Assembly: GCA_900315675.1 (NCBI GenBank)
Contig: OMZY01000006.1
Coordinates: 62,001 to 126,000 of the forward strand
DNA length: 64,000 nt
Source of the DNA: an uncultured Eubacteriales bacterium
GTDB lineage: Bacteria > Bacillota > Clostridia > Christensenellales > Aristaeellaceae
Direction: 5' to 3'
Part shown: one piece after another, positions 1 through 64,000 of the stretch
How positions within the stretch are numbered: position 1 is the stretch's first letter
Layout: every line of letters begins with the position of its first letter
Made by a program: the position numbers and the translations under genes
The notes under the pieces: model-generated
Told to the model about the DNA's origin: nothing
What the model saw: the letters and a program-made list of their open reading frames with translations, nothing else
Database searches by the model: none

Positions 1-888
1 GCTCAGCCTTTCCCGGGCGTCCCGGCTGCCGAAGTAAACCTCCAGTGCCTCGCTCAGGGTTTTATAGGGCCGCTGGTTTTCCGTCGGCCTGGACAGGTAG
101 ATCATGGGAAAAACGTCTTCCGCTTCTCCGTTTTCGTTTACCAGCACCCGGGGATCCGCCATGGAAGGCAGTCTCTTCAGGAAATCGGCAATCCGCCGGC
201 AGGCGTCCTTCAGGTCCGATGGCTGCGTCTCGCCGGGCTGCAGTACACGGCAGGCCAGCTCCTCTGCCGCCCCGCGGCTGAGGCCTGTGATGGCATCCGC
301 CAGTGCGCGGCTCAGCCGGGCGTCCGGCGCCGCGCTCAGCCGCTGATACAGTTCTTCTTCCGTCAGCGTTTCCGGGTTCAGCTTCTCCTGCGCCGGCGGC
401 GGCAGATAGGTCATCCCGGGCTGGATCTGCCGCACACGGCTCATTTCCGGGTTCACGTGGCGGGTTGCTTCCAGGATCCGGCCGTTTTCATCCAGCAGCA
501 GCAGGTTGGAATGCCGTCCCATGATCTCCAGCACCAGGCGGCGAAGCACATGGTCGCCCAGCTCGTTCACCGCGTCTAGATCCACATAGACAATCCGGTC
601 TCCCTCCACCTGGCGGATCTCCAGGATCCGGGCGCCGGTAATCTGTTTGCGCATCAGCATGCACATGGCCGGGGGTTCCAGCGGATTGGAAAAGCTGCTC
701 ATGGTCAGGTGGCAGCGGGCATTGTTCGGCGAGGCGCACAGAAGCAGCCGGTGATTGGTTCCGCCCGCGCGGATTACCAGTACAATCGTATCGCGTTCCG
801 GCTGCGTGATCTTGTCGATCCGCCCGTCCCGGAGGATCTCATTCAGTTCCCTGGCGGCAAATCCCACCGTCAGTCCGTCCATCGGCAT
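1..888 (-). CDS. rqcH: Rqc2/NFACT family ribosome-quality-control protein RqcH (3' part beyond window)
   Basis: The 296 visible residues are the N-terminal part of an NFACT (fibronectin-binding-like, RqcH/Rqc2) protein. They show the family opening with M-DGLTVGFAARELNE and GRIDKITQPERDTIVLVIR, then the NFACT-N segment with NNARCHLT and GRHSNLLLLDENG. In Firmicutes RqcH binds stalled 50S subunits and directs C-terminal alanine tailing of nascent chains; older annotations call it a fibronectin-binding protein. The start is ATG at 888, or the in-frame ATG at 882, which matches the MSFDG-type start of the family better. No strong Shine-Dalgarno is seen; GGACAGAG lies just upstream. The rest of the gene is outside the window, so full length and the C-terminal NFACT-R domain cannot be checked. 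Confidence 0.9.
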   Translation of the reverse strand, partial: MPMDGLTVGFAARELNEILRDGRIDKITQPERDTIVLVIRAGGTNHRLLLCASPNNARCHLTMSSFSNPLEPPAMCMLMRKQITGARILEIRQVEGDRIVYVDLDAVNELGDHVLRRLVLEIMGRHSNLLLLDENGRILEATRHVNPEMSRVRQIQPGMTYLPPPAQEKLNPETLTEEELYQRLSAAPDARLSRALADAITGLSRGAAEELACRVLQPGETQPSDLKDACRRIADFLKRLPSMADPRVLVNENGEAEDVFPMIYLSRPTENQRPYKTLSEALEVYFGSRDARERLS

Positions 889-964
889 AGTTCTCTGTCC
901 CTTCTCCGGTCAGTTCCTGACCGTATGTTCCTTAAAGCACCTTCCGCGGTCCGTTCTCCTTTTC

Positions 965-985
965 CGGGTCACCTCCGGATTATAC
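965..985 (-). promoter_or_regulatory. possible -10 element for rqcH
   Basis: On the minus strand a perfect TATAAT (about 977-982) lies roughly 90 bases upstream of the rqcH start. A good -35 is not visible: the matching position falls in the T-run of the ribU terminator. This is a weak call from sequence only. Confidence 0.3.
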
Positions 986-997
986 CATGGCCGCGGG

Positions 998-1040
998 GAA
1001 AAAAACAGGACCGGGAGGGATTTCTCCCTGCCCGGTCCTG
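998..1040 (-). terminator. Rho-independent terminator of ribU
   Basis: On the minus strand, 17 bases after the ribU stop, a GC-rich stem (AGGACCGGG... with its complement) closes on an AAAT loop and is followed by a run of seven T. This is a textbook intrinsic terminator separating ribU from rqcH. Confidence 0.9.
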
Positions 1041-1057
1041 AAAGGATGAGGCTGTTT

Positions 1058-1651
1058 TTACCGGATCCTTTCGTGAAGGATCGGGGACAGCGGTTTGTAG
1101 ATCAGTCCGGCTACAACACTCAGCACAACGCCTTTCAGCAGGTTGAAGGGACCGGTGATCAGGAGCAGCAGCTTCCACTCGCTGTCCACACCGGCCACTC
1201 CGGCAGCCTTGATGATCCCGTCCATATCCATGTGGAAAGCGCCCATGTAGAAAGGCAGCATGATCCACTTGTTTGCCATAATGCCGGCGATCACCATGCA
1301 GATGGTACCGACGGCCATGCCGATGATCGCGTTCTTGCGGGTCTTGTTCCGGTGATAGATCAGCGAAGCCGGAATCACCAGAGCCGCGCCCATAATGAAG
1401 TCCGCCAGTTCGCCGACGCCGGCGCTGGAGGAATGCAGCAGGCCGATGGCGCTCTTGATGCCCAGGATGATCAGTCCGGGAACAGTTCCCATGGAGAAAG
1501 CGCCCAGCAGGACCGGAATGTTGGAAAGGTCCAGCTTATAGAAAGCCACCACAGGAATCTCGATCAGGAACAGGATGGATGCCGCTGCCGCCAGAATGGC
1601 AATGCGTGTCATCACGCCGACAGAAAACCGGGTTTGTGTAGTACTGGTCAT
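1058..1651 (-). CDS. ribU: Riboflavin ECF transporter substrate-binding component RibU
   Basis: This 197-residue, very hydrophobic protein is an ECF-transporter S component with about six membrane segments. It resembles RibU in length and in the pattern around IPVLLGAFSMGTVPGLIIL and the C-terminal LLKGVVLSVV segment. RibU binds riboflavin at the outer face and works with the shared EcfT/EcfA/EcfA' energy module, which is encoded elsewhere. The assignment is strongly supported by an FMN riboswitch directly upstream. The start is ATG 1651, preceded by an excellent AAGGAGG (1659-1666) at 8 bases. An upstream in-frame extension exists but runs through the riboswitch and is not coding. The gene is monocistronic, with its own terminator. 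Confidence 0.93.
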   Translation of the reverse strand: MTSTTQTRFSVGVMTRIAILAAAASILFLIEIPVVAFYKLDLSNIPVLLGAFSMGTVPGLIILGIKSAIGLLHSSSAGVGELADFIMGAALVIPASLIYHRNKTRKNAIIGMAVGTICMVIAGIMANKWIMLPFYMGAFHMDMDGIIKAAGVAGVDSEWKLLLLITGPFNLLKGVVLSVVAGLIYKPLSPILHERIR

Positions 1652-1677
1652 GAAAAAGCCCTCCTTATAATGCGCGC

Positions 1678-1714
1678 GCCTCCTTAAAGCAACTTCATCA
1701 TGCTTCAAGGAGGC
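1678..1714 (-). promoter_or_regulatory. Expression-platform hairpin carrying a Shine-Dalgarno-like arm
   Basis: Between the FMN aptamer and the ribU ribosome binding site lies a 14-position stem with one mismatch: GCCTCCTTGAAGCA (1714-1701) against TGCTTTAAGGAGGC (1691-1678), with a nine-base loop. Its 5' arm CCTCCTT is an anti-Shine-Dalgarno that could pair either with the arm's own AAGGAGG or with the real site at 1659-1666. This suggests control at translation initiation, but the switching pairing is inferred. Confidence 0.6.
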
Positions 1715-1754
1715 GGAGATCTTTGCACGCAAAAACGCGTTATTTCTCTGTTCC

Positions 1755-1875
1755 GTTCTTCTCTCATCCAGACTGTACTGTCGGCTCCGGAATTGGACCG
1801 GATCGGCTGAGCGTTGGCTCAGTTCGCGGGCTTTACCGCCGGTAGGGAATTTCACCCGTCCCCGAAGAAGCTTTA
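1755..1875 (-). ncRNA. FMN riboswitch (RFN element)
   Basis: Reading the minus strand, all conserved RFN blocks appear in order: TCTTCGGGGACGGGTGAAAT, TCCCTACCGGCGGTAAAG, CCCGCGA, GATCCGGT, AATTCCGGAGCCGACAGT and TCTGGATGAGAGAAGA. The element senses flavin mononucleotide and normally shuts off riboflavin synthesis or uptake genes, here ribU. The flanking CTTCT/AGAAG segments form the closing P1 helix. Confidence 0.97.
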
Positions 1876-1923
1876 AGCGGTACGCAATGTACGGATATAT
1901 TATAGGGATTTGTGTCCGTTTCG

Positions 1924-2706
1924 TCAATCCCCGTCTTCCCTGGCGGCAATCAGCTCAATAAACGCTTTGATCTGCTGATCCCAGAATCCCCACTCGTGCG
2001 TGGCGTCCGGTTCCTCATGGCTCATCACGTTCCATCCGTTTTTCCGCAGGGCGGGCACAAAGGCCTTGTGGGATTCAAACAGGAAATCCTTCGTCCCGCA
2101 GCTGACATACAGCCAGGGCCTGTGCGGGGCGTCCGCGTTCCTTTCAATCAGGTGGAACAGATCCAGTTCCGTTCCCTTGATCTCCTTCAGATCCCCGAAA
2201 AGCCGGTCAATCTCGTTTCCGTCATGCCGCTGCGGGAAAATCCCGGCCAGGTCCACCGCGCCGCTGAAGGAAGCCGCGCCGGCGAAATGCCCCGGATAGG
2301 TCAGGGCCAGCCGCATGGCGCCGTAGCCGCCCATGCTCAGGCCGGCCACATAGGTATCCTCCGGCCTGCTGCTCAGCCGGAAGAAGCGGTGCATCGTCCG
2401 GGGCAGCTCGTCGCTGATATAGTCCCAGTATTTTTCCCCGTGGGCTTCATTGCAGTAGAAGCTGTGGTTCACCGCCGGCATGATCACTGCCAGGTTATGG
2501 TTCGCCGCGTAGCGTTCCACGGAGGTCCGCCGCATCCAGATGGAATGGTCGTCGCTGTATCCGTGCAGCAGGTAGAGCACCTTCGGCGGCCGTTCATCCC
2601 TGGAGGCTCCCATTCCGATCCCCTGGTTGACTTCAGGCAGGATCACATTCACCGTGGAGGCCACATTCAGTGCCGCGGAGAAAAACTGAACCTGTAAAAA
2701 TGCCAT
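1924..2706 (-). CDS. Alpha/beta-hydrolase esterase (EstA/tributyrin esterase-like, putative)
   Basis: This 260-residue protein belongs to the esterase family related to tributyrin esterase EstA and S-formylglutathione hydrolase. Visible features are the oxyanion-side motif VLYLLHGYSDD (about 43-53), the nucleophile elbow GLSMGGYG (Ser near 126), an acid candidate in SCGTKDFLF, and the catalytic His in DATHEWGFW near the C-terminus. No signal peptide is seen, so it is probably cytoplasmic. The natural substrate is unknown; small acyl esters are the family norm. ATG 2706 has AAAGGGG upstream. It follows psuG by 44 bases on the same strand, so it may be cotranscribed with psuK-psuG, though no functional link to pseudouridine is obvious. 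Confidence 0.85.
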   Translation of the reverse strand: MAFLQVQFFSAALNVASTVNVILPEVNQGIGMGASRDERPPKVLYLLHGYSDDHSIWMRRTSVERYAANHNLAVIMPAVNHSFYCNEAHGEKYWDYISDELPRTMHRFFRLSSRPEDTYVAGLSMGGYGAMRLALTYPGHFAGAASFSGAVDLAGIFPQRHDGNEIDRLFGDLKEIKGTELDLFHLIERNADAPHRPWLYVSCGTKDFLFESHKAFVPALRKNGWNVMSHEEPDATHEWGFWDQQIKAFIELIAAREDGD

Positions 2707-2750
2707 AGTGTCTGTCCCCTTTCCGTTCGTTCACGCCGGATCTGCCGCTG

Positions 2751-3668
<918 letters not shown>

Positions 3669-3682
3669 GATAACACTCCTTC

Positions 3683-4675
3683 TTACATTGAGAAACCCAG
3701 TTTCAGGTCGATTGCTTTCCGGCTCAGTTTCGGGCTGACCGCGGCGGAATCTTCCGCGCAGATCGCGGACGCCGCCAGGGCCCGGTCCGCCGCCTGCATG
3801 GTATTCAGTCCGTTCAGGTAAGCGTCCGCGGCGGCCGCCACAAACGCGTCTCCGCAGCCGGAGGAATTCACCACCGGTCCGGGAATACAGGGAAGCAGCA
3901 CTCCTCCCTCCCGGGGATCATCCGCCCATACGCCCCGGTTTCCCAGGGAGATATAGACCCGCTGGACGCCCAGGCGGTGCAGCGCGTCCGCCGCGTGCGG
4001 CAGGTCGCTGTCCTCCCGGATGGTCATACCGGTCAGCAGCTCCGTTTCCGGCACATTGGGTTTGAGCAGCGTCAGACGGCACAGCAGCGGTTTCAGCCGG
4101 CAGGCTTTGGAAACGGAAACCGGATCCGCGGCCACCGGTACGGTAATATGCTTCGCGATCCATGCCAGGGTTTCCTCCGGCAGGTTTGCGTCCGCAATCA
4201 CCATGCTGCCGTGGTTCAGCAGCGGCAGCAAAGGTTCCAGTCTGTCCGGGGTCAGCCTGTCGCAGATGGACATGTCCGACACCGCCACATTCAGGTCCCC
4301 GTCCTGCCCGTTGATGCACAGATAAGCGGAGGTGTTCTCCCCCGGTTCCGTAAAGCTGTACTGCAGATCAATACCGGCTTTCAGGCAGTGGTCCCGGATC
4401 ATCTGCGCGTAGGGATCGTTTCCCATGATGGTGATCAGGGAAACCTTCCTGTCCAGCAGGCTGAGGTTCTCCGCGATGTTCCGGCCCACGCCCCCGGGCG
4501 TCAGGGTGATGCGTCCGGGATTGGAATCTCCCTCGCGCAGCGGGTTTGTCGGAGTTCCGGCCAGATCCATGTTGACCGCCCCGATCACAAAGACCGGCGC
4601 GTCCGTTCTCAGGCGTGCCTGGCGGTCAAAAACGGGGCCTTCCCTGCGCGGTACAGGGCATGTATACAGGTTCAC
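3683..4675 (-). CDS. psuK: PfkB-family carbohydrate kinase, probable pseudouridine kinase
   Basis: This 330-residue PfkB/ribokinase-fold kinase shows VIGAVNMDLAG at the N-terminus, the first signature around LTPGGVGRNIAENL, and the second signature PGPVVNSSGCGDAFVAAA with the catalytic Asp in GCGD. Because psuG follows 14 bases later, pseudouridine is the expected substrate, giving pseudouridine 5'-phosphate. There is no N-terminal helix-turn-helix, unlike some PsuK proteins. The start is a GTG: GTG 4675 has GGGAG at eight bases, whereas the longer GTG 4684 directly abuts it. No ATG fits. Confidence 0.88.
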   Translation of the reverse strand: MNLYTCPVPRREGPVFDRQARLRTDAPVFVIGAVNMDLAGTPTNPLREGDSNPGRITLTPGGVGRNIAENLSLLDRKVSLITIMGNDPYAQMIRDHCLKAGIDLQYSFTEPGENTSAYLCINGQDGDLNVAVSDMSICDRLTPDRLEPLLPLLNHGSMVIADANLPEETLAWIAKHITVPVAADPVSVSKACRLKPLLCRLTLLKPNVPETELLTGMTIREDSDLPHAADALHRLGVQRVYISLGNRGVWADDPREGGVLLPCIPGPVVNSSGCGDAFVAAAADAYLNGLNTMQAADRALAASAICAEDSAAVSPKLSRKAIDLKLGFSM

Positions 4676-4710
4676 CGGGATCACTCCCTATCATTTCATT
4701 CCGGAAAGAA

Positions 4711-4738
4711 GGACAGCCGGGCAATCGGCCCGGCTGTC
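4711..4738 (-). terminator. Hairpin terminator after gpmI
   Basis: A perfect GGACAGCCGGGC / GCCCGGCTGTCC stem lies nine bases after the gpmI stop. On the minus strand it is followed by TTCTTTCC, a mediocre U-tract. On the plus strand it is followed by a run of T, but no plus-strand gene precedes it. Confidence 0.65.
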
Positions 4739-4746
4739 CGTGTTTT

Positions 4747-6327
<1,581 letters not shown>

Positions 6328-6404
6328 TTCGGAAGTTCCTCCTGTAGAAGATATTCGGAATCCCTTTCCGGAAAAGCCGGAACGGGAATAGACTAACCCT
6401 ATAA

Positions 6405-6433
6405 ACGATACAGGAAACCCACCAAAAAGTCAA
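6405..6433 (-). promoter_or_regulatory. Probable sigma-70 promoter for gpmI
   Basis: On the minus strand TTGACT (6433-6428) is separated by 17 bases from TATCGT (6410-6405), about 80 bases upstream of the gpmI start. The -35 is strong and the -10 is a weak match. Confidence 0.5.
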
Positions 6434-6457
6434 TGTCGGGGATGGCTGATTTGGTGA

Positions 6458-6492
6458 ACAAAAAAGCCCTGACGATGATTCGTCAGGGCTTT
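6458..6492 (-). terminator. Rho-independent terminator of the 2-oxoacid oxidoreductase operon
   Basis: On the minus strand AAAGCCCTGACG pairs perfectly with CGTCAGGGCTTT and is followed by TTTTT, 12 bases after the gamma-subunit stop codon. Confidence 0.92.
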
Positions 6493-6503
6493 GAATACAA
6501 AGC

Positions 6504-7040
6504 TTACTTAACCGCTTCAGCGCCTTTTTCCATGGCCTGCCGGTTAATGGGCAGCAGGTGCTCCTTCTTCGGGCCGAAGGTGGCCTTCAGGGCTTCCATG
6601 GCGGAATCGATACTCACCACGCCGGTCTTTGCCAGGATCGCGCCGAGCATGACCATGTTGGCAGTCCGGCTGTTGCCCAGCTGTTCCGCGATCCCGTTGC
6701 AGTCCACGGGAATGGCGGTGATATCGTCCCGGTCCGGGGTGATATCGATCAGGGAGGAATTGTACAGCATGATGCCGCCCTTTTCCATGGCGGGCGTGAA
6801 CTTGATCATGCTGGGCTTGTTCATAATCACGGCGATCGGGATCTCCGTCACCAGCGGGGAACCGATGGGTTCGTCAGAGATCACCACGGCGCAGTTGGCT
6901 TCGCCGCCGCGCATTTCCGGGCCGTAGGAAGGCATCCAGGAAACGTTCATCCCTTCGTGCATGGCCGCCTTGGCCAGCAGCTGGCCGATCAGCAGCACGC
7001 CCTGTCCGCCGAAACCTGCAATCAGAAATTGAGCTTCCAT
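6504..7040 (-). CDS. 2-oxoacid:ferredoxin oxidoreductase, gamma subunit
   Basis: These 178 residues form the gamma (catalytic-domain III) subunit of a pyruvate/ketoisovalerate/2-oxoglutarate ferredoxin oxidoreductase. Diagnostic segments are LIAGFGGQGVLLIGQLLAKA at the N-terminus, WMPSYGPEMRGGEANCAVVIS, PSMIKF and AMVML-type NMVMLGAILAKTG. In the assembled complex it contributes to coenzyme A handling and catalysis. It is the last gene of the four-gene operon, three bases after the beta subunit. Confidence 0.93.
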   Translation of the reverse strand: MEAQFLIAGFGGQGVLLIGQLLAKAAMHEGMNVSWMPSYGPEMRGGEANCAVVISDEPIGSPLVTEIPIAVIMNKPSMIKFTPAMEKGGIMLYNSSLIDITPDRDDITAIPVDCNGIAEQLGNSRTANMVMLGAILAKTGVVSIDSAMEALKATFGPKKEHLLPINRQAMEKGAEAVK

Positions 7041-7043
7041 GAA

Positions 7044-7781
7044 TCACTCAACCTCCTTTTTCACACCCAGCGGGTACTGGGGAATCATGTTGGCTTCCAC
7101 CCACTTCAGCGCCTCCTGAGGCGTCATACCCCAGTTGGTGGGGCAGGCGGACAGCACTTCCACCAGGGAGAAGCCCTTGCCGGCGATCTGCATTTCGAAC
7201 GCCTTCTTGATGGCCTTCTTGGCTTCCATGATGTGCTTTACGTCATGCACGGACACCCGGGAGATGTAGGCCGGACCGTCCAGGGTCGCCAGCATTTCGC
7301 TGACCCGGATCGGATAACCGCACAGCTTGGGATCCCGGCCGTAGGGAGAGGTGGTGGTCACCTGACCCGGCAGGGTGGTGGGGGCCATCTGGCCGCCGGT
7401 CATGCCGTAAATGGCATTGTTCACAAAGATAACGGTGATGTTCTCGCCCCGGGTCGCCGCATGGGTGATTTCCGCCGCGCCGATGGATGCCAGGTCGCCG
7501 TCGCCCTGATAGGTGAACACGATGTTGTTCGGATTCACCCGCTTGCAGCCGGTGGCTACAGCCGGTGCGCGGCCGTGGGCCGCTTCCATCATGTCGCAGT
7601 TGAAATAGTCATAGGCAAACACGGCGCAGCCGACCGGCGCAATGCCGATGGTTTTGCCCTGGATGCCCAGTTCGTCAATGGCTTCCGCCACCAGGCGGTG
7701 GATGATACCGTGGGTGCAGCCGGGACAATAATGCAGCGGCTTGTCGGTCAGCAGCTTTGTCTTCTCATACACAACAGCCAT
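7044..7781 (-). CDS. 2-oxoacid:ferredoxin oxidoreductase, beta (TPP-binding) subunit
   Basis: The 245-residue protein is the thiamine-diphosphate-binding beta subunit: [18 protein letters not shown] near residue 17, [15 protein letters not shown], and the TPP/Mg motif [14 protein letters not shown] followed by [19 protein letters not shown]. It decarboxylates the 2-oxoacid on TPP and passes electrons to iron-sulfur centres. Only one CxxC is present at the N-terminus, as usual for short beta subunits whose clusters are supplied by the separate delta ferredoxin. Two bases separate it from the alpha subunit. Substrate, by resemblance of the alpha subunit, is probably branched-chain 2-oxoacid. 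Confidence 0.93.
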
Positions 7782-7783
7782 GC

Positions 7784-8860
7784 TTATTTCCCCTCCTTGG
7801 CAAGATTTTCAACCTGGGTAATGATTTCCCGCACCGTCGGCACAATACCGCCGGTGCGGCCGAAGAAGTGCACGGGCTTTTTGCCGTCCACCGCCAGCTT
7901 CACGTCGTCCACCATCTGACCCATGCTCATTTCCACGGTCAGGAAGGCCTTGGCGTGTTCAGCCGCCTTGGCGATGGGCGCGTTCGGGAAGGGCCACAGG
8001 GTAATGGGACGGATCAGGCCGGCCTTGATGCCTTCGTCACGCAGTTTGCGCATGGCGCTGCGGGCAATACGGGCGGTGGTGCCGTAGGCCACGATCACAT
8101 AGTCCGCGTCCTCGGTCATCTCCTCCTGCCAGCGGCATTCGGTCTGTTCCATCACGGCGTACTTGGCGTACAGCTTGTTCACATGCTTTTCCAGCACGGC
8201 GGGATCGATGTACAGTGAGTTGATGATCGCCCGTTCCCGGCCGCAGTCCGGCGTCCAGCCGGTGGCCGCCCAGGTCTTCTCGGGCAGGTCTGTCCGCTCC
8301 TTGCGTTCCGGCATTTCCACGGGTTCCATCATCTGGCCGATCAGACCGTCGCCCATGATCAGCACGGGATTGCGGTACTTGTCCGCCAGGTCGAAGGCTT
8401 CCTGTGTCAGTTCCACTGCTTCCTGCACGGAAGAGGGAGCCAGCACCAGCATCCGGTAGTCGCCGTGTCCGCCGCCGCGGGTGGACTGATAATAGTCGCT
8501 CTGGGCAGGCTGGATGGATCCCAGTCCGGGGCCGCCGCGCACCATATTCACGATCACGCAGGGCAGTTCCGCGCCCACAATATAGCTGATGCCTTCCTGC
8601 TTCAGGGAAATTCCCGGGCTGGAGGAAGAGGTCATAACCCTCGCTCCGGCACCGGCCGCGCCGTAGACCATATTGATGGCGGCAACTTCGCTCTCCGCCT
8701 GCAGGAAACAGCCGCCCTCAATCTTCGGCAGCCGTTTGGACATGTATTCCGGGATCTGGTTCTGAGGGGTAATGGGATAGCCGAAGAAGAAGCGGCATCC
8801 TGCCTGGATCGCAGCTTCGGCGATGGCTTCATTTCCCTTCATGAGCATTTTTTCACCCAT
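7784..8860 (-). CDS. vorB: 2-oxoacid:ferredoxin oxidoreductase alpha subunit, VorB-like
   Basis: This 358-residue alpha subunit has the full N-terminal signature [17 protein letters not shown] and [16 protein letters not shown], then [33 protein letters not shown] and [15 protein letters not shown]. This pattern is the one annotated as 2-ketoisovalerate (3-methyl-2-oxobutanoate) ferredoxin oxidoreductase VorB in anaerobes. The substrate could also be 2-oxoglutarate or another 2-oxoacid; sequence alone does not settle it. The enzyme generates reduced ferredoxin, which is the expected electron donor for the Rnf complex encoded 7 kb away. Confidence 0.92.
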
Positions 8861-8876
8861 GGATTCGCTTCCTCCT

Positions 8877-9080
8877 TTATTTCTCCACCTTGATTACGGC
8901 GTCGGGGCACATCCGTGCGCAGAACGCGCAGCCGATGCAGGCTTCCTGATCCGTAATTCCGATGGGATGATATCCTTTGGTGTTGATCTCCTTGCTCAGC
9001 GCAAGCAGATGTTTGGGACAGACATCGGCGCAGAGGCCGCATCCCTTGCAGGTCTCACGGTCGATGGTCAGCTTGGCCAT
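8877..9080 (-). CDS. 2-oxoacid:ferredoxin oxidoreductase delta subunit, 2[4Fe-4S] ferredoxin
   Basis: The 67-residue protein has two classic cluster motifs, CKGCGLCADVCP (about 11-22) and CIGCAFCARMCP (about 49-60), each C-x2-C-x2-C-x3-C-P. It is the first gene of the operon and supplies the two [4Fe-4S] clusters that pass electrons from the TPP site to external ferredoxin. ATG 9080 has AAGGAGGCGG upstream with good spacing. Confidence 0.95.
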   Translation of the reverse strand: MAKLTIDRETCKGCGLCADVCPKHLLALSKEINTKGYHPIGITDQEACIGCAFCARMCPDAVIKVEK

Positions 9081-9106
9081 GACTTCCGCCTCCTTAGAAA
9101 ATGATT

Positions 9107-9141
9107 AAACCTATTATAGGTTTCTGCCTGTTGAGAGTCAA
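9107..9141 (-). promoter_or_regulatory. Promoter with overlapping palindromic operator, 2-oxoacid oxidoreductase operon
   Basis: On the minus strand TTGACT (9141-9136), a 17-base spacer and a perfect TATAAT (9118-9113) form a strong sigma-70 promoter about 33 bases ahead of the ferredoxin gene. A perfect 17-base palindrome, AAACCTAT-T-ATAGGTTT (9107-9123), sits exactly over the -10, the position of a repressor operator. The regulator is not recognised. Confidence 0.8.
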
Positions 9142-9184
9142 CGAAGGTACAGCAAAAATACCGAACAGAAAAAACTGTTGCTCA

Positions 9185-9218
9185 GACAAAAGCATCCGTC
9201 ATCACACGGATGTTTTGT
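9185..9218 (-). terminator. Probable terminator of the GDSL esterase gene
   Basis: An inverted repeat (ACAAAACATCCG / CGGATGCTTTTGT on the minus strand) lies a few bases past the stop of the esterase gene. The T-tract is short and interrupted, so the call is moderate. Confidence 0.5.
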
Positions 9219-9227
9219 CCGGAACTA

Positions 9228-10301
9228 TTAATTCTGAATTCTGAATTCTGAATTCTGAATTTCTTTCAGGAATTCCCCCAGCATTATCCCGACCTTCCGG
9301 TTATACTCCGCATTCGGATGCCATCGGGCGCCCATATCCTCCGGACCGTAATCCGGCACCGCAAAAGAGTACAGCTCCTGCATTCCCTCCGTCTGCATCC
9401 GTTTTACCGCCTCCGCCGCCAGTTCCGGATGGCAGTCGGTGCCGGGCAGGATCCATACGATCTTCGCGTCCGGATTGTATTTTCTTACTTTCCGGATCAG
9501 GTTCATGGCGCCCCGGATCACGTTCTCCCGGTCCTCCTCAAAGGATTTCCGTTCGTTCATGCCGTTATTGTCATTGGTCAGCAGGCGGATGCAGATGATA
9601 TCCGGCTTCCAGGACTCAAAGTTCCACAGCTTCCTGCATCCCCGCGCTTCCGCCTCCGTGCCCTGCAGCACGCCGGCCACATATTCATAGGCGTCCGTCA
9701 GGTTGTTTTTCTCCGTATGCTGCCAGTCCCAGCAGACGCCCCAGCCGCTCTGGGACAGGATGCTGCGTTCGGCGTTCAGCGCTTCACAGGCATACCAGGA
9801 ATAGTTCCCCCGGGCGGAAAACCAGGGCGTCACCCATTCCATGTTGCCCTTGGCCGCCAGTGCGCCTTCCCCGCTGGTCAGGCTGTCGCCGAGGAATTCA
9901 ATCTTCATCTTCCGTTCCGGCAGTTCCGTCAGCTCCCCGTTGATCCGCAGGCTGTGAAGCAGTACTGTGGCTTCCGGCTGTTCCGGCATGCACTGGGTTT
10001 CCTTCATCAGGGTCACGGTCCGCTCCTGCTCCGCCTCCAGTCCCAGCAGCAGCGGATACATCCGGATCCCCGGCTCCACCGGGAAACGGGTCACCGGCTG
10101 CCCGTCCGCAAGGACAATCATCCACATAACAGGGGCTGCTGCAGGTGCCTCCAGCTTTGCCCAGGTATCCGTTCCGCGGAAGCGAAACTCCATTCCGCTC
10201 CCGGTCCAGTCCAGGGCCAGGGGGCTTTGGGTCAGGTCCATCCGCCCCATCAGGCGGATATTTTTCATTCCGGCAGTAATTTCAAATGTCTGAAAACTCA
10301 T
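9228..10301 (-). CDS. SGNH/GDSL-type esterase with N-terminal beta domain (CE2-like)
   Basis: The 357-residue protein has an N-terminal beta-rich region (about 1-125) followed by an SGNH hydrolase domain: nucleophile motif EFLGDSLTSGEG (Ser near 138), LLTNDNNG as a block III-like element, and C-terminal ARWHPNAEYN with the Asp/Glu-x-x-His-type pair. The layout resembles carbohydrate esterase family 2 and related deacetylases. No signal peptide is evident. It starts 57 bases after ccsA in the same direction and could be the tail of that operon. The last nine residues (NSEFRIQN and neighbours) are encoded by an AATTCTG heptamer repeat, so the original C-terminus was probably shorter. Confidence 0.82.
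   Translation of the reverse strand: MSFQTFEITAGMKNIRLMGRMDLTQSPLALDWTGSGMEFRFRGTDTWAKLEAPAAAPVMWMIVLADGQPVTRFPVEPGIRMYPLLLGLEAEQERTVTLMKETQCMPEQPEATVLLHSLRINGELTELPERKMKIEFLGDSLTSGEGALAAKGNMEWVTPWFSARGNYSWYACEALNAERSILSQSGWGVCWDWQHTEKNNLTDAYEYVAGVLQGTEAEARGCRKLWNFESWKPDIICIRLLTNDNNGMNERKSFEEDRENVIRGAMNLIRKVRKYNPDAKIVWILPGTDCHPELAAEAVKRMQTEGMQELYSFAVPDYGPEDMGARWHPNAEYNRKVGIMLGEFLKEIQNSEFRIQN
9229..9262. repeat. Heptamer tandem repeat (AATTCTG), site 1
   Basis: About four and a half head-to-tail copies of the 7-mer AATTCTG overlap the 3' end of the esterase gene. The same 7-base family recurs at 15.96, 31.5, 31.6, 62.3 and 63.5 kb. Confidence 0.9.
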
Positions 10302-10358
10302 GGCAATCCTCTCTTATCGGAACACAGATTCGTAATCCGCAGTGAACACTGAAGATCC

Positions 10359-11177
10359 TTAAGCATAGCTGTGGATTCCCGGCAGGAATGTATTTACACC
10401 GATATAGGTAAAAATCACGCAGATAAACCCGATGACCGCAAACCAGGCCGCGGCCTTTCCCTTCCATCCCCGGCGCAGCCGCAGATGAAGGTAAACCGCA
10501 TAGATAATCCATGTTACCAGCGACCAGGTTTCCTTCGGATCCCAGGACCAGTAGCTTCCCCAGGCCTGTTCAGCCCAGATCGCGCCGGTCAGAATTGTGA
10601 GCGTCAGGAACAGCATGCCCAGGCACACGCTGCGATAGCTGATCATATCAAGCTTTTCCGGCTGTGGAATGTGCTGCCCCCAGAAGCCTTCCTCCTTTAT
10701 CCTTCCCCGGAAAAGGAAGATCAGGGAAAGGACGAAAGCAACCCCGAAAGATCCGTACGCGATGATCGCTGTGGAAACATGAAAAGCCAGCCAGCTGGAA
10801 CGCAGTGAAGGCATCAGTTCCTTCACTTCCCTGCTCTGCATGGCCGCATAGCCGATCATCAGCAGGATCAGCGGCGAAGAAAACGCGCCCAGCACCGGAA
10901 AACGGTATTTCCGGATAAAGATCAGGCTGACCAGGCACAGCGCCCAGGCAAAACTGGTGGCAAACTCATACTGGTTCGTCATCGGCCAGCGTCCCGCGCC
11001 GATTCCCCGGAGCACCAGAGCTGCCGTATGCAGTATAAACAACCCGGTCTGCAGGAAAAACGCCGCAGAAGAAAGCTTTTCCTTTTTCAGTGCCACAAAG
11101 GCAAAGTTCAGGACTGTCAGCACAAAATATCCTATCACTGCGATGGTAAAAAGCGTGTTTTCTGCCTGAAGCATCAA
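10359..11177 (-). CDS. ccsA: Cytochrome c biogenesis protein ResC/CcsA (heme exporter/ligation subunit)
   Basis: This 272-residue polytopic membrane protein belongs to the CcmC/CcsA/ResC heme-handling family. The diagnostic WWD-type segment reads WGSYWSWDPKETWSLVTW (about 207-224). Histidines flank it (FHVSTAIIAYG and the C-terminal region). With ResB it moves heme outside and attaches it to CxxCH/CxxCK motifs of c-type cytochromes (System II). The gene overlaps resB by four bases (ATGA), so the two are translationally coupled. The obvious client is the pentaheme NrfA domain encoded immediately upstream in the same direction. Confidence 0.93.
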   Translation of the reverse strand: MMLQAENTLFTIAVIGYFVLTVLNFAFVALKKEKLSSAAFFLQTGLFILHTAALVLRGIGAGRWPMTNQYEFATSFAWALCLVSLIFIRKYRFPVLGAFSSPLILLMIGYAAMQSREVKELMPSLRSSWLAFHVSTAIIAYGSFGVAFVLSLIFLFRGRIKEEGFWGQHIPQPEKLDMISYRSVCLGMLFLTLTILTGAIWAEQAWGSYWSWDPKETWSLVTWIIYAVYLHLRLRRGWKGKAAAWFAVIGFICVIFTYIGVNTFLPGIHSYA

Positions 11178-12478
11178 TCATTCCCTCCCTTTTCCGTATC
11201 TGCCGCTGTAAAGCCTGTCGCAGCGGCAGCCTTGCCGAACTCATCCCGGAACAGGGCTCCGCCTTTCCGGTTCATTCCGTAAACATGCCAGCCGTTATCC
11301 TCTCTGACTGCCCACACAGCGCGGGGCTGCACCCAGAAGGCCAGGACAAGTCCGGCAAGCGTAATCAGCCCTCCCAGCAGTACCAGAAAAGTGAAACGGT
11401 CCCGCTTGACTGCCAGCAGCGTATAATTCCGGGGATGATCAAAACGCACCGTATATTCATCGATGGTCACTTCTTCTCCGGACATCAGGGCATTCATGCC
11501 CAGGAGTTCCCCCTTGTAGTAAATCCTGTACAGATAGGCCGGATTGTTCAGTTCTTCAGAAGCTGTCATTGGGCTCATTCCCGTCATCTGAACATAATCC
11601 GGATAAAAAGCCTGGAGGTAAACCACCAGTTCCTGTTTGTCCTTTACCGGAATATACTCTCCTGCACACAGGGAATCCTTCTGGAGCACCTCTCCATTCT
11701 TCAGTACTGTTACGTCAGCGCCCCAGCCGACCGAATTCTGGAAGAATTTATAGCCGAAAAGCGCGGCAGGAGCGTTCACGCTGGCAGTTCCGCTTTCAAC
11801 GGTATGGTTTTCCGGGTCTGAGACAGTCAGCATGGCTGTATACTGCTGAACAGCCCCGCTTTCCGCACGTTCAGTCCGGAAATCGTCCACCCTGACTGTC
11901 AGGCCTGTATTTTCAAGCGGTTTTGTCTGCCCTGGCAGCGCATATACCGTATATTTTTCCGCGGTCATCTGTCCCAGCGCAAAGCCGAGGATCAGAAGCA
12001 GAATACCCATATGGCAGATCCACGCGCCCCAGAAGCCGGCTCTGTTTCCCGCGGAAAAAAGCATTTCCCGGCCGTCGCCGGTTTTTCTGCCCGCCGGTTT
12101 TCCCATCCGCAGTGCAGTGAACATCTGCTGCGGATCTCCTGTTCCCTGTGCTTCCGCGGTAGCGTTAGCGGAAATCATTTTCTCAGGATTCCCAAATGCC
12201 CTGACTCTCTTCAGCAGCGAAGGCAGCCGGATCAGGTTGCAGCAGAGCAGGTTCAGGCACAGAAAAGCACTCAGCCCGATAAACCACCAGCTGTGGAAAG
12301 CGTCATCCAGCTGCAGGCCTACAATCCATCCTGCGGTCCGCTCCCCGTATTGTACGGCATACTGCTCCCAGGTTGCTCCCTGCGGGATTGCCGAGCTCAT
12401 GGCACAGGCAGCCGCCAGCAGTACCAGCAGTGTAATGGCAAAGGGCATGGATGAGAGAAACTTTCCGATTCTTTTCAT
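11174..12478 (-). CDS. resB: Cytochrome c biogenesis protein ResB
   Basis: The 434-residue protein has the ResB/Ccs1 layout: an N-terminal membrane helix (ITLLVLLAAACAMSS), WWFIGLSAFLCLNLLCCN as second helix, a third at ICHMGILLLILGFALG (about 157-172), a large extracytoplasmic beta-rich domain with GYKFFQNSVGW, and a last helix near LVLLGGLITLAGLVLAFW. ResB pairs with ResC/CcsA in System II heme ligation. The longer in-frame start at 12550 runs through an intergenic hairpin, so ATG 12478 (MKRIGKFL) is chosen. It follows the nrfA fusion gene by 81 bases and overlaps ccsA. Confidence 0.93.
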   Translation of the reverse strand: MKRIGKFLSSMPFAITLLVLLAAACAMSSAIPQGATWEQYAVQYGERTAGWIVGLQLDDAFHSWWFIGLSAFLCLNLLCCNLIRLPSLLKRVRAFGNPEKMISANATAEAQGTGDPQQMFTALRMGKPAGRKTGDGREMLFSAGNRAGFWGAWICHMGILLLILGFALGQMTAEKYTVYALPGQTKPLENTGLTVRVDDFRTERAESGAVQQYTAMLTVSDPENHTVESGTASVNAPAALFGYKFFQNSVGWGADVTVLKNGEVLQKDSLCAGEYIPVKDKQELVVYLQAFYPDYVQMTGMSPMTASEELNNPAYLYRIYYKGELLGMNALMSGEEVTIDEYTVRFDHPRNYTLLAVKRDRFTFLVLLGGLITLAGLVLAFWVQPRAVWAVREDNGWHVYGMNRKGGALFRDEFGKAAAATGFTAADTEKGGND

Positions 12479-12501
12479 TTTCAAACGATCCCATACACAA
12501 G

Positions 12502-12534
12502 GGAGACCGCGGATGCATTCCGTCCGCGGTCTCC
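12502..12534 (-). promoter_or_regulatory. Perfect 12-bp intercistronic hairpin between the nrfA fusion and resB
   Basis: GGAGACCGCGGA pairs perfectly with TCCGCGGTCTCC around a nine-base loop. No T-run follows on the minus strand, so this is not a standard terminator. It may limit read-through into resB/ccsA or protect the upstream message from exonucleases. Confidence 0.6.
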
Positions 12535-12559
12535 GTAATGTTTCACCCACATTGGGATA

Positions 12560-15500
12560 TCATTTCCCGTTTATTTTGTCAAGAATTTCCGTCATGGCCT
12601 CCTGAACCGAGCCGGCGGAGAAGGTCAGCGTAGCACCTGTAATGGCATCCGGAGCGGCACTGCCGCTTTCCAGGATAGCCTTGCCCCATTCATCGCGAAT
12701 CGCGTCGGTCAGCAGGTCTTTGCCCTCTTCCCCTTCGGAAGTGATCTTCACATCGGTCAGGGTTCCGTTCTTCGCGTACGCGACAACCGTCACCTTGCTG
12801 AAGGCGTTCTCTTTTTCAGCCCGGTAGCCTGCATAAAGCGGCGGTTTTTTCGGAGTTTCCTCTTCCGTCGCGGCAGGAGCAGATCCGGTTACGTCGGATT
12901 GGCCGGCAGAAGCAAGCAGCTCCTTTGCTTCGTTGATTTTGGATTCCGAAGTATCCAGGCAGTTATATGCCAGCGCGGAATTATGAGCACCTTCCGAATT
13001 CTCCACATAGCAGAAATCGAAGAACCACTGGGCTTCCCGATGCAGTTTCCGCACCGCGTCCAGTTCTTCCCCGCTCATTCTGCCGGCGGCAACTGCCGCC
13101 GCCAGTTCATCCTTCAGTCCGGACAGCATGTTGCCCACTTCTGTTTCCCTGGCCGTCACTTTTACCTGGATACCCTTCACCAGTGTGATCGTATTGTCTG
13201 CACTGCCGTGGCATGCAGCACATTTCGCCAGCAGGGTTTCGTTTTCCAGGGGACTGACCAGGTGGTGGTCATGATACTGAATGCCGCTTTCCGTCGCTTC
13301 AACCGGCATATGGCAGTCCGCGCAGCTCAGCATGGCCGCATGCTTGCCGTAAGCCCAGGTTTCCAGTTCCGGATGCTGCGCCTTGAGCATCTTCGTTCCG
13401 GTGCCGGGCTGCTCCCAGTCATAGAAGCCCAGGGCATCGTAGTATGCCAGGATCGCCTCGGGAGTCATCTCGGCTTTGCTGTGATAAGGCATCATGGCTT
13501 CACTGTCTTCCGGCGTGAAGTAATACTCAATATGGCACTGGCCGCAGGACAGGGACGCTGCCATGATTTCGCTGACATTCTCTCCCAGCGCTTCATTCAC
13601 ATACTGATGGGTCACAACCATTTTCCCGCCGTTCCCGTCATCTGCTCCGTGGCAGGTGTAGCAGGTAATGGCGTTGGTTGTCTGCGCCATCATTTCTTCA
13701 AAGGGCATGGAATAAACGCTGACGCCCTGTTCCGCAATCAGCTTATGTATATCCGGCGTCTTGCAGGTCAGGCAGTTGGCCTTGGGATGCGGCCTCTGGG
13801 TTTTCTGCACATCTTCCAGTGTGTAGGCATGACTCCTGGCACTGCCGTAGTCCTTGGCAAAGCCGTATCCTTCATAAATATTAACCAGATAAGGATCCTG
13901 CTCCAGGTAGTCTGTCACATAGCTGTTCTCCTTTTCTTTCCCCATGGAGACAGCGATTGCTGACAGGATGTCGTTTCCGTTTCCGGACGTCTTTTCCGCG
14001 GCAGGTTCTTCAGCCGCGGGTTCCTCTGCGGGAGCTGCTGCGGTCTCTCCGTTCATCCGGGCCAGGATTTCTTCCATGGCTTCCTGCACGGATCCTGCGG
14101 AGAACTTCAGGGTTGCGCCGGTAATAGCGTCCGGCGTTGCGCTGCCGCTTTCCAGGATAGCCTTGGCCCATTCGTTCCGGATTTCATCGGTCAGCAGGTC
14201 GTTGTTGCCTTCGCCCTCGGACAGGATTTTCACGCTGTCCAGCTTGCCGTTCTTCGCGGAAGCGATAACCGTGATTTTGCTGAAATTGTTCTCTGCAACC
14301 GCGCGGTAGGCCGCGGATGCGGGAACCTTGCGTGCAGGCGCTTCCGCAGCTGCGGGAGCTTCCGTTGCGGCGGGAGCTTCTGCAGCTGCGGGTTCCTCAG
14401 CGTGAGCTTCCGCTCTCTCACCCTTCATTTCAGCCAGGATTTCCGTCATGGCTTCCGTCACGGACGCGGCGGAGAACTTCAGCGTCGCGCCGGTCACAGC
14501 GTCGGGAGCAGCGCTTCCGCTTTCCAGGATCGCTTTCGCCCATTCGTTCCGGATCTCATCGGTCAGCAGGTCTTTGCCTTCCTCCCCTTCGGAAGCAATC
14601 TTCACGTCGGTCAGGGTGCCGTTCTTGGCAGAGGCGGTCACCGTGACCTTACTGAAGTCATTTTCCTTCGTTACCCGGTAGACCGCGTAGGCCTGTCCGT
14701 CCGCACCGGCTTCCTGCTTTGTTTCCGGCTGTTCTGCGGGAGTCTCCGTTTTTTCCTCTGCGGGAGCTTCAGCCGGTTCTTCGGCCTTTTCCGTTTCAGC
14801 GGGGGCATCAGCGCCCGCTGCCTTGTTGATCGCCTTCAGGGCAGCTTCGGAGGTAATCGTCGCGCCGGTCAGCGCTTCAATGCCGTTTTCCCCGTAAGTG
14901 AAGGGGCCGCTCTTGCCGATGAACTGACTGGTGAACGCTTCCTCGGAAGCCCGCTGGCCCAGGCCGGCGGTTTCATTGGGTGTATCAATGGTCAGCGTCT
15001 GGATCTTGTCTCCGTCCAGGGTCACATGCACTGTCACGTCACCGCCGAAGCCCTGTTCGGAAACTGTCAGGGCGTTTTCTTCCGCTGCGGGGGCTTCCGC
15101 TTCCTTCGCCGGTTCTTCCGCCTTTTCCGGTTCAGCGGGGGCTTCAGCGCCCGCTGCCTTGTTGATCGCCTTCAGGGCGGCTTCGGAGGTAATCGTCGCG
15201 CCGGTCAGCGCTTCAATGCCGTTTTCTCCGTAAGTGAAGGGGCCACTCTTGCCGATGAACTGACTGGTAAACGCTTCCTCGGAAGCCCGCTGGCCCAGGC
15301 CGGCGGTCTCGTTCGGGGTATCAATCGTCAGAGCACTGAGCTTGTCGCCGTCCATCGTCACATGCACCGTCACGTCGCCGCCGAATCCCTGCTCGGAGGC
15401 CGTCATGGCAGCTTCATCCTTCGCGGCGGCGGAAATATCGCCTGCGGGAGCTTCCGCTGTTTCAGCGGCAGGTTCTTCTGCGGCGGGAGCTTCAGCCGTC

Positions 15501-15931
15501 TCCGGTTCTGCGGGAGTTTCAGCGCCGATGGCCTTGTTGATGGCCTTTAGGGCGGCGGTGGAGGTCACCGTCGCGCCGGACAGGGCTTCAATCCCGTTCT
15601 CGCCGAAGGTGAAGGGACCGCTCTTGCCGATGAACTGATCGGTGAATTCCGCGTCAGAAGCCCGTTTTCCCAGGCCTTCCGTCTCGTTCGGCGTATCAAT
15701 GGTCAGTTCCCGGATTTCATTGTTATCCAGGGTCACATGCGCCGTTATCTCACCGCCGAAGCCCTGTTCGGAAGCTTCTGCGGAGGCTGCGGCAGATCCG
15801 TTCGCAGCAGAAGGATCGTATACCAGTGATCCGGTGCCGCTGAAAACGCCGGTCATTGCCAGGACAATCACGCCCACCAGCACCGCGCAGACCGCGATCC
15901 GGATCCATTGTTTCTTCGCAAAATAATCCAT
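12560..15931 (-). CDS. nrfA: Membrane-anchored fusion of six RnfG-like FMN-binding domains with pentaheme nitrite reductase NrfA
   Basis: The 1123-residue protein has one N-terminal membrane helix (about 10-30) and no lipobox. Three RnfG-like FMN_bind domains follow, with flavinylation motifs SGATVT (118-123), TGATIT (243-248) and TGATIT (356-361). Two related domains end in TGATLK (480-485, 604-609). The NrfA domain (about 650-1005) comes next, then a sixth FMN domain with TGATLT (1098-1103). The heme motifs are CLTCK (720-724, active site), CYTCH, CGQCH, CADCH and CAACH (904-908). ARSHAY (699), IEYYF (802) and KAQHPE (850-855) carry the active-site Arg, Tyr, His and calcium ligands known from Wolinella NrfA. 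Ala/Pro/Glu-rich linkers join the domains. NrfA reduces nitrite to ammonium with six electrons outside the membrane. There is no nrfH. ATG 15931 has GAGGAAG upstream; ATG 15964 lies beside a repeat without a ribosome site. Confidence 0.93.
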   Translation of the reverse strand: MDYFAKKQWIRIAVCAVLVGVIVLAMTGVFSGTGSLVYDPSAANGSAAASAEASEQGFGGEITAHVTLDNNEIRELTIDTPNETEGLGKRASDAEFTDQFIGKSGPFTFGENGIEALSGATVTSTAALKAINKAIGAETPAEPETAEAPAAEEPAAETAEAPAGDISAAAKDEAAMTASEQGFGGDVTVHVTMDGDKLSALTIDTPNETAGLGQRASEEAFTSQFIGKSGPFTYGENGIEALTGATITSEAALKAINKAAGAEAPAEPEKAEEPAKEAEAPAAEENALTVSEQGFGGDVTVHVTLDGDKIQTLTIDTPNETAGLGQRASEEAFTSQFIGKSGPFTYGENGIEALTGATITSEAALKAINKAAGADAPAETEKAEEPAEAPAEEKTETPAEQPETKQEAGADGQAYAVYRVTKENDFSKVTVTASAKNGTLTDVKIASEGEEGKDLLTDEIRNEWAKAILESGSAAPDAVTGATLKFSAASVTEAMTEILAEMKGERAEAHAEEPAAAEAPAATEAPAAAEAPARKVPASAAYRAVAENNFSKITVIASAKNGKLDSVKILSEGEGNNDLLTDEIRNEWAKAILESGSATPDAITGATLKFSAGSVQEAMEEILARMNGETAAAPAEEPAAEEPAAEKTSGNGNDILSAIAVSMGKEKENSYVTDYLEQDPYLVNIYEGYGFAKDYGSARSHAYTLEDVQKTQRPHPKANCLTCKTPDIHKLIAEQGVSVYSMPFEEMMAQTTNAITCYTCHGADDGNGGKMVVTHQYVNEALGENVSEIMAASLSCGQCHIEYYFTPEDSEAMMPYHSKAEMTPEAILAYYDALGFYDWEQPGTGTKMLKAQHPELETWAYGKHAAMLSCADCHMPVEATESGIQYHDHHLVSPLENETLLAKCAACHGSADNTITLVKGIQVKVTARETEVGNMLSGLKDELAAAVAAGRMSGEELDAVRKLHREAQWFFDFCYVENSEGAHNSALAYNCLDTSESKINEAKELLASAGQSDVTGSAPAATEEETPKKPPLYAGYRAEKENAFSKVTVVAYAKNGTLTDVKITSEGEEGKDLLTDAIRDEWGKAILESGSAAPDAITGATLTFSAGSVQEAMTEILDKINGK

Positions 15932-15961
15932 ATCTTCTTCCTCATCTCCGCCGAAGCGGAT

Positions 15962-15985
15962 CATTCTGAATGATGAATGATGAAT
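15962..15985. repeat. Heptamer tandem repeat, site 2 (between rnfB and the nrfA fusion)
   Basis: On the minus strand it reads AATTCAT-CATTCAT-CATTCAG, three 7-base units of the same family as at 9.2 kb. It fills most of the rnfB-nrfA gap inside the operon. Confidence 0.75.
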
Positions 15986-15989
15986 TAAC

Positions 15990-16784
15990 TTACATCGGAG
16001 TGGTCATAATGACCTTGGCAGGGCACTTCTCCGCGCACTTGCCGCAGAGCGTGCACTTTTCCGGATCGATCCGGGCCAGCGTGCCGTCAAACACAATCGC
16101 GTCAGATTCACACTGTTTGACGCACAGGCCGCAGCCGATACAGCCGGCGGAACAGACCTTCCGGACCAGCGGTCCCTTGTCCCTGTTGGAGCACTGCACG
16201 CGGATGATCCGGCTTTCCGGAATCAGGGAGATCAGTCCCCTCGGGCAGGTCTTCGCGCACAGGCCGCAGCTGACACAGCGGTTCCGGTTCACCACGGCAA
16301 CGCCGTCCCGGATGGAGATTGCCTGTTCCGGGCATACCTCGGCGCAGGAGCCGAAGCCCAGACAGCCGTAGGTGCAGTCCGTAATGTTCATACCGGAAAG
16401 TACAGCCGTCCGGCAGTCCTTGATTCCGATATAGTTGCCCTGGTTCTTTGTCACGCCGCAATTGCCCTTGCAGGCTACGAACGCAACCTTGCGTTCCATG
16501 GCTCCGGCGGTGATTCCCATGATGTCGCCGATATCCTGCGCCACAGGAGCGCCGCCCACCGGGCAGGCATTCACCGGAGCTTCGCCCCGGGCGATGGCGC
16601 CGGCCAGCGCGTCACATCCTGCATAGCCGCAGGCGCCGCAGTTGTTGCCGGGGAGCTTTTCCCGCACAGCCACTTCCCGCTCGTCCACTTCCACAGCGAA
16701 CTTCTTGCCGGTGAAAACCAGGCCTGCGCCGACGCAGACGCCGATCACTGCAATAACCAGGGTCGTGATCAGAATAATATTCAT
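15990..16784 (-). CDS. rnfB: Rnf electron transport complex subunit B (ferredoxin-facing Fe-S protein)
   Basis: The 264-residue RnfB has an N-terminal membrane helix (IILITTLVIAVIGVCVGAGLV), a four-Cys Fe-S domain starting NNCGACGYAGCDALAGAI with ACPVGG, a Cys-rich middle (CKGNCGV, DCTYGCLGFGSC) and repeated C-x2-C-x2-C-x3-C-P ferredoxin motifs (CVSCGLCAKTCP, CIGCGLCVKQCE, CTLCGKCAEKCP). RnfB is the entry point for electrons from reduced ferredoxin. ATG 16784 has AGGAGGGCGG just upstream. It follows rnfA by 15 bases. Confidence 0.97.
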   Translation of the reverse strand: MNIILITTLVIAVIGVCVGAGLVFTGKKFAVEVDEREVAVREKLPGNNCGACGYAGCDALAGAIARGEAPVNACPVGGAPVAQDIGDIMGITAGAMERKVAFVACKGNCGVTKNQGNYIGIKDCRTAVLSGMNITDCTYGCLGFGSCAEVCPEQAISIRDGVAVVNRNRCVSCGLCAKTCPRGLISLIPESRIIRVQCSNRDKGPLVRKVCSAGCIGCGLCVKQCESDAIVFDGTLARIDPEKCTLCGKCAEKCPAKVIMTTPM

Positions 16785-16799
16785 CTCTCCGCCCTCCTC

Positions 16800-17384
16800 T
16801 TACAGCACCAGGCCGCCGAAGCCCATAAACGCGATGGACATCAGCGCGGCAGCGATCATGACAATGGGTGCGCCCCGCAGCGGCGCGGGCAGGTCCTTTT
16901 CATTGATCCGGGACCGGATACCCGCCAGAAGCACAATGGCAATGGTGTAGCCCACCGCCGTGCCGAAGCCGCTGGTCACGCACTGGATGAAATTATAGCC
17001 GTCCTGCACGTTGGTCAGAGCCACGCCCAGCACCGCGCAGTTGGTGGTGATCAGGGGAAGATAGATGCCCAGGGCCTTATAGACCGCCGGGGACTTTTTC
17101 TTCAGGAACATTTCAACGATCTGCACCAGGGCCGCAATGACCAGGATGAAGATGATCGTCTTCATGAATTCCATGCCCAGGGGCTTGAGAACGTAGTCAT
17201 ACAGCAGGCTGGCCACCGCGGAGGCGATCGTGATCACGAAGATCACCGCGCCGCCCAGGCTGATGGAGGCCTTCATCTGTTTGCTGACGCCCAGGAAGGA
17301 ACAGATGCCCAGGAACTGGTTCAGCACCACATTGTGCACCAGCGCGCTGGTCACAATGATCATGATCAGACTCGTGTTATTCAT
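16800..17384 (-). CDS. rnfA: Rnf electron transport complex subunit A (membrane)
   Basis: The 194-residue protein with about six membrane helices matches RnfA/NqrE: VHNVVLNQFLGICSFLGVS near residues 17-35 and ITTNCAVLGVALTNVQDGYNF near 113-133. The conserved Cys residues in these two helices bind the intramembrane [2Fe-2S] cluster shared with RnfE. Length is normal. The start overlaps rnfE by four bases (ATGA). Confidence 0.97.
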   Translation of the reverse strand: MNNTSLIMIIVTSALVHNVVLNQFLGICSFLGVSKQMKASISLGGAVIFVITIASAVASLLYDYVLKPLGMEFMKTIIFILVIAALVQIVEMFLKKKSPAVYKALGIYLPLITTNCAVLGVALTNVQDGYNFIQCVTSGFGTAVGYTIAIVLLAGIRSRINEKDLPAPLRGAPIVMIAAALMSIAFMGFGGLVL

Positions 17385-18091
17385 GCGTCAGCGCCTCCCT
17401 TCTGTTCTTCTTCCGCTTTCGGATCAGCGTCCCGCGTATCACAGGCCGTGCTGCACATTGCGCAGTTGCCGTCGCAGCCGCTTTCCACCAGCTTGCGCTG
17501 ACGGGTCTTGATGCCGACGGCGTTCATCACGGCGATGATCAGGGCGAAGACCAGGAAAGCTCCCGGAGGCTGGATGAATATGGTCATGCCGAAGCTTTCC
17601 GGCAGCAGACGGAATCCGAAGACCGTTCCGGCGCCGAGGAGCTCACGGATCATGCCCGCCAGGGTCAGGGCCACGGTAAAGCCCAGGCCCATGCCGATGC
17701 CGTCCAGCACGGACAGCAGCGGAGTATGCTTGTTGGCGTAGGCTTCCGCCCGGCCGAGGATGATGCAGTTCACCACGATCAGCGGGATATAGATGCCCAG
17801 CGCCTCATACAGGCTGGGAATATAGGCTTCGATCAGCAGTTCCGTCACCGTCACCAGGCTGGCGACGATCACAATGTAGGCGGGCAGCCGGACCTGGTCT
17901 GGGATCACCTTGCGCAGGCAGCTAATCACAAAGTTGCTCAGTACCAGCACCGCCAGGGTGCTCAGGCCCATGCCGATACCGTTGGATGCCTGGGTGGATA
18001 CCGCCAGCGCCGGGCACATGCCCAGCATCAGCACCAGTACCGGGTTTTCCTTAATCAGGCCGTTCCAGAGGCGTTCAATATACTTTTTCAT
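17381..18091 (-). CDS. rnfE: Rnf electron transport complex subunit E with C-terminal Cys cluster
   Basis: The 236-residue protein is RnfE/NqrD: KENPVLVLMLGMCPALAVSTQ near the N-terminus and YIPLIVVNCIILGRAEAYANK in the middle, both with the conserved Cys that share an intramembrane [2Fe-2S] with RnfA. After the last helix a soluble tail carries CDGNCAMCSTAC (C-x3-C-x2-C-x3-C, about 206-217), then an acidic end. The tail is on the cytoplasmic side in the usual RnfE topology and could bind a further metal centre; that is inference. It lies two bases after rnfD::rnfG. Confidence 0.96.
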   Translation of the reverse strand: MKKYIERLWNGLIKENPVLVLMLGMCPALAVSTQASNGIGMGLSTLAVLVLSNFVISCLRKVIPDQVRLPAYIVIVASLVTVTELLIEAYIPSLYEALGIYIPLIVVNCIILGRAEAYANKHTPLLSVLDGIGMGLGFTVALTLAGMIRELLGAGTVFGFRLLPESFGMTIFIQPPGAFLVFALIIAVMNAVGIKTRQRKLVESGCDGNCAMCSTACDTRDADPKAEEEQKGGADA

Positions 18092-18093
18092 GA

Positions 18094-19653
18094 TCAGTTG
18101 CCTCCTTTCAGCACAGTCTCATAGAAGTCCAGGCCGGCATTCAGGGCGTTGGTCACCGCGGTGGAAGTCACCGTAGCGCCGGTAATGGCGCTGATCTGGT
18201 CTTCTCCCGCGTCGCCCTTCACCAGGCTGACGCTGCCGCTCTTGCCCGGGAACTGGTCCTTGAAGGCGTCTTCATCCGCCCGCATGCCCAGGCCTGCGGT
18301 TTCGTTCAGCTCCGTGAAGGCGATTTTGCTGACCTTGCCGTCCGGCGTCAGGCCGAGGGCCATGGTCACGTCGCCGCCGAAGCCCTTGGAGGAAACGCTC
18401 AGGGCGTATCCGGCCAGATTCCCGGAGGCGTCTTTGCCGACGAACGCTTCGTTGATCCGGGTCGCGCCGAAGTCCGTGCCCCAGTTCGCGCCGCTCAGCT
18501 CTTCCAGCTTTGCCTTGGCAGTGTCGGAAATTTCAAAGGTTTCCGCTTCGGGGCACACTTCCTTGTAGGAAGCAGCTTCCGCCAGCAGTTTCTGTTCTTC
18601 GATGGTGTCCTTGGTCATGGAATATACGCCGCTGAGGGCCACGCCCGCGATAGCGGCGATCAGGGTCAGGGCAATCACAGGACGCGGGATCCGGAAGGGT
18701 TCCTTGCGGGTCTTGCGGGTTTTGCCGATCATCTTCCGGTAGGCAAAGGGCTTCTGGACGATATAGGTATCGATCAGCGGAGAGCACACATTGCCGATGA
18801 TGATCGCATAGCTGAAGGAGTCAGCGGTATTGCCCTTCAGGCGGAACAGTCCGCCCAGAATACCGATCAGGCAGCCGTAGATAAATTGGCCGAGGCGGCT
18901 GACGGGGCTGGTCACATAGTCCGTTGCCATGAAGAAGGCGCCCATCACCACACCGCCGCCGCACAGATGTGCCAGCAGGTAGGCGGGATCAAAACCCTTG
19001 CCTCCGAACAGTCCCAGGAACACAGTGAAGCCGATCAGCACGGAGAAGCAGATCTGGCCGTGGATGATATCCATGCTCCACAGCAGCAGGCCGCCGGCCA
19101 GCAGCGCCAGGATGGAGCTGCCGATGACGCCGTCCGCCGTGCCCAGGAACATCCTGGTGATGTCAACCGCTTCGCCGGCTTTCATGGCGCCCACAGGCGT
19201 CGCCGTCGCCACGGCGTCCACCAGCGGCTTGATCGCCATCGCGTTGGCAAAGGAGATCAACAGGAAGCAGCGTGCCGCCAGGGCGGGGTTGATGAAGTTC
19301 TTGCCCAGTCCGCCGAAGCAGCCCTTGCAGACCACAATGGCAAACACGGAACCGATCACCGGGATGTACAGAGGCGTCTGCGGTCCCAGGGACAGGGCAA
19401 GAAGAAGACCGGTCACCACCGCGCTGCCGTCCCAGATCGTGCTCGGTTTTTTGCAGACCTTGCAGAAAAGCCATTCGGAAGCCACTGCGGCAACAATTGC
19501 CAGGGCAACAATACCGAAGGCGTTCCAGCCATATACCAGGATACCCACAATCGTAGCAGGCAGCAGGCTCAGGGTGACCATCCGCATGATGAACGGGGTC
19601 GTCCATTTATCCCTTGCATGAGGAGCCGCGGAAAGATTCAGCGTCGTATTCAC
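18094..19653 (-). CDS. rnfD: Rnf complex RnfD-RnfG fusion protein
   Basis: A 519-residue fusion. Residues about 1-310 are RnfD: polytopic, with INPALAARCF and the flavinylation segment MATDYVTSP (242-250; Thr 248 is the expected FMN acceptor). Residues about 325-519 are RnfG: a membrane helix (VIALTLIAAIAGVALSGVY), an extracytoplasmic domain with SKGFGGDVTMALGL and ETAGLGMRADEDAF, and the flavinylation motif TGATVT (491-496). No separate rnfG is present, so the fusion supplies both flavin carriers on the outer side. RnfD and RnfG are normally modified with FMN by ApbE, which is not in this window. The start overlaps rnfC by four bases. Confidence 0.95.
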   Translation of the reverse strand: MNTTLNLSAAPHARDKWTTPFIMRMVTLSLLPATIVGILVYGWNAFGIVALAIVAAVASEWLFCKVCKKPSTIWDGSAVVTGLLLALSLGPQTPLYIPVIGSVFAIVVCKGCFGGLGKNFINPALAARCFLLISFANAMAIKPLVDAVATATPVGAMKAGEAVDITRMFLGTADGVIGSSILALLAGGLLLWSMDIIHGQICFSVLIGFTVFLGLFGGKGFDPAYLLAHLCGGGVVMGAFFMATDYVTSPVSRLGQFIYGCLIGILGGLFRLKGNTADSFSYAIIIGNVCSPLIDTYIVQKPFAYRKMIGKTRKTRKEPFRIPRPVIALTLIAAIAGVALSGVYSMTKDTIEEQKLLAEAASYKEVCPEAETFEISDTAKAKLEELSGANWGTDFGATRINEAFVGKDASGNLAGYALSVSSKGFGGDVTMALGLTPDGKVSKIAFTELNETAGLGMRADEDAFKDQFPGKSGSVSLVKGDAGEDQISAITGATVTSTAVTNALNAGLDFYETVLKGGN

Positions 19654-20999
19654 TTCTGAGCGCCTCCTTCCCGTTTTCTTTTCTCAAGGATTTCCGCCTT
19701 CGCCTGCTTGAAGGTAGGCGTCAGGGGCCGTTTGGCCGGACAGGCGAAGCTGCAGCTGCCGCACTGGATGCAGTCCATGCCGTACAGCTTCTTCTCATAC
19801 CGTTCCAGGTCGCCGGCGATTGCCGCGTCCGCCATCAGCTGGGGCGTCAGGCCCATGGGACATACTGTGGTGCAGCGTCCGCAGCGCAGGCAGCTGGTCA
19901 TCACGGTTTCCGCCTCTTCCACCGGGTCTGTGGCCAGCAGGGTCAGGCCGTTGTTCTGCTTCTGGATCGGAATATCCAGGGAGCCGATGGCGATGCCCAT
20001 CATCGGACCGCCGGAAAGTGCCTTGCGGATCTCCAGGCCTTCCTTCACGCCGCCGGCTGCCTCCAGCAGTTCCGCGTAGCTGGTGCCCACCCGGACCATA
20101 TAGTTTCCGGGTTCGGTAACCGCCTCACCGGTAATGGTGAAGCACTGGCTGAACAGCGGTTCCCCGTAGAGCACAGCCCGCTGGATCGCGTAAAGCGTAC
20201 CTACGTTCTGCACCACGCAGCCCACGTCAGCCGGCAGTTTACTGGTGGGGAAATCCACGCCCGCCACCGCCTGGATCAGGCTGCGCTCGCCGCCCTGGGG
20301 ATACTTGGTAATCATGGCCCTCACGCTGATTTTCGGCTTGTCCGATACCGCGATGCTCATGGCTTCGATGGCTTCGGGCTTGTTATCCTCGATGCAGATC
20401 ACGCCCTCCGCGTTCGGGAAAAGCCGCAGCACCAGCTCCAGGCCCTCCGCGATTTCATTGGAATGAATCCGCATCAGCTGATCATTGCAGGTCAGGTAGG
20501 GTTCGCACTCCGCACCGTTGGCGATCACATATTCGATCGCGTCCGGATTCTTCGGCTGGAGCTTCACAGCAGTCGGGAAACCCGCGCCCCCCAGACCGAC
20601 GATACCGGCTTTCTGTACCCGTTCGATGATGTCGCTGTTGGAAAGCGTGGAAGGCTCCGTCCGCTGGGAATAATCCTCTGCAGGCGTGAACAGGCCGTCA
20701 TTGTCGATGACAATGCACTCCGCCATACCACCGCCCAGAACCCGGCGCTTTTCAATTGCCTTGACCTTACCCGAACAGCTGGAATGAATCGGTGCGGAAA
20801 CAAAGCCGTCCGCTTCCGCCAGCAGCTGTCCCACCTTCACCTCATCATTCTTTTTGACCACCGGTTTCGCGGGTTTTCCAATGTGCATGGAAAGCGGGAA
20901 AACCATCTCTCCCTTCGGATCGAAGAGACGCAGACGGCTTTCCCTGCTCAGGTCCTTGTGGCCTGCGGGATGTACGCCGCCGCGAAATGTGTTTTTCAC
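19650..20999 (-). CDS. rnfC: Rnf electron transport complex subunit C
   Basis: The 449-residue protein begins FRGGVHPAGHKDLS, has the flavin/NAD-binding GLGGAGFPTAVKL segment and ANGAECEPYLTCN, and ends with two [4Fe-4S] motifs, CLRCGRCTTVCPMGL and CIQCGSCSFACPAKRPL. RnfC is the peripheral cytoplasmic subunit that normally exchanges electrons with NAD(H). The start is unclear: GTG 20999 is in frame 11 bases after AAAGGAG and gives the usual short N-terminus; ATG 21020 adds seven residues but has no ribosome site. This is the first gene of the rnf-nrfA-res run. Confidence 0.95.
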   Translation of the reverse strand: MKNTFRGGVHPAGHKDLSRESRLRLFDPKGEMVFPLSMHIGKPAKPVVKKNDEVKVGQLLAEADGFVSAPIHSSCSGKVKAIEKRRVLGGGMAECIVIDNDGLFTPAEDYSQRTEPSTLSNSDIIERVQKAGIVGLGGAGFPTAVKLQPKNPDAIEYVIANGAECEPYLTCNDQLMRIHSNEIAEGLELVLRLFPNAEGVICIEDNKPEAIEAMSIAVSDKPKISVRAMITKYPQGGERSLIQAVAGVDFPTSKLPADVGCVVQNVGTLYAIQRAVLYGEPLFSQCFTITGEAVTEPGNYMVRVGTSYAELLEAAGGVKEGLEIRKALSGGPMMGIAIGSLDIPIQKQNNGLTLLATDPVEEAETVMTSCLRCGRCTTVCPMGLTPQLMADAAIAGDLERYEKKLYGMDCIQCGSCSFACPAKRPLTPTFKQAKAEILEKRKREGGAQK

Positions 21000-21110
21000 T
21001 GCAACGCCGACTCCTTTCATTATGTGTTTTCATATATCCGCAAACGAGCGGGCTTGACTGCCTGCTTCGTAATGGGCTTCAGGGGTTTTGTATTCTTTTT
21101 TTCGTACTGA

Positions 21111-22172
21111 TTATTTTACCAGATTGTCGTTGTCCTGTAAAGCGTAGGCTCGTTTCCACACACGGCCTGCAGCCAGTCCCATCCACAGGCAGGCCAGTCC
21201 CGCGAGCAGGTGGCAGACGTCCGCCGGCCAGGACTGGATCAGGGTGATCTTCTTCTCAAAGGCGGCAAACTCCATCGCCACCACCACCAGCACAGCCGGA
21301 ATCACCTGGGCAAAGCAGCGGAGCGCTTCCCTGCCCCGTTCCTCCTTCGCCAGCCGCTTCAGGCACAGGATGATGACCGTCACCAGCGCCGCCGCGCAGA
21401 TCACCTGGTTGGCCCGGACAAATCCCAGCCACGGCAGATGCAGCACCTCGCCGCGCAGCATGGCCTCCAGTACAATCTGTCCGCAGGAATACAGGATCAC
21501 GAACAGCACCGTCCGGCCGCCGGCCGCAGCCCGGCACCGGGAGGTGATCCAGGCCGTCATGCAGGCCCACAGCGCCTCGGGCACAAAGATGGCCCAGCAC
21601 CATTCGTCATAGAAATTCTGCACCGCGAAGGGCAGCCGTTCAAAGAAACTGTAGTCCTCCAGCGCAAAGAGACTGAAGCGGTTGGCGTATTCCGCCTCCT
21701 CCGGATCCAGCCAGTCGGTGCTGAACCAGTCTGAAAGCGGGAAACCGATTCCCTGCTCCTTAAAGATCAGGCCGCAGATAATCCGGCCGGCCACGATCAG
21801 CAGGCAGGCGCCCACCACCGCGGAGTCCATGATCCGGGACCCCGGCTGCTTCGTGATTTTGCCCGTCAGCCATGCCGCCAGCATACCGCCGCCCAGCGCG
21901 CCCCACAGCAGGAAGCCGCCTTCGTTCACCCGGAATATCATCCCGAAGCCTTCGTTGCCCAGAATTTCGTCAATCATAAACAGGCAGAAGCCCAGCCGCG
22001 CCAGTGCAAAGCAAAGCGGAACCGCCAGCAGGGCAAACCAGCCGGCGGTTTCCTTTTTCAGTCCTGCCTTCCCCATGCTCCGGGCTGCCAGCAGCAGCGC
22101 GCCCAGCGCCGGAAGAATCATCAGCAGGCCGAAGGGGTAGATGGTCAGAAAACCCAGTTTGATCGGTTCCAT
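21111..22172 (-). CDS. Lgt-like polytopic membrane protein, module 1
   Basis: The 353-residue protein has about nine hydrophobic segments and resembles the fold of prolipoprotein diacylglyceryl transferase: NEGGFLLWGALGGGMLAAWLTG and MDSAVVGACLLIVAGRIICG align with the HGGLIGG and GRIGN regions of Lgt. The catalytic histidine of Lgt is replaced (LLWGAL) and GRIGN is changed to GRIIC, so ordinary Lgt activity is doubtful. It starts three bases after a secreted phosphodiester glycosidase gene, exactly as its paralogue at 39757-40695 does, so the pair is likely a functional unit. Substrate unknown. Confidence 0.6.
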   Translation of the reverse strand: MEPIKLGFLTIYPFGLLMILPALGALLLAARSMGKAGLKKETAGWFALLAVPLCFALARLGFCLFMIDEILGNEGFGMIFRVNEGGFLLWGALGGGMLAAWLTGKITKQPGSRIMDSAVVGACLLIVAGRIICGLIFKEQGIGFPLSDWFSTDWLDPEEAEYANRFSLFALEDYSFFERLPFAVQNFYDEWCWAIFVPEALWACMTAWITSRCRAAAGGRTVLFVILYSCGQIVLEAMLRGEVLHLPWLGFVRANQVICAAALVTVIILCLKRLAKEERGREALRCFAQVIPAVLVVVAMEFAAFEKKITLIQSWPADVCHLLAGLACLWMGLAAGRVWKRAYALQDNDNLVK

Positions 22173-22175
22173 CTC

Positions 22176-23174
22176 TTATTCCTCAACATAGCCTTCCGCG
22201 GATGCAAAGTAAATAATATCGGTAATCTCCCGCAGGCCGGGGGTCTTGCAGATCTTCTTGTTGTTCATGATCAGGTTGGTGGATCCGCCGCCGTCAAAGT
22301 TGTAGGCGATGATGGCTTCCGGCACTTTTTCCGCGACCAGTTCCGCGAATTCCTCCAGCGTCAGGCCCGCGGTGGAATCCGTCTGGCCGAACACTTCCAC
22401 AATGGCATACTCCAGGTGACCGGTCTGCACCAGCGCAATCCGCTGCTGGGGATAGCTCCACTGATAGTCTCCCTGCTGTGCCGCCTGGGAGGAGGCGATA
22501 TCCTGCACTTCTCCGTTGATCACCAGGGCGGGGCCCAGGTTGAAGGTATCCATGATCGTCCTGCCTTCAGGGGTCAGTGTTTCTTCCGTAAATGCCTCAA
22601 TATCCTTTGTTCTGGCATGGGGAACAATGTGGAAATCTCCCTCGCTGTCCACCACCAGCATATCGAAGCAGATGGGCTGCCCCTTCTTTTTCCGGGTGGT
22701 GTCCGTCGCGTCCCGGATAAACTCGCCCTGCCGGACCACGTAGCCCACGTCGTTTTCATATTTGAAGAAGTCGCCGTTCATGGCCACCACGGCATTCTTG
22801 CTCTTGGCAATGTCCTCACCCTTAGCTCGGCCATTGCCGCTGTAGGTGTCCTTGCTCACCGCGGTGCGCAGCTGAGAGGCGTCCTGGATTTTCACCCGGA
22901 CAACCCAGACCTCGTGCTTCACGCTCTTGCCCTTCACCTTGGCGGTCACAGAGCTTTTTTCCGAGGTGACTTCAATCGTGGAATCGCTGTAAGCCACGGG
23001 AAGCTTTCCGTCGTAGGTCCATTTTTCCTTTTCCGTTTTGACGCCGCCTTTGGTAAAGTCCATCGGCAGTTTCACGGCGTCTTCCGCCACCACGATCGAC
23101 GGGCAGGAAAGACCGGCTGCCATCGCAAGCAGCAGCAGTACGGCAGCAATCCAGCGGATCAGATTACGGTTCAT
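22176..23174 (-). CDS. Secreted phosphodiester glycosidase (NAGPA domain) protein, module 1
   Basis: The 332-residue protein has a signal peptide (WIAAVLLLLAMAAGLSC region) and an NAGPA/phosphodiester glycosidase domain: VVAMNGDFFKYEN, GYVVRQGEFI, and the terminal YNFDGGGSTNLIMNNK. Family members cleave sugar-phosphate diesters, for instance on wall glycans or exopolysaccharides; the substrate here is unknown. ATG 23174 has GGAGATAAT upstream. The gene sits 12 bases after the DUF6273-like gene and three bases before the Lgt-like gene. Confidence 0.85.
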   Translation of the reverse strand: MNRNLIRWIAAVLLLLAMAAGLSCPSIVVAEDAVKLPMDFTKGGVKTEKEKWTYDGKLPVAYSDSTIEVTSEKSSVTAKVKGKSVKHEVWVVRVKIQDASQLRTAVSKDTYSGNGRAKGEDIAKSKNAVVAMNGDFFKYENDVGYVVRQGEFIRDATDTTRKKKGQPICFDMLVVDSEGDFHIVPHARTKDIEAFTEETLTPEGRTIMDTFNLGPALVINGEVQDIASSQAAQQGDYQWSYPQQRIALVQTGHLEYAIVEVFGQTDSTAGLTLEEFAELVAEKVPEAIIAYNFDGGGSTNLIMNNKKICKTPGLREITDIIYFASAEGYVEE

Positions 23175-23186
23175 GGCATTATCTCC

Positions 23187-24071
23187 TTACTCTTCGGTAC
23201 CGGCCGGAGCGATCTCATAGGGATCCTCCAGGGTGCCGGATCCTGAAATGATCCTGTAACTGCCTTCCGCCAGGTACAGGGCAGGACGGACTCCCTCATT
23301 GTCCCGGCCGACCTCGATCCGGCCGACCTGGCCGCCGTCCTTGGTGCAGACTGCCTGCTTCTTGTCCGTGGTGGACGGTGACCGGCCCCAGTAGGGACTG
23401 CAGGATCCGTACTTGGACTGGAACACATACAGGCGTTTCTCCCCCAGCGTGATGTTCGCGGTATCCGTGGCGTTCCGTACCTTTGCCTTCGGATCCGGAT
23501 ATTCCGCCGGATCAAATCCGTTGTTTTTGATGGCCCATTCGGTTCCCCAGGCGCGGACGGCGGGATTCTCCTCAATCTGCTTCAGCGTCGGGTCCTTCTT
23601 GGATGTCCAGGCTCCCAGGCCGATCTCCTTGTTTTTCATATCCTCCCGGGTAATCAGGAACACCTTGCCGAAGTTCTCACAGGGAAGCAGCATGGACAGC
23701 TCCTCCTCCGTGAAGGCCTCCTCCGCGAAGGTGGTGTTCAGGTAGCCGCACAGCTCCGTCTGCGCAAAATCGCCTTTGAACTTTGCGTATTCGTTCCGGT
23801 TGTTGTGCAGCGCCCGGGCAAAGAGGATATATTCGCTCAGCAGGTAGGCCTTCTCGTCGTCCCTGGTCAGCACCCGCCACAGGATCGGTTCCACGCCGCC
23901 CTCTGCGGTCTGCGGATAGCGTCCCAGCCGCAGATAGGTATAGCCTTTTTCTTTGGAATAGCCTTCCAGCCCGTCTTCAGCAAGGGCGCAGGAAGCCAGC
24001 AGAAGAACCGCCGCCAGCAGCGCCGCCAGCCATTTTCTTCCCGGAATCCGGGTGTTCTTCCGTATCTTCAT
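23187..24071 (-). CDS. Secreted DUF6273-like protein
   Basis: A 294-residue protein with an N-terminal signal peptide (WLAALLAAVLLLASCALAED, with a possible but non-canonical lipobox Cys). The body resembles DUF6273/formylglycine-like beta domains of gut Firmicutes: LRLGRYPQTAEGGVEPILWRVL, YLLSEYILFAR, LCGYLNTTF and the terminal EGVRPALYL. The biochemical role is unknown. ATG 24071 (MKIRKN) is chosen because AAAGGTGA lies upstream; a longer start at 24107 has no site. It heads the three-gene set with the glycosidase and Lgt-like genes. Confidence 0.75.
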   Translation of the reverse strand: MKIRKNTRIPGRKWLAALLAAVLLLASCALAEDGLEGYSKEKGYTYLRLGRYPQTAEGGVEPILWRVLTRDDEKAYLLSEYILFARALHNNRNEYAKFKGDFAQTELCGYLNTTFAEEAFTEEELSMLLPCENFGKVFLITREDMKNKEIGLGAWTSKKDPTLKQIEENPAVRAWGTEWAIKNNGFDPAEYPDPKAKVRNATDTANITLGEKRLYVFQSKYGSCSPYWGRSPSTTDKKQAVCTKDGGQVGRIEVGRDNEGVRPALYLAEGSYRIISGSGTLEDPYEIAPAGTEE

Positions 24072-24210
24072 TGCTGTTTCACCTTTCTGAATTAAAAAGC
24101 GATCCATGACTCATGGACATCCTGTTTATTATAGCATTTCCTGATTGTTTTGCATAGGGGAATCCTGCCTGTTTACACTTGTAAAAAGAAAGCGGCGCCC
24201 CTGTCAAACA

Positions 24211-24240
24211 TTGACATTTTGGCAGCTTTTAGTGTATATT
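24211..24240 (+). promoter_or_regulatory. Sigma-70 promoter for the GGDEF gene
   Basis: Perfect TTGACA (24211-24216), 18-base spacer and TATATT (24235-24240), about 54 bases before the start codon. Confidence 0.8.
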
Positions 24241-24293
24241 TGTATAGCTGTACTGACGTATTGTAAATATGAAATAAATTGCAGGGAATCTAC

Positions 24294-26201
24294 ATGGCTA
24301 CAGATCGGAAGAAAAAGTTCCGGATTGCATTTCTGACAGCCGACTGGAACTACGAACTGGTGGAAAGCACCCTCCACGGGCTCACGCAGTATACCGTGGA
24401 TCATCCGGATGTTCAAATCCGTGTATTCGACTGCTTCGGCAAGGATCAGGGCAATGATAAGGACCGGAGTGAATACACGATTTTTCAGCTGCCCAATTTA
24501 TCCTGTTTTGACGGTCTGCTCATCCAGAGCAACCAGATTGTCCTCCGTTCCGCGAGGGAATCTCTTGAAAAGCAGATAGAAGAAAGCGGTATCCCTGCTG
24601 TTGCCATCGGTCAGGAAATGAAGGGGTGCTCCCTTGTTTTCTTTGACAACATCCAGGCCCAATACGATATTGCCGAGCATGTGATCCGTGAGCACGGTGC
24701 TCGCCGCCTGGCCTATCTCACCGGTAACCTGCACTGCGGGTCTGAAGGACCGGACCGGCTGAGCGGTTTCCTGGCTGCCTGCCGGGACAACGGTATCCCC
24801 AAGGAACAGGTCGAAATTGTTGAATGCACCTGGCGCACCAGCGATGCCGTAAACCTGGCAAAGCGCTGGATCCGGGAAAAGCATCCCCTGCCCGACGCTT
24901 TCCTCTGTGCCAACGATGAAATGGCTCTTGGCCTGATGGAAACGCTGCAGGAGAACGGCCTGCGGATCCCGCGGGATGTACTGGTCTGCGGTTTTGACAA
25001 CCTGCCCTCCGCGGAGCTGTCCAGTCCCCGCCTTTCCACCGTCCATACCGATCACAGCAAACTGGATTATTTTGCGGCGGATGTACTCCTCGGCTTGATC
25101 CGCGGGGTGGAATCACGCACGCGTATTTCCTTCGGATATGACCTGATCTGTTCCGAATCCTGCGGCTGCCACAACGCGCCTCGCCGGGGTGTGATCCGGG
25201 ATCTGTATTTCCAGCAGACCCGTTTCCTCCGTTCCTTCTATATCCAGCAGGACCTGATGGCTGAAGAACTGTTTGAAGCCCAGGACCTGCAGGATCTGAT
25301 GCGTATTTTCAACCGGAGCCACGCCATCTTCGGCTGTGAGCATGTCTATCTGTGCATCAACGAATACTATTACGATAATTATGATAAAAACATGTGGCCG
25401 CGTTACGCGGAACATTTTGATTCCAACATGGTGCTGTTCGACAGCAGCTCGGATAACGAAGTCGTCCGTTTCCCCACCAGCAGTCTCCTGCCGGAGCGCC
25501 TGATGGAGAACGAGCCCTTCCTGATCTTTTATCCCCTGCATTACAACACCTATTCCATCGGTTACATTGTCATGAACGGGATCTGCGGCGCGGCAAAGCA
25601 CAACCTGCACGAAAGCATCCTGAACTTCCTGGAAATTGCCATTGAAAACGTGCGGAAAAAGAGCCTGCTCCATAACCTGAACGATACCCTGGACGAGCTG
25701 TACGTCCATGACGCGCTCACCGGACTGTACAACCGCTTCGGTCTTACCCGTTTCGGTCAGCAGCGCTATGATGACCTGATCCTTTCAGAGGGATCCGTCC
25801 AGGTTCTTTTCATTGATATGAACGATATGAAGGCCATCAACGATCAATTCGGCCATGAGTCCGGCGACGCCGCCCTGAAGGCTGCCGCCCGGATCCTCCA
25901 GCGGATCTGTTCCGAAGACGCCTTCATCATGCGCTATGGCGGCGATGAGTTCATCATCATCGACAGCGGTGTCAGTCCTTCCCTCTGTGACGAAATCAAC
26001 GCCGCTGCGGAGCAATACAACCTCACCTCCGGCGTCCCCTTCACCCTGAGCCTGTCCGTCGGTGTTGTCCGGACCGATGTCCTGGAGCGGAAACCGCTGG
26101 ACGAATGCATCCGGGGGGCGGATTCCCTGATGTACCGTAACAAGCAAATGATAAAAGCTGCCCGTAAAGCCGGGCAGCCGGTTCCGGATCAACCGGAATA
26201 A
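24294..26201 (+). CDS. LacI-type ligand-binding domain fused to GGDEF diguanylate cyclase
   Basis: A 635-residue cytoplasmic protein with no helix-turn-helix, signal peptide or membrane helix. Residues about 10-285 form a periplasmic-binding-protein-like domain of LacI type (IAFLTADWNYELVESTLHG, FDGLLIQSN, VFFDNIQAQYDIAEHVI, FLCANDEMALGLMETL, VCGFDNLPSAEL), ending in the SCGC motif often seen in such sensors. A middle region (about 290-450) is uncharacterised. A C-terminal GGDEF domain (about 465-625) has DALTGLYNR, FIDMNDMKAIND and an intact MRYGGDEF, so cyclic di-GMP synthesis is expected. No RxxD inhibitory site is visible at the usual place. ATG 24294 follows GCAGGGA; the upstream TTG at 24279 is less likely. 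Confidence 0.88.
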   Translation: MATDRKKKFRIAFLTADWNYELVESTLHGLTQYTVDHPDVQIRVFDCFGKDQGNDKDRSEYTIFQLPNLSCFDGLLIQSNQIVLRSARESLEKQIEESGIPAVAIGQEMKGCSLVFFDNIQAQYDIAEHVIREHGARRLAYLTGNLHCGSEGPDRLSGFLAACRDNGIPKEQVEIVECTWRTSDAVNLAKRWIREKHPLPDAFLCANDEMALGLMETLQENGLRIPRDVLVCGFDNLPSAELSSPRLSTVHTDHSKLDYFAADVLLGLIRGVESRTRISFGYDLICSESCGCHNAPRRGVIRDLYFQQTRFLRSFYIQQDLMAEELFEAQDLQDLMRIFNRSHAIFGCEHVYLCINEYYYDNYDKNMWPRYAEHFDSNMVLFDSSSDNEVVRFPTSSLLPERLMENEPFLIFYPLHYNTYSIGYIVMNGICGAAKHNLHESILNFLEIAIENVRKKSLLHNLNDTLDELYVHDALTGLYNRFGLTRFGQQRYDDLILSEGSVQVLFIDMNDMKAINDQFGHESGDAALKAAARILQRICSEDAFIMRYGGDEFIIIDSGVSPSLCDEINAAAEQYNLTSGVPFTLSLSVGVVRTDVLERKPLDECIRGADSLMYRNKQMIKAARKAGQPVPDQPE

Positions 26202-26209
26202 AAGTTTTT
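26182..26209 (+). terminator. Possible terminator of the GGDEF gene
   Basis: TTCCGG/CCGGAA pair around ATCAA at the very end of the coding region, followed by TAAAAGTTTTT. It lies in the 12-base gap to the convergent deacetylase gene. Confidence 0.4.
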
Positions 26210-26213
26210 CGCG

Positions 26214-27566
26214 TCAGTCCTTCCGGATGGAAGTGTCCCCCTGGTAACAGCGGTAATAGACCTTGTTGGGCTGCAGGGTGACCCCGTCCTTGGCAAAAAG
26301 CTCGTCTATGGTCAGCGGCATATAGCCTTCCTCCTCCAGATAGCGGATAATCTGCCGCGTCGATTCCGGAGTGTGGTCCTTGATGTCATGGCAGAGGATA
26401 ATATCCCCGTCATGCAGCTTTTTCCTGACCTTATTCATGACTGCCGAAGTGCTCAGTCCCCGCCAGTCGTAGGTATCCAGGCTCCACTGGATATAAGCCC
26501 AGCCCACCTTGACCTCGATCATCCGCGGATAGCGTCCGCCCGGTACCCGGTCATAACGCACCGGAATCCCGATGGATTTGATCATGGCCGCGTTCACCTT
26601 TTTGGGCATGGCCCGCAGTGCGGAACCGGAGGACTTGGTTACGTTGCCATGGTGCCAGTTGTGGGAAGCTACCGCGTGCCCGTTGTCATGCTCCCGCTGT
26701 ACCAGCCAGCGGTTTTCCTTGATCCGGTTCCCGATCACAAAGAAAGTTCCCCGGGCTCCGGTTTCCATCAGCGCGTCCAGCACTCCGGGAGTGTTCTTCG
26801 CGCTCGGACCGTCGTCAAAAGTCAGCGCACAGGTGTTGTAGTACGCCTCATTATTGGTTTCATCCCGGCCTTCTTCGGTCATCAGGTCCCGGATCTCAGG
26901 ATAAAAGAAGGTCACGTCCATGAGGGTGCAGTGATCCTTGTACAGCGTTTCCGCCGGATAATGCAGCACCAGGGACATGCCGTGCAGCGTAAAGTCCGCC
27001 CCGGCCAGCGCTTCCCGGCTGCAGAGGCTCTCCAGGGTATCCGGGTCGGGTTCCTCTTCGGGCCAGTAATCCGTCAGGCTCTGCCGCACCCGGTCTCCCA
27101 GCGTCTTCCAGGTATTGTCCGTATCCTCGAACAGGTCTGTCAGACGCACAGGATCCCCGGTTTCCATATTATAGGTCCGGGTAGTGAATTTCTGGGCAGT
27201 CAGTTTCTGATGATAGGTGGTCCGTGCCTGTACCAGGAAGCTCATCCAGTGCAGGCCGGTCCGGCTGTAGCGGATCTCCACGTCCAGCCGGCTGTTTTTC
27301 TTTCCGTTGTTGCCGGCCTTGGGCAGTTCCGGTCCCAGTTCCTCCGCCCAGGCTTCCGCGATGCCGTTGATTTCCTCCGTCACCGCGGGATGCGCTGTTT
27401 CCGCGTGCCACAGTTTAATCTGTGACTTGTTTTTCTGCGTGCTCAGTGTCGCTGTATTGGTCACCTTATGGCATTCCTGCAGCGTTTCGGCAAAAGCGGT
27501 GCTTCCGCCGGCCAGCAGGCAGACCGCCGTCAGGAAAACCAGTACGGTTCTTACTGTCTTTCTCAT
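26214..27566 (-). CDS. Secreted polysaccharide deacetylase (CE4/NodB) with DUF3298-like N-terminal region
   Basis: The 450-residue protein has a signal peptide (VLVFLTAVCLLAGGSTAFA) and an N-terminal region (about 30-230) with YNMETGDPVRLTDLFED, typical of DUF3298/DUF4163-type domains. The C-terminal NodB domain has TFDDGPS (catalytic base and metal Asp), SHNWHHG (metal His), RVPGGRYP, SLDTYDW and LCHD. Such proteins de-N-acetylate peptidoglycan or related glycans at the cell surface, often conferring lysozyme resistance. The metal motif SHNWHH differs slightly from the usual HxxxH. Monocistronic. Confidence 0.9.
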   Translation of the reverse strand: MRKTVRTVLVFLTAVCLLAGGSTAFAETLQECHKVTNTATLSTQKNKSQIKLWHAETAHPAVTEEINGIAEAWAEELGPELPKAGNNGKKNSRLDVEIRYSRTGLHWMSFLVQARTTYHQKLTAQKFTTRTYNMETGDPVRLTDLFEDTDNTWKTLGDRVRQSLTDYWPEEEPDPDTLESLCSREALAGADFTLHGMSLVLHYPAETLYKDHCTLMDVTFFYPEIRDLMTEEGRDETNNEAYYNTCALTFDDGPSAKNTPGVLDALMETGARGTFFVIGNRIKENRWLVQREHDNGHAVASHNWHHGNVTKSSGSALRAMPKKVNAAMIKSIGIPVRYDRVPGGRYPRMIEVKVGWAYIQWSLDTYDWRGLSTSAVMNKVRKKLHDGDIILCHDIKDHTPESTRQIIRYLEEEGYMPLTIDELFAKDGVTLQPNKVYYRCYQGDTSIRKD

Positions 27567-27606
27567 CGTTTCCCTTCCCGCGCGTATGGCGCAGTCTTTC
27601 CCGGTT

Positions 27607-28566
27607 TCACTGCACGGATTGGTCGGTTTCGTTCTTTTCCGTTTCCTGTTTCAGGTGTTCGGTCCGCCAGGGCTCAGGCATGTTCTCCGGGTCGGAATCC
27701 GCGAACGGTTCATAAACCTTGGAATGGAAAATCCGCTGGATAACCTCCTGGTGCGGATGCTGCACCCATCCCTTCGACCGGGATGTGCCCCTCGCTTCGA
27801 TCAGGCAGTCCGGCAGGGCCGCCTGCAGCATCTTCACGGTCGCCTCGTCCGGGGATTCCAGGTCATCCTTGATGTTCCGGTAAATCCACAGCCGTTTCAG
27901 GCTCTTGATCTCCGCCAGGGGGGACAGATCCTCCACATAGTTCTGCACCAGGTCCAGGTCCATCAGGTGGTCCAGGTCTTTCAGGCAGGAGACGTCCGTT
28001 ATCCGGTTATGGAAGATTTCCAGGTATTCCAGATGCTTCAGGCTCGCGATCGGCGTAATATCCGTCAGATCGCACAGTGCCACAATCAGCACCCGGAGTT
28101 CCGGCATTTCATAAAGGAAGTCCAGCTTCTTCACCGGATGGTGCCCGATATCCAGGGCATACAGGTTTTTGCACCATGTCAGCATTTCTATTTCCTCATA
28201 GGAATGCTGCCGGTCTCCCCCGCTGTAGAGGGTGGAGAAGGCGGTGTCATCCGTCCGGACCCGGTGCCGTCCGTAGCGGAACTGGACGCCGAACTCCACA
28301 TCCGGGAAAAGCTCGTTCAGTTTTTTGTACACTTTCAGGTTGATCACCGTATTGTACATATCTACTTTTTTGAGGTTCGGCAGCTGCTGCAGAAAAGCGT
28401 AAAAACCGTCCCAGTCAGTTACGCCGCGTTTCTCCAGATCCACATATTCTGTATCTGTGCTGACCGTAATTCCGCGGTAAGTGACTGTTCTTTTCTCCTC
28501 CGCCGAAACAGGCGCGAGGAGCATCAGCAAAAGCAGCAGAAGCGCTCCAGTCCTTTTGAAAACCAT
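27607..28566 (-). CDS. Secreted leucine-rich-repeat protein, paralogue A
   Basis: A 319-residue protein with a signal peptide (LLLLLLMLLAPVSAEE) and five or six LRR units (about 120-235) of the LEYLEIFHNRITDVS / LMDLDLVQNYVEDLSPLAEI / LKRLWIYRN type. N-terminal region GVTDWDGFYAFLQQLPNLKKVDMYNT matches the same region in the protein at 38813-39784, as does RTDDTAFST. It is probably a cell-surface recognition protein; no catalytic motif is seen. Confidence 0.82.
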   Translation of the reverse strand: MVFKRTGALLLLLLMLLAPVSAEEKRTVTYRGITVSTDTEYVDLEKRGVTDWDGFYAFLQQLPNLKKVDMYNTVINLKVYKKLNELFPDVEFGVQFRYGRHRVRTDDTAFSTLYSGGDRQHSYEEIEMLTWCKNLYALDIGHHPVKKLDFLYEMPELRVLIVALCDLTDITPIASLKHLEYLEIFHNRITDVSCLKDLDHLMDLDLVQNYVEDLSPLAEIKSLKRLWIYRNIKDDLESPDEATVKMLQAALPDCLIEARGTSRSKGWVQHPHQEVIQRIFHSKVYEPFADSDPENMPEPWRTEHLKQETEKNETDQSVQ

Positions 28567-28588
28567 TCCGTTGGCCGCACCTTTCCAT

Positions 28589-28719
28589 TATTATAATACT
28601 ATATTATAGTAAATTCCCGTTTCCGGCGCAAGTTTCCCTGTGTAATCGTGTACATGGCGAAAATAGCATCATATAAAACCAGATTCTCACTTCTCATTCC
28701 ATCCAAATAATAGTATAAT
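28589..28719. promoter_or_regulatory. Divergent promoter region of LRR gene A and prs-like gene
   Basis: On the plus strand TATAAT (28714-28719) with a weak TTCTCA (28691-28696) at 17 bases points to the prs-like gene. Toward the LRR gene an AT-rich imperfect palindrome (about 28589-28611) contains several overlapping TATAAT-like boxes on the minus strand. Confidence 0.45.
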
Positions 28720-28760
28720 GATTCTGTTCGAGTTTCCCTGACCATTTGAGGAGGATCGCC

Positions 28761-29978
28761 ATGACAGATTTTGTCAGCACCTGGAACAAAGACTCTTTTC
28801 TGACTTATCCCGTTGGTCCTCTTGGGCTGATTGCCATGCCCGGCACCGAAGAGATGGGCGTTAAGGTAAACAGCTGGCTGAAAAAGTGGCAGGATCATAC
28901 CGAAGAATCTCTGCCCGGAGACATGAGCACTACCCCCGGCGCAGAAAGACAGGACTTCCTGATCGAGGTCAACTGCCCCCGCTTCGGAAACGGCGAAGCC
29001 AAGGGCATGATCAAAGAAAGCATCCGCGGTTACGACATGTACATTCTCTGTGACCCCGGTGCCTACAATGTGCAGTATCAGATGTTCGGGCAGACAGTTC
29101 CCATGAGCCCGGACGAACATTTTGCCAACCTGAAGCGGATCATCGCCGCCATGGGCGGTAAGGCCAAGCGGGTTACGGTCATCATGCCCATGCTGTATGA
29201 AGGCCGTCAGCACCGCCGTTCAGCCCGTGAGAGCCTGGACTGCGCCATGGCGCTCCAGGAACTCGAGAACATGGGCGTCAGCAATATCATCACCTTTGAC
29301 GCGCATGACCCTCGCGTACAGAACGCGATTCCCACCACTGGTTTTGAAAGCATCATGCCCAGCTATCAGATCTTCAAGGCCCTGCTCAAGCGGGACAAAA
29401 CCCTGCGGATCGACAAGGAGCACATGATGATTGTCTCCCCGGATGAAGGCGCCATCGACCGCAACATCTTCTACGCCTCCGTCCTGGGACTGGATATGGG
29501 TCTGTTCTACAAGCGGCGTGACTACACCCGCATCGTGAATGGCCGCAACCCCATCGTCGCCCATGAATACCTCGGCGACAGCGTGGAAGGCAAGGACGTC
29601 TTCGTTGCGGACGACATGCTGTCCAGCGGCGAAAGCATCATCGACCTGGCCAAGGAGCTGAAAAAGCGCAAGGCCAACCGGATTTTCGCCGGCTGCACCT
29701 TCGCCCTGTTCACCAACGGCCTGGACGCCTTTGAAGAAGCATACCGCAACGGTTTCATTGACCGGGTCATTTCCACCAACCTGACCTACCGCAAGCCTGA
29801 GCTGGCCCAGACCGAATGGTTCATCGAAGCGGATATGAGCAAGTACATCTCCTTCATCATCGCCACCCTGAACCACGACCGCAGCCTGAGCAAGCTCCTG
29901 AATCCCTACGACAGGATTCACGCCCTGCTCAAGCGCTACAACAACGAGCAGAAGGATGCCGGCATGCGCCTGGTCTGA
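28761..29978 (+). CDS. prs: Divergent ribose-phosphate pyrophosphokinase (PRPP synthetase-like)
   Basis: A 405-residue protein of the PRPP synthetase family, about 90 residues longer than usual. The two phosphoribosyltransferase-like halves are visible: MPMLYEGRQHRRSARESLDC, FDAHDPRVQNAIP, VSPDEGAIDRN, YKRRDYTR and the PRPP loop VFVADDMLSSGESIIDLA (usual form DDxxxTGGT). It would make 5-phosphoribosyl-1-diphosphate from ribose 5-phosphate and ATP. The changed PRPP loop and extra N-terminal and insert segments mean the activity is not certain. GAGGAGGA five bases before ATG 28761 fixes the start. A strong terminator follows. Confidence 0.8.
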   Translation: MTDFVSTWNKDSFLTYPVGPLGLIAMPGTEEMGVKVNSWLKKWQDHTEESLPGDMSTTPGAERQDFLIEVNCPRFGNGEAKGMIKESIRGYDMYILCDPGAYNVQYQMFGQTVPMSPDEHFANLKRIIAAMGGKAKRVTVIMPMLYEGRQHRRSARESLDCAMALQELENMGVSNIITFDAHDPRVQNAIPTTGFESIMPSYQIFKALLKRDKTLRIDKEHMMIVSPDEGAIDRNIFYASVLGLDMGLFYKRRDYTRIVNGRNPIVAHEYLGDSVEGKDVFVADDMLSSGESIIDLAKELKKRKANRIFAGCTFALFTNGLDAFEEAYRNGFIDRVISTNLTYRKPELAQTEWFIEADMSKYISFIIATLNHDRSLSKLLNPYDRIHALLKRYNNEQKDAGMRLV

Positions 29979-29994
29979 TCACTCTGAAATCAAT

Positions 29995-30031
29995 AAAGGA
30001 AGGGATTCTGAAATCCCTTCCTTTTGTTTTT
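29995..30031 (+). terminator. Rho-independent terminator of the prs-like gene
   Basis: A 13-bp stem (AAAGGAAGGGATT against its complement, 29995-30007/30012-30024) with a CTGA loop is followed by a T-rich tract. Confidence 0.93.
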
Positions 30032-30057
30032 CCTTTTCCCCTCCGCGGAATGCAGAA

Positions 30058-30100
30058 AGCCCGGTCCGGCGTGCTGCCGGACCGGGCTGTTGTTTGTTTT
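30058..30100 (-). terminator. Terminator of htrA
   Basis: AGCCCGGTCCGGC pairs with GCCGGACCGGGCT (30058-30070/30076-30088). The minus-strand tail is TTCTGC, the plus-strand tail is richer in T (GTTGTTTGTTTT), so it may work both ways between convergent genes. Confidence 0.7.
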
Positions 30101-30112
30101 ACCTGTCTGCGG

Positions 30113-31393
30113 TTACTGGGAAACCTCGTCCACCACAGCCAGTTTGACTGTCAGGTCGATGTATTTGCCTTCGTAGGAAACCCTGCCGTCCTCCGTGACA
30201 TTGGCGGGCCGGAAGACCTTCACCGCGACCTCGTCGCCTTCCTTCAGCTTGGAGATGATCTCGATTTCTTCCGTCACGGTGGTGATCACCTGGCCGTTCA
30301 CTTCCACCATGATGTCGCCCACCTTCAGGCCTGCGGCTTCCGCCGGGCTTCCCTCGTCCACGCTGTTGATATAGACGCCTCTGGGCAGCTGGCCGTTGGT
30401 ATCCTTCACCGTGCTGACGGTCACGCCCATACGGGGTTTGCCGGTCAGACCGCCGGTGGTTTCATCCTTGCCGTCAGTCGCCTGCTCAGCCGGTTCCTCA
30501 TTGCCCTTGTTATTCAGGGCGTCATTGATGATCTCCTTGGCTTCGTTGATCGGGATGCACATGCCGATGCTTTCAACAGTGGCGTTGGAGCTGTACCGGG
30601 TGCCGCTGTACTTCAGGGTCGGGATGCCCACCAGCTGTCCGGCTGTGTTGAACATACCGCCGCCGCTGTTGCCGCTGTTGATGGCCGCGTCCGTCTGGAT
30701 CATGCTGTTCACAACCGGATTGTTCCGGCCGTATTTGTCCATCTTGGTGTTGTCGGATTCAATTTCCCGGTTCAGGCCGGAGACGATACCCGCTGTCGCG
30801 GTTCCGGTAAATCCGATAGGATTGCCGATGCAGATCACCCAGTCGCCGATCACCAGATCGTCGCTGTTGCCGATTTCCACAGGATTCAGCTGCAGACCGG
30901 GCACTTTCAGCACTGCCACGTCCTTGTCGGCATCGCTGGCCACCACGGTCGCGTCATAGAGGTTTTCCTCATCGTCGCCGATGGAGATCTTCAGGCTGTG
31001 GGCGCCTTCCACCACATGGTAGTTGGTCAGCACATATTCCTTTTCGATCACAACACCGGATCCGCTGCCGTACTTCACCTCTTCAGAGGATTCCGGCCGG
31101 GAGTATTCGTAGTTGCCGTAGCCGTTGCCGAAGCCGCCGAAGTAGCTCCAGGGGAAGTATCCGCCGAAGTTGTCATAGCCGTTGCTGTAATTGTTGTTGA
31201 CAATCTGGTAGTTGTTCACGCCGACCACGCTGTCCCGCACCTTGGCAATTGCCTCGGTAAAGGGAGAAGTCAGCACCACTTTTTCTTCCGCGCTGGCGGA
31301 AGGCTGCGAACCGCCGATCACGGTTCCCGCAAATACACAAACAAGCGCCAGAGCAATTACGCTCAACACTTTCTTATTCAGAATCTTACTCAT
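30113..31393 (-). CDS. htrA: HtrA/DegP-type serine protease with PDZ domain
   Basis: The 426-residue protein has an N-terminal membrane/signal segment (VLSVIALALVCVFAGTVIGG), a Tyr/Gly/Asn-rich linker (about 60-95), a trypsin-like domain with catalytic His (TNYHVVEG), Asp (DADKDVAVLKV) and Ser (NSGNSGGGMF), and a C-terminal PDZ domain (about 325-410: GVYINSVDEGSPAEAAGLKVGDIMVEVNG). HtrA proteins degrade or refold misfolded envelope proteins. ATG 31393 is preceded by AGGAGGT; the longer frame upstream has no site. It lies downstream of a two-component operon, as htrA genes under CssRS-like control often do. Confidence 0.94.
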   Translation of the reverse strand: MSKILNKKVLSVIALALVCVFAGTVIGGSQPSASAEEKVVLTSPFTEAIAKVRDSVVGVNNYQIVNNNYSNGYDNFGGYFPWSYFGGFGNGYGNYEYSRPESSEEVKYGSGSGVVIEKEYVLTNYHVVEGAHSLKISIGDDEENLYDATVVASDADKDVAVLKVPGLQLNPVEIGNSDDLVIGDWVICIGNPIGFTGTATAGIVSGLNREIESDNTKMDKYGRNNPVVNSMIQTDAAINSGNSGGGMFNTAGQLVGIPTLKYSGTRYSSNATVESIGMCIPINEAKEIINDALNNKGNEEPAEQATDGKDETTGGLTGKPRMGVTVSTVKDTNGQLPRGVYINSVDEGSPAEAAGLKVGDIMVEVNGQVITTVTEEIEIISKLKEGDEVAVKVFRPANVTEDGRVSYEGKYIDLTVKLAVVDEVSQ

Positions 31394-31448
31394 CTCAAAA
31401 ACCTCCTTTCCGGTTTTCGTGATCAGTATATCCCCCCTTTTTGTCCGG

Positions 31449-31468
31449 AATATGAACGCAATATGAAC
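31449..31468 (-). promoter_or_regulatory. Direct repeat upstream of htrA, candidate response-regulator site
   Basis: The nonamer AATATGAAC occurs twice (31449-31457, 31460-31468) with an 11-base period, about 60 bases before the htrA start. Direct repeats with 10-11-base period are the usual binding pattern of OmpR-family regulators, and such a regulator is encoded 3 kb away. Confidence 0.45.
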
Positions 31469-31496
31469 ACTCAAAAAAAGACGATGTTTTTTTGAA

Positions 31497-31527
31497 ATGC
31501 AGAATTCAGAATGCAGAATGCTGAATT
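31497..31527. repeat. Heptamer tandem repeat, site 3
   Basis: On the plus strand CAGAATT-CAGAATG-CAGAATG-CTGAATT, four units of the 7-base family, in the gap between htrA and the GerMN lipoprotein gene. Confidence 0.85.
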
Positions 31528-31613
31528 AAATGGTCAAACACCAAAGCTGTTTTGTATTGTTTGACAATATTCAGCTTACGATGAATTCTCATAAGGCAGA
31601 AAAGACTATATCA

Positions 31614-31644
31614 TTGTGCATTATGCATTGTGCATTGTGCATTG
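31614..31644. repeat. Heptamer tandem repeat, site 4
   Basis: CATTGTG-CATTATG-CATTGTG-CATTGTG-CATTG, more than four units with the CATTNTG variant. Together with site 3 it accounts for much of the 265-base gap 31394-31658; between them (about 31528-31613) I see no gene. Confidence 0.9.
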
Positions 31645-31675
31645 AAAAAGGTCTTGGCTCAGCCAAGACCTTTTT
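31645..31675 (-). terminator. Terminator overlapping the stop of the GerMN lipoprotein gene
   Basis: AAAAAGGTCTTGGCT pairs with AGCCAAGACCTTTTT; the TGA stop codon (31661-31659) lies in the loop. The minus-strand side ends in TTTTT, giving a proper intrinsic terminator for the two-component operon. Confidence 0.85.
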
Positions 31676-33212
31676 CTGCCAGTCCTATATTGTACATAAA
31701 CTCTCCTGCCCAGTAGATCGTGCCCGCCACATATTCCTCCTGCTTTCCTTCAAAGAAGAAGCGGACCCGCTTCGTTCCTGAATTCTTGCACAGGGTATTC
31801 ACCATGCTGTAGCAGGCCAGGGGTTCTTTTTCCTTTCCCTGTTCCTGGATCCGGATCCGGAAGTTTTCGCTCAGGTTCACCAGCAGCGTATCTCCTTCTG
31901 CGGAAATACCCAGGATATCGTCCTCCCGGATGTCTCCGGGCAGCGTAGCCGCTATTCCGCCTTCCCGCTCGGTCTCGTCAGGCCCTTCCATCAGGGCGCA
32001 TAGCTGTGCCCGCAGGCTGTCCACGGACCGGCGTGCCACCGGTCTTTCACATTCACAGAGGATCCCGTTCCGGGCAAAATATACGGTGACGCTGCTTGTC
32101 AGGAACTGTTCCACCGCGCTGCGCCGGACCATGCCGCTCAGCGCGATCACGGGTTCAAACCGCGGCGTTTTCAGCTCTGTTTGCGGTTTGTCACCGATCC
32201 GGATACAGACCACGGAAATATCGGGGATGAAGGTGGTCAGTGTATAGGTCATCGACGCGGCGAAGCAGGCCAGGTCTGTTCTGGCGGCTTCCAGGATGCT
32301 TTCCGCGTCCTCCCGCAGGTTCAGCGTCATCAGCCTTCCGCCGTCCGGCAGGTCGCTGATCACGGGATCCCGCAGCAACAGGTCTCTCAATTCCGGAAAG
32401 GACTGTCCGCCGGTCAGGCTCCTCCGGATGCTGCTGACCTCATCCATCAGTGCTACCGCCAGCTGGGACGGATCCTGCCCTTCAAAATTGACCATCCGGA
32501 TGGTACAGGCCATGCCCCGGTTGTCCGGCAGCGGATAATACAGCGTCGCCAGCGCGTTCAGCGGATTCTTCCTGGGATCCTTGTTGGTCGGCGTCATCGG
32601 GGTTTTTTTCGCTTCCATCTGTTCCCACAGCACCGGAAGCGATTCCCCCGCGTGGCCCATCAGGGTTCCCATGGGCAGGTATCCGGGAGTGTCCAGCGGA
32701 ATGCTCTCATCCTCCACCAGCACATTCACCCCGTTGATATCGTTCAGCTCGCACAGGGTCGTGGCGATGGCCAGGCAGTTTTTGTAGTAATTGCTCAGTT
32801 TCAGTTCCTTGGCGGTACGGGTCAGGTTAACCGTGCATACGCCTCCGCTGATCTCAATGGGATGCGTGCCGTACAGTTCCAGCGGCTTCGTTCCGCCCAT
32901 GGCCAGCGCGTCCTTGTCTCCTTCATAGGAAAGCAGCTGCTGCATCAGTTTTTCCACGGCATCGTTCAGGTTCTCCGCTTCCAGCAGTACACTGCGGGAA
33001 ACCAGGCGCAGCCCATCCCTGCCCGGCAGATAGATACTGTATTCCCGGCTCTCGGTGACCATGCCGTCTCCGTCCGGCGCGGTATAACGCGCTTCTGCCG
33101 GTGGAAGGGTTGAAACCGGCGTCCGGGCTTCTTCGGTCTTTTGTCCTGTGCATCCGGACAGGAGAAGCAGGCAGCAGAGAGCCAGCAAAAGGCATACTCC
33201 TTTTTTCATCAT
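31659..33212 (-). CDS. Lipoprotein with two GerMN domains, partner of the two-component system
   Basis: The 517-residue protein has a lipoprotein signal with lipobox LLSGC (Cys near 21) and two GerMN-type domains: about 60-180 (GGVCTVNLTRTAKELKLSNY, LAIATTLCELNDINGVNVLVED) and about 385-500 (DTLLVNLSENF, MVNTLCKNSGTKRVRFFFEGK). Its start overlaps the stop of the histidine kinase gene (ATGA type), so it is coupled to it. In Actinobacteria the GerMN lipoprotein LpqB is likewise encoded next to MtrA-MtrB and modulates the kinase; an equivalent role is inferred here. The function of GerMN itself is unclear. Confidence 0.85.
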   Translation of the reverse strand: MMKKGVCLLLALCCLLLLSGCTGQKTEEARTPVSTLPPAEARYTAPDGDGMVTESREYSIYLPGRDGLRLVSRSVLLEAENLNDAVEKLMQQLLSYEGDKDALAMGGTKPLELYGTHPIEISGGVCTVNLTRTAKELKLSNYYKNCLAIATTLCELNDINGVNVLVEDESIPLDTPGYLPMGTLMGHAGESLPVLWEQMEAKKTPMTPTNKDPRKNPLNALATLYYPLPDNRGMACTIRMVNFEGQDPSQLAVALMDEVSSIRRSLTGGQSFPELRDLLLRDPVISDLPDGGRLMTLNLREDAESILEAARTDLACFAASMTYTLTTFIPDISVVCIRIGDKPQTELKTPRFEPVIALSGMVRRSAVEQFLTSSVTVYFARNGILCECERPVARRSVDSLRAQLCALMEGPDETEREGGIAATLPGDIREDDILGISAEGDTLLVNLSENFRIRIQEQGKEKEPLACYSMVNTLCKNSGTKRVRFFFEGKQEEYVAGTIYWAGEFMYNIGLAEKGLG

Positions 33213-34729
33213 GCCTCTTCTCCTTCCTGGGGGAATGTCACCACAAACTCGGAGCCCTTTCCCGGAGTGCTCCGGACGGTAATCGTACCGTCATGCATCC
33301 GGACCATCTGCTTCACAATGCTCAGGCCCAGGCCCGTGCCGCCGGTCTCCCGGCCTCTGGCTTTATCCACCCGGTAGAAACGTTCGAATATATGCTCCTG
33401 GTCTTCCTCCGGAATACCGATGCCGTTATCCCGTACCCGCCAGACCACATTGCCGTCCTCTTCCCGCAGGGACACGGAAATCTGTCCGTCCTCCGGGGTA
33501 TATTTGATAGCATTGTCCATCAGGTTGTACAGGATCTGACTCAGCTTGCTCCGGTCTCCGTACAGGAACATTTCTTCCTGCACTTCCTCTGTAATCGTCT
33601 GCCGGTTCTTTTCCGCAGCGGGCGTCAGCTGGTGGATGGTCTCCCGGGTCAGCTCGGTCATATTCACGATGCCGCGCTTCATTTCCTCTCCGTTGTCCAT
33701 CCGGGTCAGCACCAGCAGATCCGTCACGATCCCGGTCAGCCGGTCGATTTCATGGTTCATATCCTGCATGAAATCCTCCCGGACCTCGGATGGCATATCC
33801 GGCTGGTACAGCATGGATTCCAGCAGAATCTTCATCGTGGCCAGCGGCGTTTTCAGCTCATGGCTGGCATTGGATACGAACTGGTTCCTGGTCTTGTCCA
33901 GGCTTTCAAGCTGGGCAGCCATGGTGTTGTAGTTTTCCGCCAGTTCCCGCAGTTCTCCGCTGCCCCTGACCGGCACGCGGACGCTCAGGTCACCCTTCCC
34001 CATCTTTCTCATGGTCCGGCTGACGGCGGTGATCGGATTGGTCAGCAGTCGGCTCAGAAGCAGCGCGAAAGCCAGCGCCACCACCGCAATCACGGCAAAC
34101 ACGCGGATCAGCTGCACCTGCACCCGGTTCACGGAGTCCATCATGCTCTGCACGTTGCTCACAAACAGCGCCGCGCCGATCCGGCCCTTGTAGCCGTTCA
34201 TCTCATGGGCGCTGCAGGCAATGTAATCGGCGGGTTCGCCGATCATCGTCTCCACAACCTCCCTGCCCGGATTGTGGATACTGTAATCCTCCGTTGCCTC
34301 GCCCGTCAGGATCCGGATTGCTTCATCCACCTGGATTCGCTGTCCGCACAGGCTCTGGAAGGTATCATACTGGATTTTCCCGTCATTGTCGGTCAGGATC
34401 AGCCGGCCGCCCATGGTTTCCGCTTCCTCTTCCAGCAGATCGTTCAGTTCGCTGGAGGAAACAGACTGAAAAAGAGGAGCCGCCTTCTGGGCAAGCTTCT
34501 CGGTCTTCAGGGTATCGTCCCGTCTCCGCTGTTCATACAGATAGTCGCTGACGATCCCGGTCATGCTTTTTGCCGCTACGATAAAAGAAATGCCTACAAT
34601 GAGAAAAAAGGCCAGCAGGATCTTCCACCTGATGCTGGCCAAGAATGCGAGTTTAGTCCTGATCCGTGAAATAGTAACCAACTCCCCATTTGGTAAAGAT
34701 GAATTCAGGCTTTGATGTGTCCCGTTCAA
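33209..34729 (-). CDS. Membrane sensor histidine kinase (HisKA type)
   Basis: About 506 residues: membrane helix 1 (WKILLAFFLIVGISFIVAA), an extracytoplasmic sensor region (about 60-195), helix 2 (LIRVFAVIAVVALAFALLL), a HAMP domain, the phosphorylation site SHELKTPLATMK, and ATPase boxes DNAIKYTPEDG (N), DNGIGIP (G1) and GGTGLGLSIV (G2). Class like PhoR/WalK/ResE. The start is unsettled: no ATG precedes helix 1. TTG 34729 has GAGGG at six bases but overlaps the regulator gene by 77 bases; TTG 34642 avoids overlap but lacks a site. Operon order is regulator, kinase, GerMN lipoprotein. Confidence 0.92.
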   Translation of the reverse strand: MNGTHQSLNSSLPNGELVTISRIRTKLAFLASIRWKILLAFFLIVGISFIVAAKSMTGIVSDYLYEQRRRDDTLKTEKLAQKAAPLFQSVSSSELNDLLEEEAETMGGRLILTDNDGKIQYDTFQSLCGQRIQVDEAIRILTGEATEDYSIHNPGREVVETMIGEPADYIACSAHEMNGYKGRIGAALFVSNVQSMMDSVNRVQVQLIRVFAVIAVVALAFALLLSRLLTNPITAVSRTMRKMGKGDLSVRVPVRGSGELRELAENYNTMAAQLESLDKTRNQFVSNASHELKTPLATMKILLESMLYQPDMPSEVREDFMQDMNHEIDRLTGIVTDLLVLTRMDNGEEMKRGIVNMTELTRETIHQLTPAAEKNRQTITEEVQEEMFLYGDRSKLSQILYNLMDNAIKYTPEDGQISVSLREEDGNVVWRVRDNGIGIPEEDQEHIFERFYRVDKARGRETGGTGLGLSIVKQMVRMHDGTITVRSTPGKGSEFVVTFPQEGEEA

Positions 34730-35345
34730 TCTTTTCCCTCAGACGGCGGATATGTACGTCCACCGTACGGGCGTCGCCGGCATAATCATATTTCCAGACG
34801 GTTTCAAGCATCTGTTCCCTGCTGAAAACAGTGCCCCGGTTGGTCACGAACATCTGCAGCAGGTCAAATTCCTTGGCGGTCAGCTTAATGTCCTTGCCGC
34901 CCAGGGTCACGCTGCGCTTGATCAGGTTCACTTCCATATCGTGAACCCGGATCACCCGGTGCTCCTGCTGCTGGACACTTCCGGATACACGGCGGAGAAT
35001 CGTCTTGATGCGCGCCTTCACCTCAAGGATGTTGAAAGGCTTGGTCATATAATCATCCGCGCCGTACTCAAGGCCGAGGATCTTGTCCATATCCTCTCCC
35101 TTGGCCGTCAGCATGATGATCGGAATATCGCTCCGTTCACGAATCCGCTGGCAGACAGCAATACCGTCCAGCTTCGGAAGCATCACGTCGAGAAGGATCA
35201 GGTCAAAAGAACCCGTCTCAAACTTGGACAGGGCCTCTTCTCCGTCCATGGCACTGTCCGTCTCGTAACCTTCCTGTTCCAGCGTATATTTCAGGCCCTT
35301 CAGGATCAGAGGTTCGTCGTCCACCAGGAGGATCCTTTTACCCAC
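34653..35345 (-). CDS. OmpR/PhoB-family response regulator
   Basis: The 230-residue regulator has a receiver domain (acidic pocket DDE at 10-12 of the mature frame, phospho-acceptor in LILLDVMLPK, LTAKGEDMDKILGLEYGADDYMTKPF) and a winged-helix OmpR DNA-binding domain (about 135-228: IKLTAKEFDLLQMFV, VDVHIRRLREKIE, TKWGVGYYF). GTG 35345 is preferred since AAAGG lies ten bases upstream; the longer GTG 35354 abuts that site. It heads the operon with the kinase and the GerMN lipoprotein. Confidence 0.95.
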   Translation of the reverse strand: MGKRILLVDDEPLILKGLKYTLEQEGYETDSAMDGEEALSKFETGSFDLILLDVMLPKLDGIAVCQRIRERSDIPIIMLTAKGEDMDKILGLEYGADDYMTKPFNILEVKARIKTILRRVSGSVQQQEHRVIRVHDMEVNLIKRSVTLGGKDIKLTAKEFDLLQMFVTNRGTVFSREQMLETVWKYDYAGDARTVDVHIRRLREKIERDTSKPEFIFTKWGVGYYFTDQD

Positions 35346-35378
35346 TGAAAACACCCTTTCGTAACCAATACTGTACGA

Positions 35379-35407
35379 ATTGTATAATACTTATTAGAAA
35401 AAATCAA
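35379..35407 (-). promoter_or_regulatory. Promoter of the two-component operon
   Basis: On the minus strand TTGATT (35407-35402), 17 bases, TACAAT (35384-35379), 33 bases upstream of the start. TGTTACA and TGTAACG (about 35411-35443) form an inverted repeat just upstream that could serve autoregulation. Confidence 0.65.
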
Positions 35408-35503
35408 GGGTTTGTTACATACTATTGCAAAACCTGTAACGATTAATTACTCTTCCTGTGTCATCCGGTCACATATTGGCCCGTGGCGGCCCTCCGCAGC
35501 GCC

Positions 35504-36769
35504 TTATTCGTAGCTGACGCCGGTACCCGAATTGTTGTATCCCATCAGGATGATCAGCGTACGTCCCCGCTGCATTTCGATCTCATTTCCGTCCGGTCCG
35601 TAGAAAACCGTGCGGTGGTCATAATCCTCCCGTTCCCATACACCGGCGATATGCTTGCCGCCCATAAAGTAATCGGCGTTTCCCCGGCCGGTCAGCACGG
35701 GATCCGGCCGTGCGCCGCCCCGCCATTTCATCGTGATGCCCTGGACAATCACGTTGCTGAAGGTGATGGTGTTCCCGGGCACGCGGTCCTCATAGGCAAC
35801 CCTGCGGGCAATCCGCCCGTCGCTCAGCTTGTCGTCCACATTTTCCGCGCCGATCAGCGTGGTCTCCCGGTAGGGCATATCCACGGATTTCTTCACGGAC
35901 ATATAGCGGATATACACGTTGTCGTCCGGGTCATACTCCAGGCGGCTGTCGGAATCGTACTGGCTCCCGAAGGTTACATATACAATGGAAGCGTTATCCC
36001 CTTCTGTGGGCAGCTCGTCCGTGAATTTCCAGGTATGGTTTGCCGGCACATGGTCCTTCGGAACCACGTTCTCCAGCAGGTCCTTCAGCAGGAACACTTC
36101 ACTGTTGGCGTCCTTGATGCCCCTCAGGCGTCTGACGTACTTCTTCCAGGGTTTGTTTTCCCCCGCGTCGCCCACATAGACCACGCCCGGATCCTTTTCG
36201 TTCCGGTTCTTGGACATCGGGTTCTTTACGCCCAGGATCCGCCACTCGTCCGGCACATCCGCCTTGGTGTAGCCGGAGGTGCAGAAAAACGCGTTCCATT
36301 CCTGCCGGATCCGCGGATGAGTTGCGCGCGTACTGCGCACAAAGCCCACATAATCCGGAATCGTATCGGAAAAAATCATGCTCATGCGGGTTTCGGCGCC
36401 GCCCTTCCGCTGGCAGGCCTCATAGACCACGTCCGCGTAGGAGCCGTTCACCGGCGCGGGCGCGTACAGTCCTCCCGCCACCGTCCCCACGCCGTTGTTG
36501 GCATTGGAGATCTGAACCATGAAGGGGGTGTATTTTCCGGTCACCGCCGCGCCGGCAAAACTTTCCGGCACCTGGATCCCGCTCAGTTTCCGGCCGGTGG
36601 TCGGACTGATGCCCATCGCGATCATTTCCTCCGCGGACGGGTTCAGGCCTGCCGGCTTCACCTCAATCTCCCTGGGCGTAACACCGTCAATCGCTTTCGG
36701 CTCCGCCGCGGCAAACGCCGCGCACAGGATCAGGGCCAGTACCAGGAACAATCCAGTCAGCTTCTTCAT
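35504..36769 (-). CDS. Secreted DUF3048 (YerB-like) protein, paralogue 1
   Basis: A 421-residue protein with a signal peptide (LFLVLALILCAAFAAAEP) and a DUF3048 domain: NPSAEEMIAMGISPTTGRKLSG, FMVQISNANNGVG, YADVVYEACQRKGGAETRMS, DYVGFVRSTRATHPRIRQEW and the C-terminal GMWERE-type VWEREDYDHRTVFYG. Members such as Bacillus YerB are surface proteins of unknown function. Start ATG 36769 follows AAGGAAAAAAC; a longer frame adds 22 residues without a site. About 148 bases separate it from its tandem paralogue upstream, with a terminator between. Confidence 0.85.
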   Translation of the reverse strand: MKKLTGLFLVLALILCAAFAAAEPKAIDGVTPREIEVKPAGLNPSAEEMIAMGISPTTGRKLSGIQVPESFAGAAVTGKYTPFMVQISNANNGVGTVAGGLYAPAPVNGSYADVVYEACQRKGGAETRMSMIFSDTIPDYVGFVRSTRATHPRIRQEWNAFFCTSGYTKADVPDEWRILGVKNPMSKNRNEKDPGVVYVGDAGENKPWKKYVRRLRGIKDANSEVFLLKDLLENVVPKDHVPANHTWKFTDELPTEGDNASIVYVTFGSQYDSDSRLEYDPDDNVYIRYMSVKKSVDMPYRETTLIGAENVDDKLSDGRIARRVAYEDRVPGNTITFSNVIVQGITMKWRGGARPDPVLTGRGNADYFMGGKHIAGVWEREDYDHRTVFYGPDGNEIEMQRGRTLIILMGYNNSGTGVSYE

Positions 36770-36870
36770 GTTTTTTCCTTCCGGTATATCCGGAGCCGCC
36801 GTGGTACCGGCCTGTCCCCTGATATCCTTCTTCATAATACTGCAGGATGCTGCAGCGCCTGTTCTTAAGA

Positions 36871-36896
36871 AAAAGGAACCACTTTGCAGTGGTTCC
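36871..36896 (-). terminator. Terminator of DUF3048 paralogue 2
   Basis: GGAACCACT/AGTGGTTCC stem with TTGC loop, followed on the minus strand by TTTTTCTT, 20 bases after the stop codon. Confidence 0.85.
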
Positions 36897-36916
36897 CGGA
36901 ATCCCGTCTTCGGGGA

Positions 36917-38176
36917 TTATTCGTATTTTACGCTTCTGCCCTTGCTGTTGTAGTCCATCAGGATGATCAGGGTCTTGCCGCGCATCAGTTCGATTTCGTT
37001 GCCGTCTTCGCCGTAGAACACCGTGCGGCTGTTGTAGTCCTTCCGTTCCCACATGCCGGTATAGTGTTTGCCGCCGATGAAATAGTCGGCGTTGCCCTTG
37101 CCGGTCAGTTCGGGATCGGGACGTTCGCTGCCGAACCAGTTCATCTTGATGCCCTGGACGATAACGTTGGTGAAGGTGATCAGTTCGCCGTATACGCGGT
37201 CATCCGGATCCACCATGGTCAGCTTCGCGCCGTTCACATTCTTCGCGGTCAGCTTCGGGTTCACCAGGGTCTGGGTGCGGTAGGCAAAGTCGTCCTTGCC
37301 GTCAATCGGGATGTAGCGGATGTATTCGTTGTTTTCCTCATCATATTCCAGACGGCTGTCGGTCTTGGTGCCGCCGCCGAAGGAAACATAGACGATCTCA
37401 CCGGAGTCGCCGCCGGCGGGAACTTCATCCGTGAATTTGAAGGTGTGGTTGGCGGGAACATGGTCCTTCGGAATCACGTTCTGCACAATGTTCGCCAGCT
37501 GGTACACATGGTCGTTGGCGTCGAATATGTTGGTGCAGTGGAACATGTACTTGGCCCACACCTTCGGGAAGTTCTGCACGTAGACCAGTCCGGGGTTGTC
37601 CGGCGTGGCCTTCTGGGGGCTCATCACGTCGAAGCGCTGCCACTCCTTCGGAACATCCGCGGAAGAGTAACCGGACGTCACAAACGCGCAGTCCCATTCC
37701 TGACGGATTCTCGGATGGGTGGCACGGGTGCTGCGGACAAAGCCCACATAATCCGGAACGGTATCGGAGAAGAGCATGCTGAAACGGGTCAGGCTGCCGC
37801 CGTTGGCGGAGTTCGCCTGGCAGGCTTCGTACACCACATCGGCATAGTTCGCGTTCACCGGAGCGGTGGTGGGTCTGCCCTTGGAGTCCACGTTCACGCT
37901 GCCGCCGGCATTGGAAATCTGAACCAGGATCGGCTGATAGTCGCCGGTCACGGCGGTTCCGACAAATCCTTCCGGAGCTTCGATTTCATCCAGCTTCCGG
38001 CCGGTGGTGGGGCTGATCATCTGGCCGATCATTTCATCCGCGGACGGATTCAGGCCGGCTTCATTGATCTTGATATTCCGGGATGCAAGACCGTCGATAA
38101 CGGTCGGCTCCGCGAGAGCCGCAGACATGCTGAAAATCAGTATGAAAGCAAGGATCATACTCAGCAGTTTTTTCAT
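36917..38176 (-). CDS. Secreted DUF3048 (YerB-like) protein, paralogue 2
   Basis: A 419-residue protein with a signal peptide (LLSMILAFILIFSMSAALAEP). It shares the block structure of the neighbour at 35504-36769: NPSADEMIGQMISPTTGRKLDE, PILVQISNAGGSVN, YADVVYEACQANSA, DYVGFVRSTRATHPRIRQEW, KDHVPANHTFKFTDE and MWERKDYNSRTVFYG. The pair is clearly a tandem duplication. Function unknown; probably cell-surface. ATG 38176 is preceded by GGAGGTATTT and a good promoter. Confidence 0.87.
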   Translation of the reverse strand: MKKLLSMILAFILIFSMSAALAEPTVIDGLASRNIKINEAGLNPSADEMIGQMISPTTGRKLDEIEAPEGFVGTAVTGDYQPILVQISNAGGSVNVDSKGRPTTAPVNANYADVVYEACQANSANGGSLTRFSMLFSDTVPDYVGFVRSTRATHPRIRQEWDCAFVTSGYSSADVPKEWQRFDVMSPQKATPDNPGLVYVQNFPKVWAKYMFHCTNIFDANDHVYQLANIVQNVIPKDHVPANHTFKFTDEVPAGGDSGEIVYVSFGGGTKTDSRLEYDEENNEYIRYIPIDGKDDFAYRTQTLVNPKLTAKNVNGAKLTMVDPDDRVYGELITFTNVIVQGIKMNWFGSERPDPELTGKGNADYFIGGKHYTGMWERKDYNSRTVFYGEDGNEIELMRGKTLIILMDYNSKGRSVKYE

Positions 38177-38215
38177 TGGTTAAATACCTCCAAAGATATT
38201 CTTCAAAACATAAAG

Positions 38216-38244
38216 ATTTTATCACCTTGTTCTGTTTTTGTCAA
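38216..38244 (-). promoter_or_regulatory. Sigma-70 promoter of DUF3048 paralogue 2
   Basis: On the minus strand TTGACA (38244-38239), 17-base spacer, TAAAAT (38221-38216), 40 bases before the start codon. Confidence 0.85.
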
Positions 38245-38309
38245 ACATTTGTAACAAATTTGCATTTTCGATTGCACCATATTTGCACCTTTAGTTTACA
38301 GGTTCATGA

Positions 38310-38315
38310 TATAAT
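38310..38315 (+). promoter_or_regulatory. -10 element for the small secreted protein gene
   Basis: A perfect TATAAT lies 31 bases before ATG 38347. A well-spaced -35 is not obvious (TTGCAC at 21 bases). Confidence 0.5.
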
Positions 38316-38346
38316 GATATGATTCCATTTCAGGGGGTGTTCAGGC

Positions 38347-38793
38347 ATGAAAAAAACGGCTTCTTTTCTTCTGGCTCTCATGTTCTGCCTGTTTTCGCTG
38401 ATTCCGGTTGTTTCAGCGGAAAACAAGGTTGAGGAATACACTGAACTGCTGACAGGCACCTGGAAGGTTGTCTGGCGTTATCTTCCGCAGACCGCCATGG
38501 CGCTGAACAAAATCAGTGATCCTGTCAAGCCGGTTAACCTTTTTGTCTTCCCCGGGGAGCTGGCCAAGGCGGGCATGACCGTTACCAGCTACCTGACCGG
38601 GGACGATACCGGTGAGGTCTGGCTCACCCTGGTGACCGCCGGCAGCTCCCACGGCATCGTCAGCTTTGACGGCGGTTTCTACGGCAGGGTTTCCCTTTCT
38701 GCCGACCACAACAACCTGCTGCTGACCGGGCTGGACGGCGCCGCTGTTCTCTATACCCGTGCGGACGGCACGGATACCGATTCCGAAGAATGA
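38347..38793 (+). CDS. Small secreted protein of unknown function
   Basis: The 148-residue product has a clear signal peptide (SFLLALMFCLFSLIPVVSAEN) and a short beta-rich body with LLTGTWKVVWRYLP, GEVWLTLVTAGSSHG and an acidic end. The 'LTGTWK' start resembles lipocalin-like or DUF-type domains but I cannot assign it. CAGGGGGTG precedes ATG 38347. It is followed 19 bases later by LRR paralogue B, so the two are likely cotranscribed. Confidence 0.75.
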   Translation: MKKTASFLLALMFCLFSLIPVVSAENKVEEYTELLTGTWKVVWRYLPQTAMALNKISDPVKPVNLFVFPGELAKAGMTVTSYLTGDDTGEVWLTLVTAGSSHGIVSFDGGFYGRVSLSADHNNLLLTGLDGAAVLYTRADGTDTDSEE

Positions 38794-38812
38794 TACCCGG
38801 AGGTTCCTGTTT

Positions 38813-39784
38813 ATGAATCTGAAATCCCTGGTTTCCCTGCTGCTTTGCTTCTGCCTGGTCCTGGCCTGCGGTGCCGTCCTGGGTGAAGAGATCACCCTGT
38901 CTGTCGGCAGCCAGACCTTTTCCGCGTCTCCGGACGCCGTGGAACTCGACCTGGGCGAATTAAAGCTGCCGGACACGGATGAAGCCTATGCGGCTCTGGA
39001 GACCTTTCTGCAGCAGCTGCCTTCCCTGACCCGTCTGGATATGTTTGCCACCGATATCCCGGTGGACCGGGTTCTGTACCTGGGTGAGAAATATCCGCAG
39101 ATCCGGTTCGGCTGGACCATCCTCATTCCCTGCAAGAACACGGAACGGAAGGACCGTCCCCCGCACCGCCTCCGCACGGACCAGACAGCCTTCTCCACCC
39201 AGCACAATCTTTCCTGCACCTCCCATGGCCAGGATATCTGGGAAATCCTGAAGTACTGTCCTGACCTGCTGGCGCTGGACCTGGGTCACAACAATTCCAT
39301 TGACGACCTGTCCTTCCTGAGGTACTGCCCGAAACTGCGGGTGCTGATCATTTCCTTCAACATCTGGCAGCGGGGTGAAAAAAAGCCTTACGTCGATATC
39401 TCCCCCATCGGGGAAATGAAGGATCTGGAGTACCTGGAAATCTGCAAGAGCAACGTGGCGGATATTGCTCCGCTGGCCAACTGCACCAAACTGGTGGACC
39501 TGAACATCTCCACCAGCTATATCAAGGACCTGTCTCCGCTCTCCGGGCTGAAAAGCCTTCGCCGGCTTTACCTTTACGGCTGTGACGGAACGGGCAAGCC
39601 CATTGATAAAAACAAAGTCCGGGAACTGCAGGAACAGCTTCCGGACTGCGTGATCAACAATACCCATGTAAACTGCGGCGGTCAGTGGCGTCACCACCAC
39701 CGCTATGACACCCTGGCGCATATGTTCAGCTATCAGCTGCTGGACAAGCCCCAGGCTTACGAACCCTTCGATAATCTGGACTGA
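38813..39784 (+). CDS. Secreted leucine-rich-repeat protein, paralogue B
   Basis: A 323-residue protein with signal peptide (LVSLLLCFCLVLACGAVLGEE) and an LRR region (about 135-275): LLALDLGHNNSIDDLSFL, LEYLEICKSNVADIAPLAN, LVDLNISTSYIKDLSPLSGL, LRRLYLYGCDG. It shares with the protein at 27607-28566 the order of blocks FLQQLPSLTRLDMFAT, RTDQTAFST, C-terminal EQLPDC-V and YEPFD. ATG 38813 with GGAGG nine bases upstream is chosen over an earlier ATG at 38759 inside the previous gene. Its 3' end overlaps the convergent Lgt-like gene by 28 bases. Confidence 0.84.
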   Translation: MNLKSLVSLLLCFCLVLACGAVLGEEITLSVGSQTFSASPDAVELDLGELKLPDTDEAYAALETFLQQLPSLTRLDMFATDIPVDRVLYLGEKYPQIRFGWTILIPCKNTERKDRPPHRLRTDQTAFSTQHNLSCTSHGQDIWEILKYCPDLLALDLGHNNSIDDLSFLRYCPKLRVLIISFNIWQRGEKKPYVDISPIGEMKDLEYLEICKSNVADIAPLANCTKLVDLNISTSYIKDLSPLSGLKSLRRLYLYGCDGTGKPIDKNKVRELQEQLPDCVINNTHVNCGGQWRHHHRYDTLAHMFSYQLLDKPQAYEPFDNLD

Positions 39785-40695
39785 TTCTTCCCCGCTGCCC
39801 GGACTCCCGCGGCGATCATGCCGGCGGAGCACAGGGCGAAAACGATAATGGCCAGCGTGCCGGCGTCCACACTTTCCGGCAGCGGGAACAAATACGGTTT
39901 GTCCTGGACGAACTGCATCAGCGCGTTCAGGCCCATCAGCAGGGCTGTCACAATGGCAGGCCCTGCTTTTTTGATCCTTACGGACAGGCGGATTACCAGG
40001 ATCAGCAGGATCACCGCACAGATCACCTGATCCAGGTGGATAAAGCTGATAATGAACGGAATCCAGTAATTGACGATCAGCATTTCCAGGAACAGCTGCA
40101 GGCTGCACAGGACAATACAGGCCTTCTCAAAAGCGCCTTTGACACCCGCCTGTCGCTTTTCGGAAATCAGGAGCCATACGGCGCAGCCTGCCGCCGTGAT
40201 TGCCTCCAGCGTGAACACCGCGAGACTGGCTCCCCAGGCGTCCTTCAGCGCAAAGGGAAATACCTCCGGCAGGAAGGAGGGCATATCCCCCTGGCCGATG
40301 GTTTCCATCCCTGCTTCCGCCATCCGGGCAAAGATGATCAGGATGCAGCCGGGCACGGCAAACAGATCCAGCGCCTTCCCGCCGGGAACCCGGAGGATTC
40401 CGGCCGCAACCCGGATGCCCAGCACAAAGCCCAGGCAGCCGCCCGCAAAGGAAAGTTCCTCCCACCGGGGCAGGAACATGGTTTCCGCGGACCAGTTCCG
40501 GAGATCCAGGCCCGCGTTATGCAGCAGGAAAAAGAGCTTCGCGCCGGCATATGCCAGCGGAAGCCCCAGAATCATCCCGATCAGCGCGCACAGGCGCTTT
40601 TCACCGGCCTTTCCCAGGCGGTATGCAAACAGGAGGCCGGAAACCGCCAGCCCCGCGGCATACAGTCCAAGGATCAGCGTCATGTTTTCTTCCAT
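39757..40695 (-). CDS. Lgt-like polytopic membrane protein, module 2
   Basis: The 312-residue membrane protein has about eight hydrophobic segments and the same Lgt-like core as the protein at 21111-22172: LSFAGGCLGFVLGIRVA and ALDLFAVPGCILIIFARMAEAG, followed near the C-terminus by HLDQVICAVILLILVI, which mirrors RANQVICAAALVTVII in module 1. The Lgt catalytic His is absent. It starts three bases after the NAGPA gene, as in module 1. Function unknown. Confidence 0.6.
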   Translation of the reverse strand: MEENMTLILGLYAAGLAVSGLLFAYRLGKAGEKRLCALIGMILGLPLAYAGAKLFFLLHNAGLDLRNWSAETMFLPRWEELSFAGGCLGFVLGIRVAAGILRVPGGKALDLFAVPGCILIIFARMAEAGMETIGQGDMPSFLPEVFPFALKDAWGASLAVFTLEAITAAGCAVWLLISEKRQAGVKGAFEKACIVLCSLQLFLEMLIVNYWIPFIISFIHLDQVICAVILLILVIRLSVRIKKAGPAIVTALLMGLNALMQFVQDKPYLFPLPESVDAGTLAIIVFALCSAGMIAAGVRAAGKNQSRLSKGS

Positions 40696-40698
40696 GGT

Positions 40699-41670
40699 TT
40701 ACAGCCCCTCTGCCGAAACAAAATAGATCACATCCTGCAGCTTGCGGATAGACTGGTTCGGCTTCTCGTTGATCCGTTTTCCGTGGAAATACAGTAGCGA
40801 GGAATCCCCGCCGTCCAGGTTGTAGGCGGTCTTCACACCCTGCTGCCCGACCAGGCGGGTAAAATCCGTCAGCGTCAGGCCTGTGCTCTTCATCAGGGTG
40901 CTGGTGTTCGTATAGGGTCCGCTGCAGCAGACCACCTTGTAATGCAGCTTCTCTACCTGGCAGAAGGCGATCCGCTGGCGCTCATACTCCCGTCCCATGT
41001 TCATCCAGGTATCCGCGCCGTCAAAATCCTGTACCGTTTCACCGTCCACCACCAGCGCGGGGCCGAAGCAGAAGGAGTTCATAATACGTTTTCCGTCCGC
41101 CTTCATCTCCGCGATGTCACCGGATTTCGCCCGGCGGATAATATGAAAATCACCGTCTTCGTCGATCGCCAGCACATCCATCAGGTGGCTGTTCCACCGT
41201 CCGGCGGTATCCAGGTTATCCCTGAACAGCACGCCCTGGCGCACCACATAGCCGAAGTCCAGCTTCTCCGTGCCGTTCACAAAGTCGCCGTTCAGACCCA
41301 GCACCGCGTTCAGGATATTGCACAGTTCCAGTCCGTCGCGGGTACCCTTGCTCCGGAAATCCCCCTTGGCAGCGGAAGTCCGGATCTGGGAAGGATCCTT
41401 GATGGTGATATCCGCGGTCCAGTAATCGCAGCGGTCTTCAAACCGGCCGGATTCGATCACAACCGCGATTGTGCTGTCCTGGTAGCCGTTTTCCGTATAG
41501 TTTTCTTCAATCGCTCTTTGGTCCAGAATGGCAAAGTCCACAGGCAGCAGATAATTCCTGTCGGAAAAATCAAGGCTCGGAAGCTCTCCGCCAAGAGCAG
41601 ACGCCGCCTGTGTGCACAGGAAGGCTGCCAGAATCAGCGTCGCAAACAGCTTTCGAAGTATCTTTTTCAT
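40699..41670 (-). CDS. Secreted phosphodiester glycosidase (NAGPA domain) protein, module 2
   Basis: A 323-residue protein with a signal peptide (LFATLILAAFLCTQAASALGG) and an NAGPA domain: NAVLGLNGDFVNG, GYVVRQGVLFRDN, RQRIAFCQVEKLHY and the terminal YNLDGGDSSLLYFHGKRIN. It is a paralogue of the protein at 22176-23174 with identical domain order and similar length. Likely acts on a sugar phosphodiester at the cell surface; the substrate is unknown. Confidence 0.85.
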   Translation of the reverse strand: MKKILRKLFATLILAAFLCTQAASALGGELPSLDFSDRNYLLPVDFAILDQRAIEENYTENGYQDSTIAVVIESGRFEDRCDYWTADITIKDPSQIRTSAAKGDFRSKGTRDGLELCNILNAVLGLNGDFVNGTEKLDFGYVVRQGVLFRDNLDTAGRWNSHLMDVLAIDEDGDFHIIRRAKSGDIAEMKADGKRIMNSFCFGPALVVDGETVQDFDGADTWMNMGREYERQRIAFCQVEKLHYKVVCCSGPYTNTSTLMKSTGLTLTDFTRLVGQQGVKTAYNLDGGDSSLLYFHGKRINEKPNQSIRKLQDVIYFVSAEGL

Positions 41671-41761
41671 GCCCAGTAAACACCATTCTTTCCGTTATGA
41701 TCCGCTTGCCGCACAGCGGCCCGGTGAGCGATATTTTACCATAATCATCCTTATATCACAA

Positions 41762-41787
41762 GAGGAAGCATCCCGGGATGCTTCCTC
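41762..41787 (-). terminator. Palindromic terminator after the symporter gene
   Basis: A perfect 26-base palindrome (GAGGAAGCATCCC and its complement) lies 25 bases after the symporter stop codon. The minus-strand tail TTGTGATAT is only weakly T-rich. Confidence 0.6.
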
Positions 41788-41812
41788 CTGATCAGGTACG
41801 ATATCTTGTTTT

Positions 41813-43417
41813 TCAGCCTTCCGCGTCAGTTTCAATGGAGTCTTTCGCGGTCACAATCACCTTCCGCTCATAGCAGGAGAAGATGTGAGCCACGGTGTCC
41901 TGATCCGGCGCCCTGGAAATCAGGCTGAACAGCGGTACAAGGATCAGGCCGGCGATCATGCAGAAGGCGCCCGCGTTGATCGGGGACTGCAGGAACCCGA
42001 GGCTGATGTTCAGCACCTTCAGGTTGGCCAGCATGTCGATGATCATGAATACGGAGGAGAAGAGCATGGAAGCCCAGCAGCCCACCTTCGTGGTGCGCTT
42101 CCAGTACAGGCCGTAGAGGAAGGGAGCCAGGAAAGCGCCCGCCATGGCGCCCCAGCTGACGCCCATCGCCTGTGCGATGAAAGCTACGCTGGAATTGGCC
42201 TGCACAATGGCCAGTGCGGCGGAAATCACGATGAAGACTACGATCAGCACCCGCATGATCAGCAGCTGCTTCTTTTCATCCATGTCCTTGATTACGCGTC
42301 CCTTGAGCAGGTCCAGCGTCACCGTGGAGGAGGAGGTCAGCACCAGGGAGGACAGGGTGGACATGGAAGCGGAAAGCACCAGGATGATCACAACGGCGAT
42401 CAGGAAGGGAGACAGCGTCTGCAGCATGGTCGGAATCACGTTGTCGAATCCGCCCGCCGGGCTGCCACCTTCCGCGGCGCCGAGTTCCGCTGCGAAGAGG
42501 CGTCCGAAGCCGCCCAGGAAGTAGCAGCCGCCCGCGACCACGATCGCGAAGAAGGTGGAAATGATGGTTCCTTTATGAATGGAACCCTCGCTCTTGATCG
42601 CGTAGAACTTGCCGACCATCTGCGGCAGGCCCCAGGTGCCCAGGGAGGTGAGCAGCACAACGCCCAGCAGGCTCAGCGGATCCGGTCCGAAGAAGGAATT
42701 GAAGATGCCCGGAACGGTGCCGTTCGCGAAGCCTTCGCTGGTATCCTTTGCCGCGGATAGGCCTTCCAGGGAGGCCATGAAGCCGCCCTTGCTGCCCAGC
42801 ACTGCTCCGATGACCGCAACAATACCCACCAGCATGATAATGCCCTGGATAAAGTCATTCACGGCCGTCGCCATATAGCCGCCCACAATCACGTAGATGG
42901 CGGTCAGTACAGCCATCACGATCACGCAGACGGAATAATCGATGTTGAACGCCATCCGGAAAAGCCGGCTCAGGCCGTTATACAGCGATGCGGTATAGGG
43001 AATCATGAAGATAAAGATAATAATGGAAGCGGCAATCTTCAGGGAAGTCGCGGAGAAGCGCTTCTCGAAGAAATCCGGCATCGTCGCACTGGACAGATGC
43101 TGGGTCATGATCCGGGTGCGCCGTCCGAGGATTACCCAGGCCATCAGCGAACCGATCAGGGCGTTGCCGATACCGACCCAGGTGGCGGCAATACCAAACT
43201 TCCAGCCGAACTGTCCGGCATAGCCGACAAAGATAACGGCGGAAAAATAGGAGGTGCCGTAGGCAAAAGCCGTCAGCCAGGGGCCGACGCTCCGTCCGCC
43301 GAGCACGAAGCCGTTCACGTCCGTGGAATGCTTCCTGCAGTAGAAGCCCACATAGACCATGACGCCGAAGAAAACCAGCAGCATGCCAAGTTTGAGAGCC
43401 AGATCACCGAATGCCAT
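41813..43417 (-). CDS. Sodium:solute symporter (SSS family), T-box regulated
   Basis: A 534-residue membrane protein with about 13 helices of the SSS family (as PutP, PanF): NGFVLGGRSVGPWLTAFAYG near 30-50, YVIVGGYMATAVNDFIQG near 160-178, and SASMSTLSSLVLTSSSTVTLDLL near 335-358, which holds the conserved sodium-site serines. It imports an organic solute with Na+. Substrate is not given by sequence, but a T-box leader directly upstream implies an amino acid. ATG 43417 has AAGAAGGAG upstream; the longer frame reaches into the leader terminator. Confidence 0.9.
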   Translation of the reverse strand: MAFGDLALKLGMLLVFFGVMVYVGFYCRKHSTDVNGFVLGGRSVGPWLTAFAYGTSYFSAVIFVGYAGQFGWKFGIAATWVGIGNALIGSLMAWVILGRRTRIMTQHLSSATMPDFFEKRFSATSLKIAASIIIFIFMIPYTASLYNGLSRLFRMAFNIDYSVCVIVMAVLTAIYVIVGGYMATAVNDFIQGIIMLVGIVAVIGAVLGSKGGFMASLEGLSAAKDTSEGFANGTVPGIFNSFFGPDPLSLLGVVLLTSLGTWGLPQMVGKFYAIKSEGSIHKGTIISTFFAIVVAGGCYFLGGFGRLFAAELGAAEGGSPAGGFDNVIPTMLQTLSPFLIAVVIILVLSASMSTLSSLVLTSSSTVTLDLLKGRVIKDMDEKKQLLIMRVLIVVFIVISAALAIVQANSSVAFIAQAMGVSWGAMAGAFLAPFLYGLYWKRTTKVGCWASMLFSSVFMIIDMLANLKVLNISLGFLQSPINAGAFCMIAGLILVPLFSLISRAPDQDTVAHIFSCYERKVIVTAKDSIETDAEG

Positions 43418-43447
43418 AATACTCCTTCTTTCTGCGGTGCCGTGCAA

Positions 43448-43482
43448 TAAAAAAGCCTCTGTGTCCTTTCGGACGCAGAGGG
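43448..43482 (-). terminator. T-box-controlled terminator
   Basis: On the minus strand CCCTCTGCGTCC pairs with GGACACAGAGGC over a GAAA loop and is followed by TTTTTTA. This is the terminator arm of the T-box attenuator. Confidence 0.93.
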
Positions 43483-43755
43483 CGAAATTATTCCGCGGTA
43501 CCACCTCGTTTTTGCCGTTCCGTACGGAACCGGCCTCCGGATACTTTCATATCCTTTGCGCTGTATCGGGCGCGCCCGGTTTTCCTACTACCCGAACGGG
43601 ATTCAGATCACAGCTCCGGAGAGTATTTCAGGTAAACAGGCCCGGCTGCCTCACACCGCCCGGCAGCTCTCTGTGCGGAATATCTGTTCCCTTACTGGAT
43701 CTCCATCATTGCACCGCAATCGTATTACGAAACCTGGCCTCCGTCAAGAGTCCGC
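43448..43755 (-). ncRNA. T-box leader (tRNA-sensing riboswitch)
   Basis: The minus strand contains the T-box consensus GAGGTGGTACCGCGGAA (43512-43493 region) followed by the terminator. Upstream a stem I can be drawn: AGTA in ATCCAGTAAGGGAACAG, distal AGAGAGCTGCC, and the 3' arm CTGTTTACCT. My fold leaves a 7x7 loop with GAAATAC on the 3' side, so the specifier would be UAC (Tyr), but this is tentative. The UGGU bulge fits a tRNA with discriminator A. It fills the 371-base gap upstream of the symporter gene. Confidence 0.9.
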
Positions 43756-43788
43756 CCCTGAAAAAACAGCAAACAAACAATCAGCTCT

Positions 43789-44409
43789 TCAGAAGACCCG
43801 TACCAGCAAGAGTCTTCCCTCCCGCACGGAGATCCGGGCGGTCTCTCCCGGAAGCACTTCGTTGCTGATACCGTACTGGTATTCGCAGGAAATTTCCCCG
43901 TTCTCCAGCGGATACTTTGCTCCCCGGATGGTGATTCCCCTTGCGGTGCCGCTGATGTTCAGCAGGGAGAACCAGGAACAGTCTCCCTTTACTTCCGCTT
44001 CCTTCCGGGACACAATGCTCATCTCGGAGTAATCGTCCAGGATGCGGGCGGGAATCCCCTGGGAATCCAGGTACAGCAGCAGCGATACGTTGCCGAAGGT
44101 ATGGTCAAACCTTTCCCCTGTGACGCCGATCAGGAGAAAATCCCGGAATCCGCGCCGGATGGCTTCCTTCACCGCGTACACCGTATCCGTATCATCCTTT
44201 TCCCGGGGCAGCACGATGGTTTCCGTGTCGGTAACCGGTCTTTCGTGGGAATCAAAATCCCCGACAATCAGATCCGGTTTCCGGCCGAGCTCCCGCTGAT
44301 GATTCAGTCCGCCGTCGCAGTAGACAAACCAGTCATCCTCCCTCAGGCTGTCCCGGATCCGCTGATAGCAGCCAATCCCTGCTCCGCCGACAATGACGCA
44401 TCTTGCCAC
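43789..44409 (-). CDS. thiN: Thiamine pyrophosphokinase
   Basis: The 206-residue protein matches bacterial thiamine pyrophosphokinase: VIVGGAGIG at the N-terminus, YCDGGLNH, LIVGDFDSHE (metal/ATP site), PREKDDTDTVYAVKEA and GVTGERFDHTFGN. It makes thiamine diphosphate from thiamine and ATP. It is encoded divergently from thiT, so uptake and activation of thiamine sit together. Length is normal. Confidence 0.94.
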   Translation of the reverse strand: MARCVIVGGAGIGCYQRIRDSLREDDWFVYCDGGLNHQRELGRKPDLIVGDFDSHERPVTDTETIVLPREKDDTDTVYAVKEAIRRGFRDFLLIGVTGERFDHTFGNVSLLLYLDSQGIPARILDDYSEMSIVSRKEAEVKGDCSWFSLLNISGTARGITIRGAKYPLENGEISCEYQYGISNEVLPGETARISVREGRLLLVRVF

Positions 44410-44561
44410 CGGTTGTTCCTTCCTTTCGCGGTTTCTGCGCGTAAAAATGACTTTCTTGTTATAAACTGCATTCCGTTTCTGTCTTTCCGATCCGGTGAAC
44501 AGGGTAATGCCGTCCGTTCAAAAAGTCAAGAACTCCAATACGGAAAAGCTCTCCGGGTCTG

Positions 44562-44589
44562 TTGACAAACAGATGCCGGGTGATATAAT
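44562..44589 (+). promoter_or_regulatory. Consensus sigma-70 promoter of the TPP riboswitch-thiT unit
   Basis: TTGACA (44562-44567) and TATAAT (44584-44589), both perfect, separated by 16 bases. Confidence 0.9.
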
Positions 44590-44612
44590 GACGCTGTTCC
44601 GTTGCGAACATT

Positions 44613-44700
44613 GACGCTGGGGGGGCCGGTTTCCGGCTGAGAGGGCGAACGCCCGACCCTTGGAACCTGTGTAGGTAATCCTACCGTAGGGAAGCGGCCG
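44613..44700 (+). ncRNA. TPP riboswitch (THI element)
   Basis: The conserved order is present: GGCTGAGAGGG, GACCCTTGGAACCTG, GTAGGTAATCCTACCGTAGGGA. CGCT (44614-44617 region) and AGCG (44693-44696) can close P1. It senses thiamine diphosphate and lies 85 bases before thiT. Confidence 0.96.
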
Positions 44701-44751
44701 TCACCAATCCAAACCGCTTCCCGCATGTTGCCGCACATGGGGGATTTTCTT
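44689..44751 (+). terminator. Switching expression platform of the TPP riboswitch
   Basis: GGGAAGCGG (44689-44697) can pair with CCGCTTCCC (44714-44722) as an antiterminator, which competes both with aptamer P1 and with a terminator formed by CCCGCATGT/ACATGGGG (44720-44743) followed by ATTTTCTT. The alternative pairings are drawn by hand. Confidence 0.65.
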
Positions 44752-44784
44752 ATGTCCGCAGAACCGGAAAAAGGAGGAAAAAAC

Positions 44785-45369
44785 ATGAATAAGAACCTGA
44801 CCCGTAAACTGACCGAGAGCGCGGTCCTGATCGCCCTGGGCACTGTGCTCAGCCTGCTGAAGATTGATCTTCCCTTCGGCGGAGGCGTAACCATTGCAAG
44901 TATGCTTCCCCTTGTCCTGATCAGTCACCGCTGGGGATGGAAGTGGGGCATTCCCACAGCTTTTGTCTACAGCGCCATCCAGCTGCTGCTCGGTCTGGAT
45001 AATGTAGGCTATGCCACCAGTTTCATCATGGCGGTTGGAATCATCCTGCTGGACTATATTATTGCCTATACCGTCATCGGTTTCTCCGGCGTCTTTGATA
45101 AAGTGATCGGAAAAAGCCGCGGAAGTATGGCTGTCGGCATCGCGGTAACCTTTGTCCTGCGCTTTGCCTGCCATCTGCTGACCGGTGTCTGGATCTGGGG
45201 TGAATGGATGCCTGAAACCTTCATGAATATGACCATGACCAGCCCCTGGCTGTATTCCTTCCTCTATAATGGCTGGTATATGCTGGCCGAACTGGTTGTG
45301 ACAGAAATCATCGCCATGCTGATTTATCAGCCGCTGGCCCGGTTTATTCGCAGGGAAGACCTCCGCTGA
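44785..45369 (+). CDS. thiT: Thiamine ECF transporter substrate-binding component ThiT
   Basis: The 194-residue hydrophobic protein with six predicted helices matches ThiT: LTESAVLIALGTVLSLLKI, GGGVTIASMLPLVLISHRWGWKWG, and the C-terminal MTSPWLYSFLYNGWYMLAELVVT rich in aromatic residues that bind thiamine. It uses the shared ECF module encoded elsewhere. ATG 44785 is preceded by AAGGAGG at seven bases. Control is by the TPP riboswitch upstream. Confidence 0.95.
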   Translation: MNKNLTRKLTESAVLIALGTVLSLLKIDLPFGGGVTIASMLPLVLISHRWGWKWGIPTAFVYSAIQLLLGLDNVGYATSFIMAVGIILLDYIIAYTVIGFSGVFDKVIGKSRGSMAVGIAVTFVLRFACHLLTGVWIWGEWMPETFMNMTMTSPWLYSFLYNGWYMLAELVVTEIIAMLIYQPLARFIRREDLR

Positions 45370-45383
45370 GGTCTTCTTTTTTT
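45355..45383 (+). terminator. Terminator of thiT
   Basis: GAAGACCTC/GAGGTCTTC stem with a short loop, followed by seven T; the stop codon lies in the stem. Confidence 0.92.
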
Positions 45384-45445
45384 ATGCAAATTAATTGTTA
45401 CATGACACTTCCGCATATTCAGTTACGTAATTTTTGCAAAAACTG

Positions 45446-45474
45446 TTGACGTTGGTTACATTCTGCTGTAAAAT
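45446..45474 (+). promoter_or_regulatory. Sigma-70 promoter of the LacI-family regulator
   Basis: TTGACG (45446-45451), 17-base spacer, TAAAAT (45469-45474), 53 bases before the start codon. Confidence 0.8.
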
Positions 45475-45527
45475 GATGAAAAAACAGCAAACGATTTCCG
45501 TTTTGCGGAGGGAGGATTCATTCGATC

Positions 45528-46511
45528 ATGGTCAGGCTGAAAGACATAGCAGAGGTGTGCGGTGTATCGGTTGCAACGGTTTCCCGGGCTCTGAACGGAT
45601 TAACAAGCGAAAGCAGGGAGAGGACCGCGTTCATTGTCCAGACAGCCAGGGATATGGGTTACTACCCGAACACGACCGCCAAAGTGCTGAAGACCAGCAA
45701 AACCAATAACATCGGCATCATCTATGAAGACCGGATGAATCATGAATATTTCAGTTCTCTTTTTGATGAACTGCGCCTGGAAGCGGAACGCAACGGCTAT
45801 GACCTCACCTTCATCGGCCGGGGCGGTTCCTCCGAGGGCAATTATTATGAGCATGCGCGGCAGCGCAGTCTGGACGGTGTCATCGTTGTGCAGGCCGATT
45901 TTGAATCCGCCGGCATCATCCGTCTGGCCACCAGCAGTATCCCCACCGTCATCGTGGACCATGTCTACGACGGTGTGGACTGCGTCACCAGTGACAACCG
46001 GAAGAGCATGGAGCAGATCGTCCGTCATGTTTATGCCCGCGGTCACCGCAGGATCGCCTTCATTCAGGGCGAAAAGGGCGCTGTCAGCCGTGAGCGTCTT
46101 GCCGGCTTCTACAAAATCTGCGCGGAGCTGGGCATCCGCGTGCCTGTGGATTATGTCTGCGAAGGGCACTTCCATAATCCTGCCGATTGTGTTAAATTTA
46201 TTCAGGGACTGCTGCAGCAGAAGGAAAAGCCCACCTGTGTGCTTTGTCCGGATGACTACAGTTGCCTCGGAGCGCTCTGGCTGCTGGATGCCCAGGGGAT
46301 CAAAGTCCCGCAGGATATCAGCCTGGTCGGTTTCGACGGCATCATGCTGAGCCAGATGATTGCTCCCCGCCTGACCACCTACTGCCAGGATACACAACGG
46401 ATTGCCAGGGAAGTGTTCAGTCTGCTGATCGACTCGATTGAGTATCCGGACAATCATATTCCGAAGCAGGTTACGGTCACCGGTAAGCTGATCGAAGGAG
46501 AAACTGTCTGA
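45528..46511 (+). CDS. LacI-family transcriptional regulator
   Basis: The 327-residue regulator has a LacI helix-turn-helix (RLKDIAEVCGVSVATVSRALNG, residues 3-24), hinge around YPNTTAKVLKTSKTN, and a ligand-binding core (NIGIIYEDRMNHEYFSSLF, TVIVDHVYDGVDCVTSDN, HRRIAFIQGEKGAVS, VLCPDDYSCLGAL, SLVGFDGIMLSQ). The effector is unknown. Its stop overlaps the next gene's start as TGATG, so the two are translationally coupled. GGAGGGAGGATTC upstream gives the ribosome site. Confidence 0.95.
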   Translation: MVRLKDIAEVCGVSVATVSRALNGLTSESRERTAFIVQTARDMGYYPNTTAKVLKTSKTNNIGIIYEDRMNHEYFSSLFDELRLEAERNGYDLTFIGRGGSSEGNYYEHARQRSLDGVIVVQADFESAGIIRLATSSIPTVIVDHVYDGVDCVTSDNRKSMEQIVRHVYARGHRRIAFIQGEKGAVSRERLAGFYKICAELGIRVPVDYVCEGHFHNPADCVKFIQGLLQQKEKPTCVLCPDDYSCLGALWLLDAQGIKVPQDISLVGFDGIMLSQMIAPRLTTYCQDTQRIAREVFSLLIDSIEYPDNHIPKQVTVTGKLIEGETV

Positions 46512-47320
46512 TGTCTTTCACCCTGCGCAGGAGTGTTTCATTCCTGCTGGTATTCCTCTTCCTGGTCTCTCTCTTCCCTGCGGCGGTTTGCGGTGAAGAG
46601 GAAGTGGAGGAGGTTTCCCTGGACGGGGATTTCCTTTCTGAAGATACAACCGCTGATTTTACGGATGATGAAGACGCCCCTGGCACTGCCCGGGACGCCT
46701 TTATCAATGATATCATTGCTCTGGGCAAGGAGCTTTATGACAAAGCCGACGGCAAGCTTCAGCGGGCCCATTACAAGGGTGATATCTATGTCTGCAAGAA
46801 CTTCACCGTTCATCTTTTCCGCCAGACCCGCGGCAGTTACCGCATGGCGGAGTTCCCGGACGTGGAGCTGAAGATTCCCAACAACCTGCCGGAAAAGAAA
46901 TGCCGACCCTATGCTTACGGCTACTGCTGGGAGGATATTGCCGCTTCCGACGGCAACCCCTTTGAAGTCGCCGCCCAGTTCCTGTATGACAAACAGCTTT
47001 CCAAAGCGGAGAACATCGAACTGGCCAGGGAATTCATGAAACAGACCCGGAAGGGCGATTATTTCCAGATGACCGGCGATTACTCCGGCGGCAAGGGTGC
47101 CCACAGTGCCATTTTCATGTCGGATTACGATCCGGAAACCGATACTGTCCGTTCCCTGGAGAGCAACCGGAGCGGCAAGCGGATCAACGGCCTGCGCTAC
47201 GGAAAAGTCATGTATGACTGCGAACTTTCCATTGACGAGTGGGTCGGTTTCTTCTGCCGGAAAAAATGCGGGGCCACCCTCTATCGGCTCCGGGATGATA
47301 TCATTTTCGCGGATGAATAA
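46511..47320 (+). CDS. Secreted protein with possible Cys/His (NlpC/CHAP-like) active site
   Basis: A 269-residue protein with a signal peptide (VSFLLVFLFLVSLFPAAVCGEE), an acidic stretch (about 30-55), and a domain in which YVCKNFTVHLFRQ (Cys near 97) and GKGAHSAIFMSDY (His near 196) have the spacing and context of the Cys and His of papain-like amidases (NlpC/P60, CHAP, DUF-type). The later ESNRSG could supply the third polar residue. The enzymatic role is a guess. It is coupled by TGATG to the LacI regulator gene, an unusual partner. Confidence 0.7.
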   Translation: MSFTLRRSVSFLLVFLFLVSLFPAAVCGEEEVEEVSLDGDFLSEDTTADFTDDEDAPGTARDAFINDIIALGKELYDKADGKLQRAHYKGDIYVCKNFTVHLFRQTRGSYRMAEFPDVELKIPNNLPEKKCRPYAYGYCWEDIAASDGNPFEVAAQFLYDKQLSKAENIELAREFMKQTRKGDYFQMTGDYSGGKGAHSAIFMSDYDPETDTVRSLESNRSGKRINGLRYGKVMYDCELSIDEWVGFFCRKKCGATLYRLRDDIIFADE

Positions 47321-47332
47321 AGACAGCGTGTA

Positions 47333-47368
47333 AAAAGGCCGTATCCGGATTTCCGGATACGGCCTTTT
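47333..47368. terminator. Bidirectional terminator
   Basis: AAAAGGCCGTATCCGG pairs perfectly with CCGGATACGGCCTTTT around ATTT. A-run and T-run flank it, so it serves both the secreted protein gene (+) and the convergent ABC operon (-). Confidence 0.92.
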
Positions 47369-47383
47369 GCTGTATGATGCTGT

Positions 47384-48454
47384 TTACTGTTTCCTCTCCC
47401 GCAGCTTGGCGAATACCGCCTGCAGCATGATGAACAGGAACAGCAGGAAGGCGGATACCACATTGGGCACCGTGCCGCCCAGCCGGGTCAGTTCTCCGTT
47501 GAAGCTCACCAGGCTGTTGATCGTACCGTTGATCAGCACGCCCACGAAGGAACCGAACACATTGCCCACGCCGCCGGTCAGCAGCGTACCGCCGATAACC
47601 GCGGAGGAGATGGCCTTCATTTCCAGGCCAAGCGCCTGGGTGGTGGTTCCGCACATGGTGTTCATGCAGTACAGGATGCCGCCGATGGAGCACAGGAAGG
47701 AGGACAGGATGTAGGTGATCATCTTGGTCCGTTTCGTGTTCAGGCCCATCAGGGCGGCGCTCTGCTGGTTGCCGCCCACCGCGTACATGCTGCGGCCCGT
47801 CCGGGTGTAGCGCAGCATCAGGAATACCAGGATCACAACCACCAGCGCGATAACCACCGGAATGTTCACATACGGGACCATCTTCACACCCCGCTTGTTC
47901 ACCACCGCGCCCAGCTCAAAGGGCATATACACCTTGACCGCCGCCAGGTCCTTGAACCAGTTCTGGGCGGTGATGTTCACCTGGTCCGTGCAGATCATGG
48001 CCGTCATGCCGCGGGCAAAGAACATGCCCGCCATGGTCACGATGAAGGGCTGGATCCCCAGATAGCCGATCAGATAGCCCTGAACAGCGCCGAATACAAT
48101 GCCGATCAGCAGGACGAAAGGCACCAGCAGCGTGGGGGAAATCCCGCTGTTTTCCATGCCCACGGAAAGGATCATACAGTCCATGGCCACCAGGGAACCC
48201 ACGGAAATGTCGATGCCGCCGGTCAGCATCACGCAGGTCATGCCGCAGGCAATGCAGATCAGGGCCGCATTGGTGCGGAAAATATCCAGGAAGTTCTGAA
48301 GCTTTTCAAAGCCCTTCGCGTTCTCGCCGAATCCGTACATGAAGTATCCGGCCGCGTACAGCAGGATGAACAGGCCTACGGTAATCCACAGCAGTATAGT
48401 GTGGCTGTTGAGGTTTTTCTTTGTCTTGATCGCTGTCTTTTCCATTTTGCTCAA
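47384..48454 (-). CDS. Sugar ABC transporter permease (YjfF/RbsC-like)
   Basis: A 356-residue permease of the BPD_transp_2 family with about nine helices. Family segments are LTGGIDISVGSLVAMDCMILS (about 78-98), GAVQGYLIGYLGIQPFIVTMAG and VGGNQQSAALMGLNTKRTKMITYI (coupling helix). With the other permease it forms the heteromeric channel of a YtfQRT-YjfF-type transporter for galactofuranose or a similar sugar. It overlaps the preceding permease gene by four bases. Confidence 0.92.
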   Translation of the reverse strand: MSKMEKTAIKTKKNLNSHTILLWITVGLFILLYAAGYFMYGFGENAKGFEKLQNFLDIFRTNAALICIACGMTCVMLTGGIDISVGSLVAMDCMILSVGMENSGISPTLLVPFVLLIGIVFGAVQGYLIGYLGIQPFIVTMAGMFFARGMTAMICTDQVNITAQNWFKDLAAVKVYMPFELGAVVNKRGVKMVPYVNIPVVIALVVVILVFLMLRYTRTGRSMYAVGGNQQSAALMGLNTKRTKMITYILSSFLCSIGGILYCMNTMCGTTTQALGLEMKAISSAVIGGTLLTGGVGNVFGSFVGVLINGTINSLVSFNGELTRLGGTVPNVVSAFLLFLFIMLQAVFAKLRERKQ

Positions 48455-49542
48455 ACCCTCCCCGCGGCAGCAAGGCTGCCTTCCTTCTGTGCCTTGCGGT
48501 GCGCGAAATAAGCTTTCACCGCCGGGGACTGCACCACCACGATCAGGATCACGATGATGGCCTTGTAGACGGGAGCCTGGGCCTTGGCGACGCCCAGGGC
48601 GTACATGGTCGTTGTAATGGCCTGGATGGTGTAGGCGCCGATTACGGAGCCTGCCAGGTTAAACCGGCCGCCGCCCAGGCTGTTGCCGCCCAGGGCTACC
48701 GCCAGGATGGCGTCCAGTTCCAGGTTCAGGCCGATATTGTTGGAGTCTGCCGAATAGATACGGGATGTAGCCACAATGCCCGCCACACCGGAGAACAGGC
48801 CGCAGATCACGTAGCACAGCAGGATGATCGCCACGGAGTTGATGCCCGCGATCCGGGATGCCTTGGGATTGATACCCACCGACTGCACATACATGCCCAG
48901 GGAGGTGGTTTTCAGGATCAGCGCCATGATCAGGATACAGGCTGCGGCGATAAGCGTCGGCGTAGGGAAAATCCACAGTTTGCCGCCGAACACCTTGAAC
49001 TCGTCCAGGTGGACGTAAACCATCTTGTTGTTCGTCAGCAGCAGGCCGATGGCGCGGCCCGCCGTAAAGAAGATCAGGGTAGCCACCATGGGCTGGATCT
49101 TCATCTTCGCTACGAGGAAGCCGTTAAACAGACCGCACAGGCCCGCTACGGCAATACCGGCGATCACGCCGACAAAAATCGGTGTCTGCAGTTCGCTCAG
49201 TTCCCGGACATGCGTCACGCCGAAGCCGGCCAGCAGCATGCAGCACAGGCTGCCCGCCAGGCTCATCACGGAACCGACGGAAATATCCGTACCGGCGGAA
49301 GCGGATACCACCAGCGTCATGCCGATGGCCAGGATGGCCGCCTCGCTGCCGCGGTTGAGAATATCGATGATCCGGCCGTACAGGGCGCCTTCCTTCAGTT
49401 CAAACTTGAAGAATTCGAAAATGTAATTCCCCTGGACCGCGTCATACACCACGTTGATGACCAGCACCAGGAAAACGCTGAACAGCGGCAGGAAAAGCGG
49501 CTTCTTGGAAACCTTTTTCAGCCAATCCATTACTCTTTTCAA
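48451..49542 (-). CDS. Sugar ABC transporter permease (YtfT/RbsC-like)
   Basis: The 363-residue BPD_transp_2 permease shows VVSASAGTDISVGSVMSLAGSL (about 80-101), GLFNGFLVAKMKIQPMVATLIFFTAGR and VGINPKASRIAGINSVAI. It is the partner of the 47384-48454 permease in the same transporter and overlaps both flanking genes by four bases, which indicates strict coupling in the operon. Confidence 0.92.
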   Translation of the reverse strand: MKRVMDWLKKVSKKPLFLPLFSVFLVLVINVVYDAVQGNYIFEFFKFELKEGALYGRIIDILNRGSEAAILAIGMTLVVSASAGTDISVGSVMSLAGSLCCMLLAGFGVTHVRELSELQTPIFVGVIAGIAVAGLCGLFNGFLVAKMKIQPMVATLIFFTAGRAIGLLLTNNKMVYVHLDEFKVFGGKLWIFPTPTLIAAACILIMALILKTTSLGMYVQSVGINPKASRIAGINSVAIILLCYVICGLFSGVAGIVATSRIYSADSNNIGLNLELDAILAVALGGNSLGGGRFNLAGSVIGAYTIQAITTTMYALGVAKAQAPVYKAIIVILIVVVQSPAVKAYFAHRKAQKEGSLAAAGRV

Positions 49543-51053
49543 CTCCGTTCACCTCCGGCAATGACTCTCATCACCGATTCCTGGTTCAGGTTCTCGGTCA
49601 GTTCGCCCACTTTTTCCCCGTCGCGCAGCACTTCCAGGCGGTTACAGGTGCGCAGCATTTCCTCGATTTCGGAGGAAATAAAGATCACGCTCTTTCCCTG
49701 CCGGGCCAGTTCCACCACCAGCTTCTGGATCTCCGTTTTCGTACCGACGTCGATACCGCGGGTGGGCTCGTCCAGGATCAGGAAATCAGGATCCGTAGCC
49801 AGCCACCGGGCGATAATCACCTTCTGCTGGTTGCCGCCGGACAGCTGCTTGACCAGCGTCTCAGTGCTGGGTGTTTTGATGTCCAGCAGATCAATGAACT
49901 TCTTTGTGATCTCCATCTGCTTTTCCATCGGGATCTTTTTGACCACTCCGGCCAGGGATTGCATGGCCAGCATGATGTTTTCACGGACGGACAGGTCTTC
50001 CACAATACCTTCCGCCTTCCGGTCATCCGGCAGCAGGCCCATGCCCAGCCTCATGGCGTCAATCGGCGCGTTGATTTTCGTTTCTTTTCCCTTCACCTTC
50101 AGGGTACCGGTCTGGGCTTTGTCCGCGCCATAGATGCATCGGGCCAGTTCGCTCCGGCCGCTGCCCAGCAGGCCCGTCAGGCCGATCACTTCGCCCTTAT
50201 GGATGTCCAGGTCAAAGGGTTTGATCTTCCGCGCATGGCTCAATCCCTTCGCGTCAATCAGCACCTCGTCGGACACCGCTTCATCCTCTTTGGACTTGAT
50301 GGACTGCAGATCGTCAAAGTCCTTGCCCATCATGGCAGCCACCAGCTTCAGCCGGGGCAGGTCGGAGATTTCATACTCGCCTACCAGCTGGCCGTTCCGC
50401 AGCACGGTAATCCGGTCGCAGACCGCGTACACCTGCTCCAGGAAGTGGGTCACGAAGATGATGCCGATGCCCTGTTCCCGCAGGGAGCGCATCATCCTGA
50501 ACAGCTTTTCCACTTCGTTATCGTCCAGGGAGGAGGTCGGCTCGTCCAGGATCAGCACCTTGCTGTCCATATCCACTGCCCGGGCGATGGCGATCATCTG
50601 CTGCAGGGCAATGGAGTAGTTTTCCAGCGCCTGGGTAACGTCCACCTGGATGTCCAGTTTCTTCATCAGTTCCCGTGCCCGGGCCATCATCGCCTTGTGG
50701 TTGATGGTGCCCAGCTTTGTCAGCGGTTCACGGCCGATAAACAGGTTCTCCGCCACGCTCAGGTTGGGACAGAGGTTTACCTCCTGGTACACCGTGGCAA
50801 TCCCGTTCTTCTGGGCTTCCAGGGTGGAATGGTTCCGGATGGGCCGTTGTTCCGGCCCCATGAAGATCTCGCCCTTTTCAAAGTCGTTGACGCCCGTCAG
50901 GCACTTGATCAGGGTGGATTTTCCCGCGCCGTTTTCCCCCATCAGCGCGTGAATCTCACCCTTCCTGAGCGTAAAGTCCACATTGCTCAGTGCCTTTACG
51001 CCCGGAAAGGTCATGCAGATTCCGCGCATGCTGAGGATCACTTCATTGCTCAT
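49539..51053 (-). CDS. Sugar ABC transporter ATP-binding protein (RbsA/YtfR-like, two NBDs)
   Basis: The 504-residue protein contains two nucleotide-binding domains. NBD1: Walker A GENGAGKST (about 40-48), a degenerate signature YSIALQQMIAIARA and Walker B VLILDEPTSSLDD. NBD2: degenerate Walker A GLLGSGRSE, signature LSGGNQQKVIIARW and FLILDEPTRGIDVG. This asymmetric pattern is normal for CUT2 sugar importers (RbsA, MglA, XylG). It is separated by about 200 bases from the upstream binding-protein gene. Confidence 0.94.
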   Translation of the reverse strand: MSNEVILSMRGICMTFPGVKALSNVDFTLRKGEIHALMGENGAGKSTLIKCLTGVNDFEKGEIFMGPEQRPIRNHSTLEAQKNGIATVYQEVNLCPNLSVAENLFIGREPLTKLGTINHKAMMARARELMKKLDIQVDVTQALENYSIALQQMIAIARAVDMDSKVLILDEPTSSLDDNEVEKLFRMMRSLREQGIGIIFVTHFLEQVYAVCDRITVLRNGQLVGEYEISDLPRLKLVAAMMGKDFDDLQSIKSKEDEAVSDEVLIDAKGLSHARKIKPFDLDIHKGEVIGLTGLLGSGRSELARCIYGADKAQTGTLKVKGKETKINAPIDAMRLGMGLLPDDRKAEGIVEDLSVRENIMLAMQSLAGVVKKIPMEKQMEITKKFIDLLDIKTPSTETLVKQLSGGNQQKVIIARWLATDPDFLILDEPTRGIDVGTKTEIQKLVVELARQGKSVIFISSEIEEMLRTCNRLEVLRDGEKVGELTENLNQESVMRVIAGGERS

Positions 51054-51184
51054 GACTGCTATCCCTTTCTCGTGTTTGTTCCGGATTTTGTTTTTTATTC
51101 ATTTTATCATCCCTGCCGCGGCAGTACAACCGTCCGCAGGGCCTGGTATACTCGTTTTTTGAAATGGCGGTTTTAACATCAAAG

Positions 51185-51212
51185 GCGGAAGGAACCTTCC
51201 GGTTCCTTCCGC
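51185..51212 (-). terminator. Hairpin between binding protein and ATPase genes
   Basis: GCGGAAGGAACC/GGTTCCTTCCGC stem with four-base loop in the 204-base gap. The T-tract on the minus strand is poor (CTTTGATGTT), which suggests partial read-through, raising binding-protein over transporter levels. Confidence 0.6.
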
Positions 51213-51257
51213 TGAGTGTCTCTTGTTTCTTCGCAGAACCGGCTGCTGTTTGACTGA

Positions 51258-52229
51258 TTAATACTTGCGGGCAGCCAGCACTTCGTCGGTCATCACGGTC
51301 ACGATAGAGCTTTCGATTCCGGGAGCGCAGAAGCCTTCGTCGGGAACCAGGGTGAACTTTTCAACCTCTTCGCCGGCCTGCAGCTTGTTGATAACGTTCA
51401 TGACGATAACAGCCTGGATGGGGTTGCATTCCACGTTGCACAGGATCTGGCCGTTCAGGGTGCGGGTCAGGCCTTCCTTGGTGGCGTCGAAGGAGATGAT
51501 GATCTTTTCGCCAACGCCGTACTTGATGCCGGCAGCGTCCATAGCGTCCATGGCGCCATAAGCTTCGTTATCGTTGTGGCACACAACCACGTCGAACTCG
51601 GGGAAGCGTTTGATGAAGTCTTCCATGACAGCCTGTCCGCCGTTCTGGGTGAAGTCGCCGTCCTGGCTGGCCAGGATTTCCCATTCGGGATGCTCAGCAG
51701 CAACCTGGTTGAAGCCTTCGGCACGGCCGATGGCAGCGGAGGAACCGGTGGAGCCTTCGATCACCAGGATCTTGGCAGCCTTGCCGGCCAGGTATTCTTC
51801 CAGCCACTTACCGGCGGTCACGCCTTCAGCGGTCATGTCGGTACCCACAGCGGTGGTGTACAGATCAGGGGAAGCGTCCACGGAACGGTCAGCGATGATG
51901 CAGGGGATACCGGCATCCTGGACTTCCTTCAGAACATCGTCCCAGCCAGCGGTCTGGATCGGGTCGATAACGATGTAGTCGAAGTCCTTCTGAACGAACT
52001 CACGAACCTTGGCCAGCTGCAGAGCGTGGTCGTTGTCGCAGTCGATCAGTTCGAGTTCGAAGCCCGCGTCTTCAGTGAACACATCATAGTAGTTCTGGGT
52101 GTTCGCCATACGCCAGTCAGATTCATGTCCAACCTGAACATAACCGATTTTCAGCAGTCCGTCCGCGAAAGCGGAAGTAGCGGCCAGCACCATCACCAGT
52201 GCGATAACCAGAGCCAACAGTTTCTTCAT
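51258..52229 (-). CDS. Sugar-binding protein of the ABC transporter (YtfQ-like)
   Basis: A 323-residue binding protein with a signal peptide (LALVIALVMVLAATSAFADG; no lipobox Cys) and the YtfQ-type opening IGYVQVGHESDWRMANTQN. Further core segments are DYIVIDPIQTAGWDDVL, CIIADRSVD, VIEGSTGSSAAIGRAEGF and VVCHNDNEAYGAMDAM. E. coli YtfQ binds galactofuranose; the sugar here could differ. It is the first gene of the transporter operon and has its own promoter. A sensor-type paralogue is encoded at 55425-56411. Confidence 0.92.
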   Translation of the reverse strand: MKKLLALVIALVMVLAATSAFADGLLKIGYVQVGHESDWRMANTQNYYDVFTEDAGFELELIDCDNDHALQLAKVREFVQKDFDYIVIDPIQTAGWDDVLKEVQDAGIPCIIADRSVDASPDLYTTAVGTDMTAEGVTAGKWLEEYLAGKAAKILVIEGSTGSSAAIGRAEGFNQVAAEHPEWEILASQDGDFTQNGGQAVMEDFIKRFPEFDVVVCHNDNEAYGAMDAMDAAGIKYGVGEKIIISFDATKEGLTRTLNGQILCNVECNPIQAVIVMNVINKLQAGEEVEKFTLVPDEGFCAPGIESSIVTVMTDEVLAARKY

Positions 52230-52278
52230 GGGTAAAAACCTCCATTTCTATTTTTGGCATCCCTGCCATGTTGGTTAA

Positions 52279-52306
52279 AGTATAAAAATAATCCCCTGTA
52301 TTTGAA
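52279..52306 (-). promoter_or_regulatory. Promoter of the ABC transporter operon, inside the upstream terminator
   Basis: On the minus strand TTCAAA, 16-base spacer, TATACT lie within the terminator hairpin of the YesN-like gene, about 50 bases before the binding-protein start. Confidence 0.5.
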
Positions 52307-52321
52307 ATACAGAGGATTATT
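52284..52321 (-). terminator. Terminator of the sensor operon
   Basis: AATAATCCTCTGTATTT pairs with AAATACAGGGGATTATT on the minus strand and is followed by TTTTA, 80 bases after the YesN-like stop codon. Confidence 0.88.
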
Positions 52322-52400
52322 GTTTTGGTTTGTTTTTTTCCGTTTCTGCCATTCCGGCATCCGGCTTCTGTTCGAAATCCTTTTCCCGAAGTTTGTTTTT

Positions 52401-53969
52401 TTATTCTCCGGTCCGGTTCGTCCGGCGGTACTCGCTGGGGGTCATCCCCGTGGTTTTCTTGAACAGATAGCTGAAATAATGGGAATCGTTGTACCCCACT
52501 TCCTGCGCGATCTGGGAGGAACGCATCTCCGTCGCCTCCAGCAGTTCCTTCGCTTTGCCGATCCGCAGTGCCGTCAGGTACTGGGTAAAGGTCAGGCCCG
52601 TTTCCTGGGCGAAAACCGTGGAGAAATGGCTCTGGGACAGGTGAACCTCCCCGGCCACGTCCTGCAGCATCAGGTTCGGATCCGCGTAATGCTCGGAAAG
52701 GTATGCCCGGGCCCGGCTGATGGTCGGATCGCCGTATCCCGCCCGGTTCCGGTTGCGGAAGGCGATGGCCTTGCGCAGCAGCTCAGACAGCAGGCGGAAA
52801 CCTTCCTCTCCTTCAGTCCGCAAAGTTTCCTCCACCTTATCGTCGGACAGGACTTCTTTGGGAACCCCTTCTCCCTCCTGGATAATCCTGCGCGCCGCCA
52901 GCAGGCCGGCCACCCGCAGGTAGCCCAGCGCCAGCGCGGGATCCAGGGACCGGGTATACTCTGTCAGGATCGGCTCCACCTCTTCCTCGGAGGCGTACTG
53001 CAGCCGTTCATACAGGGGACTCAGTTCGGTTTCAGACAGGGGCTGCAGCTGGCTGTTGGTTTCGTTGACGCCGATGATCCGCCGCTCCTCGTTGGCCTCC
53101 GGGCCCTGCAGGTGCCGGGCGTGCCGGGCGCCTTTCATGGACTGGCGGATATCATGGAAATCCGTTACCGTTTCTCCCACGGAGATCAGCAGCCGCTTTT
53201 CCTGGCTCAGCTCCGGCAGGTGCATGGCCGAGTTGGCAAAGGAATAGGCCCTCTCCTCCGTATCCTCCGGATTGTCGCCCAGCACCAGTGCCCGGGCCCC
53301 CTTCGGCGCGCCGCACACATAAACGCCGCCGCCGCTCATTTCCGCCAGGGAGGTCAGCGCGTTCCGGCAGGCAATCCGCTTCTCTCCCTCCGCGGGGAAG
53401 GCGATGTCTATCACCGCGTAGCAGCCGGCCTTCAGGTTGACTCCCAGCTCCCGCATCTGCCGGAGCATGGCTTCGTCGTCCTCACTGTCTCCTTCGTCGG
53501 TAAACAGGGAGGCCAGCAGCTTGTCCCGCAGGAACTGGTTGCCGGAGGACAGGCGTTCCCGCAGCGCGGTCAGGTTTTCCCGGTCCCGGCGTTTTTCCTC
53601 AATCTGGCGGCTCACCCGGTTCAGCGCCGCCTCCAGTTCCGCGGCGGTCACCGGTTTAAGCAGGTATTCCTTTACGCCCAGGGAAATGGCCTTCCGGGCA
53701 TAGGTAAAGTCGTCGTAGCCGGAAAGGATGATCCGTTCCACCCAGGGCATGGTCCGCTGAACTTCCTCGCACAGTTTGATTCCGTCCATAAAAGGCATCC
53801 GGATATCGGTCAGCAGGATATCCGCGTTCAGGTCCCGCAGCATCGGCAGGGCCATTTCACCGTCCGGCGCTTCACCAACCAGCTGATAGCCTTTCTCTTC
53901 CCATGGAAAGGAATTCCGGAGATTCTCCCGGATAGCAATTTCATCATCCACGAGAAAGACTTTCATCAT
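52401..53969 (-). CDS. YesN-type response regulator (receiver + AraC DNA-binding domain)
   Basis: The 522-residue regulator has a receiver domain (FLVDDEIAIRENL, LLTDIRMPFMDG, LSGYDDFTYARKAISLGVKEYLLKPV), a long middle region, and an AraC/XylS domain at the C-terminus (about 410-515: QDVAGEVHLSQSHFSTVFAQE, IAQEVGYNDSHYFSYLFKKTTGMTPSEYR). Its gene overlaps the kinase gene by 26 bases. It most likely activates the adjacent sugar transporter operon in response to the binding lipoprotein. Confidence 0.95.
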   Translation of the reverse strand: MMKVFLVDDEIAIRENLRNSFPWEEKGYQLVGEAPDGEMALPMLRDLNADILLTDIRMPFMDGIKLCEEVQRTMPWVERIILSGYDDFTYARKAISLGVKEYLLKPVTAAELEAALNRVSRQIEEKRRDRENLTALRERLSSGNQFLRDKLLASLFTDEGDSEDDEAMLRQMRELGVNLKAGCYAVIDIAFPAEGEKRIACRNALTSLAEMSGGGVYVCGAPKGARALVLGDNPEDTEERAYSFANSAMHLPELSQEKRLLISVGETVTDFHDIRQSMKGARHARHLQGPEANEERRIIGVNETNSQLQPLSETELSPLYERLQYASEEEVEPILTEYTRSLDPALALGYLRVAGLLAARRIIQEGEGVPKEVLSDDKVEETLRTEGEEGFRLLSELLRKAIAFRNRNRAGYGDPTISRARAYLSEHYADPNLMLQDVAGEVHLSQSHFSTVFAQETGLTFTQYLTALRIGKAKELLEATEMRSSQIAQEVGYNDSHYFSYLFKKTTGMTPSEYRRTNRTGE

Positions 53970-55425
53970 GGTCGATTTCCTCCCTTGTGCGAATCGGAAT
54001 ACTGAATGATACCTCGGTTCCCTCCTGGCCTGACGTGATCAGGAGGCCGGTCTGTTTTCCGTAATACAGGCGGATCCGCATGTCCACGTTCCGCATGCCG
54101 AAGCCGGAATGTCCCGGCTCAGGCGCCGGCTGGGCTGTCGGTTTGTTTTCCTTCAGCAGCATTTCCACTTCCTCCAGCTGCTCCGGGGTCATCCCCTTGC
54201 CCGTATCCGACACCGTGAAGGTCATGATCCGGTTCTGCATCTGAACCTTCACCCGGATCATACCGCCGCCCCGCTTGTTTTTGATCCCGTGATACAGGGC
54301 ATTCTCCACCAGCGGCTGCAGCAGCAGTTTGAGCATATAGATTTCTTCCATGCCTTCCGGCTGATCCACTTCATAGTCCAGGATATCCCGGTACCGGGTC
54401 TTCTGGATACTCAGGTAAGCGGAGACATGCTTCAGTTCCTGGGTGACCGGGATCCAGTCCGCGCCGGAGGACAGGGAAATCCGGAAGAAGTCGCTGAGGT
54501 TCCGGGTCAGGTGAACCACTTCTTCTCCCTTGCCGGATTCAGCCTGCCAGACAATCGCGTCCAGCGTATTATACAGGAAATGCGGATTGATCTGTGCCTG
54601 CAGCGTGCGCAGTTCCGCCCGCGCCAGGTGATCCTGGTTCCGGCGGATCTCCCCGATCAGGGTCTCCAGCCGGTCCGCCATCTGGTTGACTTGTTCGCCC
54701 AGTTCCCGCAGTTCCTCCACGTTCATGCCCTTTACCCGGTCGCCGAAGTTTCCTTCCGCAATCCGTCGGACCGTTCCCTCCAGGGAATAAATGGAGGAAT
54801 GAATGGATTCCGTCAGTTTTTTGGTTTCCCGCCTCGTCCGCAGGAACGCGATCAGCAGCAGGAGGACCTCCGTCAGCGCCGCGGTGATTACAACGGTTCT
54901 CAGCCGTCCGCTGGCCACTGTCGCATTTGATATTTCTTCCGTAGTAAAGGCGTCCAGCATAGCCACTACCAGACGCCCCACACCCCGGACCTCGTCCACA
55001 ATTTCTTCAATTGTACTGATGGGCGTTCCGGCTTCCATGCCGTCCCGCACAGCCATCACATACTGTTCCAGCGTAGCCATTGTCCTCCTGGCAATGGTCA
55101 GCTGTGTCTGTCCTTTGCCTTCGGTTTCCGCCAGGAGCCGGTCCAGCGTACGGTCCGTGCCCGCAATCAGCTCCTCCACACCGCTGTCTTCAAAATTGGT
55201 CCGGCCGGCGGCCACGGAGAACAGGTTCTCCGCGATGGTGCTTTCCAGTGCCGGTTTCATCCCGGCAATGGTGTCCATCCGCCGGATCATCGCCTGTGTC
55301 CGGTTGGAATAAAGCATCATGACCACCAGGCCGATGACCGCCGGTACCGCCAGCAGGAAGGCAATGGAAAACACTGAACGGCGGACCTGGGCGGTAATGC
55401 TGGTCATCCCGCTGCGTTTCATCAT
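53944..55425 (-). CDS. YesM/LytS-type sensor histidine kinase
   Basis: The 493-residue kinase has an N-terminal helix (RSVFSIAFLLAVPAVIGLVVMM region), an extracellular region (about 38-180), a second helix (VVITAALTEVLLLLIAFLR), HAMP (about 200-255), a His_kinase domain with LQAQINPHFLYNTLDAIVWQAE (phospho-His) and an ATPase with VENALYHGIKNKRGGG, VSDTGKGM and GFGMRNVDMRIRLYYG. The start overlaps the stop of the binding lipoprotein gene by one base. Signal input is probably through that lipoprotein. Confidence 0.95.
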   Translation of the reverse strand: MMKRSGMTSITAQVRRSVFSIAFLLAVPAVIGLVVMMLYSNRTQAMIRRMDTIAGMKPALESTIAENLFSVAAGRTNFEDSGVEELIAGTDRTLDRLLAETEGKGQTQLTIARRTMATLEQYVMAVRDGMEAGTPISTIEEIVDEVRGVGRLVVAMLDAFTTEEISNATVASGRLRTVVITAALTEVLLLLIAFLRTRRETKKLTESIHSSIYSLEGTVRRIAEGNFGDRVKGMNVEELRELGEQVNQMADRLETLIGEIRRNQDHLARAELRTLQAQINPHFLYNTLDAIVWQAESGKGEEVVHLTRNLSDFFRISLSSGADWIPVTQELKHVSAYLSIQKTRYRDILDYEVDQPEGMEEIYMLKLLLQPLVENALYHGIKNKRGGGMIRVKVQMQNRIMTFTVSDTGKGMTPEQLEEVEMLLKENKPTAQPAPEPGHSGFGMRNVDMRIRLYYGKQTGLLITSGQEGTEVSFSIPIRTREEIDHDESLSRG

Positions 55426-56411
55426 CAGAAGCCCTCCACCGCCGGATCCGTCAGGTCATCAAAGTCGCTGAACGCGCCTTCCTCCGGATGATACACCTTG
55501 GGAGGTTCTTTTCCCGCTGTCATCTCCCTGACCAGTTTCATGACCGAAGGCCCCAGATGCGGCGTACACTGCACCACGCAGTTGATCCGGCCGGCTTTCA
55601 GGGCGTCCACCGCGTCCTTTTCCCCGTCCACGGTGATGATAATCATGTTCTTTGTCGCGGCTGCGTCCGTCTTTTCCAGTACGTTCAGCGCGCCCAGCGT
55701 CATGGCGTCATTGTGGGAGTATACCACGTCGATGCCGTCCGCGCCGTATTTCTCCAGCAGTTCCCGCATGCATTCCTCGCCCTTGGACTGGAGGAAATCG
55801 CCGTCCACGCTGTCAATAACCGTGAAGCGCGCGTCCTTCCCGATCACGTCCATAAAGCCCCGGTGCCGGTCCCGCATGGGGGTGGAATCCGTTGTTCCGC
55901 AGATCTCGGCAATCCGCAGGTGCTCCGCGCCCAGGGCGTCCGCTTTCCGGACCAGGTATTCGCCTGCCCGGACTCCCTCCGCGTAAAAATCCGCGCCGAC
56001 ATAAGCCTTATACAGGCTGTCGTCCTGGGTTTCAATCATCCGGTCCATCAGGATCACGGGAATCCCGGCCTGCTTCGCCTCGGAGAGTACATTGTCCCAG
56101 CCGGTTTCCACAATCGGGGAGAAAACGATTACGTCCACCCGGTAGGCAATAAAGGAGCGGATCGCGTCAATCTGCTTTTCCTGCTTCTGGTTCGCGTTTT
56201 CCATCATCAGCCCGTAGCCGGCTTCCTTGGCAGCCTGCTCCATGCTGACCGTGTTCGCGATCCGCCAGGAGCTTTCCGCTCCCAGCTGGGAAAAGCCGAC
56301 CACCACCGACGCGGTCTCCCCGCCCGGCTCCTGCTTCCCGGAGCATCCGGTCAGAAGGAGCAGCACCAGCAGCATAAGGACCGGCACGAATCGTTTACGC
56401 ATTTGTTTCAC
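55425..56411 (-). CDS. YtfQ-like sugar-binding lipoprotein of a three-component sensor
   Basis: The 328-residue protein has a lipobox (LLLTGCSG) and a YtfQ-like binding domain: VVVGFSQLGAESSWRIANT, NQKQEKQIDAIRSFIAYRVDVIVFSPIVETGWD, GIPVILMDRMIE, VYSHNDAMTLGALN, IITVDGEKDAVDALKAG. It is more like E. coli YtfQ than the transporter's own binding protein is. It heads the operon with the YesM-type kinase and YesN-type regulator, the same layout as the xylose sensor XylFII-LytS-YesN of Clostridium. It is inferred to sense the imported sugar outside the cell. Confidence 0.92.
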   Translation of the reverse strand: MKQMRKRFVPVLMLLVLLLLTGCSGKQEPGGETASVVVGFSQLGAESSWRIANTVSMEQAAKEAGYGLMMENANQKQEKQIDAIRSFIAYRVDVIVFSPIVETGWDNVLSEAKQAGIPVILMDRMIETQDDSLYKAYVGADFYAEGVRAGEYLVRKADALGAEHLRIAEICGTTDSTPMRDRHRGFMDVIGKDARFTVIDSVDGDFLQSKGEECMRELLEKYGADGIDVVYSHNDAMTLGALNVLEKTDAAATKNMIIITVDGEKDAVDALKAGRINCVVQCTPHLGPSVMKLVREMTAGKEPPKVYHPEEGAFSDFDDLTDPAVEGF

Positions 56412-56426
56412 CTGCTCTTATCTGTC

Positions 56427-57581
56427 TTAGGCTGCCTCGTCCGTTTCCGCCGGTTCTTCCGTTACCTCGGCAGGTTCCTCCGAGGATTCACCCGGATCTG
56501 TTTCGGTATCAACTGCGGTATCGGCTGTCCCCGCTGAGCTGTCCCGGGTTGCGGGATTCACGATGCTTCCGTCCTCCAGGCCCTGGATGTATTCCTCCAG
56601 GCACAGGTCATGATCCCTCATGTACAGGGCATGCTCGATCCCCACATAACGGATATGCCACGGTTCCGCTTCGAACCCGGTGATCTTTTCCTTTTCCTCC
56701 GTATAACGGATGATAAATCCGTATTCCCAGCAGTGTTCGTTCAGCCACTCGCTCTGCTTGGTTCCCTTGAAGGTGGAGGCCCCCTTCTTGTTGATGTCAA
56801 AGGCCAGCCCCAGGTGATGCTCGCTGTATCCCGGTTCCGCCACGGTCCGCAGGGCGGCCCGCCGCGCTTTGGAGCTGCTCCAGTCCTTATGGCTCTTCTG
56901 GTAGCTGCGGACCTTGGAGTTCAGCATACTCACCTGGTCATCCCAGGTCCGGTAGCCCGCGCTGATCTGCCATTTGCCGATCCCGTCTTCCTTCGCCGCT
57001 TCCAGCATTTCCTTCAGCGCGTCCACGGCGGCCTTCACGCCCCGGGTCTTCTTGTATTTGATGGTAACCAGCTTGCTGCTCAGTTCCTTGTTCAGCTGTA
57101 CCAGATCCGCCGGGTTAAAGAACTCTCCGCCCGGAACCGGATGGTCCTTGTTCACCAGAATCGGAACGTCGCCCGTCAGCACATCCACAGGGCTGTCGTC
57201 CGGAGCGGCAATCGCGTCCTCCGCAAACAGTCTGTCCTGGGTTTCCTGCCCTGCCACACCGTCCGTTGTCAGGCCGTTTGCCCGCTGGAAGGCAATCACG
57301 GCCCGCTTGGTGCCGCCGCCGTACTGGCCGTCCACCTTGCCGTCCAGGTATCCCAGGTCCTTCAGCCGCTGCTGCACTCTCGTCACTTCATCGCCCTTCG
57401 CGCCGACGGACAGGATCCCCTGCGCCTGGAGCTCCGCTGCGCTCATTTTGGGCTTTGCGGTCTGCTCCGCCTGGGTCGTTTCCGCCGTGTTCTCCGCGAA
57501 AACGGACTGTACAGGATAAAGGCATATCAGCATCAGTATAGCCATCAGCACCGCTGTAAGGCTTCTCAAACCATGTTTCAT
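56427..57581 (-). CDS. D-alanyl-D-alanine carboxypeptidase, VanY-type, with peptidoglycan-binding domain
   Basis: The 384-residue protein has a signal peptide (VLMAILMLICLYPVQSVFA), a PG_binding_1 domain (about 57-118: VGAKGDEVTRVQQRLKDLGYLDG, TKRAVIAFQRANGL), and a VanY/M15 peptidase domain (about 165-335) with zinc motif SEHHLGLAFDI and EPWHIRYVG. It would trim the terminal D-Ala of peptidoglycan stem peptides. An acidic Thr/Glu/Pro-rich tail ends the protein. It ends the minus-strand run, 16 bases upstream of the sensor lipoprotein gene, so it may lead into that operon. Confidence 0.93.
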   Translation of the reverse strand: MKHGLRSLTAVLMAILMLICLYPVQSVFAENTAETTQAEQTAKPKMSAAELQAQGILSVGAKGDEVTRVQQRLKDLGYLDGKVDGQYGGGTKRAVIAFQRANGLTTDGVAGQETQDRLFAEDAIAAPDDSPVDVLTGDVPILVNKDHPVPGGEFFNPADLVQLNKELSSKLVTIKYKKTRGVKAAVDALKEMLEAAKEDGIGKWQISAGYRTWDDQVSMLNSKVRSYQKSHKDWSSSKARRAALRTVAEPGYSEHHLGLAFDINKKGASTFKGTKQSEWLNEHCWEYGFIIRYTEEKEKITGFEAEPWHIRYVGIEHALYMRDHDLCLEEYIQGLEDGSIVNPATRDSSAGTADTAVDTETDPGESSEEPAEVTEEPAETDEAA

Positions 57582-57746
57582 CTATTACTCCTCCTTCGTT
57601 TGAAGGCTTTTCCCCGGCGCTGTGCCCGGATGTGATCAGTCTGATTATATATCACAAATGCGTTCCCGGCAAATAACTTGTCGGTCTGAACGAAAAAATG
57701 TTATACTTGATGGGTAATTTGCACCCAGAAAGTACAGGTGAGAACG

Positions 57747-58685
57747 ATGCCTGATGTTGCGGTTCACGCGGCCTTCGGCCGCGAAGTCCTGGCCTCCCTG
57801 CCGGAGGAAATCCGGGAATATCTGCTTCCCGATCCTTATACCTTTGCGCTCTTCGGTCCGGATCCCTGGTTCATGTATAAGCCCTGGCACCGCCGGGAAG
57901 GGCGAGGCCGGCGCATGCATACCGGAAAGCCCGGCCTTTTTCTGTCTTCCCTGCTCCGGCAGGCCGGGAATTCCGGCGCCCGGCGGGAAATGTTTTCCTA
58001 TCTTTCCGGTTTCCTCTGCCATTACGCGCTGGACAGCATTGCCCATCCCTACATTATTTATGTCACCGCGGAGGAGCGGGTTTTCCCCCGCAGTCACATG
58101 AGCCTGGAGCACGCCCTGGATGCTTTTGAAATCCGCCGCGGCGGCTATGGGGCTGAAAAGCATCCGGTCACAAAGCATTATTATCCCCTGGTTCGCCTGC
58201 CGGAAAGCCTGCGTCCGGATCTGGATGCCGTTTTTGAAGAAGTCTACGGCTGGAAAAACTGCTGGAAGGTGCTGAACCGTTCCTGCCGCCGGTACCGGCT
58301 GTGCTACCGTTTCCTGGAAAACCCCCGCGGTCTGGCGGCGCGCCTGGCCCGGCTGACAAAGCGGGATGTGCTTTGCTCCATGGCTTATTCGGAATCCCAG
58401 TTCCTTTCCGCGGACCCGGAAAACACGGAGCACCGGGTCTGGAAGCATCCGTTTGATCCCTCCCTGTCCTTCTCCGACAGTTTTCCGGAACTGCGGGAAA
58501 AAGCCCGGCAGTTCGCGGTGCAGCTGATCACTGCCGCCTTCCGCCTGCTTCAGTACGACGAAGGCACCCTGGAAAGCGTATCAGCGCTCATCGGCAACAA
58601 TTCCTACCTGAGCGGCCTGCCGGCGGACGATCCGCGGAATTACCGGGTCAAATCCCTGCTTCCCCCTGAAAAGGAGACGCGCTGA
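57747..58685 (+). CDS. Zinc-dependent phospholipase C-like protein
   Basis: A 312-residue protein of the Zn_dep_PLPC family (S1/P1 nuclease-phospholipase C fold): MPDVAVHAAFGREVL at the N-terminus with an early His, FGPDPWFMYKPWH, FLCHYALDSIAHPYI with the HxxxDxxxH-like metal site, and MSLEHALDAFEI. No signal peptide is seen, so it is likely cytoplasmic, unlike classic secreted PLC; a role in lipid or polyphosphate turnover cannot be assigned. ATG 57747 has AGGTGAGA upstream. Its stop overlaps the next start (TGATG). Confidence 0.82.
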   Translation: MPDVAVHAAFGREVLASLPEEIREYLLPDPYTFALFGPDPWFMYKPWHRREGRGRRMHTGKPGLFLSSLLRQAGNSGARREMFSYLSGFLCHYALDSIAHPYIIYVTAEERVFPRSHMSLEHALDAFEIRRGGYGAEKHPVTKHYYPLVRLPESLRPDLDAVFEEVYGWKNCWKVLNRSCRRYRLCYRFLENPRGLAARLARLTKRDVLCSMAYSESQFLSADPENTEHRVWKHPFDPSLSFSDSFPELREKARQFAVQLITAAFRLLQYDEGTLESVSALIGNNSYLSGLPADDPRNYRVKSLLPPEKETR

Positions 58686-59767
58686 TGGATTTTAACAGCA
58701 TCAAGATCAATGTTCTGATCACCTTCCTCGTCGCGGTTGTGGTTTTCCTGCTGCCCTGGGCCGACCGGCGGATCTGCCGCCGCCTCCGGCTGAACCTGGA
58801 AGGCGGACTGAGCGAGAACCCGAATGCCGACCGGCTGCTGCGGCTCCGCCAGCGGCTGCTGACCCTCGGCCTGCTGCTGTATTTTGTGCTCTTTGCCTGG
58901 CTTGTATTCTTTTCCCGGGCGGCCACCGCGTATTATACGGTTCATGTTGCGCCGCTGGAAGACCTGAAGAACGCGTTCTCCACGCCCACCGGTTTCTCCG
59001 GCTGGTTCCGCACCCTGTTTACGGAGGGCATTGCCTCCGCCTTTTCGCAGATCTCCATTGTCCGGCCGGAGGACATTTCCCAGTTCTACCTGAACGTGAT
59101 GCTCTTCCTCCCGGTCGGCTATCTGCTCCCCTATGTTTTCCGCTGGTTCCGTTCCCGGGTCCGGATCCGTCCTGTGGCCTTCTGCCTGCTGCTCAGCTTC
59201 ATCGTGGAAAACCTGCAGCTGATTTCCCGCCGCGGCATGTATGACTTCGACGATATTATTTCAAACACCCTCGGCGGGCTGATCGGCCAGCTGCTCTACA
59301 TTGCCGTCGGCTATGTGGTCACCCATCCCGGCTGGAGAAAGGAACTCCGGCAGTACCGCGCGTGGAGGCACCACGCCCGGCGCAGGACGCTCTTCCCTTA
59401 CACCCGGAAAGCCCAGGCCTTCCGCACCACCCTGATGGGTTCGGATGAGGAGGCCGTCCGTGATTTCTTTGTCCGGCAGCTCGGTTTCCGTCTTCGTCAG
59501 CAGATCGACCGGCGGGAATCCGGGGATGTGGTTTTCCTCTTTGAAATGGGCAAAGTCCAGGTTCAGGTCTTCTGTTCCCCATCCCAGCCCATTCCGGAAA
59601 CCCAGTACCTGACAATCTTCGCCACCCGCCTGTCCGCCGTGCGTTCCCGTCTGGAAATGAACGGGATCCGGACGGGCGACTACCGCCGGGATCCCAGCAC
59701 CGGGCTGCGGTTGCTTCGCTTTACCGGTCCGGACAATCTGCAGATTGAAATCATCGGCGCTGAATAA
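58685..59767 (+). CDS. VanZ-like membrane protein fused to a VOC/glyoxalase-like domain
   Basis: The 360-residue protein begins with five or six membrane helices of the VanZ family, including the signature DFDDIISNTLGG (about 184-195). From about residue 245 a soluble domain follows (FFVRQLGFRLRQQI, DVVFLFEMGKVQVQVF, ATRLSAVRSRLEMNGI, GLRLLRFTGPDNLQIEI), which has the beta-alpha-beta-beta-beta pattern and PDNLQIEI ending of vicinal oxygen chelate domains. VanZ is linked to teicoplanin resistance by unknown means. Translationally coupled to the phospholipase gene. Confidence 0.8.
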   Translation: MDFNSIKINVLITFLVAVVVFLLPWADRRICRRLRLNLEGGLSENPNADRLLRLRQRLLTLGLLLYFVLFAWLVFFSRAATAYYTVHVAPLEDLKNAFSTPTGFSGWFRTLFTEGIASAFSQISIVRPEDISQFYLNVMLFLPVGYLLPYVFRWFRSRVRIRPVAFCLLLSFIVENLQLISRRGMYDFDDIISNTLGGLIGQLLYIAVGYVVTHPGWRKELRQYRAWRHHARRRTLFPYTRKAQAFRTTLMGSDEEAVRDFFVRQLGFRLRQQIDRRESGDVVFLFEMGKVQVQVFCSPSQPIPETQYLTIFATRLSAVRSRLEMNGIRTGDYRRDPSTGLRLLRFTGPDNLQIEIIGAE

Positions 59768-59775
59768 TATACAGG

Positions 59776-59824
59776 AAAAAAGCCGGGCATGCCGCGGGGA
59801 TTTCCCCCGGTCTGCCCGGCTTTT
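59776..59824. terminator. Bidirectional terminator
   Basis: AAAAGCCGGGCA pairs with TGCCCGGCTTTT, with an inner GCGGGGA/TCCCCCG arm. A- and T-runs on both sides serve the convergent VanZ-VOC and glycosyltransferase genes. Confidence 0.9.
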
Positions 59825-59836
59825 GATTCACGGCTT

Positions 59837-61024
59837 TTAAAGCACTCTTTTCCGTTTATCCTTCAGTTTTCCTTCTTTTCCGAGGGCCACCAGCCGCTCG
59901 TAACGTTCCACCGCAGTTTCCAGCACCTTGTCCCAGGGTACCGGAATGGTTTCTTTTGCTTTTTCGCCGATCAGCTCCAGCTTTTCCGGATCCTTCAGCG
60001 CTTCCGTCATCACCCTGGCCAGGTCTTTCGGATCGTTGTCGCACAGCAGGCCGTTCTCCCCGTGGCGGATAATCTCCGCCGCGGTGCTGCCCCGCACCAT
60101 GACCGAAGGCGTTCCCATCACGGCCGCTTCCCGCACTACCATGGGGGCCGCGTCATACAGGGAGGGGAACGCGAACAGCGAAGCCCTGGCATACAGGGCG
60201 TCCAGCAGGCTTGCGTCTGTGATATGGCCGATCTGCTCCGCCCGGTCCTGGATGTTCAGGTCATGGATCTTCTGGCCGATGGCGTTCATGTCCATGCCCT
60301 GGCCTGCCAGCAGCAGCCGGTAGGTCATGCCCGCCTTTTTCATTTCCGCGCAGGCTTCCAGGACGGTCAGGATATTCTTCTTCCAGTCCATCTGGCCGAC
60401 GAAAAGAATCAGCGGATCCTCTCCCAGGTTCCACCTGCGGTTCACCTGCTCCACGTCGCTGGGGGAAACCGTGCGCAGGGTGGCGCCGTTGGGCATCACC
60501 TGGATCTCGCCTTCGTAGCCGTATTCCCGCAGGACGTCCGCCGTGTTTTTGCCCACGGCCCAGACCTCGTCGCAGCGGTTGTAAAAGCTCACAACCAGCT
60601 TGACGCCCATCTTGGCGATGGACTCCGAACGGGTTGCCTTGAGGAAATCGTCATAGTATTTGGAATGAAAAGTGGCTACCAGCGGGAGTTTCCTGACCGA
60701 GGCCAGTCGCAGCGCTTCCGATCCCGCGGTAAAGGGACTGTGCGCGTGAATCACATCCAGATCAATCATCCGGATCCGGTGCCGGTAATGCGCGTCCAGC
60801 ACAGCTTCCCCGACCTTGTACTGTTTCAGGCCCGGCACACTGCTGCCCACATATTCCACCAGCTGGTAAGGGAATCCGCCCTGAAAGCCTGTATCATACA
60901 TCGGGGCCACCACGGTCACCTGGTGCCCCATTTTGCACAGCGTCTCTGAATAGGCCTGGACCACCCGGCCCACGCCGTCCACAATCGGCAGAAATGTATC
61001 TGTAAACTGCCCGATCTTCAGCAT
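59837..61024 (-). CDS. Glycosyltransferase family 4 protein
   Basis: A 395-residue GT4 (GT-B fold) glycosyltransferase: IGQFTDTFLPIVDGVGRVV and GHQVTVVAPMYD at the N-terminus, IHAHSPFTAGSEAL, PLVATFHSKYYDDF, ILFVGQMDWKKNI, and the sugar-nucleotide end LFAFPSLYDAAPMVVREAAVMGTPSVM with the EX7E-type glutamates. Layout resembles 1,2-diacylglycerol glucosyltransferases and other membrane glycolipid enzymes, but donor and acceptor are unknown. ATG 61024 with AAGGTGA at six bases is preferred to GTG 61027. Confidence 0.88.
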   Translation of the reverse strand: MLKIGQFTDTFLPIVDGVGRVVQAYSETLCKMGHQVTVVAPMYDTGFQGGFPYQLVEYVGSSVPGLKQYKVGEAVLDAHYRHRIRMIDLDVIHAHSPFTAGSEALRLASVRKLPLVATFHSKYYDDFLKATRSESIAKMGVKLVVSFYNRCDEVWAVGKNTADVLREYGYEGEIQVMPNGATLRTVSPSDVEQVNRRWNLGEDPLILFVGQMDWKKNILTVLEACAEMKKAGMTYRLLLAGQGMDMNAIGQKIHDLNIQDRAEQIGHITDASLLDALYARASLFAFPSLYDAAPMVVREAAVMGTPSVMVRGSTAAEIIRHGENGLLCDNDPKDLARVMTEALKDPEKLELIGEKAKETIPVPWDKVLETAVERYERLVALGKEGKLKDKRKRVL

Positions 61025-61154
61025 CACAATTCACCTTCACCACAGACGTTTGTCTGTTTTTCGCCATTTATTATCTCATGATATGATGAAAAAAGCAAAT
61101 CAGTCCGCACAGTTCGAAAAACAGAAGGAAAACCGTTGGATTCCTGAAGAAACA

Positions 61155-61183
61155 TTGACATCCCCGGCCCCGGGGTATATTGT
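61155..61183 (+). promoter_or_regulatory. Promoter of the aro genes
   Basis: Perfect TTGACA (61155-61160); -10 either TATATT at 15 bases or TATTGT (61178-61183) at 17 bases. A GC-rich dyad (CCCCGGCCCCGGGG) fills the spacer. Confidence 0.6.
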
Positions 61184-61204
61184 TTCCGTCAGGGAGGGAT
61201 ACCG

Positions 61205-62263
61205 ATGAACCGCGAAACGATCACCCTGTCTCTTGGTGAACACAGTTATGATATCGTGCTGGAACCCGGCTGTCTGAGCAACGCGGGTTCCCTGCTGAAC
61301 CTGAACCGGAAGGTTCTGGTGGTCACGGACTCCGGTGTGCCCGAATCCTATGCGGATACCGTTGCCGCATCCGCCCTGGCTGCGGAGGTGGTCCGGATCC
61401 CCGAAGGGGAATCCAGCAAGAGCTTTGACAATTACCGCCTGCTGCTCCGCCGCATGCTGGCCCTGGGCATGGGCCGCGGGGACTGCGTGGCTGCCGTCGG
61501 CGGCGGCGTGGTCGGCGATCTGTCCGGTTTCGCCGCGGCCTGCTATATGCGCGGCATTGATTTCTACAACATTCCCACCACCGTCCTTTCCCAGGTGGAC
61601 TCCTCCATCGGCGGCAAAACCGCCATCGACCTGGATGGAATCAAGAACGTTGTCGGCGCATTTTATCAGCCGCGCTGCGTCCTGGTGGATCCTGCCACCC
61701 TTTCTACCCTACCCCGCCGCCAGATCGCCAACGGCCTGGCCGAGGCGGTGAAAATGGCGCTCTGTTTTGATCAGGAAGCTTTTGCCCGCTTTGAAGCCCT
61801 TGATTTTGAAGCGGAACTGAATTTCCTGGCTTCCGGAAAGCCTTCTCCCGGGCTGGTGCGGATCATTTCCGACGCCCTGCACCTCAAAAAGAAAGTGGTG
61901 GAGGAAGATGAAAAGGAGCAGGGTCTGCGCCGCGTTCTGAACTTCGGCCATACCCTCGGTCACGGAATCGAAAGTGTCGGTTCAAAGAACGGAATGCTTC
62001 ACGGCGAATGCGTAGCCCTCGGCATGCTGCCCATGTGCTCCGCCTCCGTACGCGCCAGTCTGCTCCCGGTGCTGGAAAAGCTCGGCCTGCCCGTCGCCTG
62101 CGCCGCTGATCCGGATCAGGTGATGCAGGCGGTCATTCATGACAAAAAGCAGTATGCCGGCAAAATCCGCTCCATCTTCGTGGAAACAGCCGGTACCTAT
62201 ACAGAAAAGGAACTCACCCCGGAAGAACTCCGTCAGCTTTACACAGAATACTTTTTCTCTTAA
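61205..62263 (+). CDS. aroB: 3-dehydroquinate synthase
   Basis: The 352-residue protein matches AroB: GGGVVGDLSGFAAACYMRGI (NAD site), TTVLSQVDSSIGGKTAID, the metal-binding VKMALCFD glutamate region, FGHTLGHGIES and HGECVALGM histidines. It converts DAHP to 3-dehydroquinate, the second step of the shikimate pathway. GGGAGGGATACCG precedes ATG 61205. First gene of aroB-aroC-aroE. Confidence 0.97.
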   Translation: MNRETITLSLGEHSYDIVLEPGCLSNAGSLLNLNRKVLVVTDSGVPESYADTVAASALAAEVVRIPEGESSKSFDNYRLLLRRMLALGMGRGDCVAAVGGGVVGDLSGFAAACYMRGIDFYNIPTTVLSQVDSSIGGKTAIDLDGIKNVVGAFYQPRCVLVDPATLSTLPRRQIANGLAEAVKMALCFDQEAFARFEALDFEAELNFLASGKPSPGLVRIISDALHLKKKVVEEDEKEQGLRRVLNFGHTLGHGIESVGSKNGMLHGECVALGMLPMCSASVRASLLPVLEKLGLPVACAADPDQVMQAVIHDKKQYAGKIRSIFVETAGTYTEKELTPEELRQLYTEYFFS

Positions 62264-62307
62264 TCTCTCCAGTCAGCAACGATTCTCCGGCAAATACAGT
62301 TAATCTA

Positions 62308-62340
62308 ATTCTGCATTCTGCATTCTGAATTCTGCATTAG
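62308..62340. repeat. Heptamer tandem repeat, site 5 (aroB-aroC gap)
   Basis: AATTCTG-CATTCTG-CATTCTG-AATTCTG-CATT, about five units, 16 bases before the aroC start. Confidence 0.92.
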
Positions 62341-62355
62341 TATTGTGGGGTTATC

Positions 62356-63447
62356 ATGAAAAACACCTTTGGCACTTCCCTCACCGTCACCCTCTTCGGC
62401 GAAAGCCACGGAGCGGAAATCGGCGCGGTCATCGACGGCCTCGCACCCGGTATTCCCGTGGATGAGGACTGGATTGCATCCCAGCTGACGCTCCGCCGCC
62501 CTGCGGGCCGCATCTCCACCGCACGTCAGGAAGCGGATGCCTTCCGCATCGTCAGCGGCGTTTTCAACGGCCGGACCACCGGCACCCCCGTGGCAATCCT
62601 GATTCCCAACGCGGATACCCGCAGCGGGGATTATCAGCGCGGTCCCGCCCGTCCCGGTCACGCGGACCTGACGGCCTGGGCCAAGTATCACGGATATGAA
62701 GACTACCGCGGCGGCGGACATTTCAGCGGGCGGATCACCGCTGCCCTGGTGGCGGCTGGCGCCATCGCCATTGCGGCGCTGCGGCAGAAGGGCATCCTCA
62801 TCGGTACCCATATTGCCCGCTGTGCCGGCATTGACGACGCGCCCTTTACGGATCTTTCCGCGGATCTTCCCCGTCTGAACAGCCTGCCCTTTGCGGTGCT
62901 GGATGAAGCCCGGGGCCAGGCCATGCGTGAAGCGGTGGAAAAAGCAGCCGCGCAGTGCGACAGCGTCGGCGGCATCCTGGAAACGGCGGTCGCCGGACTG
63001 CCCGCGGGTGTCGGCGAGCCCTGGTTCGATACCGTGGAAAGCGTGCTTTCCCACGTGCTCTTTTCCGTTCCTGCTGTCAAGGGCGTGGAATTCGGCGACG
63101 GCTTTGCCCTTGCGGACATGACCGGCAGCCGGGCCAATGATCCCATCCGGATGAAGGACGGAAAGCCTTATACGACCACCAACCGTAACGGCGGCGTCAA
63201 CGGCGGCATTACCAACGGAATGCCGGTCATCTTCCGCTGCGCGGTCAAACCTACGCCCTCCATCGCGCAGGAACAGCAGACTGTTGATCCCTCCGCCGGA
63301 GAGGAAACCACCCTCACCATCAAAGGCCGTCACGATCCGGCCATTGTCCACCGGGCCAGGGTAGTTGTAGACAGCGTAACGGCCCTCGCCCTCTGCGACC
63401 TGCTGGTCCTCCGCTACGGCACCGACTGGCTGGCTCCTGAAAAATAA
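62356..63447 (+). CDS. aroC: Chorismate synthase
   Basis: The 363-residue AroC shows all family blocks: FGESHGAEIGAVIDG, RRPAGRISTARQEADAF, GRTTGTPVAILIPN, ARPGHADLTAWAKYHG, DYRGGGHFSGRITA and GGVNGGITNGMPVIFR. It converts EPSP to chorismate with reduced FMN. Only a weak GGGG lies before ATG 62356, which follows a heptamer repeat. Confidence 0.97.
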   Translation: MKNTFGTSLTVTLFGESHGAEIGAVIDGLAPGIPVDEDWIASQLTLRRPAGRISTARQEADAFRIVSGVFNGRTTGTPVAILIPNADTRSGDYQRGPARPGHADLTAWAKYHGYEDYRGGGHFSGRITAALVAAGAIAIAALRQKGILIGTHIARCAGIDDAPFTDLSADLPRLNSLPFAVLDEARGQAMREAVEKAAAQCDSVGGILETAVAGLPAGVGEPWFDTVESVLSHVLFSVPAVKGVEFGDGFALADMTGSRANDPIRMKDGKPYTTTNRNGGVNGGITNGMPVIFRCAVKPTPSIAQEQQTVDPSAGEETTLTIKGRHDPAIVHRARVVVDSVTALALCDLLVLRYGTDWLAPEK

Positions 63448-63481
63448 CCTTTGTATCTCTTTTTCCTTATCCTGAACCATT

Positions 63482-63517
63482 TGTCATTATGAATTGTGAA
63501 TTATGAATTATGAATTA
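63482..63517. repeat. Heptamer tandem repeat, site 6 (aroC-aroE junction)
   Basis: Units of CATTATG-AATTGTG-AATTATG-AATTATG-AATTAG. The ATG of aroE lies in this array. Confidence 0.9.
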
Positions 63518-64000
63518 GAATACGGATGCATCGGCGAGCACCTGCCTCACAGTTTTTCCCGGGAAATCCACGGGGAAATCGGCGGCTATGCCTATGAACT
63601 GAAGGAACTGACGCCGGAGGAGCTGCCCGCCTTCATGACGGCGCGGCAGTTCAGGGGAATCAATGTCACCATTCCCTACAAGCAGGCTGTCATTCCCTTC
63701 CTGGATGAAATCGATAAAACCGCCCGTGCCATCGGCGCGGTCAACACCGTTGTCAGCCGGAACGGGAAACTGACCGGTTATAACACAGACCTGTACGGCC
63801 TGACCCGGCTCATCCGCCGCATCGGCCTGGATCTGTCCGGTAAAAAAGTGCTGGTTCTCGGCACCGGCGGCACCTCCCGCACCGCGGCCTACGCCGCGCA
63901 GCAGCTCGGCGCCCGGGAAATATACCGGGTCAGCCGCACTGCCCGGGAAGGCAGCCTTTCCTATGAGGATGCCCTGTTCCGTCACGCAGACGCGGAAATC
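63503..64000 (+). CDS. aroE: Shikimate dehydrogenase, 3' truncated by window end
   Basis: The 166 visible residues show YGCIGEHLPHSFSREIH, the substrate region RGINVTIPYKQAVIPFLD, IGAVNTVVSRNGKLTGYNTDLYGL and the NADP-binding KVLVLGTGGTSRTAAYAA. The enzyme reduces 3-dehydroshikimate to shikimate. ATG 63503 is the only fitting start; it and the next five codons (MNYELE) are made by a 7-base repeat, and no Shine-Dalgarno is visible. Confidence 0.95.
   Translation, partial: MNYELEYGCIGEHLPHSFSREIHGEIGGYAYELKELTPEELPAFMTARQFRGINVTIPYKQAVIPFLDEIDKTARAIGAVNTVVSRNGKLTGYNTDLYGLTRLIRRIGLDLSGKKVLVLGTGGTSRTAAYAAQQLGAREIYRVSRTAREGSLSYEDALFRHADAEI

Follow-up and report, generated by a model that had tools for sequence, protein, structure and literature searches.

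An NrfA fused to six FMN-binding domains inside an Rnf operon suggests a route to nitrite respiration without quinones

Gene order and architecture of the fusion protein

The window analysed here, a 64,000-nt stretch of contig OMZY01000006.1 from an organism related to ruminant-gut Clostridia, carries on its minus strand an operon with the order rnfC-rnfDG-rnfE-rnfA-rnfB-nrfA-ccs1-ccsA, which is common to related Clostridia. The first gene, rnfC (19650..21020; TIGR01945, E = 3.5e-148), encodes the sole RnfC over the cut-off in the window's genome. rnfD and rnfG are fused in a single frame (18094..19653), with TIGR01946 covering residues 10-303 above its cut-off and TIGR01947 covering residues 327-512 at 90.6 bits, below the cut-off of 102. 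rnfE (17381..18091; TIGR01948, E = 1e-72), rnfA (16800..17384; TIGR01943, E = 3.6e-75) and rnfB (15990..16784; TIGR01944, 95.2 bits against a cut-off of 68.7) follow, rnfB lying immediately upstream of the fusion gene. The promoter-like site TTTACA-17-TAAAAT upstream of rnfC (21113..21141, minus strand) is a weak candidate because three such sites were found against 3.8 expected in shuffles.

Two heme-lyase genes lie downstream on the same strand: a ResB/Ccs1-like c-heme lyase subunit (11174..12550; PF05140, E = 3.1e-49), whose true start is probably near 12481 as judged from the sequence, and a CcsA/ResC-type subunit of the system II c-heme lyase (10359..11177; NCBIfam name CcsB; TIGR03144, E = 2e-77, above cut-off). 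A strong hairpin (12502..12534, minus strand; -31.8 kcal/mol for the 66-nt stretch folded, z = -4.5) separates the fusion gene from ccs1.

The fusion gene runs on the minus strand from 15931 down to 12560 as a single open frame of 1,123 residues and a stop, without internal stops. The ATG at 15931 is preceded by a purine-rich, Shine-Dalgarno-like stretch, and an alternative in-frame ATG lies at 15964. The domain order is TM-a-a-a-b-b-NrfA-b, where a and b denote two types of FMN domain, so that five of the six FMN "beads" lie between anchor and NrfA and the sixth follows NrfA. The N-terminal hydrophobic helix (residues about 11-31; 15839..15901) has positive residues ahead of it and no lipobox visible by eye, and is probably an uncleaved membrane anchor with a predicted topology. 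The helix also appears in a full-length structure model, from which no geometry was taken because the model is poor (mean pLDDT 55.6, pTM 0.37). Against Pfam, the whole protein matches FMN_bind (PF04205) at E = 1.9e-49 and Cytochrom_C552 (PF02335) at E = 1.8e-77, values that exclude chance. The initial annotation, which had described a membrane helix, three RnfG-like and two variant FMN domains, a complete NrfA domain and a sixth FMN domain, and had proposed a search with these two families, agrees with the frame, motifs and Pfam matches.

Flavin-binding beads and the NrfA domain

The a-type domains comprise D1 (15509..15772; RnfG-like, SGAT, 54.2 bits), D2 (15146..15379; TGAT, 47.0 bits) and D3 (14810..15043; TGAT, 49.7 bits), D3 being 94% identical to D2. 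The b-type domains D4 (14411..14677; 22.5 bits), D5 (14039..14305; 20.5 bits; 76% identical to D4) and D6 (12563..12823; 27.0 bits), all with TGAT and all on the minus strand like D1-D3, score weakly by comparison when domains are evaluated one by one against the FMN_bind cut-off of 22 bits. On their predicted fold, the variants are nevertheless FMN_bind domains, because the best PDB matches of the D4 model are FMN_bind proteins: the top three Foldseek matches comprise CPE2226 (3o6u, two chains) and domain 1 of CbFMN4 (8p2b), each with probability 1.00 but none reaching an E-value of 0.001. The interdomain linkers consist of 58-86% A/E/P/T/K.

[ST]GAT motifs at residues 118, 243, 355, 480, 604 and 1098 give all six domains predicted flavin-attachment sites, from which we infer covalent FMN. 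By the definition of a multi-flavinylated protein (at least two FMN_bind domains with a [ST]GA[TS]-type site), the fusion belongs to this class, with D5 below the Pfam cut-off. Across relatives, 47 non-redundant b-type domains were collected and 41 aligned; all 41 have Thr/Ser at the attachment position and Asp at -3, even as identity to D4 drops to 21%, and the six domains left out of the alignment carry the same two residues. A loss of sites in relatives' b-type domains, suggested by a first motif count, was rejected, since the alignment shows SGVT, TGAS and similar variants with Thr/Ser kept. The a-type beads in the NrfA frames of the loci searched have [ST]GAT in 27 of 28 cases and SHAT in one. 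In a domain tree limited by few columns and long branches, the a-type beads group with RnfG (39 rows, SH-aLRT 95), and the remaining FMN domains, among them those encoded in the window's own genome, fall outside this set; a-type beads therefore look like RnfG kin. Assignment of the whole fusion as RnfG was rejected: it scores 88.6 bits with TIGR01947, below 102, and the operon has a separate RnfG domain, which itself misses that cut-off.

The pentaheme NrfA domain (residues 665-1008; 12908..13939, minus strand) matches PF02335 over residues 668-1040 with 261.7 bits against a curated cut-off of 24.1. It contains one CxxCK and four CxxCH heme motifs (CLTCK 720, CYTCH 757, CGQCH 796, CADCH 870 and CAACH 904) and the active-site segments ARSHAY (698), EYYF (802) and KAQHPE (850). 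By sequence, and by Foldseek on the NrfA part of the full-length model, it matches best the NrfA structures of Shewanella, E. coli and Wolinella. Alignment with E. coli NrfA (1gu6) brings the Arg, the CxxCK Lys, EYYF and KAQHPE into register, segments that we take to cover the catalytic Arg/Tyr/His and the calcium-site Gln/Lys/Glu; the completeness claimed initially for this domain holds on all three counts of motifs, Pfam and alignment. R699, K724, Y804, Q852 and H853 are invariant in 22/22 rows of alignment A1 (the window protein and 21 relatives). The heme order K,H,H,H,H recurs in 76 of 80 NrfA frames (loci L001-L080), the four exceptions being two frames cut by contig ends, one tandem NrfA and one with an extra CxxCK. 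The NCBIfam equivalog/exception cut-offs for PRK11125 and TIGR03152 are not reached (213.2 bits against 595; 175 against 692.5); judged by their names, these would model the E. coli-type formate-dependent enzyme, and by sequence the window domain is a distant member of the NrfA family.

Conservation and variation among related loci

Homologous fusions with open frames occur in other genomes, where the initial annotation had proposed looking for the same architecture. The L165 fusion is 79% identical to the window protein (alignment A1), and its genome is one 3.39-Mb contig. A joining artefact is excluded by such relatives. D2 and D3 share 91.5% of their DNA over 234 nt, with a longest exact block of 48 nt, and because of this near-identity the a-type count in the window assembly could be off. 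The idea, raised at the outset as a potential refutation, that a frameshift or misassembly joined separate genes can thus be given practically no credence: the same or very similar layouts in one- and two-contig genomes (L165, L164) already refute it, the exact bead number excepted.

The setting of the gene is strongly kept. Of the 81 distinct in-group loci whose upstream sequence extends 400 nt or more, 72 have rnfB immediately before nrfA, and 86 of 88 loci have a Ccs1 homologue after it. The remaining nine of 81 have no rnfB at this position; L163 has a separate bead gene inserted between rnfB and nrfA. NrfAs without FMN domains account for 58 of 90 in-group tree rows, so the beads are not needed for the pairing of NrfA with the rnf operon, and plain NrfA in the same operon presumably works without them. 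Two of eight listed genus members have no NrfA.

Domain order varies among fusions, with NrfA first (L009, L024, L026, L032), in the middle (L005, L006, L010) or last (L025, L011, L013). In L163, L033 and L042, the chain with FMN_bind and NrfA also includes a second reductase-like domain, FAD_binding_2. The juxtamembrane segment of plain NrfAs, sought with a strict pattern, occurs in none of 31 bead-clade rows (some cut at contig ends) versus 38 of 59 other in-group rows, as if the beads had replaced it and taken over a donor-facing role.

Several apparent exceptions were resolved. Four frames outside the bead clade had been labelled fused by length alone, among them the 540-aa frame of L162, and three were checked and show no fusion. 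L028 and L058 are overlapping-frame artefacts of stop-to-stop reading whose real genes encode plain NrfA, and the C-terminal extension of L031 is real but consists of repeated MRPRP motifs with no FMN domain. Within the bead clade, L016 and L023 had been labelled plain; L016 starts at a contig end, and the L023 fusion is broken across several frames, with its beads upstream. In G604, the real gene within a 787-aa frame encodes a plain NrfA of 448 aa.

Electron donors, known systems and function

In the window's genome (95.7% complete, 57 contigs, 3.55% contamination), one Rnf and one ApbE score over the cut-off, with a second ApbE match below, and six FMN_bind+FAD_binding_2 reductases are encoded elsewhere. 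No match was found to the NrfH/NapC family (Cytochrom_NNT, PF03264), to UbiA-family prenyltransferases, which were found in 14/14 control genomes, or to Molybdopterin-family oxidoreductases. Contig number and contamination make these genome-wide presences and absences uncertain. An NrfH/NapC-family quinol donor is the usual partner of NrfA, not its defining feature.

The window protein shares the pentaheme fold, the CxxCK active-site heme and the catalytic and calcium-site residues with the NrfHA and NrfAB systems of E. coli, Wolinella and Desulfovibrio, and differs from them in its fused FMN domains on both sides, the absence of any NrfH match in its genome and the proposed donor, Rnf. Aligned with E. 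coli NrfA, the window protein has only a shortened, unconserved counterpart of the PEFAKGK segment near heme 2, which a review (PMC12285233) links to NrfB docking. The same source describes NrfI of Wolinella succinogenes, a system II heme lyase encoded next to nrfA on which the CxxCK heme depends; NrfI is a single, fused homologue of CcsAB, whereas Ccs1 and CcsA are two genes here, with putative CxxCK specificity.

The initial statement that no enzyme with this layout had been described was too strong. One sentence and a model figure in Meheust et al. (eLife 2021; PMC8238504) concern Christensenellales "RnfGs" that are multi-flavinylated and include a multi-heme cytochrome domain. As here, a single chain encoded in an Rnf gene cluster unites multiple FMN-binding domains with such a cytochrome domain, and by the main-text description this is probably the same protein family. 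That main text contains neither "NrfA" nor PF02335 and treats the protein as RnfG, unlike the present locus, where RnfG is separate and fused to RnfD. In the open-licence passages covered, including some from PMC11334425, PMC10811737, PMC12780646, PMC10823672 and PMC10716430, we found no Rnf-operon NrfA or FMN fusion named NrfA, the eLife 2021 sentence coming closest.

Two other systems offer partial parallels in the sections of the sources consulted. In Methanosarcina acetivorans, MmcA, a multiheme c-type cytochrome likewise encoded within the rnf operon, takes electrons from Rnf (Nat Commun 2024; PMC11024163). Heptaheme MmcA is kin to OTR, not to NrfA, and serves as a conduit to methanophenazine, AQDS and Fe(III), which it reduces; the paper describes it as absent from bacteria using Rnf between ferredoxin and NAD. 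SaFMN3 and CbFMN4 also have tandem FMN-binding domains on small-residue-rich linkers, with covalent FMN on Thr and a midpoint potential of -184 mV for SaFMN3; unlike the window protein, they have no fused catalytic domain described (PMC10339131).

We consider it reasonably probable that the fusion acts as the terminal reductase in an extracytosolic respiratory branch that is driven by Rnf and independent of quinones, and in which Rnf would replace the quinol/NrfH donor. Reduced ferredoxin, or NADH run backwards, would feed the single Rnf complex, and the extracytosolic FMN of RnfG would pass electrons to FMN domains covalently flavinylated by ApbE. Hanging from the membrane-anchored fusion on flexible Ala/Glu/Pro-rich linkers, the beads would swing between Rnf and the NrfA core, much as the multiple lipoyl domains of pyruvate dehydrogenase E2 do, and together could store up to about 12 electrons. 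At its lysine-ligated heme, NrfA would draw on these for the six-electron conversion of nitrite (or hydroxylamine) to ammonium, and Ccs1/CcsA next door would attach the hemes, including the unusual CxxCK one. On this view, the beads would shuttle electrons on flexible tethers and also store them. A fixed linear "wire", as first imagined, is unlikely because bead number, type and position vary between relatives, and the linker composition agrees. The accompanying idea of a built-in donor is plausible for the flavins; its reasoning left out the neighbouring rnf genes, which point to where the electrons ultimately originate.

Two other readings bear on this assignment. RnfG might reduce the NrfA hemes directly, leaving the beads off the main path, either to buffer electrons or to hand them on, as a hub, to further extracytosolic acceptors, for example the FMN_bind/FAD_binding_2 reductases, iron or humics. 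Plain NrfAs in the same operon, presumably reduced by RnfG directly, fit this proposal, as do beads distal to NrfA in the four NrfA-first loci, FAD_binding_2 in the NrfA chain, which looks like an electron-sharing platform, and the six reductases elsewhere in the genome, which the beads could serve too because of the shared flavin currency. The placement of five of six window beads between anchor and NrfA and the lost juxtamembrane segment in the bead clade speak against it, and we regard it as rather unlikely. Alternatively, the same electron path might serve protection and electron disposal, removing nitrite, nitric oxide, hydroxylamine, sulfite or peroxide, several of which NrfA enzymes act on, in place of energy-conserving nitrite respiration. 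The genome search turned up no Molybdopterin-family nitrate reductase, so the cell would depend on an external supply of nitrite; the rumen contains nitrite when animals are fed nitrate. The tie to Rnf, an ion-pumping complex, and to the heme lyase, conserved in most loci, weighs on the other side, and we likewise regard this protective role as rather unlikely.

Returning to the Rnf-driven respiratory branch, a fuller version is advanced more tentatively: a quinone-free complex in which Rnf pumps ions as ferredoxin electrons pass through RnfG and a tethered flavin swarm to NrfA may let gut Clostridia breathe nitrite with neither NrfH nor quinone synthesis detected, and the beads, partly RnfG kin, may have evolved as a multi-copy device for storing and distributing electrons, able to take on a second reductase as well. 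The fusion inside the Rnf operon suggests a route to nitrite respiration without quinones, with electron flow, flavinylation and substrate predicted from sequence. If true, it would add a bacterial example in which Rnf drives an external terminal cytochrome reductase, provide a concrete substrate and partner for the poorly understood multi-flavinylated proteins, and explain the conversion of nitrite to ammonium in bacteria with no detectable quinone route. Natural variants with no beads, beads before or after NrfA, or a second reductase fused would make the bead role directly testable. Removing nitrite in the rumen draws on electrons that methane formation also uses and curbs nitrite poisoning, so owners of the rnf-nrfA operon may matter there.

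Architecture of the fusion protein

The FMN-bead/NrfA fusion gene (15931-12560, minus strand) encodes, in a single frame, a 1,123-residue protein composed of an N-terminal hydrophobic anchor, three RnfG-like FMN_bind domains or beads (D1-D3, a type), two variant beads (D4-D5, b type), NrfA itself (residues 665-1008), and a final b-type bead (D6). The fusion is well supported as a real feature. Interdomain linkers measure 28-44 residues, 58-86% of them A, E, P, T, or K. D2 and D3 share 94% protein identity; identities are 74-79% among the b domains and 26-36% between b and a domains. The b domains have Pfam FMN_bind scores (D4 22.5, D5 20.5, D6 27.0 bits) near or under the cut-off. The three best solved matches of the D4 structure model (pLDDT 75.8) are two chains of 3o6u and 8p2b (E-values 2e-3 to 3e-2, probability 1.00). 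8p2b is domain 1 of CbFMN4, with which CPE2226 (3o6u) is compared as an FMN-free relative (PMC10339131). In 41/41 aligned b domains, and in all six left out of the alignment, the attachment position holds Thr/Ser and position -3 holds Asp, so the flavin-attachment site appears to be under selection.

The full NrfA domain read by the initial annotation is borne out. Among proteins of solved structure, those closest to it in sequence are the enzymes of Shewanella (E 1.5e-49), E. coli (1.1e-42), and Wolinella (4.9e-39), with which the fold search concurs. Alignment with E. coli NrfA retains the ARSHAY Arg, the CxxCK Lys, EYYF, and KAQHPE, which cover catalytic and calcium-site residues of NrfA; two of the aligned structures carry the mutations Q263E and H264N in their titles, both positions lying within KAQHPE. 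NCBIfam NrfA models score under their cut-offs, so the domain is a distant family member.

The bead order a-a-a-b-b-N-b (N, NrfA) is common to the window protein and the relatives' loci L002 and L165. Other relatives carry a-a-a-b-N-b (L164), a-N-a-b-b-b (L005, L006), a-a-N-a-b-b (L010), N-a-b-b-b (L009), N-a-a-b-b-b (L024), or a-a-a-N (L025); b-only forms also occur, and in L163 the beads form a separate gene. This variability in order, position, and composition argues for flexible, interchangeable shuttles rather than the fixed linear flavin "wire" first proposed.

Single chains joining FMN_bind, fumarate-reductase-like FAD_binding_2, and NrfA occur in L163 (8767-11718, minus), L033 (9944-12913, plus), and L042 (728-4411, plus), and are apparent double reductases. 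A tandem double NrfA from the related Clostridia (L062, 12394-14844, plus; 817 aa) has ten heme motifs, two of them CxxCK, and matches PF02335 over two stretches. Some NrfA proteins bear short YMRPRP/MMRPRP-type repeats in low-complexity linkers, before NrfA in L022, L011, and L021 and C-terminally in L031.

Operon and genome context

The minus-strand gene order is rnfC, fused rnfD-rnfG, rnfE, rnfA, rnfB, the fusion gene, ccs1, and ccsA, with a weak promoter-like site upstream of rnfC. Neighbors from rnfC through rnfA overlap by 4 nt or stand 2 nt apart, and 58 nt separate the rnfB end from the fusion start codon. A very stable hairpin (12502-12534; z -4.5) between the fusion gene and ccs1 possibly serves mRNA processing or unequal expression inside the operon. 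RnfD and RnfG form one gene (18094-19653, minus); a frame-spanning match also occurs in 60 of loci L002-L080, L039 being nearly so, and is absent from the remainder, some of which are short contigs. Past ccsA, two and three genes further downstream, lie 2-oxoacid:ferredoxin oxidoreductase subunits (POR_N, TPP_enzyme_C; 7047-8860, minus), a possible supplier of reduced ferredoxin.

The window genome assembly (95.7% complete, 3.55% contamination) contains one NrfA and, over cut-off, one RnfC and one ApbE. Searches of this 95.7%-complete assembly found no Cytochrom_NNT and no Molybdopterin family member, nor any UbiA family member, for which control genomes were positive in 14/14 cases. Six other FMN_bind frames in this genome also bear FAD_binding_2. 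Its ApbE adjoins an FMN_bind/FAD_binding_2 frame of 830 aa in which FMN_bind matches twice (G000:C48:171892-176316).

Distribution and history

NrfA occurs in 33/150 genomes of the family sample, 18/396 of the order sample, and 96/398 of the phylum sample (91 over cut-off), the three samples overlapping. Six of the eight listed genomes of the window's genus carry it, always in long frames (984-1153 residues), including one- and two-contig genomes (G500, G132, G091). The named relatives are MAGs, many with ruminant gut sites in their titles. In 30 phylum-level loci (2.7-4.3 kb each), neither an FMN domain within the frame of NrfA nor a neighboring RnfB was seen.

A tree built from 133 distinct NrfA domains, by a quick method with SH-aLRT support only, groups bead-fused NrfAs in one clade (31 rows, SH-aLRT 100) that includes L016, truncated where its contig ends, and L023, broken over frames; the fused form L033 falls outside. 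Among the matches listed, 58 of the 90 in-group rows (related Clostridia) are beadless, frequencies that are no census, since similarity to the window protein was part of how the rows were collected. In-group loci among the matches listed have rnfB directly upstream in 72/81 cases and ccs1 downstream in 86/88, whereas in 12 loci that branch deeper within the same family the figures are 12/12 for ccs1 and 0/12 for rnfB. The simplest order is therefore an nrfA-ccs1-ccsA triad, its union with rnf, and then the beads. Beads stand where plain NrfAs have a juxtamembrane segment, which a strict pattern detects in 0/31 bead-clade rows versus 38/59 other in-group rows; most of the 21 misses outside the clade show a variant by eye.

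The FMN-domain tree (87 columns, long-branch warnings, weak deep forks) unites a beads and RnfG in one set of 39 rows (SH-aLRT 95), RnfG forming one set (96). Of 34 beads labeled b, 31 group with the b bead that L163 encodes as a separate gene (SH-aLRT 99); three, from FAD_binding_2 fusions, sit among other FMN domains.

Prior descriptions and proposed electron route

The fusion was probably glimpsed previously: eLife 2021, which reports multi-flavinylated proteins in general, devotes one sentence and a model (Figure 6H; PMC8238504) to Christensenellales RnfGs that are multi-flavinylated and carry a multi-heme cytochrome domain. The claim that this layout was undescribed is therefore too strong. 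"NrfA" is unnamed in that paper's main text, where "nitrite reductase" refers to NirS found with NapH-like systems. The consulted portion of a 2025 NrfA review mentions neither Rnf nor flavin and names NrfI as the only confirmed system II CxxCK lyase (PMC12285233). MmcA offers an archaeal parallel to the Rnf-NrfA pairing (PMC11024163). Within the literature searched, the NrfA identity, operon logic, history, and missing quinol route are new here.

With no quinol route detected in the window genome, RnfG and the beads would be the obvious donors to NrfA. Rnf passes ferredoxin electrons to the RnfG FMN outside the membrane, from which they would proceed to NrfA. Six FMNs could hold up to 12 electrons and the hemes five, where the reaction needs six. 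A potential of -184 mV falls between those of ferredoxin and nitrite. This value was measured for a multi-FMN protein (PMC10339131). We infer the electron flow, the covalent attachment of flavin, the substrate, and the coupling to ions; the overall mechanism is plausible.
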